A DNA stretch of 41,056 nucleotides from Chitinophaga pinensis (GTDB taxonomy: Bacteria; Bacteroidota; Bacteroidia; Flavobacteriales_D; Crocinitomicaceae), in the NCBI GenBank assembly GCA_943324565.2, contig CALPMC020000017.1, positions 1 to 41,056 on the forward strand, written 5' to 3'. Of this stretch, positions 1 through 41,056 are shown piece after piece (the stretch's first letter is position 1; every line of letters begins with the position of its first letter). The notes beneath the pieces are model-generated. The model did not search any database. It was not told the origin of the DNA and saw nothing but the letters and a program-made list of their open reading frames with translations. Position numbers and translations under genes: made by a program.

Positions 1-466
1 AATCGTTAATGTTCAATACGCAATAGAGAACTTTCGTGTAGAACAAAAAACCGATTATGAAAAATTAGTTTTCAATATTAAAACTGATGGTTCAATTCAT
101 CCTAAAGAGGCATTGAAAGAAGCAGCAAAAATTTTAATTCACCATTTTATGTTGTTTTCTGATGAAAGAATCACATTGGACAGTGAAATTAAGGCTGAGA
201 CAGAAGAATTTGATGAAACTTCTTTACACATGCGTCAATTGTTGAAAACAAAATTAGTTGACATGGATCTTTCAGTAAGAGCATTAAACTGTTTGAAAGC
301 AGCAGACGTAGAAACGTTAGGTGATCTAGTATCTTATGCAAAATCTGATTTGTTGAAATTTAGAAACTTCGGTAAAAAATCTTTAACAGAATTAGAAGAT
401 TTAGTAGATAATAAAGGATTAACTTTCGGTATGAATGTAGCGAAATATAAATTAGACAAAGATTAG
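1..466 (+). CDS. rpoA: DNA-directed RNA polymerase subunit alpha (5'-truncated by the window edge)
   Basis: The reading frame is open from base 2 and ends at TAG, giving about 154 residues of the C-terminal half. The first visible residues ([20 protein letters not shown]) belong to the end of the alpha N-terminal domain, which assembles the core enzyme. A linker follows, then the alpha C-terminal domain with its helix-hairpin-helix part ([28 protein letters not shown]), which contacts UP-element DNA and activators. rplQ starts 10 bases downstream, the usual end of the bacterial ribosomal protein operon. The internal ATG at 113 is not the gene start. Confidence 0.97.
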
Positions 467-476
467 AATTTGAATC

Positions 477-1085
477 ATGAGACACGGAAATAAAGTAAAT
501 CATTTAGGGAGAAAAACTGGTCATAGAAAAGCGATGCTTTCAAATATGGCTTGCTCACTAATCGAACATAAAAGAATAACAACAACTCTTGCTAAAGCTA
601 AAGTTTTACGTGGTTTTGTTGAACCAATTTTAACGAAATCAAAAACTGATTCTACGCACTCAAGAAGAACTGTTTTCTCTTATTTACAAAACAAAGATGT
701 GGTAACTGAATTGTTTAGAGATATAGCTCCTAAAATTGCTGAAAGAAATGGTGGATACACAAGAATTATTAGAACAGGTTTTAGACTTGGTGATAATGCA
801 GAAATGTGTATGATTGAATTAGTTGATTTCAATGATATTTACACAAATGAAAAAGCAAAGAAAACAACTCGTCGTTCGAGAAGAGGTGGTTCTGCAGTAG
901 CTAAAGAAGTTGTAAATACAACCGAAGAAGTAGTATCTGATGCAGTAGTTGAAGCTTCTGAGGAAACCCCTACGGATAGCACTACAAATGATGTAGTTTC
1001 TGAAGATGAAATTCAAGATTCTGAAGATATAACAACTGAAGAATCTACTGACTCAACTGAAAACTCAGAAGAGAAAGAAAAATAG
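477..1085 (+). CDS. rplQ: 50S ribosomal protein L17 with long acidic C-terminal extension
   Basis: The first ~115 residues are typical L17: it opens [20 protein letters not shown], with further conserved stretches [16 protein letters not shown] and [21 protein letters not shown]17 is a large-subunit protein near the exit of the peptide tunnel. After a basic stretch ([11 protein letters not shown]) a tail of ~70 residues rich in Glu, Asp, Ser and Thr brings the protein to 202 residues, against ~120-130 in E. coli. Such extensions are common in Bacteroidota L17 (family knowledge), so the reading frame is not suspect. It is co-transcribed with rpoA and followed at once by a strong terminator. 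Confidence 0.97.
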
Positions 1086-1105
1086 AAATAAACATTTTGT
1101 TAATA

Positions 1106-1137
1106 AAAAGGCGGTCATTAGATCGCCTTTTTTGTTT
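1106..1137 (+). terminator. Rho-independent terminator of the rpoA-rplQ operon
   Basis: An 11-bp stem (AAAAGGCGGTC paired with GATCGCCTTTT, one G-U pair) closes an ATTA loop and is followed by a T-rich tail. It lies 21 bases after the rplQ stop and closes the ribosomal operon before carA. Confidence 0.9.
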
Positions 1138-1166
1138 TATTCTAGCAACTTATAGAATGAAGTTTC

Positions 1167-1174
1167 TATTTTTG
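1167..1174 (+). promoter_or_regulatory. Bacteroidota -7 box (TATTTTTG) for carA-eno
   Basis: TATTTTTG fits the TAnnTTTG consensus of the Bacteroidota primary sigma factor. It ends 13 bases before the carA ATG, and no convincing -33 TTG is visible. It lies just after the rplQ terminator, so a fresh start of transcription here is expected. Confidence 0.55.
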
Positions 1175-1187
1175 TGCAAAATTCTAA

Positions 1188-2294
1188 ATGGACACAAATC
1201 AAGTTGCAGTTTTACTTTTAGAAGACGGAACTGTTTTTCAAGGTAAAGCAATTGGAAAAATTGGAACCACTGGAGGTGAAATCGCTTTCAATACTGGTAT
1301 GACAGGTTACCAAGAAGTTTTTACTGACCCTTCTTACCTGGGTCAGATATTGATTATGAATACTTCTCATATTGGAAATTATGGTGTTCATGAGGAAGAA
1401 ATAGAATCTGATTCGATAAAAATTGCTGGTTTAGTTACTAAAAAGTTTTCTAATGGTTATTCAAGAGCTTCAGCTTCTGGTTCATTACAGAATTTAATGG
1501 AGAAAAATGAAACGGTTGGTATTTCTGATATTGATACTCGTGCTTTAGTTAGACACATTAGAAACAAAGGTGCAATGAATGCTATAATTTCTTCTGAAAT
1601 TTTAGATATTGATTCTTTAAAGAAAAAACTCGAAGTAATTCCATCAATGAAAGGTTTGGAATTATCTTCCCGTGTTTCAACTACAATAGCTTATGAAGTT
1701 CAACCCGAATCTACTGTATATAAAGTTGCATTGATTGATTTTGGTGTGAAAAAGAATATTGTTAGATGTTTAACTGATCGTAATTGTCATGTGAAAGTTT
1801 TTCCAATGAATAGTTCTATTTCAGAATTGAATGAATTTAATCCTGATGGCTTTATGTTATCTAATGGACCTGGAGATCCTTCTGCTATGCCACAATCGGT
1901 AGAACTTGTTCAGCAAATTATCAATACAAGTAAACCAGTTTTTGGAATTTGTTTAGGTCATCAAATTTTAGGATTAAGTCAAGGTCTTTCAACTGAAAAA
2001 ATGTTCAATGGTCATAGGGGGATCAATCACCCTATAAAGAATTTAAAAACAGGAAAAGGCGAAATTACTTCTCAAAACCACGGTTTTGTTATTTCAAAAG
2101 AAAGTATTGAAAATCAATCAAATGTTGAAGTAACACATATCCATTTAAACGATGGGACGATTGCTGGTATCGAAATTAAAGATAAACCCGTTTTTTCAGT
2201 TCAATATCACCCAGAAGCTTCGGCTGGACCTCACGACTCTCGTTATTTATTCGATCAGTTTGTGAATAATATGCATCAATCAAAAAATCAATAA
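1188..2294 (+). CDS. carA: Carbamoyl-phosphate synthase small (glutaminase) subunit
   Basis: This subunit hydrolyses glutamine and passes ammonia to CarB for carbamoyl phosphate, used in pyrimidine and arginine synthesis. The N-terminal CarA domain (about 1-150) has LEDGTVFQGKAIG and the TGMTGYQEVFTDPSY motif. The class I glutamine amidotransferase domain (about 178-362) has the nucleophile Cys255 in FGICLGHQ and the His341-Glu343 pair in QYHPEAS. The length of 368 residues is normal. carB is not beside it; eno begins three bases after the stop, so the two are transcribed together. The start follows from the conserved N-terminus and the promoter just upstream. Confidence 0.97.
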   Translation: MDTNQVAVLLLEDGTVFQGKAIGKIGTTGGEIAFNTGMTGYQEVFTDPSYLGQILIMNTSHIGNYGVHEEEIESDSIKIAGLVTKKFSNGYSRASASGSLQNLMEKNETVGISDIDTRALVRHIRNKGAMNAIISSEILDIDSLKKKLEVIPSMKGLELSSRVSTTIAYEVQPESTVYKVALIDFGVKKNIVRCLTDRNCHVKVFPMNSSISELNEFNPDGFMLSNGPGDPSAMPQSVELVQQIINTSKPVFGICLGHQILGLSQGLSTEKMFNGHRGINHPIKNLKTGKGEITSQNHGFVISKESIENQSNVEVTHIHLNDGTIAGIEIKDKPVFSVQYHPEASAGPHDSRYLFDQFVNNMHQSKNQ

Positions 2295-3584
<1,290 letters not shown>

Positions 3585-3609
3585 GAAATTTATTTTTCTA
3601 AATATTCAT

Positions 3610-3640
3610 AAGGCTATTCGAAAGGGTAGCCTTATTTTTG
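3610..3640 (+). terminator. Terminator of carA-eno, overlapping the next promoter
   Basis: AAGGCTA pairs with TAGCCTT, extended inward by two T-G pairs and a C-G pair closing a GAAA loop. The T-rich tail (TTATTTTTG) contains the -7 box of the next gene. Confidence 0.8.
3633..3640 (+). promoter_or_regulatory. -7 box (TATTTTTG) of the Nudix gene, four bases before ATG
   Basis: TATTTTTG matches TAnnTTTG and is followed by TTAA and then ATG at 3645. With a transcription start ~4-6 bases after the box, the mRNA would begin at or next to the start codon. The box is also the T-tract of the eno terminator. Confidence 0.6.
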
Positions 3641-3644
3641 TTAA

Positions 3645-4079
3645 ATGAAATACTTCAACCTCCGAGTCTATGGACTCATAATCAATGAAAAGCGAGAAAT
3701 TCTACTTTCGGATGAATGTCGTTTTGGACATTTTTTCACAAAGTTTCCTGGTGGTGGAGTTGAAAAAGGGGAGGGGGTAATAGATGCTTTACATCGAGAG
3801 TTTCGAGAAGAACTGAATCTCGAAATTGAGCAAGCAACACCCTTTTACTATAATGATTTTTACCAAGAATCCGCTTTTCGGAAAGAAGACCAAATTGTTT
3901 CTTTTTATTATTTGGTGAAATGTGATAACTCAAAAATTATGGTAGAGAATTACGAAATTCCATTTCAAGAAGAAACAGAAAAACAGCGTTGGATTTCAAT
4001 TAAGAATTTATCGACAAAAGATTTGACTTTCCCAATTGATAAAGTTGTAGTTGACAGGATCAAAACTTTCATTCATTAA
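3645..4079 (+). CDS. Nudix hydrolase (MutT-like)
   Basis: This 144-residue single-domain protein should hydrolyse a nucleoside diphosphate linked to another group X; the substrate cannot be told from sequence. The Nudix box runs from GGGVEKGE through REFREELNL and matches G-x5-E-x7-REUxEExGU, except that the late Gly is Asn; the metal-binding Glu residues are kept. It opens MKYFNLRVYGLIINEKREIL, a normal Nudix strand. It is a single-gene unit between the eno terminator and a bidirectional terminator shared with the convergent oxoamine synthase gene. Confidence 0.9.
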   Translation: MKYFNLRVYGLIINEKREILLSDECRFGHFFTKFPGGGVEKGEGVIDALHREFREELNLEIEQATPFYYNDFYQESAFRKEDQIVSFYYLVKCDNSKIMVENYEIPFQEETEKQRWISIKNLSTKDLTFPIDKVVVDRIKTFIH

Positions 4080-4092
4080 AAAGGTCACAAAA

Positions 4093-4118
4093 AAAGAGGT
4101 TTAGTAACAAACCTCTTT
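4093..4118. terminator. Bidirectional terminator between convergent genes
   Basis: A perfect 10-bp stem (AAAGAGGTTT with AAACCTCTTT) closes a 6-base loop. A T-rich stretch lies on the 3' side on the plus strand, and an A-run on the other side gives a U-tract for minus-strand transcripts. It serves both the Nudix gene and the minus-strand gene ending at 4139. Confidence 0.85.
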
Positions 4119-4138
4119 CTTAATTTATTTTTTAATGA

Positions 4139-5383
4139 CTAGGTCGCTGCTATTTTATCTGACATATATTCACCTGCTTTCAATTTCCCTACAATTTTAG
4201 AGAAGCAATCAATTGTATATTCTACATCTTCAAGCGTATGTACAGCAGTTGGGATAATTCTTAAAATAATCATTCCTTTTGGGACAACTGGATAAACAAC
4301 CATCGAACAGAAAACATTGTAATTCTCTCTTAAATCGTAAATCAAATTTGTAGATTCAGGAATTGAACCATTTAAATAAACAGGAGTCACACAAGAATCA
4401 GTTACACCAATTTCAAATCCTGCATTTTTCAATCCAGACTGAAGAGCATTGGTAATTTTCCAAAGATTTTCTTTTAATTCAGGATGATTGCGCATCAATT
4501 CTAAACGCTTCAAAGCTCCTTTCACTAAAGGAAGAGGCAAGGCCTTAGCGAAAATTTGAGAACGCATATTGTAACGTAAATATTCCACAACTTGCTCATC
4601 ACTTGAAATAAATCCGCCAATTAAAGCAAAAGACTTCGCAAATGTTCCAAAGTAAATGTCAATTTGGTCTTGAACTCCTTGTTCTTGTCCAGCTCCTCCA
4701 CCTTTTGCACCTAAAGTCCCAATTCCATGAGCGTCGTCAACAAGTAATCGGAAATTGTATTTTTTCTTTAATTCAACAATTTCTTTAAGTTTTCCTTGAT
4801 CGCCACGCATTCCGAAAACTCCTTCTGTGATAACTAAAATTGCACCACCTGTTTCTTCGGCTAGCTTGGTCGCACGTTGCAATTGTTTGTCGCAATCTTC
4901 AACATCATTATGTTTGAAAACGAATCTTTTACCCATGTGCAAACGAACACCATCAATAATACAAGCGTGAGATTCTGCATCATAAACAATTACATCATGA
5001 CGATCAACTAAACAATCGATAGCTGAAAGAATTGCTTGATAACCGAAATTACATAGAATAGTATCTTCTTTCTCTACAAATGCAGATAATTCTGCTTCTA
5101 ATTGTTCGTGATAATTGGAATTTCCACTCATCATTCGAGCACCCATTGGAGCAGCAAAACCAAATTCAGCAGCAGCTTCTGTATCCGCTTTTCGAACATC
5201 AGGGTGATTAGCTAATCCTAAATAATTATTCAAAGACCAATTTAATTTCTTTTTTCCTCTGAAAAACATGTGAGGTCCTATATCTCCTTCCAATTTTGGA
5301 AATGTGAAATAACCATGTGATTCTTTTGCGTGTTGACCAATAGGTCCTCTGTTCGCTTTGATTTTTTCGAAAATATCTGCCAT
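4139..5383 (-). CDS. Alpha-oxoamine synthase family PLP enzyme (serine palmitoyltransferase / cysteate acyltransferase type)
   Basis: The family condenses an amino acid with an acyl-CoA, with loss of CO2. The 414-residue protein has the fold-type I signature: LNWSLNNYLGLANHP, the PMGARMMSGNSNYHEQLE stretch, FGYQAILSAI, the cofactor Asp in LLVDDAHGIGTLG and the PLP lysine Lys250 in FGTFAKSFALIGGF. The GPHMFFRGKKKLNWSLNN type of N-terminus is, from memory, typical of Bacteroidota enzymes that start sphingolipid (serine + palmitoyl-CoA) or sulfonolipid (cysteate + acyl-CoA) synthesis. KBL (glycine acetyltransferase) and BioF are related, so the exact substrate is not settled. It is a single-gene unit with its own -7 box. 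Confidence 0.85.
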   Translation of the reverse strand: MADIFEKIKANRGPIGQHAKESHGYFTFPKLEGDIGPHMFFRGKKKLNWSLNNYLGLANHPDVRKADTEAAAEFGFAAPMGARMMSGNSNYHEQLEAELSAFVEKEDTILCNFGYQAILSAIDCLVDRHDVIVYDAESHACIIDGVRLHMGKRFVFKHNDVEDCDKQLQRATKLAEETGGAILVITEGVFGMRGDQGKLKEIVELKKKYNFRLLVDDAHGIGTLGAKGGGAGQEQGVQDQIDIYFGTFAKSFALIGGFISSDEQVVEYLRYNMRSQIFAKALPLPLVKGALKRLELMRNHPELKENLWKITNALQSGLKNAGFEIGVTDSCVTPVYLNGSIPESTNLIYDLRENYNVFCSMVVYPVVPKGMIILRIIPTAVHTLEDVEYTIDCFSKIVGKLKAGEYMSDKIAAT

Positions 5384-5405
5384 ACTGTGTAAGTGAATTA
5401 TTATA

Positions 5406-5413
5406 CAAAATTA
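5406..5413 (-). promoter_or_regulatory. -7 box (TAATTTTG) of the oxoamine synthase gene
   Basis: Read on the minus strand, TAATTTTG matches TAnnTTTG and ends 22 bases before the ATG, leaving a short leader. It is divergent from the MarC promoter in the same intergenic region. Confidence 0.5.
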
Positions 5414-5480
5414 AGCATATTCTAATTGTGAAATTTTCTTTATTAAATTTTTATTAACCAGTATTTGAGTATTAATATTG

Positions 5481-5488
5481 TAATTTTG
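5481..5488 (+). promoter_or_regulatory. -7 box (TAATTTTG) of the MarC-family gene
   Basis: TAATTTTG matches TAnnTTTG and lies 42 bases before the ATG at 5531. The possible TTG start at 5465 would be upstream of this promoter, so the box favours the ATG. Confidence 0.5.
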
Positions 5489-5530
5489 TTCACAGAATAC
5501 GTTGAGTTTAATTCAACGAAAACGGAATCA

Positions 5531-6145
5531 ATGCTTACTCTTTTCATTACAAGTTGCATTTCACTCTTCTCTTTGATAAATCCATTGAGTGCGATTCCTG
5601 TTTTTATATCACTAACTTCTGGATATTCACCAAGTTATTTAAGAATAACAATTCGAAAAACAGCTGTTTATATTTTTATTATATGTGTTGTTTCCTTTTT
5701 CATTGGTAATTATATCCTTGAATTTTTCGGGATTTCCATTCATGCATTAAAACTTGCTGGTGGAATAATAATTTCTCGCTCTGGCTTCCTTTTATTAAAT
5801 TCACAACACAAAAATGATATTCAAGGTGAAGTAAAAAAAGAATCAATGATTAAAGAAGATATTTCTTTTAGCCCCTTAGCTATGCCACTTTTAGCGGGAC
5901 CAGGTTCTATTTCTTTGTTAATAAATTTATCTTTAAGTACTGATTCATTTTCTGAAAAATCCATTGTTGTACTTTCTATTTTAGCAGTTAGTTTACTTAT
6001 TTTCTTTATGTTTTATGTAGCCCCAAAGATTTTAAAATATCTAGGACAAACGGGTATCCGTTCATTCTCAAAAATTATGGGTTTTATTGTTCTATCTCTT
6101 GGTATTCAAATGGTGGTTGATAGCTTAAATATTCTTCTAAAATAG
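5531..6145 (+). CDS. MarC family integral membrane protein
   Basis: A 204-residue protein with about six membrane segments. The N-terminal helix carries the family's LFSLINPLSAIPVFISLT motif (compare NPxGxxPxF), and SPLAMPLLAGPGSISLLINL matches the second conserved half-motif (A.P.LAGPG). The family's function is unresolved; its early link to multiple antibiotic resistance in E. coli was later withdrawn, and some homologues sit near transport genes. The frame is open back to a TTG at 5465, but the extra 22 residues lack family character and overlap the promoter, so 5531 is chosen. It stands alone and is divergent from the oxoamine synthase gene. Confidence 0.85.
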   Translation: MLTLFITSCISLFSLINPLSAIPVFISLTSGYSPSYLRITIRKTAVYIFIICVVSFFIGNYILEFFGISIHALKLAGGIIISRSGFLLLNSQHKNDIQGEVKKESMIKEDISFSPLAMPLLAGPGSISLLINLSLSTDSFSEKSIVVLSILAVSLLIFFMFYVAPKILKYLGQTGIRSFSKIMGFIVLSLGIQMVVDSLNILLK

Positions 6146-6289
6146 GTTTAAGTAACTTACATTGTTGTTCATTAAGTATATTAAAAATAGAAGTTTAATT
6201 TGTCATAGAAAGGATTAAGGTTTATCACTTTGTTAAAATAGAACAACAAAAAAAAATATTTAATAAGATTCTCATTAAAAACCTTTGTG

Positions 6290-6297
6290 TATTTTTG
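6290..6297 (+). promoter_or_regulatory. -7 box (TATTTTTG) upstream of a small membrane ORF
   Basis: TATTTTTG is a full match to TAnnTTTG, 40 bases before the ATG of the 33-residue ORF at 6338. No other plus-strand gene lies between it and uvrA, which supports the small ORF as a real transcription unit. Confidence 0.5.
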
Positions 6298-6337
6298 TAA
6301 ATAGAAAAATTAAATACTACTATAAATAATTACAATT

Positions 6338-6439
6338 ATGAGCAGAGAACACAGTAAAAGAAGTACAATAGCGCTTTTGGTTGCTATTTTTTCATTGTTA
6401 ATTTCTTTCATAAACTTATTACTTTTGACTGTACCATAG
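6338..6439 (+). CDS. Putative 33-residue single-pass membrane protein
   Basis: ATG to TAG gives 33 residues: a basic, polar start (MSREHSKRST) followed by one strongly hydrophobic helix of about 22 residues (IALLVAIFSLLISFINLLLL) and a short TVP end. The positive N-terminus predicts that end in the cytoplasm. It has a full-match -7 box 40 bases upstream, an A/T-rich leader as in neighbouring genes, and lies in an otherwise empty gap, ending five bases before the convergent uvrA stop. I do not recognise a family. A spurious ORF is possible, but the charge pattern and promoter argue for a real small membrane protein. Confidence 0.5.
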   Translation: MSREHSKRSTIALLVAIFSLLISFINLLLLTVP

Positions 6440-6443
6440 TAGA

Positions 6444-9200
6444 TTAGTTTTTCAGTTTTTCTTGCAAAAACATTCCTGTTGTATTATATTTTTCTTCTGT
6501 TAATTTCTCAGGTGTACCTTCAAATTGAATGTGTCCACCATTTTCTCCACCAACTGGACCAATATCAATAATATAGTCAGCACATTTAATAACTTCGGTG
6601 TTGTGTTCAATAACAACTACTGAATGACCTTGGTCTATCAATGCGTTAAACGCAATCAATAATTTTTCGATATCATAAAAATGTAATCCTGTTGTGGGCT
6701 CGTCGAAAATAAATAGGGTAGAAGGAGCATTAATTCCTTTTGACAAAAATGAGGCTAACTTGATGCGTTGTGCTTCTCCACCAGACATTGTACTAGATGA
6801 TTGACCAACTTTCAAATAGCCTAAACCAACATCAACAAGTGGCTGAATTTTATCGACGATTTTAAAATCTAATTTGTCTTTTCCGTCTTTGAAAAATTGA
6901 AGTGCATCTTCCAAACTCGTTTCTAACAAATCGTAAATGGTTTTTCCACGGTATTCAACTTCCAATGTTTCTGATTTGTAACGTTTTCCTTTACAAGTAT
7001 CACAATTCAAATGAACATCTGCCATAAATTGCATTCCAACTGTAATTGTTCCTTCACCTTCGCACTTTTCACAGCGTCCACCTTCCACATTGAAACTAAA
7101 AAATCCTGGTTTGTAGCCTCTCGCTTTCGCAATTGGTTGACGCGAATAAAGTTCTCGTACATCGTCAAAAGCTTTTACATAAGTAATCGGATTACTTCGT
7201 GAAGATTTTCCAATTGGATTTTGATCTATGAATTCTACGTTTTTGATTTGTTTTAAATCTCCGCTAATTCCGTCCATTTTTCCAATTAAATCGCTACTTA
7301 AACCCAATTCTTTTCGAACAGCTGGGTATAAAATAGAACGAATCAAAGTCGATTTTCCTGAGCCTGAAACGCCAGTTACACAAACTAAACTATTCAAAGG
7401 AATGGAAACAGTTATATTTTTTAAATTGTGTTGACGAGCTCCTTCAATCGTGATTTTATTGTTTGATTTTCTTCGTTTTGTCGGTACAGTAATAAATCTT
7501 TTACCAGTTAAATATTCAGCAGTTAAACTATTGGTTGCACTTGTTAATTGTGAAAAGTCTCCTTGAAAAACAACTTCACCACCAAAAATTCCAGCTTTCG
7601 GGCCAATGTCGATAATTTCGTCAGCTGCTTTCATTACTTCTTCTTCGTGTTCGACAATAATTACCGTGTTCCCAAGCGCTTTTAAACGTTGCAAAACAGT
7701 AATCAATCGTTCGGTATCTTTCGGATGCAAACCAATGGAAGGTTCATCTAAGACATAAATGGAACCCACCAAACTACTTCCCAAAGAGGTCGCTAAATTA
7801 ATACGTTGCGATTCACCACCGGATAGGGAATTCGCTGCGCGATTCAAGGTCAAGTAACCCAAACCAACATCTTTTAAAAAGCCAAGTCGCTGTTGAATTT
7901 CTGGTAAAATACGTTTCGAAACTGTTCGGTCAAATTCATTCAATTCTAAACCGGAGAAAAACGAATGTGCGTCTTCAATGGAAAGCAAAACCACATCTTG
8001 AATTGATAATCTGTTGATTTTTACATTGGCAGCATCTCCTCGCAAACGTGTTCCGTGACATTCCGGACAAAACGTTTTACCACGATAGCGAGACAACATC
8101 ACACGGTATTGAATTTTATAAGTTTGTGTTTCTAAAAATTTAAAGAAACTAGTCAAACCTTCAAAATATTGATTTCCAGTCCAAAGAAGTTGTAATTGTT
8201 CTTTCGTTAATTCTTTTAATGGACGATGAATCGGAAAATCAAATTTCTTTGCATTAAAAGTTAAAGCTTTCAAATATTCCCCCATCGAATCGCCTTTCCA
8301 AGGTGCAATTGCTCCTTCGTAAACGCTCAAATTTCGATTTGGAAAAACAAGTTCTTCGTCAATTCCGAGTACCATTCCGTAACCTTCACAAGTTTTACAA
8401 GCGCCAAAAGGATTGTTGAAAGCAAAGAAATGGACATTGGGTTCTTGAAATTCAATGCCGTCCAACTCAAAACGATTGTTAAACCATTCGATATTGTTTT
8501 CGTGAAGAATTCCACAATTTCCTTTCCCTTCTGTGAAAGCGATAGAAACAGAATCCGTTGTACGTGAAAAATTATCCTCGTCTAAGAAATTGGTGCTAAT
8601 TCTATCCACCACTAAATACAATTCCTTAGAGTGGTTCAATTCCTTCAGATCTTCAATTAAATAGAATTGCTCGTCGTAATAAACACGTGTAAAACCTTGC
8701 TTGTAAATGACATCCAGTTTTTTCAAGTCACAATCAATTGGACAAAGCACAGCGATTTTACTATTTTCAGGTAAAGCTTTCAGATAATTGATAACGTCGG
8801 TGGTCGTGTGTTTTTTAACTTCCCCACCGCTTTTAGGTGAATAGGTTTTACCGATTCGAGCGAATAATAATTTTAAGTAATCGTAAATTTCAGTGATAGT
8901 ACCGACCGTAGAGCGCGGATTATTAGTAATTACTTTTTGTTGAATAGCTATTGATGGCGCAATTCCTTTGATGTAATCTGCTTCTGGTTTATTCAATTTT
9001 CCTAAAAACTGTCGCGCATAAGAAGACATACTTTCAATAAAGCGTCGTTGTCCTTCAGCATAAACGGTATCAAAAGCCAAACTCGATTTTCCAGAACCGG
9101 AAACACCTGTTATTACCACTAGTTTTCCGTGTGGAATATTAACACTCAGGTTCTTTAAATTATGGACACGAGCCCGCTTGATTTCTATAAAATTATTCAT
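6444..9200 (-). CDS. uvrA: Excinuclease ABC subunit A
   Basis: This is the DNA damage-recognition ATPase of nucleotide excision repair, working with UvrB and UvrC (neither nearby). The 918 residues hold two ABC modules: Walker [10 protein letters not shown] near residue 32 and [13 protein letters not shown] in the second half; signature motifs [12 protein letters not shown] and [12 protein letters not shown], each followed by a D-E Walker B (YVLDEPS, FIFDEPT). Zinc-finger cysteines are seen in [26 protein letters not shown] and CDTCKGKRY. Length is near the usual 940. It starts with [18 protein letters not shown] and has a -7 box ending five bases before ATG, so the mRNA may be leaderless. 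Confidence 0.97.
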
Positions 9201-9205
9201 CGTAA

Positions 9206-9213
9206 CAAAATTA
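9206..9213 (-). promoter_or_regulatory. -7 box (TAATTTTG) of uvrA, five bases before ATG
   Basis: On the minus strand TAATTTTG is followed by TTACG and then the uvrA ATG. This is the same tight spacing as at the Nudix, dxr, CHAT, sigma and cphB genes. No LexA-type operator was recognised. Confidence 0.6.
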
Positions 9214-9392
9214 ACAGATGATAAGGAAAGCTGTTCATAAAGCTGTAAAAAGGTTTGAAAATTGTGCTTTATTGTGTTCCATCATTTCTATTTGAATCAA
9301 TATATTAAGAAATCATCGATTTGTAATGTGTCTTTTTACTAATAAAACTGCTGTTCAATTAAAATTTATGTCCTTTCCGAAGCATAATTTTC

Positions 9393-9400
9393 TATTTTTA
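9393..9400 (+). promoter_or_regulatory. -7-like box (TATTTTTA) of the APC permease gene
   Basis: TATTTTTA differs from TAnnTTTG only in the last base. It lies 21 bases before the ATG, whose upstream bases (AATTAATAACAA) are A-rich and contain no Shine-Dalgarno site. Confidence 0.4.
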
Positions 9401-9421
9401 CTCTTCATAAATTAATAACAA

Positions 9422-11530
9422 ATGGGTTTTAGTTCACTTTTTAGGAAAAAGACAGTTGGGGATATATTAAAACAAGTTGAAAAAAACAACCTTGAATCGA
9501 CACATGAATCTTTGGGTAAACATTTAAAAGTTAGAGATTTAGCTGCTTTTGGTATTGCTGCAATTATTGGAGCAGGAATTTTTAGCACGATAGGTGAAGC
9601 AAGTTCAAACGGTGGTCCAGCAGTAATATTTTTATTTCTATTTACAGCAATTGCTTGTGGTTTTGCTGCCTTTGCCTACGCTGAATTTGCATCTATGGTT
9701 CCTGTAGCTGGTTCTGCTTATACGTATTCGTATGTTGCTTTTGGAGAAATCGTTGCTTGGATTATCGGTTGGTCTTTAATAATGGAATATGCGATTGGAA
9801 ACATAACAGTTGCCATTTCTTGGAGTGATTATTTCACTGGAATGCTAGAAGGCTTAGGTCTTTATTTACCTCAGTGGATTCAAACTGATTATGTTACTGC
9901 TCATGGTGGGTTTTTAGAAGCAGAAGCTTTGATGCAAGGAGGAAAGATATTTGAAAATTTAGATTTTGCATTGCAATCTGCACATAATGCATGGTCGAAT
10001 TCTCCTACTTTTTTCGGACTTCATCTTATTTTTGATTTACCTGCTTTGTTCATTATTGTTTTAATAACTGCCCTTGTTTATCGCGGAATGAAGGAAAGTA
10101 AAAACGCTTCTAATGCAATGGTAGTGGTCAAATTGGCAATTATTTTGTTGGTTATTGCAGTTGGAATTTTCTATGTAGACACCGATAATTGGAGTCCTTT
10201 TGCACCAAATGGAGTAGGTGGTATTTTGAAAGGCGTATCAGCAGTTTTCTTCGCTTATATTGGTTTTGATGCCATTTCTACAACTGCTGAAGAATGTGAA
10301 AATCCGCAACGTGATTTACCTCGTGGGATGATGTGGGCAATAATTATTTGTACTGTTTTATATGTCTGTATCTCGTTGATTTTAACTGGAATGGTAAACT
10401 ATAAAGTCTTGGCTGTTGGAGATCCATTAGCTTTTGTGTTTAGAGAAATTAATTTAAAGTGGATGTCTGGAATAATCGCTGTTAGTGCGGTAATTGCTAT
10501 GGCCTCTGTTTTATTAGTCTTTCAAATGGGACAACCACGAATTTGGATGAGTATGAGTAGAGATGGTTTATTACCTAAGAAATTTGCGAAAGTTCATCCA
10601 AAGTATAAAACTCCATCTTTTGCTACAATTGTAGTAGGTTTTGTGGTTGCAGTTCCAGCATTATTTATGAATTTAACAATGGTAACCGATTTATGTAGCA
10701 TCGGAACTTTATTTGCGTTTGTTTTGGTTTGTGGTGGAGTTTTAGCTCTACAAAATAAAACCGATGTTCCTCGTGGAAAATTTAAAACACCTTATGTAAA
10801 TGGAAAATATGTGTTGCCATTTTTGGTGATTGGAAGCTTAATTTTAGGATTTACCTATTATAAAAACGAAGTGTTCAATTTTGTGACCAACAAGTCAGAA
10901 TTAAAGGAAACTAAGGATTTGATTATTGATTTAACTCAAAACGAATCAGATAAACTAAAAAACAATATCGCAACTATTGATAAAGAAGGATTAAATAGAG
11001 TAGGTTCTGATTTGTTGGCTTATTTTGAGCAGGCTCCCAAAGTTAATTTGGAAACGTCATTAAGAGGAATTGATTTTAAAGGCAAAGCAGAAAATGTTTC
11101 TGAATTAAACGAGAAAACGAAAAAGAAACTGATTCATTTCCTTGAAGGATATGACGAAAAAGGTTTTAGTTTGATGAATAAGGATTTGGATTTATATTAT
11201 TCTCAAGGACCAAAAATGAGCATAGAAATGGCAATTGCAGATTTAGGAATTAAAAATGACCGATTATACAACAGTGGTTTTGGATTATTTGCTCACAAAA
11301 TACCAACTTGGATTTTCTTAATTTTCACTTTGTTTATAACAGTCGCAACAATTCGTCAAAATTTATCGCTTATTCCTTTGTTGGGCTTATTATCTTGTTT
11401 ATACATGATGAGTCAGGTAGAGCTTCGCAATTGGGTAGCATTTGTGATTTGGCTATTGATAGGCTTAGTTATTTATTTCAGTTATGGACGCAAGCATTCG
11501 AAGTTGAATACAAATAGTTTGAATATCTAA
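9422..11530 (+). CDS. APC superfamily amino acid permease (cationic amino acid transporter type) with soluble insertion
   Basis: A 702-residue inner membrane transporter. The N-terminal part has the family's opening (LESTHESLGKHLKVRDLAAF-type, then IAAIIGAGIFSTIGEAS, the GAGIF substrate-binding helix) and later FFAYIGFDAISTTAEEC, both typical of CAT/YfnA-like amino acid permeases. About ten helices lead to residue ~480. A hydrophilic block at ~485-620 (many Lys, Glu, Asp and Asn) separates them from two or three final helices (WIFLIFTLFITVATI, LIPLLGLLSCLYMM, WVAFVIWLLIGLVIY). Family members are usually ~480-500 residues, so the insertion is the odd feature. The amino acid carried cannot be told. 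The next gene, a metal transporter, is 75 bases on. Confidence 0.88.
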   Translation: MGFSSLFRKKTVGDILKQVEKNNLESTHESLGKHLKVRDLAAFGIAAIIGAGIFSTIGEASSNGGPAVIFLFLFTAIACGFAAFAYAEFASMVPVAGSAYTYSYVAFGEIVAWIIGWSLIMEYAIGNITVAISWSDYFTGMLEGLGLYLPQWIQTDYVTAHGGFLEAEALMQGGKIFENLDFALQSAHNAWSNSPTFFGLHLIFDLPALFIIVLITALVYRGMKESKNASNAMVVVKLAIILLVIAVGIFYVDTDNWSPFAPNGVGGILKGVSAVFFAYIGFDAISTTAEECENPQRDLPRGMMWAIIICTVLYVCISLILTGMVNYKVLAVGDPLAFVFREINLKWMSGIIAVSAVIAMASVLLVFQMGQPRIWMSMSRDGLLPKKFAKVHPKYKTPSFATIVVGFVVAVPALFMNLTMVTDLCSIGTLFAFVLVCGGVLALQNKTDVPRGKFKTPYVNGKYVLPFLVIGSLILGFTYYKNEVFNFVTNKSELKETKDLIIDLTQNESDKLKNNIATIDKEGLNRVGSDLLAYFEQAPKVNLETSLRGIDFKGKAENVSELNEKTKKKLIHFLEGYDEKGFSLMNKDLDLYYSQGPKMSIEMAIADLGIKNDRLYNSGFGLFAHKIPTWIFLIFTLFITVATIRQNLSLIPLLGLLSCLYMMSQVELRNWVAFVIWLLIGLVIYFSYGRKHSKLNTNSLNI

Positions 11531-11605
11531 TTTATAAGTTGAAAAATAGTGGTATTGATAAGTAAGTTGTGTGTAACTTCACAAAACACTTCCCAATCAG
11601 ATTAA

Positions 11606-12307
11606 ATGATAACATTAGAAAACTATTTAGACAATCACTACATACATAGAAGTAATTGGTTGAGAGCCGCTGTACTTGGAGCAAACGATGGAATTATTTC
11701 AATTTCAAGTTTAGCAATTGGTGTTGCTGCTGCAAGTACTACAAGAGAACCAATTATTTTAGCAACAGTCGCAGGACTGGTTGCTGGCGCTTTATCAATG
11801 GCTGCTGGTGAATATGTATCAGTAAGCTCTCAAACAGATATAGAAAAGGCGGATATTGAAAGAGAAATTATAGAATTGAAGGAAATGCCAGCGGAAGAAC
11901 TAGCTATTTTAGCTCAAATCTATGAAAAGCGCGGTTTAAAAAAAGAAACAGCAATGCAAGTGGCAATTGAATTAACCGAAAAAGACGCCTTGGGAGCTCA
12001 CATCAGGGACGAATTAGGAATCAATGAAATAAGTCAAGCAAAACCGATTCAGGCGGCAATGGCTTCTGGTTTAGCCTTTTCGGTTGGTGGTATTTTGCCA
12101 CTTTTTGTCGTTCTTTTTGCTCCAGTTAAAGGTATGGAGTATTGGCTTTATGGTTTTACAACGATTTTCCTAGTGATTTTAGGTACCATAGCGGCTAAAA
12201 CAGGAGGTTCAAGTATTTTTAAAGCAATCATGAGAATTACTATTTGGGGAACAATTGCAATGGTTCTTTCTGCATCAGTTGGTTCGCTATTTGGAGTAAA
12301 GATTTAA
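11606..12307 (+). CDS. VIT1/CCC1 family transporter (iron/manganese)
   Basis: A 233-residue membrane protein with about five helices. The start (ENYLDNHYIHRSNWLRAAVLGANDGIISISSLAIGVAAAS) and the GALSMAAGEYVSVSSQTDIEKADIEREI stretch are the family hallmarks: the GANDG and SMAAGEYVS motifs of the metal path and the acidic metal-binding linker (EREIIELKEMPAEEL...YEKRGL). Known members move Fe2+ or Mn2+ by proton exchange. The product here would export or store-balance such metal; the direction is inferred from the family. It is 75 bases after the permease and may share its transcript, since no separate promoter was clear. Confidence 0.9.
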   Translation: MITLENYLDNHYIHRSNWLRAAVLGANDGIISISSLAIGVAAASTTREPIILATVAGLVAGALSMAAGEYVSVSSQTDIEKADIEREIIELKEMPAEELAILAQIYEKRGLKKETAMQVAIELTEKDALGAHIRDELGINEISQAKPIQAAMASGLAFSVGGILPLFVVLFAPVKGMEYWLYGFTTIFLVILGTIAAKTGGSSIFKAIMRITIWGTIAMVLSASVGSLFGVKI

Positions 12308-12415
12308 CTATAAATGTTAGGTGATTTCCTATTCAAACAATTATTTGTAATTTTAACTGATTCGTTAATTCCCAAAAAGTTACTTCCCTAAATAGGTGTT
12401 TATACAATTTCGTTC

Positions 12416-13090
12416 TTAATCACCCAAACCTTTAATCACCACAACAATTTCTCCTTTTGGAGGTGTGTTAATGAAATAGTTGGTTAACTCCTCTAATGTT
12501 CCGCGGTGATAAGTTTCATAGAATTTCGATATTTCACGTGCTACACAAACTTCTCGTGTTTTGCCAAAAAACTCTTGCATTTGTTCTAAGGTTTTCGCTA
12601 AACGATGAGGTGATTCGTACAAAACAACTGTTCTTTCTTCTTGACTCAATATTTTTAAACGTGTTTGCTTTCCTTTTTTATGAGGAAGGAAACCCTCGTA
12701 AACAAATTTTTCACACGGAAATCCACTTGCAACGAGTGCAGGTACAAAAGCAGTTGGTCCTGGCAAACATTCAACCTGAATTGAATTTTGAATTGCTGCA
12801 CGCACTAATAAAAAACCGGGATCAGATATTCCTGGAGTTCCTGCATCAGAAACTAGAACAACTAATTCTTCACCTTGGATTGCTTCAATACATTTTTCCA
12901 ACATTTTGTGTTCATTGTGCGCATGAAATGGGATTATTTTCTTTTGAATTCCTAAATGATCTAACAATCTTTTAGTCATACGTGTGTCTTCCGCATAAAT
13001 AAAAGCAGTTTCATTGAAATAACGAATTGTTCTTAAAGTTATGTCTTCCAAATTACCAATCGGTGTTGGAAGTAGTGCGAGTTTTGCCAT
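12416..13090 (-). CDS. rsmI: 16S rRNA (cytidine(1402)-2'-O)-methyltransferase
   Basis: It adds the 2'-O-methyl to C1402 of 16S rRNA using S-adenosylmethionine. It belongs to the tetrapyrrole (CobA-like) methylase fold: the glycine-rich start LLPTPIGNLEDITLRTIRYF, YAEDTRMTKRLLDHLGI, the SDAGTPGISDPG loop and the PGPTAFVPALVASGFP motif are all diagnostic. At 224 residues it lacks the C-terminal helical part of the E. coli enzyme (~286), a form seen in Bacteroidota. It is the last gene of the minus-strand operon; its ATG directly abuts the TAA stop of the RDD gene, so translation is probably coupled. Confidence 0.95.
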   Translation of the reverse strand: MAKLALLPTPIGNLEDITLRTIRYFNETAFIYAEDTRMTKRLLDHLGIQKKIIPFHAHNEHKMLEKCIEAIQGEELVVLVSDAGTPGISDPGFLLVRAAIQNSIQVECLPGPTAFVPALVASGFPCEKFVYEGFLPHKKGKQTRLKILSQEERTVVLYESPHRLAKTLEQMQEFFGKTREVCVAREISKFYETYHRGTLEELTNYFINTPPKGEIVVVIKGLGD

Positions 13091-13864
13091 TTATCGAGTT
13101 AATACAACGTATTCATTTAGAAGTGTTTCTAGAAATTTAATAGGTTCCTTTGGGGTTTCTTCTAGTCCCATTAATTGTGCGCTTTCAGTTGCTATTTTTG
13201 AAATTAAAATCACTAAATCATTGTTTTTGTGACGTTTCAATTGTTGAATACAATTTTTAATATAAATCATATCTTCATCTGTAAAACGCACAACTTGCGG
13301 ATATGTTGGCGTAAAATTTTCATTGGTTTGAATTTTTAAAACATCTTTCAAACTATAGCTTTGATTTGATTTAGTTTTAACAACGATTGTCCCTGCTAAT
13401 GAATCACCAATGCGTTGATTATTAATAGATAGTCCACATATAAAGGCATCAATAATATTCATTAATGGTAATAGTAGAATAAAATAATTTGCTGAAATCC
13501 AAAGGAAATCACCTCTGAAAAACCAACGTGTCATCACTTCCTTAAAACCAATTCGATGGCCGTTAAATTTTAAAACGCGAATTCCTACAACCATTTTTCC
13601 AATCGTCTGTCCTCCTGTAATATATTCCATAACAGGTTGATACAGAATCCAAGGCAGCTTCACTAACAACAAAGTCATAAACATCCAAGTCCCAAAGTCG
13701 GTAAATAAGTCATCAAATTGTATAGACATCATCGCAATGAATAAGTAAACAGCTAAGATGATTGTGTCTAAAATATAGGCTCCAATCCGCTGAAAAACGG
13801 ATGCTGCTTCGAAGTCTATCAAAACATATTGAGAAGATTTAAACGTCAATTTTATCGTGCTCAT
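13091..13864 (-). CDS. RDD family membrane protein
   Basis: 257 residues. Its N-terminal half is an RDD domain: the Arg of FQRIGAYILDTIIL, the Asp in AYILD, and later YITGGQTIGKMVVGIRVLK with FKEVMTRWFFR, within three or four membrane helices (residues ~30-170). The C-terminal ~85 residues are soluble and predicted helical (FTDEDMIYIKNCIQQLKRHKNNDLV...). RDD proteins have no single known role; some affect ion transport. It sits between radA (ATGA overlap, four bases) and rsmI (zero gap), so all three are co-translated from one mRNA. The link to RadA or RsmI function is unknown. Confidence 0.85.
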   Translation of the reverse strand: MSTIKLTFKSSQYVLIDFEAASVFQRIGAYILDTIILAVYLFIAMMSIQFDDLFTDFGTWMFMTLLLVKLPWILYQPVMEYITGGQTIGKMVVGIRVLKFNGHRIGFKEVMTRWFFRGDFLWISANYFILLLPLMNIIDAFICGLSINNQRIGDSLAGTIVVKTKSNQSYSLKDVLKIQTNENFTPTYPQVVRFTDEDMIYIKNCIQQLKRHKNNDLVILISKIATESAQLMGLEETPKEPIKFLETLLNEYVVLTR

Positions 13865-15219
13865 GCAAAAACGAATTTAACAACTTCTTCAATTTTACCG
13901 CAACTAAAAACTTCAATCTCTGTTTTTTTCAACTCCAAACCTTTGGAGTATTTTGAAACTACAATTTGTTTGTAGCCTAATTTTTCAGCTTCACTGATAC
14001 GTTGTTCAATACGATTTACAGGACGAATTTCACCAGAAAGACCAATTTCACCAGCAAATACTATTGTTTTTGGAATCGCTAAATCGGCATTTGATGATAA
14101 AACTGCCATAGCAACAGCTAAATCAATCGCTGGGTCATCAACTTTAATTCCGCCTGCGATATTTAAAAATACATCTTTGGAACCCAATTTAAAACCACAT
14201 CGTTTCTCCAATACAGCCAACAACATATTTAGTCGTTTAGCATCAAAACCAGTTGAGGAACGTTGCGGAGTTCCATAAGCTGCGGTACTTACTAATGCTT
14301 GTACTTCGACTAAAAGCGGACGCATTCCTTCAATTGTTGACGCAATTGCAATTCCACTTAAATTTTTATCTGTATTGGTAATTAGAATTTCTGAAGGATT
14401 TTCTACGCCTCGAAGTCCTGCACCATGCATTTCATAAATTCCCAATTCATTCGTTGAACCAAAGCGATTTTTTATAGTTCGCAACAAGCGATAAATATGA
14501 TTTCTATCTCCTTCAAATTGCAAAACTACATCGACCATGTGCTCCAAAACTTTAGGTCCAGCCAAGGCTCCATCTTTTGTAATGTGACCAATTAAAAAAA
14601 TTGGAATATTTGTTTGTTTGGCATAACGCAATAATTGAGCAGTACATTCACGCACTTGCGAAATACTTCCAGGAGAACTTTCAATATGAGAAGAAAATAA
14701 AGTTTGAATTGAATCAATTATAATTATCTCAGGTTGAATTTCATTGGCATGTAAAACAATGTTTTGAAGATTCGTTTCGGTTAATAGAAAGCAAGTATCA
14801 TTGACTCTACCAATTCGGTCAGCTCGCATTTTTATTTGACGGTCACTTTCTTCACCAGAGACATAAAGTGTTTTGATTGTGTCAGAAATCGCAAGTTGAA
14901 GCAGTAAAGTTGACTTTCCAATTCCGGGGTCACCGCCTAACAAAATAATAGAACCTGGCACTAAACCTCCGCCAAGTACGCGATGTAATTCTGAATCTTT
15001 TAACGTTCTGCGTTCTTCTTCTTGTTTAACAACCTCTTGGATAAGTTGCGGTTTTGCATGTTTCGTTTCACTTGAAAAAGCAACCACATTTTTGGAAGGT
15101 TTTTCAATCATTTCTTCAACGAACGTATTCCATTCACTGCAAGAAGGACACTTACCTAACCATTTCGCAGTTTCATAACCACAACTTTGACAAAAAAATG
15201 CAGACTTTATTTTGGACAT
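13861..15219 (-). CDS. radA: DNA repair protein RadA (Sms)
   Basis: RadA is a RecA-like ATPase that drives branch migration in recombinational repair. The 452 residues show an N-terminal C4 zinc finger (Cys10, Cys13, Cys24, Cys27; FFCQSCGYETAKWLGKCPSC), Walker A GGDPGIGKSTLL, the RadA-specific KNRFG motif (KNRFGSTNELGIYEM) and a C-terminal Lon-like domain (KDVFLNIAGGIKVDDPAIDLAVAMAVLSS). Its TGA stop overlaps the ATG of the RDD gene as ATGA, which also shows that TGA works as a stop codon in this genome. The outer membrane protein gene ends four bases upstream. Confidence 0.97.
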   Translation of the reverse strand: MSKIKSAFFCQSCGYETAKWLGKCPSCSEWNTFVEEMIEKPSKNVVAFSSETKHAKPQLIQEVVKQEEERRTLKDSELHRVLGGGLVPGSIILLGGDPGIGKSTLLLQLAISDTIKTLYVSGEESDRQIKMRADRIGRVNDTCFLLTETNLQNIVLHANEIQPEIIIIDSIQTLFSSHIESSPGSISQVRECTAQLLRYAKQTNIPIFLIGHITKDGALAGPKVLEHMVDVVLQFEGDRNHIYRLLRTIKNRFGSTNELGIYEMHGAGLRGVENPSEILITNTDKNLSGIAIASTIEGMRPLLVEVQALVSTAAYGTPQRSSTGFDAKRLNMLLAVLEKRCGFKLGSKDVFLNIAGGIKVDDPAIDLAVAMAVLSSNADLAIPKTIVFAGEIGLSGEIRPVNRIEQRISEAEKLGYKQIVVSKYSKGLELKKTEIEVFSCGKIEEVVKFVFA

Positions 15220-15223
15220 ATTA

Positions 15224-15844
15224 TTATTCTTTAGCTTTTGAAATTCGGTAACTAAATTTTAATCCAATTCCGGCATTTAACTTTATGTTTTTTATTGGTT
15301 CCTGATCTCCTACTTGAAATTTCTTATCCAAGGCAAAACCTAAATTGGCTGAAAAATCAATGAAAAATCGCTTGTCAAGATAAAAATTATAACCAAATCC
15401 AACTCTAGGAATCATTCGCTGATAATACTCTTTTGTTATTAATGTACCTCCATCTTGTGAAAAATTCTTTCTGTATAAGCGATATTTATATTCTGCGGAG
15501 AAGTAAATATTTTCTCCTAAAGACATTGGATAATAACGTAAACCAATGCTTGCGCTTGGACCAGGGACAACTCTTCTTGCGTTAACAACCAATACTTCTT
15601 GAAGTGCATTTTGAATATAATTATCTGTTAATAAGCCTAGTCCAAATTCAAAACTAGTTTTTTTAGTAAACGATTGTTCGTAAAGTCCGGCAATTTCCCC
15701 AACAAAAATAGGCGCTACACTTAACTTTGTTGCAGTAAAACGTTGCGGTTTAGGTTTTCTACTTTGAGCGAATAAAAATGTTGGAATTATCATCAATAAA
15801 ACGATTCCCAATTTACGCACGCTCATTTCTTTTGACAACTTCAT
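15224..15844 (-). CDS. Predicted outer membrane beta-barrel protein, first gene of the radA operon
   Basis: 206 residues of unknown function. It has a Sec signal peptide: basic start (MKLSKEMSVRK), hydrophobic core LGIVLLMIIPTFLF and AQS cleavage near residue 27. The rest alternates hydrophobic and polar residues with aromatic strand ends (FEFGLGLL, ASIGLRYYPMSLGENIYFSAEYKYRLY, PRVGFGYNFYLDKRFFIDFSANLGFALD, GLKFSYRI), as in a small eight-stranded barrel of the OmpA/OprF-like group. It starts the operon that continues to radA, RDD and rsmI. An upstream ATG at residue 1 and Met7 are both possible; the promoter ends 15 bases before the first ATG, so that one is used. Confidence 0.7.
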   Translation of the reverse strand: MKLSKEMSVRKLGIVLLMIIPTFLFAQSRKPKPQRFTATKLSVAPIFVGEIAGLYEQSFTKKTSFEFGLGLLTDNYIQNALQEVLVVNARRVVPGPSASIGLRYYPMSLGENIYFSAEYKYRLYRKNFSQDGGTLITKEYYQRMIPRVGFGYNFYLDKRFFIDFSANLGFALDKKFQVGDQEPIKNIKLNAGIGLKFSYRISKAKE

Positions 15845-15859
15845 TTAAACAATTTTGCA

Positions 15860-15889
15860 TAAAAATAAAAAATATACAAAGGATACCAA
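15860..15889 (-). promoter_or_regulatory. Promoter of the outer membrane protein-radA-RDD-rsmI operon
   Basis: On the minus strand a TTG (at 15887-15889) lies 19 bases before TATTTTTA (15860-15867), which fits the Bacteroidota -33 TTG / -7 TAnnTTTG layout with one mismatch. The box ends 15 bases before the ATG. Confidence 0.55.
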
Positions 15890-15934
15890 CGTTTGAGCCT
15901 TGATAATTTTTTTTGAAAAAAATCAAAACTATTG

Positions 15935-15964
15935 TTGGTTGCAAAAACAAAAAATATAAATTTG
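15935..15964 (+). promoter_or_regulatory. Promoter (TTG-19-TAAATTTG) of the acidic-tail protein gene
   Basis: TTG at 15935-15937 is followed after 19 bases by TAAATTTG at 15957-15964, a full match to the TTG / TAnnTTTG pair. It excludes the in-frame ATG at 15913, which is upstream, and supports the ATG at 15994. Confidence 0.65.
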
Positions 15965-15993
15965 TCGCACAAGAATTTATTTCAATCAAATTT

Positions 15994-16347
15994 ATGTCTA
16001 AAAGAAGATCTATAATTAGCTACGATAAGTTAACCATTGAACAGAAAAAGCAAATTCTTAAAGAATTTCCTGATGGTTATATTAATCATTTAACTACTAT
16101 CAAAACGCCAACAGGTGAAATTCTTGATGCTTTGATTTGGGACACTGAGGAGGTTATATATTTAGTAAAAATCAACAAAATCACACCGAAAACCAAGCCT
16201 GTTGCAGATGATGACGAAGATGAGTTTGATGATGATTTCGATAAGGCTCCAGATCTTAAAGAAGATGATTTGGATGCGGATAGTGACGATGAGGACGATG
16301 ATTATGACAAGCCAGAAGAAGACGCAGGAGACGACGATGACGACTAA
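15994..16347 (+). CDS. Conserved Bacteroidota small protein with long acidic C-terminal tail
   Basis: 117 residues. A compact basic N-terminal domain (MSKRRSIISYDKLTIEQKKQ, then EFPDGYINHLTTIKTPTGEILDALIWDTEEVIYLVKI) is followed, from about residue 68, by a disordered tail of ~45 residues made almost wholly of Asp and Glu. Similar proteins in Bacteroidota are sometimes labelled DNA primase, but no primase motif is visible here, so I leave the function open. A highly acidic tail could mimic nucleic acid or bind basic proteins (inference). The start is set by the promoter just upstream. dxr starts 111 bases downstream with its own promoter. Confidence 0.75.
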   Translation: MSKRRSIISYDKLTIEQKKQILKEFPDGYINHLTTIKTPTGEILDALIWDTEEVIYLVKINKITPKTKPVADDDEDEFDDDFDKAPDLKEDDLDADSDDEDDDYDKPEEDAGDDDDD

Positions 16348-16445
16348 TTTGTTATTGTTTTATTTTTTTAGACTGTATTTTCTTGGAAATCTAGTTTGAA
16401 AATTTTCTTTTATCAGTAATTCAAACTTATTCCTTTTCTAAATGT

Positions 16446-16453
16446 TATTTTTG
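16446..16453 (+). promoter_or_regulatory. -7 box (TATTTTTG) of dxr, five bases before ATG
   Basis: TATTTTTG is followed by TTACT and then the dxr ATG at 16459, so the predicted transcription start falls at or beside the start codon. Confidence 0.6.
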
Positions 16454-16458
16454 TTACT

Positions 16459-17616
16459 ATGTCAACAAAAAAAGGAATTGCTATTTTAGGATCCACAGGT
16501 TCGATTGGAACTCAAGCTTTAGAAGTAATTGAAGCTTATCCTGAATATTTTGATTTACAAGTAATTACCGCAGGTAAAAACGTAGATTTACTTATTGAAC
16601 AAGCCAAAAAACACAAGCCCAATACAGTTGTTATCGGTGATGAAACAGCTTATAAAAAAGTTAAAGAGGCACTTTGGGAAGACAATATTCACGTTTACTG
16701 TGGTGAAGAAGCTTTATGTCAAGTAGTTGAATCTACGGAAGTTCAAACAGTTTTAACCGCATTAGTTGGTTATGCAGGTTTGAAACCAACAATTCATGCC
16801 ATCGAGGCTGGAAAAACAATCGCTCTGGCAAATAAAGAAACTTTAGTTGTTGCTGGTGAATATATTACCAAATTAGCACGTGAAAAAGGTGTCAATATCT
16901 ATCCAGTCGATTCGGAACATTCCGCTATTTTTCAATGTCTTGTTGGCGAATTTCATAACCCAATTGAAAAAATTTATCTTACCGCTTCAGGTGGTCCATT
17001 CAGAGGGTTTTCATACGAACAATTAACGCATGTAACCTTAGCACAAGCTTTAAAACATCCAAATTGGTCAATGGGAGCAAAAATCACAATAGATTCTGCA
17101 ACGTTGATGAACAAAGGTTTAGAAGTGATTGAAGCAAAATGGCTATTCAATTTAAATCCAGAACAAATTGATGTTATTGTTCATCCGCAATCGATTGTTC
17201 ATTCCTTAGTTCAGTTTGAAGATGGAAGTATGAAAGCACAAATGGGTTTGCCTGATATGAAATTGCCCATTCAGTTTGCGTTGACTTATCCAAACCGATT
17301 TAAAACTGATTTTCCTCGCTTTAATTTTATGAACTATCCGAACTTAACCTTTGAAGCGCCCGACAGAAATGTTTTTAAAAACCTTGATCTTGCCTATAAA
17401 GTTATGGATATGCAAGGAACTGCGGCATGTTCTTTGAATGCAGCAAATGAAATTGCAGTAGCTGCTTTTTTGGACGAAAAAATTAGCTTTTTAGAAATTG
17501 CGGAATTAAATGAGTCAGTTGTAAATGCTTCAACAAATAAGTTGAATCCTGTTTATGAAGATTTTGTTGTCGCGGATAGCCTAGCTAGACAAAAAGCGTT
17601 AGAATTAATTAATTAG
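16459..17616 (+). CDS. dxr: 1-deoxy-D-xylulose-5-phosphate reductoisomerase
   Basis: It converts DXP to MEP with NADPH, the second step of the MEP isoprenoid pathway. The 385-residue protein is complete: the Rossmann NADPH motif ILGSTGSIGTQALEVI, ALANKETLVVAGEYI, the metal and substrate loop PVDSEHSAIFQCL with TASGGPFRGF, and HPNWSMGAKITIDSATLMNKGLEVIEAKWLF. In many Bacteroidota a site-2 protease gene (rseP) follows dxr; here a small lipoprotein gene follows after 24 bases and probably shares the transcript. Confidence 0.98.
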   Translation: MSTKKGIAILGSTGSIGTQALEVIEAYPEYFDLQVITAGKNVDLLIEQAKKHKPNTVVIGDETAYKKVKEALWEDNIHVYCGEEALCQVVESTEVQTVLTALVGYAGLKPTIHAIEAGKTIALANKETLVVAGEYITKLAREKGVNIYPVDSEHSAIFQCLVGEFHNPIEKIYLTASGGPFRGFSYEQLTHVTLAQALKHPNWSMGAKITIDSATLMNKGLEVIEAKWLFNLNPEQIDVIVHPQSIVHSLVQFEDGSMKAQMGLPDMKLPIQFALTYPNRFKTDFPRFNFMNYPNLTFEAPDRNVFKNLDLAYKVMDMQGTAACSLNAANEIAVAAFLDEKISFLEIAELNESVVNASTNKLNPVYEDFVVADSLARQKALELIN

Positions 17617-17640
17617 TATTTAAAAATTAACTCAAAACAC

Positions 17641-18132
17641 ATGAAAACAACGCTATTTATTCTGGCATTATTCCTTTATTCTTGTAGTGCTCAAAAAGTT
17701 AGTCTTTCATTTAGTACACAAACGCCTTATTGTGGTGGAGCAAAACCAAGTCCTGAAATGGCGGCAGGAAGAAAAGAACCTTGTTCCAACTTAAAAGTTG
17801 CACTCGTAAAAGAAGGGGAAACAAAAATTTACAAATGGCTAACTTTGGATGCAGATGGAATGTGGATTGGAGATTTAACACCAGGGAATTATTTAATTTT
17901 TCAAGAAGATAAATTTCTAACTACAGAAGAATTAATTAAAAAACACAATTTAATTGATTCAGAATTATATCGTTTTAATGGAATCACATGTTTAGAAAAA
18001 TGGAAGAAAGAAGCTGATTTTCAATTTAGTTTTGATGAAAATTGGTCAAGTGTTTCTGAATTCATTTTCAAAGCTAAATGTCAAGTTGGTTTAAGACCTT
18101 GCTTGGAATATATCGGTCCAAAAGTTCAATAG
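17641..18132 (+). CDS. Putative lipoprotein of unknown function
   Basis: 163 residues with a lipoprotein signal: MKTTLFILALFLYSCSAQ, lipobox LYSC with Cys15 as the lipidation site. The mature part (FSTQTPYCGGAKPSPEMAAGRKEPCSN, then WLTLDADGMWIGDLTPGNYLIFQEDKF) reads as a compact beta-rich domain with six or so cysteines, perhaps a carboxypeptidase-regulatory or prealbumin-like beta sandwich; that is a guess from the DADGxWxGDLTPGNY pattern. The gene follows dxr by 24 bases with no separate promoter, so it is likely co-transcribed, though no link to isoprenoid synthesis is evident. Confidence 0.7.
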   Translation: MKTTLFILALFLYSCSAQKVSLSFSTQTPYCGGAKPSPEMAAGRKEPCSNLKVALVKEGETKIYKWLTLDADGMWIGDLTPGNYLIFQEDKFLTTEELIKKHNLIDSELYRFNGITCLEKWKKEADFQFSFDENWSSVSEFIFKAKCQVGLRPCLEYIGPKVQ

Positions 18133-18201
18133 TTTCAGTTGAGTAAACGACTTTTTGCGAAATTGAAAATATAATAAATTCAAGTTTCGTCAAAATTTCA
18201 G

Positions 18202-18209
18202 TACCTTTA
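18202..18209 (+). promoter_or_regulatory. -7-like box (TACCTTTA) of xseA, four bases before ATG
   Basis: TACCTTTA matches TAnnTTTG except in the last base and is followed by GTTT and ATG at 18214, the same tight spacing as at other genes of this window. Confidence 0.45.
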
Positions 18210-18213
18210 GTTT

Positions 18214-19593
18214 ATGTCTGAAAATCAAATCTTCACGCTTCATCAAGTTGTAAAATCCATTAAAAAAACCTTGGAGGAACGCTATGCTCAAACCTATTGG
18301 GTGAAAGCTGAAATGCACAAACTAAATCGTTATCCAAGTGGACATGCTTTTCCAGAATTAGTTCAAAAAGAGGAAGACAAAATTCTAGCTCAGATTACAG
18401 GTGCCATTTGGAAACAAAATCTGGATCGTATTAATTCACAATTCATCAATGTGGTTAAAGAACCCTTAAAGGAGGGAACGACTTTGTTATTATTAGTGAA
18501 AATAACGTTCAGTGAGACTTTTGGTTTGAGTTTACAAATCTTAGATATTGACCCATCATTTTCATTAGGTGAATTGCAACGTCAACGTGAAGAAACACTA
18601 AAACGTTTGTTGAAAGAGGGATTATTGAATTTGAATCAAAATCTTGAATTTCCTTTATTACCTAAACGCATAGCCATTATTTCTGCGGATTCAAGTAAGG
18701 GATTATCCGATTTTATGCAAGTTTTAGAAGGGAAATCAAATAATTACACATTTGTAACTCATTTGTTTCCTGCTTATTTACAAGGAGATGTGGCAGTTCA
18801 AAGTATTATTAATGCGCTTGAAAAAATCAAAAAGGTTAAATCTTTTTTTGATGTGGTGGTAATTGTTAGAGGAGGTGGTGCTGAGGTAGGAATGACTTGT
18901 TATAATCATTATGATTTATGCAAAGCAATTGCGGAGTTTCCTTTGCCGATACTAACGGGAATCGGTCATTCTACAAATTTGAATGTAGCTGAAATGATTG
19001 CACATAGAAATGAAATCACTCCTTCCAAACTTGCTGAGTTTTTGATTCAAACTTTTCGTGAATTCGACCAGGAAGTTAAAGACGCACAACGTTTGATTGT
19101 TGACTATTCGAAGAAAGTTTTGGTGCAAGTAAACCACAGTTTTGATTCGCAATTAAGATTATTTAAGCAAGTTGCTAGCTCCTACACAAAACGGGTTCGA
19201 CAAGAAATCGATAGTGAACAACAGCAACTTACTCGATCTACAAAAGTTTATCTCAAGCACCATAAAGATCAGCTGAATTATTTCCAGAATGAGTTTGGAC
19301 ATTCAGCCAAAAGATGTTTAACACTAAATCACAATCAACTTTCTCAACTTACGATTTTGTTGAAACCTAGAGTTCAACACATACTTGAAAAGAGTTCAAA
19401 AGAAATCGATCAACTTGAAAAAACGGTTCGTATTTTAAGCCCTGAAAATGTACTTAAGCGAGGTTACAGCATGACTCTATTTAAAGGAAAAACCGTTTCT
19501 TCAACTAATTTGCCTTCGGACAATGATGAAATAGAAACTATCACAGCTGATAGGATTTTGAAATCAAAGGTTCTTTCTCTGGAAAAAAAGTAA
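18214..19593 (+). CDS. xseA: Exodeoxyribonuclease VII large subunit, divergent
   Basis: XseA with XseB degrades single-stranded DNA from both ends. The 459 residues have the N-terminal OB-type domain (FTLHQVVKSIKKTLEERYAQTYWVKAEM, ILAQITGAIWKQN), the central nuclease domain (PLLPKRIAIISADSSKGLSDF, VVVIVRGGGAEVG, PILTGIGHSTNLNVAEMIAH) and a long coiled coil (about 275-405). The RGGG and GIGH motifs are kept, but the Asp of the E. coli GHETD motif is Asn255 here and the following Asp residues are Glu and His. No xseB follows: the next gene, 16 bases on, is convergent. Function as an ExoVII subunit is likely but not certain. Confidence 0.88.
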   Translation: MSENQIFTLHQVVKSIKKTLEERYAQTYWVKAEMHKLNRYPSGHAFPELVQKEEDKILAQITGAIWKQNLDRINSQFINVVKEPLKEGTTLLLLVKITFSETFGLSLQILDIDPSFSLGELQRQREETLKRLLKEGLLNLNQNLEFPLLPKRIAIISADSSKGLSDFMQVLEGKSNNYTFVTHLFPAYLQGDVAVQSIINALEKIKKVKSFFDVVVIVRGGGAEVGMTCYNHYDLCKAIAEFPLPILTGIGHSTNLNVAEMIAHRNEITPSKLAEFLIQTFREFDQEVKDAQRLIVDYSKKVLVQVNHSFDSQLRLFKQVASSYTKRVRQEIDSEQQQLTRSTKVYLKHHKDQLNYFQNEFGHSAKRCLTLNHNQLSQLTILLKPRVQHILEKSSKEIDQLEKTVRILSPENVLKRGYSMTLFKGKTVSSTNLPSDNDEIETITADRILKSKVLSLEKK

Positions 19594-19609
19594 ATTTATT
19601 TATTACCAA

Positions 19610-21142
19610 TTACTCCTTCACAAACAACTTGGTTTTCCCTCCAATTGAAACAGTGTACATTCCTTTAATCAGTGATTGAACATCAATGTTTAATTCTGTT
19701 CCATTCATTTGATGGGTAGCAACTAATCGTCCATCTATTGAGTAAATTTGAATCGAAGACTGAATAAAATTAGAACATTTGATTGTTATATTATCACTCG
19801 TTGGATTTGGATACAAACTAACATTTCCAGCATTCATTTCAGCTAATGAGGCATCTCCAACAATTACATTCACATAAGCTAAAGTTGTACAACCGTTGTA
19901 ATTGTATTCCAAAGTGTAGCTTGTATTAAACGTGGGTGAGACAGAAATACTTGATGTTGTTTCTCCTGTTTCCAACCATAAATAAGTTCCACCTTCTGGG
20001 CTTACAACAGAATTCAATACGGCAACTTCTCCTGTTAAGATTGTTTGATCAGTTAAAGAAACTTCTGGTAATGGTAAAACAGTCACAATTGCTGTATCCA
20101 CAATACCTGGGCAAGAACCTTGACTAACAGTAACTGTGTAAGTTGTCGTTTCAAATGGTCCAGCAAGAATGAACGAAGTTGTATCACCTGAAGACCATAA
20201 ATAACTTGTACTATTATCTGTTACAACAGAACAATCGATTGTTGCAGTTCCATTTCCTGGGGTAAAAGTATATGTTCCTAATCCATTTGCGAAATTTGTT
20301 ACCATTAAAACGTAAACTTCACCAGCTTGTACAGTATCAACTGCAATCGTTTCAACTTCGTTGCCAGAGTAGCTACAAGATACAATTGTATTTACAGATG
20401 AACCAGAAGTTTCAGTTCCTAAATTTCCACAGTATGTTTGTGCCTCATTATAGCTCGAGTAAGGTCCATAAAGAATAAAATCAACATCTTGTCCAGAACC
20501 AGCCACAATTGATTGACTAACTGTAAAATCAAGACTGCCAGCTTGGTCAATTGTTAAATAAAACCAAGAAGGATTCGGTTGACTTGTTAAGCAACCATAA
20601 TTATTTCCCGCTGGCGCTGTCGTATTTGTTTGATTTGGATATGTTGTCAACCCATCTACACAAATAGGATCTGCTAAATCACAGCTTAAAGAAGAGCTTC
20701 CCGCAAATAAGCTTACATAATTACCAGGGCAAATAGCGGTATCGCTTAAGTTGACATTTGGAAAAGGAATAACGAATAAATTCAAAATATTAACTGAGTC
20801 ACAGCCTTCACTCGCAGTAAAAGTTGAGTCGTAGTATATGCCGGAAATTGTGTAACTTTCACTATTCCATATAAATGGTAAATTAGATTCACAAATAGTA
20901 ACATTGGTTATCTCAGTAATTGTTGGAGTTATTGTTAAAACTAAAACAATAATTGAATCACACGCATTTTCATTTTGTAAGGTGTCAATATAAGTTCCTG
21001 ATGATATGTAGTTCTCGTTATTCCATACATACGGAAGATCACCTTGACAAATTGAAATTTCTAATGAAGTACTGTCACAAACAACTTGTGAAAAAGAGAA
21101 AAGAGAAAATAAAATGCTAAAAAATGTAAGAAATAATTTCAT
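19610..21142 (-). CDS. T9SS type A sorting-domain secreted protein with repeated CDS-type modules
   Basis: 510 residues. Signal peptide MKLFLTFFSILFSLFSFSQVVCDS. Two similar modules of ~55 residues follow (ICQGDLPYVWNNENYISSGTYIDTL...ACDSIIVLVLTI and ICESNLPFIWNSESYTISGIYYDS...GCDSVNILNLFV). Next is a ~150-residue beta domain (SWFYLTIDQAGSLDFTVSQS...VDFILYGPY...CGNLG) resembling those that coat secreted adhesins, then Ig-like repeats. The C-terminus (about 435-510) is the T9SS sorting signal: LYPNPTSDNITIKCS, IYSIDGRLV, KGMYTVSIGGKTKLFVKE. So it should cross the outer membrane through the type IX system and be surface-bound or released. Convergent with xseA; the gap is too short to show a terminator. 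Confidence 0.88.
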   Translation of the reverse strand: MKLFLTFFSILFSLFSFSQVVCDSTSLEISICQGDLPYVWNNENYISSGTYIDTLQNENACDSIIVLVLTITPTITEITNVTICESNLPFIWNSESYTISGIYYDSTFTASEGCDSVNILNLFVIPFPNVNLSDTAICPGNYVSLFAGSSSLSCDLADPICVDGLTTYPNQTNTTAPAGNNYGCLTSQPNPSWFYLTIDQAGSLDFTVSQSIVAGSGQDVDFILYGPYSSYNEAQTYCGNLGTETSGSSVNTIVSCSYSGNEVETIAVDTVQAGEVYVLMVTNFANGLGTYTFTPGNGTATIDCSVVTDNSTSYLWSSGDTTSFILAGPFETTTYTVTVSQGSCPGIVDTAIVTVLPLPEVSLTDQTILTGEVAVLNSVVSPEGGTYLWLETGETTSSISVSPTFNTSYTLEYNYNGCTTLAYVNVIVGDASLAEMNAGNVSLYPNPTSDNITIKCSNFIQSSIQIYSIDGRLVATHQMNGTELNIDVQSLIKGMYTVSIGGKTKLFVKE

Positions 21143-21341
21143 ATATGTTTAATTGTTTTTTAATGGTCATGTGTTATCGCCGATTAAATTCATGCGTCGC
21201 GGCTGATTGATTGTTACTAATTATGTCATGGTTTATTTCATGTTAGTAAATAAGTTATTCAAAAGTACATAAATAAAATAGAACCAATAAGTTTGAATAA
21301 GACAAAAAGGATATACGGTAAAATTTAATTTTTTACGTTAA

Positions 21342-22184
21342 CTATAACTGTCCATCTGAGTGGTATTTTCCTAATTTAAAAACGCGAACTTTCAATAAAA
21401 TCCCATCTTTGCTATAGTCAAAAACTTTTCCATCCCACAATTGACCGTTTTTAAATTCTCCATCCATCCAAATTTCATCGCTCTCGTTGTAGATTTTATT
21501 ATAACCATTTGGTACAAATTTCAGTCCTTTAGTTCGAGGGTTTTTAACAGTCGGAGGATAAATCACAATTGATGTTGATTCGGTTTTTGTTACAGTATTT
21601 TCGGTCATTTTATAGGTTTTTGTTCCTATTGATTTACCCTGTGAATTGAAAGTTTGAACATCTTTGAGGGAGCCATTTTCATAATAGCGTTTCAATTCTC
21701 CCATTATCACACCATTTTTTGAAACATATTCCAATTCAATATTTCCGTTTTCGTAATAATACTTTATAGTTCCTGATTCCTTACCATCGTTATTATAAGA
21801 ACCAATATATGCAACTTTTCCATTTGTGTGATAACGCGTTAATTCCCCTTTAAAATGTTCTTTTCCGAAAGCGCCAGATTCTTTAATTTTTCCCGTCTTA
21901 AAAAAGCGTTTATACTCACCCTCAGGACGATTGTTATTATATTGCCCTTTTAGATAAGGCGTCTTTCCATCAGCATGATATTTCACCCAAACACCTTCTT
22001 TTCTACCTTTATAAAAATATCCTTCTTCTGCTTTTCCATTTAGTAAAACTCCAGAATTAGGCTTGTCTTTGCCTGTAAAAACCCATTTTCCAGTTCTTTT
22101 TCCATCCTTATCTTTCTTGTTTTGAGATAAAATACTATAAGGAGTAATCAACGTAAAAAAGAAAATAATAGCTACTAGTTTCAT
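21342..22184 (-). CDS. MORN-repeat/YwqK-like exported protein
   Basis: 280 residues with a signal peptide (MKLVAIIFFFTLITPYSILS, then QNKKDKDGKRTGKW). The body is made of repeats of about 20-24 residues of the G-x-YxxGxxxGxWxxY type: GYFYKGRKEGVWVKYHADGK, GQYNNNRPEGEYKRFFKTGK, GELTRYHTNGKVAYIGSYN, GTIKYYYENGNIELEY, GELKRYYENGSLKD. The pattern stands over residues ~45-185; the last ~90 residues are different. Databases call such proteins toxin-antitoxin YwqK family antitoxin, but no toxin gene is next to it and secretion argues against that role here. Function is unknown; a structural or envelope role is possible. Confidence 0.75.
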   Translation of the reverse strand: MKLVAIIFFFTLITPYSILSQNKKDKDGKRTGKWVFTGKDKPNSGVLLNGKAEEGYFYKGRKEGVWVKYHADGKTPYLKGQYNNNRPEGEYKRFFKTGKIKESGAFGKEHFKGELTRYHTNGKVAYIGSYNNDGKESGTIKYYYENGNIELEYVSKNGVIMGELKRYYENGSLKDVQTFNSQGKSIGTKTYKMTENTVTKTESTSIVIYPPTVKNPRTKGLKFVPNGYNKIYNESDEIWMDGEFKNGQLWDGKVFDYSKDGILLKVRVFKLGKYHSDGQL

Positions 22185-22201
22185 ATTCTAAAGAATCTTC
22201 G

Positions 22202-22209
22202 TAAAGATA
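22202..22209 (-). promoter_or_regulatory. -7-like box (TATCTTTA) of the MORN-like gene
   Basis: On the minus strand TATCTTTA lies 17 bases before the ATG and differs from TAnnTTTG only in its last base. The same octamer is found before the sigma-factor gene at 25920. Confidence 0.4.
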
Positions 22210-22285
22210 AAGTATCTTCCAATCATTTTTTTCATTCTGTGAATAAATACTTAAATACCTCGACCAAAGTCAATGAGATATACAC

Positions 22286-22293
22286 TAATTTTG
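22286..22293 (+). promoter_or_regulatory. -7 box (TAATTTTG) of the flavin reductase-DUF3127 pair
   Basis: TAATTTTG is a full match to TAnnTTTG, 16 bases before the ATG at 22310. Confidence 0.5.
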
Positions 22294-22309
22294 AATTCTA
22301 TTTTTTTTT

Positions 22310-23203
22310 ATGTTAACATTAGACCCAAAAGAATTAACTGTTCCTAAATTACATCAATATTTACTCGGTGCAGTCGGACCTCGACCTATTGCTTTTGCTG
22401 CAACAATTGACGCAACTGGAAATCATAATTTAGCTCCTTTTAGCTTTTTCAACGTATTTAGTGCAAATCCACCGATTTTAATCTTTTCACCTGCACGTTC
22501 AGGGAGAAGTAACACAACAAAAGACACGTACAATAATGTAAAAGTGCATCCTGAAGTTGTTATAAATGTGGTGAATTACGACATCGTGCATCAGATGAGT
22601 TTAGCAAGTTCACCTTACGCTCCAGGTGTTAGTGAATTTGAAAAAGCGGGTTTTACTCCTTTAAAATCAGATTTAGTACAACCAATGCGTGTAGCAGAAT
22701 CACCCGTTCAATTTGAATGTAAAGTAATTGAAGTAAAAGAACTTGGAACTGAAGGTGGCGCAGGAAATTTAATCATTTGTGAAGTAGTTAAAATACATAT
22801 CAATGAAGCCGTTTTAGATGAAAACGGAATGATTGACCAGCATAAAATTGATTTAGTTTCGCGTATGGGTGGAAATTGGTATTGCAGAGCAGATCAACAA
22901 TCTATGTTTGAAATCCAAAAACCAATCACTACTTGTGGAATTGGATTTGATGCCTTGCCAAAAGATATTCTTCAAAGTACTATTCTTACTGGAAATGACT
23001 TAGGTCACTTAGCTGGAATTGAAAATTTGCCAGACGAAACAGCAGTAAATGAGTATAAACTTTTGGAATTAAGTGATTTATTTTTATCTTTAGAAGATGA
23101 TGCAAAAGCTTTAGAGAAAAAATTGCATTTACGAGCACAACAATTATTAAAAGAAAATAAATTGGAGGAAGCATGGCTTAGTCTGCTTTCTTTCAATAAT
23201 TAA
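22310..23203 (+). CDS. Flavin reductase family protein (FMN-binding split barrel)
   Basis: 297 residues. The first ~200 form the flavin reductase-like domain: LLGAVGPRPIAFAATIDATGNHNLAPFSFFNVFSANPPILIFSPA, typical of the family's FMN-binding loops, then SRMGGNWYCRAD near its end. Members bind FMN and reduce flavins with NAD(P)H or act as flavin-dependent oxidoreductases; the partner here is unknown. The C-terminal ~90 residues (ILTGNDLGHLAGIENLPDETAVNEYKLLELSDLFLSLEDDAKALEKKLHLRAQQLL) are an added helical part. The gene is co-transcribed with the DUF3127 gene 21 bases downstream. Confidence 0.88.
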   Translation: MLTLDPKELTVPKLHQYLLGAVGPRPIAFAATIDATGNHNLAPFSFFNVFSANPPILIFSPARSGRSNTTKDTYNNVKVHPEVVINVVNYDIVHQMSLASSPYAPGVSEFEKAGFTPLKSDLVQPMRVAESPVQFECKVIEVKELGTEGGAGNLIICEVVKIHINEAVLDENGMIDQHKIDLVSRMGGNWYCRADQQSMFEIQKPITTCGIGFDALPKDILQSTILTGNDLGHLAGIENLPDETAVNEYKLLELSDLFLSLEDDAKALEKKLHLRAQQLLKENKLEEAWLSLLSFNN

Positions 23204-23224
23204 TAACAACAAAAAACAACAACA

Positions 23225-23620
23225 ATGTTTAAATTAACAGGGACTGTTAAAGTCGTAAACCCAACACAAGTTATCAGTGAGAAATTTTCTAAAAGAGAAT
23301 TTGTAATTGAAACGCAAGATCAATACCCACAACTTGTAATGTTTCAAGCAACACAAGACAAATGTTCATTATTGGACAATGTGCAAGTAAGCAGTCAAGT
23401 AGAAGTTTCTTTCAATTTAAGAGGAAGAGAATGGACAAGTCCTGCAGGAGAGGTTAAATACTTCAATACTTTGGAAGCTTGGAGAATTGAAAAAGTTGGA
23501 CAAGGGAATGCAATGCCAGCTGGTGGACCTTCAGCAATGTCGTTAGGTTCTGATCCAATTCCTGCTGCAACAACTTCAGCAGTAGCAAGCAACGAAGAAG
23601 AAGACGACCTTCCATTTTAA
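23225..23620 (+). CDS. DUF3127 domain protein with SSB-like C-terminal tip
   Basis: 131 residues. The domain (about 1-92) has the DUF3127 pattern: FKLTGTVKVVNPTQVISEKFSKREFVIET, QYPQLVMFQATQDKC, VEVSFNLRGREWTSPAGEVKYFNTLEAWRIEKV. Its layout resembles an OB fold (inference). A flexible Gly/Ala/Pro/Ser linker leads to an acidic end, SNEEEDDLPF, much like the DDDIPF tip of single-stranded DNA-binding protein SSB that recruits repair enzymes. The function is not established. It follows the flavin reductase gene by 21 bases with A-rich spacing and ends at a strong terminator. Confidence 0.82.
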   Translation: MFKLTGTVKVVNPTQVISEKFSKREFVIETQDQYPQLVMFQATQDKCSLLDNVQVSSQVEVSFNLRGREWTSPAGEVKYFNTLEAWRIEKVGQGNAMPAGGPSAMSLGSDPIPAATTSAVASNEEEDDLPF

Positions 23621-23639
23621 GCGATAAAACACATTTTTT

Positions 23640-23677
23640 AAAGCGAATTTTCAATCGAAGATTCGCTTTTTTTATTT
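23640..23677 (+). terminator. Terminator of flavin reductase-DUF3127 unit
   Basis: AAAGCGAAT pairs with ATTCGCTTT and is extended by four more pairs (one G-U) to a four-base AATC loop, with seven following T bases. The stop codon of the minus-strand DUF1573-type gene lies in the tail, at 23672. Confidence 0.85.
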
Positions 23678-24520
23678 ATCTGTGTTTTGAAAATTGGAAT
23701 TCAAAAAGTAATGCGTTCTCTCTACTTTTCCTGACCAGTTCAATTCTTTAATGGTTGAAAGTGAGTGATTATTGTAGGTGAGAATTCGATTGCGTTCGTA
23801 AATAACTGGTGAGCTAGGAAAACCCGTGTATGTACCCTTGACAATAACCGAAAGTGTGTCGTGTGAATTGTATCTGATTTTAAGATTTCGTTCGAACGGA
23901 CCACTTTGTCCATAAATGTTTCTGAAAACAAAATTTACATCAATATTTTCACCGGGCGTATATTGATTTTTTGGGGGTTGGTTGTGAATGGATTCAGAAA
24001 AAGTAACATAAAAAAGATCTTGATGTTTATAATTGTAAGAATCAAAGTTGATATACAAAATTTCATTTCCTGTGTTGGTAAATGTGAATTTTTCAGAAGC
24101 CACAGTCCCAAAATAAATTTCTCCTAAGTCAATTAATTGTTGATTCACAGCAACTGTTGTCGCTTTGTAAATTACTTCTCCCTTAGCAGTTATTTGTGCA
24201 GAATTACTATTGTAAGTTACATAAATCGAACGATTGAAAACACCTATTCGTTGTGTGTCGTAGCGAAAGCGAATAGCTCCACGTTGACCAGCTGCGATTG
24301 GTTCTTTTGGCCATTCTGCATACGAACCTCCATCTCCAGTTGAAGCACGCGATATAATCAAAGGCTCGTCCCCTGTATTTGTAAACCAAATTTTTTCAAA
24401 TAAATAAGTTCATTGAACGATTTTCCCAAAATCCACAACGGTTGAATCAAAGGTCAGTTTCGCTTGTGAATGAAATGCTTGAACAATTAGCAAGCTGAGT
24501 AAAGTGAGTAGAATTCGCAT
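23672..24520 (-). pseudogene. DUF1573-type exported protein, broken by an in-frame TGA at codon 37
   Basis: From the minus-strand ATG at 24518-24520 the frame reads a signal peptide (MRILLTLLSLLIVQAFHSQA), then KLTFDSTVVDFGKIVQ, a TGA at 24410-24412, and then runs on in the same frame (TYLFEKIWFTNTGDEPLIIS, ...GDGGSYAEWPKEPIAAGQRG...) to TAA, 283 codons in all. The sequence on both sides is family-like (xVxFGxIxxGxxxxxxFxxxNxG, DUF1573 and related Ig-like envelope proteins), and the stop sits where a Gly is expected: CAA TGA ACT against a likely CAA GGA ACT. A single G-to-T change or a sequencing error explains it. A restart at the TTG at 24359-24361 would lack the signal peptide. Confidence 0.8.
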
Positions 24521-24586
24521 TTTTTGATGCAAGTTAAACTGATTTAAAATAGGTTAAGGTTAATGAAAAGTTAAAGCTTGGGGATT

Positions 24587-25705
24587 CTATTTGTTGGATT
24601 GTTTGTTATCAAATTGTTCAATGAGATACCTTTTCCCCTTTTCTATTTCGTTAATCAATTCATTTTCTGTGGGAAGATAAGGTAGGTATTTTGTTGCAAA
24701 CAATTGTTGGTTTTCACTTAGAACAGAATATTTGGCAATTGTTTTGTCTGTTTCTGTACAAAGTAAAATACCAATTGTCGGATTATCTGATTCTTGTTTT
24801 CTCAAATCATTAAACATCCGAACATACATATCCAATTGACCGATGTCTTGGTGGGTAATTTTATGCGTCTTTAGCTCTACAATTACAAAACATTTCAAAA
24901 TGTAATTGTAAAAAACTAAGTCTATGTAAAAGTTTGCTGTTTCAGTTCTAACTAATTGTTGCCTCTCAATAAAAGCGTATCCTTTCCCCAATTCAAGAAT
25001 AAATTTCTGAAGGTTATCAATCAAGGCTTTTTCAAATTCCGCTTCTGTATAAGCGAGATTAACAGGTAAATTGAGAAATTCCAAAACGGAAGGATTTTTA
25101 ATAAATTCAAAGCTTTCGTTTTGATTTGATTCATTTTTTTCTTTCATTTCTTTCTCAACCTCGTTCTTTGACTGTGATGATAATAATCGCTGATAATAAA
25201 GTGTAGAAATATTTCTTTCCAATGTGCGAACAGACCAATTATTGAGAGCCGTTTCTTTTAGGTAATATGCTCTTGCATTTTCATCTTTAACACGCATAAT
25301 TAATTGATAATGCGACCAGTTAATAAACTCTGAAAGTCTTGAAGATACAGGTTTTTCAAATTGGGCAGACAGTGTCTGCCCAATTGCGTTGAATTCGCCA
25401 GACAGTGTCTGGCGAATTTGAATTAAATCAGGAAACGATAGATAAAATATTCTAAATGATTTAAGATTTGTAACTGAATAACCTTTCCCCAAATCTGCAA
25501 GAAGTTCATTTGACAAATTCACTAAAATTTCTTTTCCATAGTTTGCTTTTTTATTTCCATTTTGTTCTTCTTCCACGATACGTTTTCCAACCAACCAATA
25601 CGCTTCAATCATTGCTGTATTGACTGCGGAATAAGCTTTTTTGCGTGCGCTATTAAGAATTTGTTTAATCTCTAAAACATACGTTTGATTTGTTCCTTTC
25701 TTCAT
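24587..25705 (-). CDS. PDDEXK nuclease domain protein (DUF1016/YhcG family)
   Basis: 372 residues. The N-terminal DUF1016_N part (about 1-175: KQILNSARKKAYSAVNTAMIEAYWLVGKRIVEEEQ, KGYSVTNLKSFRIFYLSFP, WSHYQLIMRVKDENARAYYLKETALNNWSVRTLERNI) is a DNA- or nucleoprotein-binding module. The C-terminal half carries a PD-(D/E)XK nuclease core: Asp in FYIDLVFYN, and ELK in KCFVIVELKTHK. YhcG homologues are often found near restriction-modification loci and are believed to be mobile accessory nucleases; no methyltransferase gene is close here. Residues ~96-115 are encoded by two palindromes (25361-25383 and 25392-25418). No obvious promoter was seen. Confidence 0.85.
   Translation of the reverse strand: MKKGTNQTYVLEIKQILNSARKKAYSAVNTAMIEAYWLVGKRIVEEEQNGNKKANYGKEILVNLSNELLADLGKGYSVTNLKSFRIFYLSFPDLIQIRQTLSGEFNAIGQTLSAQFEKPVSSRLSEFINWSHYQLIMRVKDENARAYYLKETALNNWSVRTLERNISTLYYQRLLSSQSKNEVEKEMKEKNESNQNESFEFIKNPSVLEFLNLPVNLAYTEAEFEKALIDNLQKFILELGKGYAFIERQQLVRTETANFYIDLVFYNYILKCFVIVELKTHKITHQDIGQLDMYVRMFNDLRKQESDNPTIGILLCTETDKTIAKYSVLSENQQLFATKYLPYLPTENELINEIEKGKRYLIEQFDNKQSNK
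25361..25383. repeat. Perfect palindrome inside the YhcG gene, copy A
   Basis: Arms of 11 bp around a central G. It shares the 13-base core CAGACAGTGTCTG with copy B nine bases downstream. In the minus-strand frame it encodes part of the peptide GQTLSAQF. Confidence 0.8.
25392..25418. repeat. Perfect palindrome inside the YhcG gene, copy B
   Basis: Arms of 13 bp around a central G, with the same CAGACAGTGTCTG core as copy A but different flanks (CGC and GCG). It encodes part of the peptide RQTLSGEF, so the two units give near-repeated protein segments. Confidence 0.8.
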
Positions 25706-25919
25706 TTTTTGTTCAATTTCTATTGAATTTAAGCAAATAATTCATTTCAAACAAAGTAAAAAACACGATTTTTAGACCAAAATCAGCATTTTTTAAGTTA
25801 AATTATAAGCCTTTCTCCCTTAAAAAAAGTAAAAGTCCATTTTGACAAAAAGCTAATTCTAAGGGGATTCTCTCTGCTTTCTTTCAAACCTCTATGGATT
25901 TCATTTTCTTTTAAAACAC

Positions 25920-25927
25920 TATCTTTA
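25920..25927 (+). promoter_or_regulatory. -7-like box (TATCTTTA) of the sigma-factor gene, five bases before TTG
   Basis: TATCTTTA is followed by CTTTA and then TTG at 25933. The same spacing is seen at ATG starts elsewhere in the window, which supports TTG as the initiation codon. Confidence 0.45.
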
Positions 25928-25932
25928 CTTTA

Positions 25933-26487
25933 TTGGATAAGCAAACAAAATATTGGAAGGATTTCTTAAATGGTGACAATGACGCGCTCGCTAAATTATA
26001 CGTGGATTTGTTTGAGCCTTTAGTTCTGAAAGCTATTTATTACACAAAAAAACCTGAAGTCGCTCGGGACATTGTGAGTAGTTTATTCGTCTCTTTATTG
26101 GAATTGGAAGAAGAAGAAAGACTATCGCGTTGGAATAAAATTGAAAGTCATCAAGCTTTATTATTGGCTATAGTTAGAAATAAATGTTTAGATTTCTTAA
26201 AAATTACACAAAATCGAGAGCGAATAAACAATGAACTTTTTGTTGAAACAAACTCCGAAGTTGAAAAGATAGATATGATTGCACATTTGACTTCTTGTAT
26301 TCAAGAATTAAAACCCGATGAAAAACAATTGGTGGAGTTACATTTGCAAGGATTTAGCAACGATGAAATTTCTTTGAAGTTGAATCTAAGTAAAAAAACA
26401 GTTCGTAATAAATTGAGTTTAACAAGAAAGTCTATTTGGAAATTGTGGCACCAAATGATTCTACTAATTGCTTTCGTATGGAGATAA
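25933..26487 (+). CDS. RNA polymerase sigma factor, sigma-70/ECF family
   Basis: 184 residues starting from a TTG. Region 2 covers about 1-75 (FLNGDNDALAKLYVDLFEPLVLKAIYYTKKPEVARDIVSSLFVSLLE), followed by LLLAIVRNKCLDFLK. Region 4 (about 118-175) has ELKPDEKQLVELHLQGFSNDEISLKLNLSKKTVRNKLSLTRKSIWKLW, a helix-turn-helix of the -35/-33 binding type. The short region-3 gap is typical of ECF factors, which respond to an anti-sigma partner. Its stop overlaps the next ATG by ten bases, so the two products are made together, as for a sigma/anti-sigma pair. Target promoters are not known. Confidence 0.85.
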   Translation: MDKQTKYWKDFLNGDNDALAKLYVDLFEPLVLKAIYYTKKPEVARDIVSSLFVSLLELEEEERLSRWNKIESHQALLLAIVRNKCLDFLKITQNRERINNELFVETNSEVEKIDMIAHLTSCIQELKPDEKQLVELHLQGFSNDEISLKLNLSKKTVRNKLSLTRKSIWKLWHQMILLIAFVWR

Positions 26488-27212
26488 AAGATTTAAAGAA
26501 GCTCTTAGATAATCCTGCTCAACTTCAAGTTGAAATAGAAATACTACGCACAAACGCTAATGTTTCTGAAGAAATAAATGGTTTCATTGTGCTTTACGAT
26601 AGTTTTGAAGGGGATTGCGAATCAATCAAGAAATATCTAGTTTCTACTGAAACACAAATTCTTGCGCCTTTGCAAGCAAAATCTACTTCATTTTCGTTTT
26701 TAAAATATGCTGCTGGAATTGCTTTCTTAATTGGACTTGGTGGCTATTTCTATTTTTATTCAACTCCTAAGAATAATCTTACTTCAAAAACTGCTGATAA
26801 AAAAGATCTTTTTGTTGAACCTGGAATACCAATTTATATGGGTGAAACTTCAAAAATAGCTTGGGAAAAATTGATGTTTGCTATTAAAAAAGAAAGTACA
26901 TCAAAAGCAATTTCAGAATGGCGAAAAATTCAAAAAATAGCACCTGAAAATGATACCGTTCTTTATTTTGGTGGTCTTGTTTATTTCAACGCGAATCAAA
27001 TACAAAAAGCTGAAAAATATTTTAAGCAAAACCGTCTAATTCAAAGTACTTACAACGACCGTTCACTTTATTTCATAGCTATGATAGATTGGAAACGAAA
27101 CAAGCGAGAAGACGCAAAGAAAAAGTTCCAACAACTCACTTCTTCAACAGATTTAGAACTTAAAAAAGCCGCTAAGAATCGTATTGAAGAAATTGATAAC
27201 ACTTCAGAATAA
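26478..27212 (+). CDS. Putative membrane anti-sigma factor with extracytoplasmic TPR-like domain
   Basis: 244 residues starting at the ATG that overlaps the sigma-factor stop. Residues 1-73 are soluble and cytoplasmic in the predicted topology, one membrane helix runs at about 74-94 (FLKYAAGIAFLIGLGGYFYFY), and the rest is outside. The C-terminal part (about 125-240) is helical with TPR-like pairs (WEKLMFAIKKESTSKAISEWRKIQ, DTVLYFGGLVYFNANQIQKAEKYFKQN, YFIAMIDWKRNKREDAKKKFQQL). The anti-sigma role is inferred from overlap with the sigma gene and the topology; no classical zinc motif is seen. The C-terminal part may sense an envelope signal. Confidence 0.65.
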   Translation: MEIKDLKKLLDNPAQLQVEIEILRTNANVSEEINGFIVLYDSFEGDCESIKKYLVSTETQILAPLQAKSTSFSFLKYAAGIAFLIGLGGYFYFYSTPKNNLTSKTADKKDLFVEPGIPIYMGETSKIAWEKLMFAIKKESTSKAISEWRKIQKIAPENDTVLYFGGLVYFNANQIQKAEKYFKQNRLIQSTYNDRSLYFIAMIDWKRNKREDAKKKFQQLTSSTDLELKKAAKNRIEEIDNTSE

Positions 27213-27216
27213 AAAA

Positions 27217-27243
27217 GAGTTGACTTAATTTCTAAATCAACTC
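27217..27243. terminator. Terminator between anti-sigma and Fic genes
   Basis: GAGTTGA pairs with TCAACTC, followed after one C-A mismatch by TTA/TAA and a five-base loop. A-runs lie before and T-runs after, so it can act for both the plus-strand sigma unit and the minus-strand Fic gene (stop at 27253). Confidence 0.7.
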
Positions 27244-27252
27244 ATTAGTTTT

Positions 27253-28212
27253 TCAATTTTTCCGTTGGCGTTTTCTATTTACCATATAAGAATTCACTGC
27301 GTTTTTAGATGTGTACCAAACATTTCCTTCTTTATAGGCATCAATCTTACCTTGTCGAGCCAAAAGACTCAGATATTCCTGTCCATAAGGCATGCGCTCT
27401 TCTTCGATTAAGGTAGTGATAGATGAATATTCGTAGGTTGAACCTGGTAGTGCAGCCAAATAAATATTCAAGGTACGTTCAACGGCCTGAATCATTAACA
27501 ATTGAAGTTTCTTATATTGTCCATTGTTTGCTTGGTTCAGTGCTTCATAATACTTTTTTCGATCGGCACGTAGAATTATTGCAGGTGGATAGCCATTTCG
27601 CAATAAAAGCAGGTTCATCGCCAAACGAACGGTCCTTCCATTTCCATCAAAATAAGGATGAATCCAAACAAAGCGATGGTGAAAAAGTGTTGCCAAACTG
27701 ACCATATCCAAGCCATTTGGATTTAACTGAATCCATTCGATAAGTTCGTCAAACAACTCACTTACTTTTGAGGCAGCTGGTGGAGTGAAATTTGCACCAT
27801 TGATTCGGACATTTCCTGTACGGATTCTACCAGCATAATGTTCTTCGATGTTATTTAATACGATTTCGTGCAATTTCAAAATATCAATACCCCGAACTGG
27901 TTCTGAAGCAGCAGCCAATTGATATAAAAAAGAAATCGCTTTGTGGTGATTGAACGTTTCAAAATGCTCCCGAAGGCTTTTCCCTTTTACTGTCACACCT
28001 TCCTCGAGAATCATTTGGGTTTCACGTAACGTAATGGTGTTTCCTTCAATGGCATTGGAATTATAGGTCCACTCTAGTGCAAGATTCGTTTTAATTTTCT
28101 CAACGATAAATGTTGGCAAAGGACGATGTGTATCCAATTCCCTTTTCTTGGATTCCAACCTTGAAAGGTGAACGTTGATTTCATCATCTACAATAAATTG
28201 ATTCTTCCACAT
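27253..28212 (-). CDS. Fic family protein (AMP-transferase type)
   Basis: 319 residues. The catalytic loop HPYFDGNGR starts at His185 and matches HPFxDGNGR, the motif of enzymes that add AMP (or another nucleotide part) to target hydroxyl groups. The N-terminal segment WTYNSNAIEGNTITL has the inhibitory helix S/TxxxEG (Ser52 to Glu56-Gly57), so the enzyme should be self-inhibited, as in class II Fic proteins. The C-terminal ~70 residues (YEYSSITTLIEEERMPYGQEYLSLLARQGKIDAYKEGNVWYTSKNAVNSYM) look like a winged helix-turn-helix. No antitoxin gene is paired. It stands between the sigma unit and the CHAT gene with its own -7 box. Confidence 0.92.
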   Translation of the reverse strand: MWKNQFIVDDEINVHLSRLESKKRELDTHRPLPTFIVEKIKTNLALEWTYNSNAIEGNTITLRETQMILEEGVTVKGKSLREHFETFNHHKAISFLYQLAAASEPVRGIDILKLHEIVLNNIEEHYAGRIRTGNVRINGANFTPPAASKVSELFDELIEWIQLNPNGLDMVSLATLFHHRFVWIHPYFDGNGRTVRLAMNLLLLRNGYPPAIILRADRKKYYEALNQANNGQYKKLQLLMIQAVERTLNIYLAALPGSTYEYSSITTLIEEERMPYGQEYLSLLARQGKIDAYKEGNVWYTSKNAVNSYMVNRKRQRKN

Positions 28213-28228
28213 ACTATCGGGTAAGTCA

Positions 28229-28236
28229 CAAATTTA
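28229..28236 (-). promoter_or_regulatory. -7 box (TAAATTTG) of the Fic gene
   Basis: On the minus strand TAAATTTG is a full match to TAnnTTTG, 16 bases before the ATG. Confidence 0.5.
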
Positions 28237-28298
28237 ATCTTTCCGATGTTAAATTTAAAACATTTTCCAACTTATTTTAGAAATCTAATTAATGAAAT

Positions 28299-30650
28299 TC
28301 AATTCTCTTCCCAATACAAATAAAACCGTAACACAATTGCAATCAAAACTAAAAGCACTAAATACGCTTGCCAGGATTTATCTGATATTGGTTCTGGGGC
28401 TAAACGTAGGTCTTTTACGTTGGAGGTGAGTTCGTAGGTTGACCAATATTGTGGATGAGCCTCAATTCCTGTATGCGTTTTTAAATAATCCAATTTTGCT
28501 AATTGTAATGCATCTTCTACTGTTTCTCCTTTGAAAAGATAGTGATAAAATTTCTCAAAAATATAGGCTGAACTTTGATCTATAGTTTGGTAAGGTGAAG
28601 CAATTACAGCTTTAGCACCTTTAGAAATTAGTTGATTTTGTAAATCACGATCTGGATAAAACATACTTCTTTTGTATGCACCAAAACATAAATTTAAAAT
28701 AAATAAGTCAGTTTTAATTCGCTGGTTTCCTATTAAATCTTTTTTCAATTGATTTGATTGCAAATAGTTGGTATAAGATTGTCTGTCTTTTTCCAATTTC
28801 AAATTTCCGTGACCAATAATATGAGCTATTCCGTTATCATTTAAATTTATAAATCGTAAAGGTTTTATTCTTTTTCTATTGAAATTAGTAAAAATCGATT
28901 GTGAAAAAGGCAATCTATCTTTACTATTAATGTCAGTATAAAATGGAACTATTTTTCCTTTAATTAGTAAATCAGTTGAAGGATATATTGAAAAAAAATC
29001 AATTGGATTATATATTTTAATTACATTAATTTTACTTTTAAAATAGTTTAATTCTTCAAATGAATCACCTAATGTGTCCATAATCATCACATCAAAATTT
29101 TCATGAATATCAATTGCTACATACAGCTTTGAAATTTTACTTTTTTTAAAAATATGGTTAAATGGTGAAGTTGAAAAATTTTGAAATCCTTTTCTTTTAA
29201 ATTCCGTTAAACCTTCAATCTGTAAACTTGTATAATGTGTTAATGGTAGTCTTTTAAAAGTATCTACATAAAGCCCATCTTTTGTTATTAACACATATTT
29301 CGCTTTATTCATTGCTGCAAAAATCTGAACCATTACCGCATCTTTTTCACTAAGTTTCTTTTGAATTTTATAAAGATTAAGAAGTGTTAACATTTTAACT
29401 TTTATCTCCTCTTTTTTTGATAATGACAGCCCATTTTTCTTAACAAGAAAATCTAATGTTTTACTATAATAAATGTAATTATCGAATGCACTGTACCTCA
29501 AATTATAATTCAAATTTAAATTTTCAATCTCTAACTTATTTAACCAAATATAGATAATGGAAAGCATGGATGTAGGAGATTCTCCATATGAATCGAGGTA
29601 ATTTTTATTTTTTGAAATTAAATACCAATACCAATCATCACGTAGGGATTTATAAATTCGGATAACGGAATAGATTCTTGAATCAAATTTATTTTTAGAA
29701 ATAATGCTGTGAGAAAATGTTTGCAAGACATTCAATAATTGGATATTCTCCGAATTTATATCCTCTATTTTATCTTTCTTCAACTTCTTAATAATTGGCC
29801 ACAAAATCGCATCCCCTTCATGCTGTCTATTTGTACAATAAAAAGCCAACGCAATTAAACTTTTGATGCCATTTGATAAGGTATGATCATTTTTGTCTAA
29901 AACCTTTAAAGCCATTCGATATTCATTAATTGCTTGATTTGCTTTACTTATCTGAAATGCGTAATTCGTAAAATCCGATTTGCTGTTACGAACGCTATAA
30001 CCTACAAGATCCATTATCCGATTTCCTTTTGATCGATGTATAATTGCTTCCTCCTGTTTAAAATGCGGGACTTGATTGATTTTATTTAAAGCAGAATCCA
30101 GATAATAGATTATCGGGAACAACGCTTTATTCATATCTTCTTCTGAATTTGAATAATCTCTTTTAGAATCAAAACGATACAAAAACGTTGTTCCATAAAT
30201 TTGATAAATAAAATGAAAAGGTACTTCTGTTCGAAATTGCCAGTTTTCACTAAGTAGTTCTATTGATTTGTCAGAATAATAGACAGCGGAATCAGCTAAA
30301 ATATGATAATGAAAAAATGCTGCTTTCTGCGAATAATAATACGCTTTGTAAATTGCCGAATTTTTCTTTTTTATTTCATAAGCCGATTTTACTGTCCTAT
30401 TAAATTCATAAAAATTTTCTGTCCAAAAATAAATCTTGGATTGTGTAGTTAAAATTTCATAACGCTGATTCTTACTTAAATTTCTACTTAAAAGCTTGTC
30501 GCACTTTAAAAGTGCAGCATTCAAGCTACCTCTATTTATCAAAAAGGTTAGCTCACTTTTCTTAGTAAGAAACAACTTCTCAGAAACAGTGGCATTTGCG
30601 AAATCAGTTGAAAGAATTAAAACCAGAAATAAAAGAAACCAACTTCGCAT
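28299..30650 (-). CDS. CHAT-domain protease, exported and membrane-anchored
   Basis: 783 residues. Signal peptide MRSWFLLFLVLILSTDFANA. Residues ~30-440 are helical and TPR-like (KCDKLLSRNLSKNQRYEILTTQSKIYF, YYYSQKAAFFHYHILADSAVYYSDKS). The CHAT caspase-like domain spans about 460-745, with catalytic His614 in HIIGHGN and Cys655 in LNLCFGAYK, then AKAVIASPYQTIDQSSAYIFEKFYHYLFKGETVEDALQLAK. A C-terminal helix (AYLVLLVLIAIVLRFYLYWEE) would anchor it, placing the protease outside the cytoplasm. Bacteroidota CHAT proteins often lie near sigma/anti-sigma genes (from memory). Here the sigma unit is 1 kb away with the Fic gene between. Confidence 0.85.
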   Translation of the reverse strand: MRSWFLLFLVLILSTDFANATVSEKLFLTKKSELTFLINRGSLNAALLKCDKLLSRNLSKNQRYEILTTQSKIYFWTENFYEFNRTVKSAYEIKKKNSAIYKAYYYSQKAAFFHYHILADSAVYYSDKSIELLSENWQFRTEVPFHFIYQIYGTTFLYRFDSKRDYSNSEEDMNKALFPIIYYLDSALNKINQVPHFKQEEAIIHRSKGNRIMDLVGYSVRNSKSDFTNYAFQISKANQAINEYRMALKVLDKNDHTLSNGIKSLIALAFYCTNRQHEGDAILWPIIKKLKKDKIEDINSENIQLLNVLQTFSHSIISKNKFDSRIYSVIRIYKSLRDDWYWYLISKNKNYLDSYGESPTSMLSIIYIWLNKLEIENLNLNYNLRYSAFDNYIYYSKTLDFLVKKNGLSLSKKEEIKVKMLTLLNLYKIQKKLSEKDAVMVQIFAAMNKAKYVLITKDGLYVDTFKRLPLTHYTSLQIEGLTEFKRKGFQNFSTSPFNHIFKKSKISKLYVAIDIHENFDVMIMDTLGDSFEELNYFKSKINVIKIYNPIDFFSIYPSTDLLIKGKIVPFYTDINSKDRLPFSQSIFTNFNRKRIKPLRFINLNDNGIAHIIGHGNLKLEKDRQSYTNYLQSNQLKKDLIGNQRIKTDLFILNLCFGAYKRSMFYPDRDLQNQLISKGAKAVIASPYQTIDQSSAYIFEKFYHYLFKGETVEDALQLAKLDYLKTHTGIEAHPQYWSTYELTSNVKDLRLAPEPISDKSWQAYLVLLVLIAIVLRFYLYWEEN

Positions 30651-30655
30651 TTTTA

Positions 30656-30663
30656 TAAATATA
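30656..30663 (-). promoter_or_regulatory. -7-like box (TATATTTA) of the CHAT gene, five bases before ATG
   Basis: On the minus strand TATATTTA is followed by TAAAA and then the ATG, the same five-base gap as at uvrA, dxr and cphB. Confidence 0.45.
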
Positions 30664-30940
30664 GTCTTGCAAAAGAAATAAAAACCAGTGAACTATTTTT
30701 GCAGTCGCCTATTAAATCTATAGTGCAAGTTGTTTCAAGTTTGAAATATAAAAATCCCACTAGCTTTAACTATTAAAACTCGACTAAATCTTCCCTTTTC
30801 AAAACCTGAGCATCAAAAATAGTGAAGCAAATGAATTGTAAAAGCTACATATTGAAACAATTTTGATTAGCTATTGAAGAAATTTAGCTATTTTAGAATT
30901 TCTTATTGAATTATTTTAGCTAAATTAATTTAAAAACGAA

Positions 30941-30948
30941 TAAATTTG
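30941..30948 (+). promoter_or_regulatory. -7 box (TAAATTTG) of the AAA/DUF4143 gene
   Basis: TAAATTTG matches TAnnTTTG and lies 16 bases before the ATG at 30965. Confidence 0.5.
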
Positions 30949-30964
30949 TACAAATTGAAGAGAA

Positions 30965-32110
30965 ATGGAAATAATAAAAAGAGCAATCCTAACTGATTTT
31001 CAAACACAGATAAAGCCCGGCAAAGTTTTAATATTACTTGGGGCAAGAAGGGTTGGAAAAACACATTTATTGAAACAAGTAATAGCTAATTTGGACGAAA
31101 GTTTAACCTTAATTTTGAATGGTGAAGATCAAAAAACAATCGATAGAATGGAGATTCGCTCTGTTGAGAATTATAAATTATTACTTGGAAACGCAAAATA
31201 CCTGATCATCGATGAAGCTCAAAATATTCCTGATATAGGGTTAAAACTAAAACTTATTGTTGATGAAATTCCAACAATTCATGTGATTGTTTCGGGTTCT
31301 TCTATGTTCGAATTGAACAATAAATTAGGTGAACCACTGGTTGGACGTTCACATATTGTACAACTTTTTCCATTTGCTCAATTAGAATATCAAAACCAAG
31401 AAAACCTTATTGAAACAGACGCAAGGTTGGAACAGCGTTTGATTTTTGGTTCTTATCCCGAACTATTACATTTAGCTACTATTGATGAAAAAACGGATTA
31501 TATAGAAGGATTGGTTAACAGCTATTTATTAAAGGATATATTAGCTTACGAGGGTATAAAAAAAGCGGATAAAATAATCGATTTATTACGGTTAATTGCT
31601 TTCCAAATTGGAAGTGAAGTAAGTATAGATGAACTTGCATTGAACCTTAAAGGAATAAGTAGAAATACCATTGAGACGTATTTAGATTTACTTTCCAAAG
31701 TATTCATTATCTATCCAGTAAAAGGGTTTAGTCGAAATTTACGAAAAGAAATAAGCAAATCCAATAGATGGTATTTTTACGATAATGGTATTCGCAATGC
31801 ACTCATTCGGAATTATAATCCATTAAATCTACGTAATGACATTGGTCAGTTGTGGGAAAATTACCTAATGGCTGAACGATTGAAAGTAAATAACTACCTT
31901 AAAAGACGTGTTAACACCTATTTCTGGCGAACATATGACCAACAAGAAATAGATTTAATCGAAGAATCAGGTACGAATTTGGCGGCATTTGAATTCAAAT
32001 GGAATAAAAACAAGGTTAAAATACCAACAGCTTGGAAAAACAATTATCACGATGCAACATTTGAAGTAATCAATAATGAAAATTACATCCCTTTTGTTCT
32101 TGGAAAATAG
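30965..32110 (+). CDS. AAA family ATPase with DUF4143 (putative nuclease-fold) domain
   Basis: 381 residues. Walker A GARRVGKT at residues 26-33 and Walker B YLIIDEAQ with Asp83-Glu84; the sensor region is HVIVSGSSMFELNNKLGEPLVGRSHIVQLFPFA, typical of the family. The C-terminal DUF4143 part holds SYLLKDILAYEGIKKADKIIDLLRLIAFQIGSEV and SRNTIETYLDLLSKVFIIYPV, then FYDNGIRNALI, and ends with YFWRTYDQQEIDLIEESGTNLAAFEFKW, a PD-(D/E)XK-like pattern. The role of the family is unknown; many members lie in variable genome regions. It has its own promoter and stands next to the first copy of the composite repeat. Confidence 0.88.
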   Translation: MEIIKRAILTDFQTQIKPGKVLILLGARRVGKTHLLKQVIANLDESLTLILNGEDQKTIDRMEIRSVENYKLLLGNAKYLIIDEAQNIPDIGLKLKLIVDEIPTIHVIVSGSSMFELNNKLGEPLVGRSHIVQLFPFAQLEYQNQENLIETDARLEQRLIFGSYPELLHLATIDEKTDYIEGLVNSYLLKDILAYEGIKKADKIIDLLRLIAFQIGSEVSIDELALNLKGISRNTIETYLDLLSKVFIIYPVKGFSRNLRKEISKSNRWYFYDNGIRNALIRNYNPLNLRNDIGQLWENYLMAERLKVNNYLKRRVNTYFWRTYDQQEIDLIEESGTNLAAFEFKWNKNKVKIPTAWKNNYHDATFEVINNENYIPFVLGK

Positions 32111-32265
32111 GGAATAAATCAATGAAATGCGAGTGACACATTCTTAATTTTTCGAGTAGATTTTTCGAATAAATGCTCCATATTGCTATTGAAGAAAGCA
32201 AAAAACAAGCTGTTATTGCTATAATAAAAAGCAAAAAATTAAAAAGTCCCACGGGATTTGAAAGC

Positions 32266-32491
32266 AAAGTTCCGCAGGTTAGGAAAGTTCCGCAGGATTT
32301 CAAATCCTGCGGAACTTTCCTAAAATCACAATGTTTCCTTGTTCGCTAATTAAATCAACGAATCTCAAACCATTGAAATGGTTATTGAATTTTTGGTGTT
32401 TCTCCTTAGGGTCGGATTTAAATCCGACCCTAAGGAGAAACACCACACCTAAAAAAAATGGGTTTCAACCATTTAAAAATAATCGAAATTG
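32266..32491. repeat. Composite palindromic repeat, copy 1
   Basis: It holds, in order: a half arm AAAGTTCCGCAGG (32266-32278); a perfect 39-base palindrome (32282-32320, 19-bp arms, central C; arm GGAAAGTTCCGCAGGATTT); a spacer with AACCATT/AATGGTT; a perfect 52-base palindrome (32394-32445, 26-bp arms, centre ATTTAAAT); and an end TAATCGAAATTG. A degenerate extra arm (AAAGTCCCACGGGATTTGAAA-like) precedes it at 32243-32263. Copy 2, with the same order, lies at 33684-33912. It resembles a MITE- or REP-type non-coding element; no transposase is near. Confidence 0.85.
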
Positions 32492-32546
32492 ATTAGGGTC
32501 TAGATTCTTGAATAAATCTCAACTTATTTTGAATAAAGATAATCCT

Positions 32547-32554
32547 TAATTTTG
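32547..32554 (+). promoter_or_regulatory. -7 box (TAATTTTG) of the outer membrane protein gene
   Basis: TAATTTTG matches TAnnTTTG and lies 18 bases before the ATG at 32573. It overlaps the earlier in-frame start at 32552, which it therefore excludes. Confidence 0.55.
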
Positions 32555-32572
32555 TGGAATAAAACCAATAAT

Positions 32573-33625
32573 ATGAAATCTTTTAGTGCAATCCTTTTGT
32601 TTATAATGCTTTTCTTTTCTGGATTTGCAAGCTCGCAAGTAAATCAAAATGATACAAATACTTATGTAATCAAAAAAAGCAATGGTGCTGAATATATTGG
32701 TAAAATTATAAGTGATGATGGAAGAGAAGTTTTAATAGCAACGAAGGATTTAGGAAACATCTATATACCGAAAGCTGATATTATTTCAATTAAAGTCGTA
32801 GATATTGAGAAAGAAATGGTGAATAATGAATATCGTGGTAAAGGTGTATTTACAACACGTTATCAATTTTCAACGAATGCATTTCCAATAGAAAAAGATG
32901 AAAACTATGCAATGATTAATTTATATGGACCAGAAGTTCATTTTGCTTTAAATAAGCGAATATCAATTGGATTAATGGCATCGTGGATTGCAAGTCCGCT
33001 AGTTTTGGCCGTAAAATACACCATCCCTACTTCAAATGAAAAGATAAATTTTGGATTTGGAACACTTTTAGGAACAACGGGATATTTGAATCAAGCGAAA
33101 GGATTTGGAGGTCTACATTGGGGCATGGTAACCCTCGGAGACCGTGCTAAAAACGTGACTTTATCACTCGGATATTCTTACTTCAAACCTGGATTATCAA
33201 GATACGACACATTTTATCAACCAGGTACTTATTCGGTTAATCAACAATCCTATTACAGTAATATAATTGAACAAGTGAATTCGCCATTAGTATTAGCTCC
33301 TGTTTTTGGTGTAGCAAGTATTGCTCCCGTTGGGAAAAAAGCGAGTTTTATCCTTGATGCAATGTTTATTTTAGGTAAAACAAGTGGTGAACAAGAACAA
33401 GATATTACCAGTTACAATGATACTCAAGGTCAACCAATTTACTATGTTGTTTCGGAATTAAGAAGTATAACGAGCCCGCGAATAAATTTTGTATTTATGC
33501 CTGGTATGCGTTTCCAAAAATCTGAAACGAAGGCCTTTCAAATTTCGCTTGCCGGGATTATTGGCTATGCGGATGATCTATACTCATTTCCTGTCCCAAT
33601 GTGTAGCTGGTTCTATAAGTTCTAA
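32573..33625 (+). CDS. Exported protein of unknown function, probable outer membrane barrel
   Basis: 350 residues from the ATG at 32573. Signal peptide: MKSFSAILLFIMLFFSGFASSQ. Next comes a small domain (NTYVIKKSNGAEYIGKIISDDGREVLIATKDLGNIYIPKADIISIKVV, about 30-75) like those that open many Bacteroidota exported proteins, with the GxIxSxxxxxVxIxTxxxGxxxIPxxxI pattern. The rest has alternating strands (YAMINLYGPEVHFALNKRISIGLM, KINFGFGTLLG, GGLHWGMVTLGDRAKNVTLSLGYSYF, KASFILDAMFILG) as in a beta barrel, although the last ~25 residues end irregularly. It is flanked on both sides by copies of the composite repeat. Confidence 0.7.
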   Translation: MKSFSAILLFIMLFFSGFASSQVNQNDTNTYVIKKSNGAEYIGKIISDDGREVLIATKDLGNIYIPKADIISIKVVDIEKEMVNNEYRGKGVFTTRYQFSTNAFPIEKDENYAMINLYGPEVHFALNKRISIGLMASWIASPLVLAVKYTIPTSNEKINFGFGTLLGTTGYLNQAKGFGGLHWGMVTLGDRAKNVTLSLGYSYFKPGLSRYDTFYQPGTYSVNQQSYYSNIIEQVNSPLVLAPVFGVASIAPVGKKASFILDAMFILGKTSGEQEQDITSYNDTQGQPIYYVVSELRSITSPRINFVFMPGMRFQKSETKAFQISLAGIIGYADDLYSFPVPMCSWFYKF

Positions 33626-33643
33626 ATACCAATTAACAAGAAC

Positions 33644-33677
33644 AAAAAAATCCCACCAACCAAAGATGATGGGATTT
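33644..33677 (-). terminator. Hairpin T1, near-copy of the terminator at 33979
   Basis: AAATCCCA (33648-33655) pairs with TGGGATTT (33670-33677). On the minus strand it is followed by a T-run, so it would stop leftward transcripts. It is nearly identical to the hairpin at 33979-34013 and lies just before copy 2 of the composite repeat. Confidence 0.6.
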
Positions 33678-33683
33678 GTGAAA

Positions 33684-33912
33684 AAAGTTCCGCAGGATTA
33701 AAGTTCCGCAGGATTTGAAATCCTGCGGAACTTTACTAACCGAAATAATATTTCCTTGTGCGCTAATTAAATGAACGAACCTCAAACCATTGAAATGGTT
33801 ATTGAATTTTTGGTATTTCTCTTTAGGGTCGGATTTAAATCCGACCCTAAGAAGAAAACCACACGTACAAAAAATGGTTTTAACCATTTATCCATTAAAT
33901 AATCGAAATTGA
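33684..33912. repeat. Composite palindromic repeat, copy 2
   Basis: The order is as in copy 1: a half arm AAAGTTCCGCAGGATT (33684-33699), a perfect 37-base palindrome (33699-33735, 18-bp arms, central G), a spacer with AACCATT/AATGGTT, a palindrome with a perfect 28-base core (33823-33850) whose outer arms have drifted, and the end TAATCGAAATTG. Same orientation as copy 1. Confidence 0.85.
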
Positions 33913-33978
33913 AATGGGGGTTTGATTTGGGGGTTTAGGTTTTTGAAATAAACTGAAATTTCTCAAAAAACAATTTTA

Positions 33979-34013
33979 AAAAAAAATCCCACCAACCGAA
34001 GCTGATGGGATTT
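33979..34013 (-). terminator. Terminator (T2) of the delta-60 T9SS gene
   Basis: AAATCCCA (33984-33991) pairs with TGGGATTT (34006-34013) with a run of T after the stem on the minus strand. It is 25 bases downstream of the minus-strand stop at 34038. Confidence 0.75.
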
Positions 34014-34037
34014 AAACTAAACTATAATAAAAATTGT

Positions 34038-37000
34038 TTATTGTTTTATAATTTTAATTGCTTTTGCAGTTGATTTATCAATTTGTAAGAAATAGGAACC
34101 TTTAGAAATTTCCTGAACATCTATGGTTTGAATCAATGAATTAATTTTTCCTTGAGAAATTATTCTTCCAGAAAAATCAGTGATTACATAGCCTTTTCCT
34201 AACAAATCGTTTGAAACATTCAATGTAAATTTATCATTGGTTGGGTTCGGATAAACATTTATTGTTGACAATACTTCCTCACTTATTCCAATTACGCCAT
34301 TATCCACAATATTTGACTTTGAAAGACCATAATTCATTATTTTAGTTGGATCACAATTGTTTGGATTTACAATTTCAATTTGGTAAAATAATGGTCCAGT
34401 TGGTGGAGTTAAATCTGTATATGAATTCAAATTACTTTGAATTGTTGTTAAAAGTGCCATATTTGATAAACTCGTTCCTCTGTAAATTCTATAACTTCCA
34501 AAAGTTAATCCTTCATAGTGACTCCAAATTAAATTCCAAGAATTACCAACTCCTTGGTTTATAGTTAAATGAATGGTTTTGTGAAAATCTCCAACATTTG
34601 ATTCAGTTCCACACGTATCTAAAGCTGAGATTTTATAACGATAGGCTTGAACAGCAGGATTTGAATTAGCATCTAAGAAAACTGCTAATTGATTGTAATC
34701 TGTTGCGCCGATTTTTGTGTAAACATTGGATACATTACTTTCTTTATAAACGTAGAATGAATCAATACCCAAAGTCAACGGTTTTTCCCAAACGATTCTG
34801 TTTTCGTTTGTTAATGAGTCCATACCAACGATACAAACTTGTGGAGGTGCAACAAAAGAGGCATTTACATTGAATGGAGCAGAAGTTGATGAACAACCAT
34901 TTGCGTTTGTCACAGATACCGAGTAAGCACCTGAACTAGAAACATTAATATTTTGAGTTGTAGCTCCGGTTGACCAATTGTAAGTAGTGTAACTTCCGGC
35001 ATTCAAAGTAACCGAACCTCCCACACATGGTTGAATTGTTCCTGAAGAAGTAATTATCGGTGTTGATGGGGCAGAAAAAATTGTTACCACCACATCTCCT
35101 GAAGTTATTGGACAATTGTTTACCGAAATTATTACAGAATATGTTCCGGATTGTGAAACCTGCAAACTATCGTTGTTATTTCCTGGAATAGTTACACCAT
35201 TTCTGCGCCATTGATAAGTAAACGATGGATCGCTATTACACGATAACCAAAGTGGTGTTCCTTGACATGCTTGTTGCGGACTTGTTTGACTAATTGCAGC
35301 TGTATGCGTACAACTCAAACCACCCGTACAGAAAATATAATCTGAAAGCGTAGTAGTATCTGAACAACCTGTTGTGTTGCTGGTAGAAATCAATGAAACA
35401 GTATATTGTCCATTGTACAAGTACTGATGAAACACGGACGCATTGTTAGAAGCAAGTGTTGTACCATCTCCAAAATCCCAAGTGAAGGAATAATTTGCAG
35501 CATTGGCAGTTGAATTTGTGAACTGCACAGCAAATGGCGGAGCAGTGTACAATTGTTGAGCGCTTGAGAAGGTTGGGTTGAAATTATTCGGTATAAAAGA
35601 AAGATTCAATGTTGAAATACTATCACAACCTGTTAGGAAGCTTGAAAAAGTTTGCTGATATTGACCTGGTGAATTATATTGTTGGTCATTCCAAGTATAA
35701 CTTGAACCGGGACAAATAGAAACATTAAAGGAGTTATAAACAGGCGAAATTGAGGTTAAATCATATATAACCAAAGAATCACAACCGTATAATGCCGGTT
35801 GATTTGAATAAGCAAAGAAATATCCAGACTGATTTGAAATATAACCATAGCCATCAATATAAAAAGTATCCAAGTAACAGGCTACAATTGAAGTATCTCG
35901 CCAATTTTGATGAAAATTTAAGTTAAGCGTATTGACAGAATCACAACCAACGGAATTAATTAAAACATGATTAAATTGACCTGATTCATAATAGGTTTGA
36001 TTGTTTGAAGGCCATGTGTAGCTATTCGATGTTGCATAAACTTGACTTCCATTTTGAATAACCGCTAAATCGCAAACAGAGATGTTTTGGATATTAAATG
36101 ATGAATTTGAGCTACAATCAACTATTCTTGAAATTTTATTTTTATTGGCTCCATTAAAACTAGTAAAGCCCCCTCCTACGACTATCTTTCCATCGGACTG
36201 TATTTTAATAGCTAAGGGAGGATAGTCGGAAGTATTAATGGAACTAAATCCAGTTCCTGAGTTAAAGCTATTATCTATTGAGCCATCAATATTTATTCGG
36301 ACAATGTGATTAGATGAAACTCCATTAAAAGAAGTAAAACCTCCAATTGCTATTATTTTTCCGTCGGGCTGTAATGAAATATCATTAGGTGGATAGTTAA
36401 ATCCATTGCTGATAATAAAAGTAGGATCAATAGATCCATTTTGATTTAAGCGAACCATTCCATTTGCAGAAACTCCATTATAAATAGTAAAACTACCTGC
36501 AAGAATAATCTTACCATCAGGTTGCAGAGCAGCCATTGGAAAAAGGTTGTCTACACTTGTTCCAGGATCAAAAGTAAAATCAATAGATCCATTTGTATTT
36601 AAGCGAGCTATACCAAATCTATTTGTTCCGTTGTATGAAGAAAAGTTACCTCCACAAAGGATCTTTCCGTCTTGTTGAATTACTAATGCTGAACTTACTG
36701 AACCATCAAAACCAATTCCAACATTAAATGAATTATCTATCGAGCCATCTGTATTTAAACGTATTAAATAATTTACAAGAGTTCCATTAAATTGGCTAAA
36801 ATATCCTCCAACTAAAATTTTGCCATCTGTTTGAACAGCTATTTGAGAAACCCCTCCGTCAAAACCAGTTCCAATATTAAATGAGTTATCTATCGAACCA
36901 TCTGTATTTAGGCGAACTATACGATTTACTGGATAGCCATTATAATTAGTAAAATATCCTCCAACTAAAATTTTTCCATCCGCTTGAAGAGTAATTTTAT

Positions 37001-37283
37001 TCACATCATTATTAAAACCTGTTCCTATATTAAATAAATTATCTAATGAACCATTTTGATTCAAACGAGCCAAACTTATTATTGGTAAACCATTGAAAGA
37101 TGTAAATTGTCCACTGACGATTATTTTTCCATCTGACTGAATTACAACTCCTGAAACATAGCAATTAGGTGAATAATTATTGCTAAAACCAGAACCAATT
37201 TGAAAGGATTGATCTGCAATAAATTGCTGCCCAAAAGAATTAATTTGGATTGCAGCAAATAACAATAAAATTAGTTTTTTCAT
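34038..37283 (-). CDS. Large secreted T9SS protein with delta-60 repeats and PKD/Ig-like domains
   Basis: 1081 residues. Signal peptide MKKLILLLFAAIQINSFGQQ. Residues ~25-400 hold seven delta-60 repeats, each with a QxDGKIxxxGxF core (IQSDGKIIVSGQF, LQADGKILVGGYF, VQTDGKILVGGYF, IQQDGKILCGGNF, LQPDGKIILAGSF, LQPDGKIIAIGGF, IQSDGKIVVGGGF) and RLNxxGSIDxxF between them. Short CDS-type modules (GCDSVNTLNLNF, GCDSLVIYDLT) follow, then a PKD domain (TWDFGDGTTLASNNASVFHQYLYNGQYTVSL), an Ig-like domain, FN3-like segments, and the T9SS sorting domain (INVYPNPTNDKFTLNVSN ... KGSYFLQIDKSTAKAIKIIKQ). It should be exported through the type IX system to the cell surface. Confidence 0.92.
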   Translation of the reverse strand: MKKLILLLFAAIQINSFGQQFIADQSFQIGSGFSNNYSPNCYVSGVVIQSDGKIIVSGQFTSFNGLPIISLARLNQNGSLDNLFNIGTGFNNDVNKITLQADGKILVGGYFTNYNGYPVNRIVRLNTDGSIDNSFNIGTGFDGGVSQIAVQTDGKILVGGYFSQFNGTLVNYLIRLNTDGSIDNSFNVGIGFDGSVSSALVIQQDGKILCGGNFSSYNGTNRFGIARLNTNGSIDFTFDPGTSVDNLFPMAALQPDGKIILAGSFTIYNGVSANGMVRLNQNGSIDPTFIISNGFNYPPNDISLQPDGKIIAIGGFTSFNGVSSNHIVRINIDGSIDNSFNSGTGFSSINTSDYPPLAIKIQSDGKIVVGGGFTSFNGANKNKISRIVDCSSNSSFNIQNISVCDLAVIQNGSQVYATSNSYTWPSNNQTYYESGQFNHVLINSVGCDSVNTLNLNFHQNWRDTSIVACYLDTFYIDGYGYISNQSGYFFAYSNQPALYGCDSLVIYDLTSISPVYNSFNVSICPGSSYTWNDQQYNSPGQYQQTFSSFLTGCDSISTLNLSFIPNNFNPTFSSAQQLYTAPPFAVQFTNSTANAANYSFTWDFGDGTTLASNNASVFHQYLYNGQYTVSLISTSNTTGCSDTTTLSDYIFCTGGLSCTHTAAISQTSPQQACQGTPLWLSCNSDPSFTYQWRRNGVTIPGNNNDSLQVSQSGTYSVIISVNNCPITSGDVVVTIFSAPSTPIITSSGTIQPCVGGSVTLNAGSYTTYNWSTGATTQNINVSSSGAYSVSVTNANGCSSTSAPFNVNASFVAPPQVCIVGMDSLTNENRIVWEKPLTLGIDSFYVYKESNVSNVYTKIGATDYNQLAVFLDANSNPAVQAYRYKISALDTCGTESNVGDFHKTIHLTINQGVGNSWNLIWSHYEGLTFGSYRIYRGTSLSNMALLTTIQSNLNSYTDLTPPTGPLFYQIEIVNPNNCDPTKIMNYGLSKSNIVDNGVIGISEEVLSTINVYPNPTNDKFTLNVSNDLLGKGYVITDFSGRIISQGKINSLIQTIDVQEISKGSYFLQIDKSTAKAIKIIKQ

Positions 37284-37380
37284 AAATGTTTGTTTAAGTT
37301 AGTATTTTTTAGTTGGTCTTACTACTTTCATATTTGTTAATTCTACTTGTTAAAACGAGCAGCAAGTTTGTTCATAATAT

Positions 37381-37725
37381 CTAAATCCAAAAGAATAAAA
37401 TACGTCGAATTAAAAACCAAATGATTTTAAAAGGAATTGCCCAAACAGGAGTCCAAAATGATCTTTTAGGCTTTTCTGAGTTATTAGAGTTCGATTGTTT
37501 TTTCTCTTTAACTTCACCTAGAAAATCAATTTTAGTATTAGAATGTTTCCAATCGATTGCATTTGGATCTTCGCCTAGGTGTTTCGCAGCAGCGATAATA
37601 ATATCTTCTTTTAACTTAGTATCTCCACCAGGTAAATATTTTTTTGGATATTCAAATTCCAAATTGGGAAATTTTGAACCGTTGTTTCCAGTTGCTATTC
37701 GCATTTCGATTTTGTACTTATACAT
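37381..37725 (-). CDS. Small protein of unknown function with C-terminal membrane-active segment
   Basis: 114 residues, not recognised. It opens with MYKYKIEMRIATGNNGSKF, then a soluble part (EYPKKYLPGGDTKLKEDIIIAAAKHLGEDPNAIDWKHSNTKIDF), a polar linker (EVKEKKQSNSNNSEKPKRS) and a C-terminal, aromatic and basic hydrophobic helix (FWTPVWAIPFKIIWFLIRRILFFWI) that could span or insert in a membrane. The HTH protein gene lies upstream in the same direction, 126 bases away; the two might form a unit. The last residues are hydrophobic right to the stop, unusual for a soluble protein. Confidence 0.55.
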   Translation of the reverse strand: MYKYKIEMRIATGNNGSKFPNLEFEYPKKYLPGGDTKLKEDIIIAAAKHLGEDPNAIDWKHSNTKIDFLGEVKEKKQSNSNNSEKPKRSFWTPVWAIPFKIIWFLIRRILFFWI

Positions 37726-37851
37726 TCTTAATATATTTAATTCCCCCTACTCTCCAGCTTTTCGGGTTCCGCTCTTGCTGTAAAATCAGCAGTAAGTCTG
37801 TTCGCCTGCAAAATAAAACATGCTCACTGCAACCACTTTGCAGTCTAAAAA

Positions 37852-38334
37852 TTATTTTGCTTGCCATTTAAAATTTAGGTTGCCAGCTTGTTTGAATTGG
37901 TAACTGTTGCTGCTTTTGTCAAAAATCAAAGGGCACTGAAATTCGTTTTTAAGCACGTTTAAATAATTGAATAAACTGCGTTCAGAAATTTCTAGCTGCT
38001 TTGCAAACTGGGCTGCAGAACCGGTATTTTTTTGTTTAATTCCCAAATAAATGCGTTGCAAGGTTGCCAGTTGTTTGTTCTTAAAAACAGCGTCTACCTG
38101 GTCAATCGTTTGGTCTTCATTGTATTTCCAAATCAAAGCGCCACTTTCAGAAAACAAATAGCTTTGCTTGAAATTATTCCACGCAATGGGAGCGTTTAAC
38201 TCCTCGCGAATAAACTTTTTGTAATTGTAAATCATTCGCTCCGAAACGCCCAATAATTTCGCAACATCAGCAGGTTTTCCCGTCTGCTTGCGCTCCACTA
38301 AATGAATGAATTTTCTCAGTTTTTCTAAGTGCAT
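37852..38334 (-). CDS. Tandem helix-turn-helix regulator
   Basis: 160 residues made of two similar halves. Each has an HTH followed by a small strand part: TGKPADVAKLLGVSERMIYNYKKFIREELNAPI...SYLF near residues 17-70, and TGSAAQFAKQLEISERSLFNYLNVLKNEFQCPL...SYQF near 98-150. The common pattern is A-x-x-LxxSERxxxNYxxxxxxE, of the HTH_11/helix-turn-helix type II group. It looks like a DNA-binding protein that could touch two half-sites with one chain. No ligand or sensor domain is present. It is the only regulator between the T9SS gene and the cyanophycin genes, so a target among those is possible (inference). Confidence 0.75.
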   Translation of the reverse strand: MHLEKLRKFIHLVERKQTGKPADVAKLLGVSERMIYNYKKFIREELNAPIAWNNFKQSYLFSESGALIWKYNEDQTIDQVDAVFKNKQLATLQRIYLGIKQKNTGSAAQFAKQLEISERSLFNYLNVLKNEFQCPLIFDKSSNSYQFKQAGNLNFKWQAK

Positions 38335-38671
38335 ATACCACTAAGTAGAATGAGAAAAGAATTTGTCCCGATTACGCTATACTTTTTGCAAGCAATCGTT
38401 TTACAACTGTTTTCAACTAAAAGAAATAGATACATTGTATTATTGACAATTCTACTTTCCTGCACATCTGGCTCGCAGGATTCCACCTCAGACAGAAATT
38501 TCCATCATCGGTGCAAAGAAAAATCAAGGTAGTGCAATCAGTTTGCAGTTTGGAATTTTGTACTTTTCTAAATTATGATACTTACTCTATGGAACTTTCC
38601 TTTAAAAACTTTGTTGAAAAGTCCATTTTAATCAAAAGTTAAACGACGTTAAAATTTCTATTTTTGCCACT
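38335..38671. other. Gene-poor gap before cphB with a possible lipoprotein remnant
   Basis: No convincing gene. A plus-strand frame from the ATG at 38350 gives MRKEFVPITLYFLQAIVLQL, then NRYIVLLTILLSCTSGSQDST, where LLSC looks like a lipobox, and stops at 38532; a shift of frame near 38490 gives a further open stretch (EISIIGAKKNQGSAISLQF) ending near 38578. It may be a decayed small lipoprotein gene, or chance. The cphB promoter lies at its 3' end. Confidence 0.25.
38659..38666 (+). promoter_or_regulatory. -7 box (TATTTTTG) of the cyanophycin operon, five bases before ATG
   Basis: TATTTTTG is followed by CCACT and then the ATG at 38672. This is a full consensus match with the tight spacing described for several genes here. 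Confidence 0.6.
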
Positions 38672-39535
38672 ATGAATCCAAAAGGTAAACTAATCATTAT
38701 AGGTGGCGCTGTTGATAAAGGCAGTTTTACCGAAAGTAACTTCACCGATAACGTGGAGAAAAACTTAAATTTTTTCGAAAAAGGAATTTTGAAAAGAATC
38801 ATCGATGAATCTAAAAATGGACTTTCTTCGAAAATAGAAATCATTCCAACTGCATCTAAAATCCCCAATCAAGTTGGACCAGAATATGCCAAAGCATTTC
38901 AATATTTAGGCGCAGAGAATGTCGAAGTATTGAACATCGAAAAACGTGAAGAAGCACTTTCAGATGATTCTTATAATAGGATTAAAAATGCAGATGTAAT
39001 TTTCTTTACCGGTGGTGACCAATTGCGTTTGACGTCAATAATTGGTGGAACTCCTATGCACGATTTGATTTTGCAGAAATACCAGGAAGAAGAATTTATT
39101 TACGTTGGAACTTCTGCAGGTGCTGCAAGTGCCAGTAAAAGTATGATTTATCAAGGTTCAAGTCACGAGGCTCTTTTGAAAGGCGAAATCAAAGTCACAA
39201 GTGGTTTTGGTTTGATTGATCATGTTGTTGTAGACACACATTTTGTACAACGCGGTAGAATCGGACGTTTGTTTCAAGCTGTTGTAGGTAATCCAAAGAC
39301 TTTAGGAATCGGACTAGGAGAAGACACAGGTTTGCTAATTACCGAAGGAAATTCAATGGAGGCATTGGGTTCTGGATTGGTTATTCTTGTCGACGGACGA
39401 AATATTTCAGATACAAATATTACCGATGTAAATATCGGAGATCCTATTTCAATTAAAAATTTAGTGGTGCATGTATTGAGTAAGGGAGATAATTATTTAT
39501 TGAAAGAACATCAGTTTACCATACATAATCACTAA
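38672..39535 (+). CDS. cphB: Cyanophycinase
   Basis: A serine peptidase of family S51 that cuts cyanophycin, the arginine-aspartate storage polymer, into beta-Asp-Arg dipeptides. The 287 residues have the opening MNPKGKLIIIGGAVDKGSF, EIIPTASKIPNQVGPEYAKAFQYLGAENVEVLNI, the FFTGGDQLRLTSIIGGTPM stretch, the nucleophile Ser148 in YVGTSAGAAS and IDHVVVDTHFVQRGRIGRLFQAV. The length is typical for the bacterial enzyme. The isoaspartyl peptidase gene begins ten bases on, which would finish the breakdown. A cyanophycin synthetase gene is not in the window, so the strain may use its own or outside polymer. Confidence 0.95.
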   Translation: MNPKGKLIIIGGAVDKGSFTESNFTDNVEKNLNFFEKGILKRIIDESKNGLSSKIEIIPTASKIPNQVGPEYAKAFQYLGAENVEVLNIEKREEALSDDSYNRIKNADVIFFTGGDQLRLTSIIGGTPMHDLILQKYQEEEFIYVGTSAGAASASKSMIYQGSSHEALLKGEIKVTSGFGLIDHVVVDTHFVQRGRIGRLFQAVVGNPKTLGIGLGEDTGLLITEGNSMEALGSGLVILVDGRNISDTNITDVNIGDPISIKNLVVHVLSKGDNYLLKEHQFTIHNH

Positions 39536-39544
39536 ACAATAACA

Positions 39545-40387
39545 ATGAAATTATTAATTCACGGCGGATTTTTCAGCGAGTTTTCTCAATCTAACGAAAC
39601 GAAAGTTGCCAAGCAAAATGCCATGGAACGCATTGCAAAAGTATCTTTTGAGTATTTGAAAACGCACTCTGCTATTGAAACGGTTGTTTTTGCGGTGGAA
39701 CAATTGGAAAACGATTCCCTTTTCAATGCTGGAATAGGTTCGCAAATTCAAAACGATGGCGTAATTCGTATGAGCGCTTCTTTAATGGATGGAACTTCAA
39801 AAAAATTCAGCGGTGTCATTAATATTCAAGAGGTGAAAAACCCTATTCGTGTGGCTGAGAACCTAATTAAGGTTGACGATCGCGTATTGGGAGGTGAAGG
39901 TGCAAATGCGTATGCAAAATCAATCGGTGTTGAAACATTTTCTACTGAAATTCCGGAAAGAAGGGCTGAATACGAAGCAAAATTAGCAGCATCTCGCTTG
40001 GGGACTGTTGGTTGTGTTGCGTTAGATAACGAAGGGAAATTAGCTGCAGCAACATCAACAGGTGGAAAAGGTTTTGAAATCCCTGGACGTATTTCAGATT
40101 CAGCAACAGTTGCGGGAAATTTCGCAAACGACGATTGCGCAGTAAGTTGTACAGGAGTTGGGGAGGATATCGTTAGTGCAGCAGTAGCTTCGTCCATCGC
40201 GACAAGAGTTACAGACGGTTTCACAATTGATAAAGCATTTGACAAAACCTTTTCTGAATTAGCAAAATTTGATGGTTTTGCTGGCGCAATCGGTTTAGAT
40301 AAATACGGTAATATGTTTTGGCAAGAATCGCATCCGAAAATTGTTTTTGCAGCCTATGATGGTGTGAATTTTACCGTTTTTAGTTAG
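39545..40387 (+). CDS. Isoaspartyl peptidase / L-asparaginase (N-terminal nucleophile type)
   Basis: 280 residues, plant-type (Ntn) asparaginase family. The chain matures by self-cleavage before the nucleophile Thr154 in LGTVGCVALDNEGKLAAATSTGG, the family motif (usual form GTVGAVA). Earlier conserved pieces are IHGGFF, ENDSLFNAGIGSQIQNDGVIRMSASLMDG and FSGVINIQEVKNPIRVAENL; VSCTGVGEDIV follows the nucleophile. Such enzymes hydrolyse beta-Asp-Xaa dipeptides, including beta-Asp-Arg made by cyanophycinase, which fits its place nine bases after cphB. The product would be aspartate and arginine. No terminator is evident after the stop. Confidence 0.93.
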   Translation: MKLLIHGGFFSEFSQSNETKVAKQNAMERIAKVSFEYLKTHSAIETVVFAVEQLENDSLFNAGIGSQIQNDGVIRMSASLMDGTSKKFSGVINIQEVKNPIRVAENLIKVDDRVLGGEGANAYAKSIGVETFSTEIPERRAEYEAKLAASRLGTVGCVALDNEGKLAAATSTGGKGFEIPGRISDSATVAGNFANDDCAVSCTGVGEDIVSAAVASSIATRVTDGFTIDKAFDKTFSELAKFDGFAGAIGLDKYGNMFWQESHPKIVFAAYDGVNFTVFS

Positions 40388-40530
40388 TAGGTTTTTCTAA
40401 TAGCTTCAACTTAAAGTTTGTAGTTTTATTTAGTCCGCAAGAAAAAGATAACTAATTTTACAATTCATTGATTTATTTTGTTTCAGTTGCATTTTTATGG
40501 TAATCTGAAGTAAAGTACAGAATAAATTTT

Positions 40531-40604
40531 GGCTCCGTGGCGCAACTGTATAGCGCATCAGATTTCGGCTCTGAGGGTTGGGGGTTAGAATCCCTCCGGG
40601 GTCA
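40531..40604 (+). tRNA. tRNA-Arg, anticodon TCG
   Basis: A full cloverleaf of 74 bases. Acceptor GGCTCCG with CGGGGTC (two G-U pairs) and discriminator A; D-stem GCGC/GCGC; anticodon stem TCAGA/TCTGA with loop TTTCGGC, so the anticodon is TCG (40565-40567); a five-base variable region; T-stem GGGGG with CCCTC. CCA is not encoded. Two loop positions are unusual: T-loop TTAGAAT instead of TTCGAAT, and D-loop AACTGTATA instead of the usual CTGGATA type. They are discussed in the findings. A terminator follows directly. Confidence 0.93.
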
Positions 40605-40612
40605 CAAAACAG

Positions 40613-40650
40613 AACGAGAATGAGAGTGAAAGCGTCATTCTCGTTTTTGT
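40613..40650 (+). terminator. Terminator of tRNA-Arg
   Basis: An 11-bp perfect stem (AACGAGAATGA with TCATTCTCGTT) closes an 11-base loop and is followed by T-rich sequence (TTTGTTTTT). It starts nine bases after the tRNA. Confidence 0.85.
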
Positions 40651-41056
40651 TTTTCCTCATTTTCATTCTGTTTTTTTAATCTTTTTGTCGGAATCAACCC
40701 ACTCCAAAACCCTTTCCAAGTCCTTATAAAAGTTAGATTTTTCGACTTCTCAGGTTACTTTTTAAAGATGTAATAAATTGTAAGTCAATGATTTGAAAGA
40801 GAAGATGAAGATTGTGAAATTCTAATTTGAAAATGAAATAATTTGAAAATTTGAAAATAGTCACCTCACATAATCATTACTGGTCACCTCCCTTTGTCCC
40901 TCCTCAAGGCTAATCTTTATACACAAGTCAACTTTTATTTTTGAAGAGTAAATATCCCTCAAGTTGTAAATGAAACCTATCGTACCCTTCCTTAATTGTA
41001 ATGTATCCTGGTGGCCCATGTGAGCTGTAACCTGTCCACCCAGCAACTCTAGCAAT
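40651..41056. other. Gene-free right end: AT-rich repeats, then a compositionally different ~200-base stretch
   Basis: At 40826-40858 the octamer-like unit TTTGAAAAT occurs three times, a simple repeat typical of such AT-rich genomes. From 40861 to the window end the sequence is ~41% G+C, against roughly a third or less in neighbouring intergenic DNA, and is C-rich on the plus strand. It has a minus-strand frame open to the window edge, ending in TGA at 40861, that reads like no family I know (e.g. [34 protein letters not shown]). It could be a partial gene, a foreign piece or an assembly end. Confidence 0.4.

Follow-up and report, generated by a model that had tools for sequence, protein, structure and literature searches.

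The window, a stretch of 41,056 nucleotides, encodes an ECF sigma factor, a membrane anti-sigma-like protein and a TPR-CHAT protease that likely form one signalling cascade, in which the CHAT protein is probably the site-1 protease of the linked anti-sigma factor, cutting it just outside the inner membrane; this role is inferred from sequence, the cleavage is untested, and no experiment yet supports the cascade. What is shown is the architecture of the proteins, the linkage of their genes, an intact catalytic dyad, and a linker, modelled with low confidence, in which one residue is invariant and co-varies with S1-type positions of CHAT.

The first gene (25933-26487, forward strand; 184 aa, TTG start) encodes an ECF sigma factor, its product bearing a sigma-70 signature of ECF type, with Pfam matches to Sigma70_r4_2 (2.2e-11) and Sigma70_ECF (6.1e-10), both above cut-off, and NCBIfam matches to TIGR02937 (sigma70-ECF) above its cut-off and TIGR02985 under its own. 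Immediately downstream, the ATG of the membrane anti-sigma-like gene (26478-27212, forward strand; 244 aa) lies at 26478, ten bases inside the sigma gene, whose stop codon ends at 26487. No known anti-sigma domain family was found among the Pfam and NCBIfam matches of this product up to E=1, and its TPR_2 match (1.2e-4) falls under the Pfam cut-off. An AlphaFold2 model of all 244 residues (mean pLDDT 81.9) comprises a four-helix N-terminal domain (helices within 3-66), a long helix at 74-95 taken as the transmembrane (TM) segment, a disordered linker, and a TPR-type helical array at 129-242; Foldseek matches this model to TPR domains (best E 5e-4). The TM segment is borderline by simple hydropathy in the window protein (1.59 over 17 residues, below the 19-residue cut-off used) and clear in most relatives. 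With this reservation, an overlapping gene downstream of a sigma gene, encoding an N-terminal helical domain and one TM segment, meets the criteria for a membrane anti-sigma factor; binding and inhibition of the sigma factor are inferred, without binding data, and the N-inside orientation is likewise inferred from the sigma-binding role.

The TPR-CHAT protease gene (28299-30650, reverse strand; 783 aa) ends 1086 bases (∼1.1 kb) from the anti-sigma stop, measured stop to stop. Its product has a signal-like N-terminus, a Pfam CHAT match (PF12770; 2.4e-10, 40.8 bits against a cut-off of 24) and a C-terminal TM segment at residues 762-780 (28311-28367; hydropathy 2.18), although no C-terminal anchor was seen in linked CHAT proteins such as L046, L047, L048, L066 and L128. 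The catalytic residues are His614 (codon 28809-28811, reverse strand) and Cys655 (28686-28688, reverse strand), and the dyad is intact in 112/112 CHAT ORFs and in 63 of 64 from a later unlinked set, the remaining one having a gap. Assignment as a protease rests on family and dyad, proteolytic activity being inferred in the absence of an assay. The structure model is weak (mean pLDDT 59.6), with Csx29 and separases as its structural matches. A preliminary description had claimed a ten-base overlap of sigma and membrane protein genes, a cytoplasmic N-terminus with an extracytoplasmic TPR part, and a CHAT protease about 1 kb away with signal peptide, His-Cys dyad and C-terminal anchor; this is confirmed, with the orientation inferred and the TM segment of the window protein borderline by hydropathy.

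The sigma/anti-sigma/CHAT grouping is real and above chance, albeit among rows related by descent. In a family-level set, 33 of 38 CHAT ORFs have a pair of sigma factor and TM partner within 4.5 kb and 25 of 38 within 200 bp, mostly arranged tail-to-tail, against the ∼7% of such genes calculated, from their length, to have a PF08281 match at 4.5 kb or less (18 matches in the 3.17 Mb of the window's genome); sharing descent, the 38 rows are not 38 independent trials. Across the phylum set, a pair lies within 200 bp of anchored CHAT genes more often than of unanchored ones (11/24 versus 4/37, p=0.005), and in the reverse direction 28 of the 30 anti-sigma matches above 150 bits have a CHAT gene in the stretch examined. 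The three families are linked in samples drawn at family, order/class and phylum level, so the refuting condition set by the preliminary description, absence of statistical co-occurrence, is not fulfilled. Exceptions include a genome of the window's genus (G148) with a very similar sigma/anti-sigma pair and no CHAT gene in its stretch, where the window CHAT had no match genome-wide but profile A4 had two matches of unspecified position, and six orphan anti-sigmas of Met type (L134, L135, L137, L139, L140 and L141), also without CHAT in their stretch. A CHAT domain occurs in 148 of the 296 genomes sampled from the phylum, or half of them. The Fic gene lying between the pair and the CHAT gene (27253-28212, reverse strand; Pfam Fic 9.4e-20), previously left as either part of the group or an insertion, is the latter and falls outside the module, because it is found by the CHAT gene (phmmer) in only one of 92 linked loci, that of the window itself.

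The predicted CHAT cut site lies in the juxtamembrane stretch G116-G122 of the anti-sigma protein (26823-26843, forward strand), at M121 (codon 26838-26840). G116 and M121 are invariant in 20 relatives, and residues 119-124 are modelled as disordered and with low confidence, within a linker between TM segment and TPR array at pLDDT <50. Linked anti-sigmas have one key residue just outside the membrane, usually Met, as in the window, or Arg, and this residue co-varies with CHAT residue 586. Among 92 pairs read mechanically, residue 586 is acidic in 38 and non-acidic in none of those with an Arg partner (one gap), and non-acidic in 41 and acidic in six of those with a Met partner (one gap); the remaining partners are Lys (one acidic, one not) and other residues (one acidic, two not). 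The exceptions to this rule are three Met partners with Glu586 (L126, L128, L129), three more with Met in the column, Arg four residues earlier and Glu586 (L055, L065, L068), and a gap (L251). With the two clades nearest the window left out, residue 586 is acidic with 38/38 Arg partners and with 3/21 Met partners (p=2e-12). Residue 586 had been chosen for the largest acid difference in the first set; in a held-out set it was acidic in all 20 R-type proteins having a residue there (one more being truncated) and in 0/13 M-type, whereas CHAT column 639, almost as good in the first set, failed in the held-out set.

A mutual-information scan of 84,912 column pairs ranked 121×653 first and 121×586 third, and of 366 CHAT columns the two that rank highest with residue 121 are both S1-type positions. 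Other clan CD proteases have their P1 specificity set by the helix α1 region and the stretch before the catalytic Cys (PMC4357240, PMC4626109); in the CHAT model, residue 586 lies on helix α1, at the place anchoring the P1 Arg in those enzymes, and residue 653 just before the catalytic Cys. Both are predicted S1 determinants in the window protein, as Ile586 (28893-28895, reverse strand) and Asn653, two residues before the catalytic Cys (28692-28694, reverse strand). The window CHAT, with Ile586, does not have the acidic helix α1 S1 anchor of an Arg-specific clan CD protease, a position that is acidic in the Arg-type relatives. With a reduced alphabet 121×586 drops to rank 7, and other high-ranking pairs have no simple reading.

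Shared ancestry is an improbable explanation of this signal, in which Met-type anti-sigmas and non-acidic CHATs would descend from the same old lineages, kept together, for example, by tail-to-tail overlap of gene ends. In its favour, M/R type changes only three times on the best tree, and in convergent close relatives the overlap of the 3′ ends amounts to 47-92 bases; an independent-pairs test found three pairs (one on well-supported branches), all in the expected direction, and is powerless. Against it, a correlated-evolution test on the CHAT tree gave a likelihood ratio of 31.2, reached by none of 190 null simulations of independent evolution, the held-out set agreed, both top CHAT columns are of S1 type, and the linkage persists across other gene orders (convergent, same strand, divergent and interrupted), the neighbourhood staying as the order varies. 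Few independent switches carry the co-variation.

Binding without cutting, with CHAT as an effector such as a death protease restrained by the anti-sigma TPR part, or the anti-sigma protein sensing CHAT, is likewise doubtful. It would equally yield linkage and co-variation, and anti-sigma TPR residue 160 with CHAT residue 690 also ranked in the mutual-information scan; against it stand the position of the co-varying residue in the low-confidence linker, the location of its partners 586 and 653 where other clan CD proteases read P1, and the dyad retained by every one of the 112 CHAT ORFs.

Under the favoured reading, cleavage by CHAT as site-1 protease, the cytoplasmic helical domain of the anti-sigma protein would tether the ECF sigma factor to the inner membrane, in which the periplasm-facing TPR-CHAT protein is also anchored. 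A signal of unknown identity, received by the TPR part of CHAT, would activate the His614-Cys655 dyad; CHAT would then cut the disordered juxtamembrane linker on the C-terminal side of Met121 (or of Arg in other lineages), shedding the bulky TPR part, and an RseP-type intramembrane protease would finish the processing and release the sigma factor. Both the RseP step and the activating direction are inferred; the same genome has two M50 protease matches (PF02163) above cut-off, C14 with 475 aa and C127 with 324 aa, their role here not being shown. The earlier proposal that CHAT cuts the anti-sigma protein and frees the sigma factor is supported by the co-variation between juxtamembrane and S1-type residues, the cleavage itself still being inferred, and envelope damage, then offered as the CHAT signal, is not shown.

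The freed sigma factor is inferred to transcribe at least small HTH genes from a promoter of GGGAC-N15-TCGAC type. Relatives carry one or two small unfused HTH genes beside the sigma gene; the window has one fused double-HTH gene (37852-38334, reverse strand; 160 aa), missed by the preliminary description, and ten bases before its ATG lies the element GGGAC-N15-TCTAC (38345-38369, reverse strand), one mismatch from that of relatives. This gene is a likely target of the window sigma factor, promoter use being inferred. Several genes carrying the element, behind HTH genes, look secreted, and no recurrence of the element in front of CHAT genes was seen. Cleavage with the opposite outcome, namely inhibitor maturation or locking, or shut-off of the response, is highly improbable: the direction is only inferred and G148 keeps its sigma/anti-sigma pair with no CHAT found, but known site-1 cuts that lead to release share this topology (DegS/RseA, named in PMC10028731), and the lack of any observed recurrence of the element upstream of CHAT genes is expected of a sensor rather than a target.

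The nearest known systems are Csx29/Csx30 and DdvA. Csx29, a CHAT relative, cuts the inhibitor of an ECF sigma factor (PMC10028731); the Csx29/Csx30/CASP-sigma system of type III-E CRISPR shares with the module a TPR-CHAT protein, a His-Cys dyad and, as proposed for the module, cleavage of the inhibitor in a flexible loop (PMC10028731, PMC9729208). The top structural match of the CHAT model is Csx29 (7y9x, Z 18.7, though with an rmsd of 18.7 over 349 residues). Csx29 works in a complex with Cas7-11 and is switched on by RNA, whereas the window CHAT and anti-sigma proteins carry membrane anchors and are predicted to face the periplasm. Csx30 was rejected as the identity of the anti-sigma protein (NF041234, 16.2 bits where the cut-off is 125); no array-like repeats were found at 20000-41056, and no Cas7-11 match among the seven window proteins scanned with PADLOC, other genes being unscanned. 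In DdvS/DdvA of Myxococcus xanthus (PDB 8rot; PMC12288465, PMC4374960), the transmembrane anti-sigma, its chain named ‘CHAT domain-containing protein’, combines CHAT and ECF anti-sigma in one polypeptide, as though the two genes that are separate in the window had been fused.

In the DegS/RseA/RseP system, named in PMC10028731, a membrane anti-sigma factor is cut periplasmically and processed further, freeing an ECF sigma factor. The module as proposed resembles it in each of these steps and differs in its predicted site-1 protease, CHAT/separase-like and of clan CD where DegS is a PDZ serine protease, in shedding a TPR array, and in a predicted P1 Met or Arg. Separase, also of clan CD, shares the CHAT-domain fold (model versus 5fc2, Z 18.1, rmsd 3.6 over 278) and takes Arg at P1, an acidic residue occupying the place of gingipain Asp163 (PMC4626109); the window CHAT is bacterial, predicted periplasmic and anti-sigma-linked, with Ile in the anchor position and a predicted site that carries Met.

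A circuit as described that serves phage defence, with infection as signal and a defence response as regulon, remains possible. Both known CHAT/ECF couplings, Csx29/CASP-sigma and DdvS/DdvA, are tied to defence (PMC10028731, PMC12288465), and three genes around the window module match PADLOC candidate defence families; against this, the CHAT sensor faces the periplasm, no counterparts of the window Fic, YhcG and AAA_14 genes lie near CHAT in the stretches L032-L068, save one AAA_14 in L036, and several genes with the promoter element appear secreted. No paper evidently on this module was found in the open-access literature searched, most subscription papers being outside its scope, and PMC10028731 was the sole paper there with both ‘CHAT domain’ and ‘anti-sigma’.

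A bolder reading, of widespread, undescribed circuits in this phylum in which a membrane-bound separase/caspase relative is the site-1 protease of ECF anti-sigma factors, is narrowly favoured as a whole, together with its residue code: an Arg site would be paired with an acidic helix α1 residue and, in most cases, Ser at Cys minus 2, whereas for a Met site residue 586 would be hydrophobic or small and Cys minus 2 mostly Asn, Thr or Ala. CHAT substrates in the literature consulted are Csx30 and gasdermin; if the reading is true, a good share of membrane-anchored CHATs would gain a substrate with its cut site as well as a rule of specificity, and for many unannotated CHAT proteases the sequence would allow prediction of which protein is the partner and where it is cut. 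Csx29 and DdvA would then join a wider pattern of CHAT proteases coupled to ECF sigma factors, placing a protease of caspase/separase type in ordinary bacterial transmembrane signalling.

The module in the window begins with an ECF sigma factor gene (25933-26487, forward strand). Its 3′ end shares ten bases with the start (ATG at 26478, forward strand) of the gene for a 244-residue putative anti-sigma protein, built of a four-helix N-terminal domain, one transmembrane (TM) helix, a linker modelled as disordered and a TPR array. The 783-residue TPR-CHAT protein (28299-30650, reverse strand), with a signal-like N-terminus, His614, Cys655 and a C-terminal TM segment, is the sole Pfam CHAT match in its own genome; a Fic gene (27253-28212, reverse strand) lies between it and the anti-sigma gene. 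The preliminary description of these four genes held, coordinates included, as did the co-occurrence of sigma factor, anti-sigma and CHAT, which was found in both family and phylum samples; of the two options it left for Fic, part of the group or an insertion, the first failed. Fic is ruled out as a module member, a homologue (phmmer on called ORFs) adjoining CHAT in 1/92 linked loci, namely the window. A YhcG/DUF1016 nuclease gene (24587-25705), the Fic gene and an AAA_14/DUF4143 gene (30965-32110) match the PADLOC candidate defence families PDC-S02, PDC-S04 and PDC-S01, respectively, and may represent a small defence-like insertion zone that split the module. Within the YhcG gene, a 27-base palindromic stretch occurs in two near-copies (25359-25418; spacing 33 bases).

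Linkage was assessed using the window CHAT as query in 150 genomes of the family, of which 35 had a match, and 37 stretches were taken around the matches; sigma and anti-sigma genes adjoin CHAT in most of these. With the window included, a sigma/TM-partner pair lies within 200 bp of the CHAT ORF in 25/38 cases and within 4.5 kb in 33/38, against a chance expectation of ∼7% within 4.5 kb, given that the window's own genome has 18 sigma-r4 matches; the 38 CHAT ORFs are related to one another. Gene order varies among linked loci, with 23 convergent and 2 same-strand arrangements among the 25 close pairs, a divergent arrangement in L032 (a locus of the congeneric genome G139) and an interrupted one in the window, so the neighbourhood has been kept while its arrangement changes. 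The anti-sigma and CHAT genes of close relatives overlap at their 3′ ends by 47-92 bases. The reverse search of the 150 family genomes recovered CHAT in the fetched stretch for 28/30 anti-sigma matches scoring above 150 bits, with none in the stretches fetched from G148, of the window's genus, and from G077.

Across a phylum sample of 59 regions, one per genus, taken from the strongest matches and holding 61 CHAT ORFs, linkage goes with the CHAT membrane anchor: a pair lies within 200 bp of 11/24 anchored vs 4/37 unanchored CHATs (p=0.005), and within 4.5 kb of 13/24 vs 11/37. A further set of regions (L201-L260) gave a pair within 200 bp in 24/61 cases, a rate biased by the choice of regions for similarity to linked CHATs. 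Linkage counts are somewhat too low, since ORF pruning hid sigma/anti-sigma genes at some loci. Five CHATs first scored as unlinked (L241, L242, L243, L248 and L250) carry Thr586 and are all adjoined by sigma and anti-sigma genes, with Met in the anti-sigma column that aligns with window M121, and six Glu586 CHATs (L153, L174, L194, L197, L253 and L254) lie within 3 kb of anti-sigma-like frames, with Arg in the aligned column in L153, L174 and L254 and close by in the stretch in L194, L197 and L253; these 11 late-recognised loci stand outside the 92-pair counts. Unanchored CHATs of other families adjoin a different membrane protein ending ..VGKF or VGRF.. (L159 8568-9278, L163 6231-7034, L165 8005-8811, L188 6234-6923), which is next to a sigma gene in L159, L163 and L188 and could form a second CHAT/anti-sigma pairing. 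At L160, L161, L168, L180 and L187, a sigma/anti-sigma-like pair sits 2.5-3.3 kb from an unanchored CHAT, in three of them beyond a segregation-protein-like gene; Arg is also found in the anti-sigma stretch (GVRS, GIRA) of this group.

A short conserved stretch follows the TM helix in most linked anti-sigmas and contains the predicted cut site, marked here by a slash: DPGLPNYM/S, EPGIPIYM/G and similar in one group (M-type, with Met at the key juxtamembrane residue), and NVITVR/G, EVSITR/G and LPVNR/G in the other (R-type, with Arg). The window stretch ends at M121 (codon 26838-26840), and the anti-sigma model has pLDDT <50 at residues 95-108 and 119-124, between the TM and TPR regions. A single MAFFT column, aligned without hints across the 92 linked anti-sigmas, holds the Met of 44/44 M-types and the Arg of 39/40 R-types, the remaining eight rows having Met (4), Lys (2), His and Ala. 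A Foldseek comparison of the model with known structures listed TPR domains, with no anti-sigma entry among them. The PGLPxxMS stretch was dropped as a mark of CHAT linkage on its own, being present in anti-sigmas without a neighbouring CHAT; among these, L131, L133 and L138 have a CHAT 3-6 kb away carrying Leu586 and Asn653, residues also seen in the unlinked CHATs L051, L064 and L215.

The state of this anti-sigma site co-varies with residue 586 of the CHAT. In a first set, 53 pairs were typed from the anti-sigma sequences and the CHAT column with the largest acidic-residue difference was then sought; the best was residue 586, acidic in 19/19 R-types vs 6/34 M-types. Three of those six (L055, L065 and L068), with an Arg four residues earlier, were afterwards reclassified as type X. 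A held-out set of 39 new pairs, from 60 further regions found by order and class searches and typed before the CHAT residues were read, gave an acidic residue in 20/20 R-types having a residue there (the 21st is truncated) and 0/13 M-types; the window itself pairs M121 with Ile586. Reading the columns mechanically in all 92 pairs, residue 586 is acidic in 38, non-acidic in 0 and a gap in 1 for Arg partners, and non-acidic in 41, acidic in 6 and a gap in 1 for Met partners; Lys partners divide into one acidic and one not, other residues into one and two. This count includes the rows omitted from the typed M/R tabulation (two '?' loci, two K-type and four X-type), in which L220 is an R-type with a gap. 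The exceptions comprise three clear cases (L126, L128 and L129) and three doubtful ones (L055, L065 and L068), and the Lys-type pair L245 has no acid at 586 and Asp at 653. Column 639 was rejected as a second specificity position: acidic in R-types 19/19 in the first set, it was acidic in 18/21 R-types and 12/13 M-types of the held-out set, giving no discrimination.

An unbiased scan by mutual information with APC (84,912 anti-sigma × CHAT column pairs; 78 rows below 60% identity, L220 omitted) agrees with the finding at 586, ranking 121 × 653 first and 121 × 586 third, with 160 × 690 second; under a reduced alphabet 121 × 586 ranks seventh. With the two clades nearest the window omitted, residue 586 remains acidic in 38/38 Arg vs 3/21 Met pairs (p=2e-12). 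On a CHAT tree built without columns 586 and 653 and without L220, three changes account for the M/R type and five for the 586 state, and an independent-pairs sign test yielded only three pairs, all in the expected direction. That test having no power, a likelihood-ratio test of correlated evolution with a simulated null was brought in; its value of 31.2 was reached by 0/190 simulations of independent evolution on the same tree (largest 14.1). The evidence for co-variation is good, yet carried by few deep switches, a worry that the likelihood-ratio test leaves standing. Of the 64 CHATs for which no partner was counted, 54 carry Glu586, so this is probably the older state; among the ten that do not, five were later recognised to have hidden Met-type partners.

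Both positions are predicted S1 determinants. Residue 653 lies two before the catalytic Cys. In the CHAT model, which is weak, this region included, residue 586 falls within a helix (581-587) flanked by strand 566-571 and the His strand 607-614; we take this helix to occupy the alpha1 place of clan CD proteases. P1 specificity in that clan is set by helix alpha1 (MALT1 Asp365, gingipain Asp163, TbMCA2 Asp95), and also by L4 (MALT1 Asp462, TbMCA2 Asp211) and L5 (PMC4357240). The two L4 residues, MALT1 Asp462 and TbMCA2 Asp211, each precede the catalytic Cys by two positions. At the place of gingipain Asp163, separases carry an acidic residue (PMC4626109), although Asp2151, a residue after the Cys, is named elsewhere as their P1 contact (PMC9729208). 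Searches of solved structures with a full-length CHAT profile were swamped by TPR proteins; a CHAT-only profile found DdvA and Csx29, the latter having, in a weak alignment, Trp at the 586 place and Gly at Cys minus 2.

A putative output of the module lies divergent to the sigma gene in close relatives, where one or two small HTH genes occur in 25/26 such loci besides the window (exception L046). A conserved dyad between sigma and HTH genes was detected in 14/21 loci vs at most 8 in 20 shuffles and, read towards the HTH genes, takes the form GGGAC-N14..16-TCGA; in 15 loci it precedes the first HTH gene by 12-26 bases. This pattern has 24 matches in 413 kb, 15 of them at HTH genes (shuffled mean 2.3, most 6), and 22 matches in 2.08 Mb of other loci. 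In the window, the HTH pair of relatives is displaced and appears as a fused gene of 160 residues (37852-38334); its ATG is preceded, at a distance of 10 bases, by GGGAC-N15-TCTAC, read by eye at 38369 to 38345. The exact GGGAC-N14..16-TCGAC has 0 matches in the window's own genome (reversed-pattern control 1 + 2), the window copy having TCTAC, and loosened patterns match elsewhere in the window too, once within the sigma gene (26066-26089). That this sigma factor reads the promoter-like element is inferred from sequence alone. The fused HTH gene is followed on its strand by a 114-residue ORF and by the gene for a 1081-residue protein (34038-37283) bearing a type IX sorting domain, a PKD domain and DUF5122 propeller repeats, visible in the DNA as 153-base repeats; both are possible targets of the sigma factor. 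At L032 (6126-10195), where sigma is divergent, the other strand carries in turn a promoter-like element, a pair of HTH genes, a gene of 182 aa and CHAT; this CHAT might be under sigma control, in positive feedback.

The nearest studied relative of the window CHAT is Csx29, whose substrate, the sigma inhibitor Csx30, is cleaved between residues 427 and 429, within a flexible loop (PMC10028731). DdvA (PDB 8rot), a transmembrane anti-sigma factor with its chain named CHAT protein, has both functions in one polypeptide. As its partner DdvS controls an antiphage island (PMC12288465), a role of the module in phage defence stays a live, if tentative, rival. Counting against CHAT cleavage of the anti-sigma, orphan M-type anti-sigmas exist. 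The window CHAT was matched in only 2 of 19 genomes examined from its genus, and G148 carries a very similar sigma/anti-sigma pair but lacks CHAT in the fetched stretch; its genome gave no match to the window CHAT, and a profile search there gave two matches of unassigned position. In L122 (G148), the pair is followed, at the expected position of CHAT, by ∼760 bases without a long ORF (7279-8041).

The best-supported and likely reading is regulated intramembrane proteolysis in which CHAT acts as site-1 protease, upholding, on linkage and co-variation, the preliminary idea that CHAT cuts the anti-sigma; cleavage itself is inferred, without bench data. The window's own genome has M50 protease matches at two places. 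CHAT would cut the anti-sigma outside the membrane as site-1 protease, and an M50 protease would act next, freeing the sigma factor.
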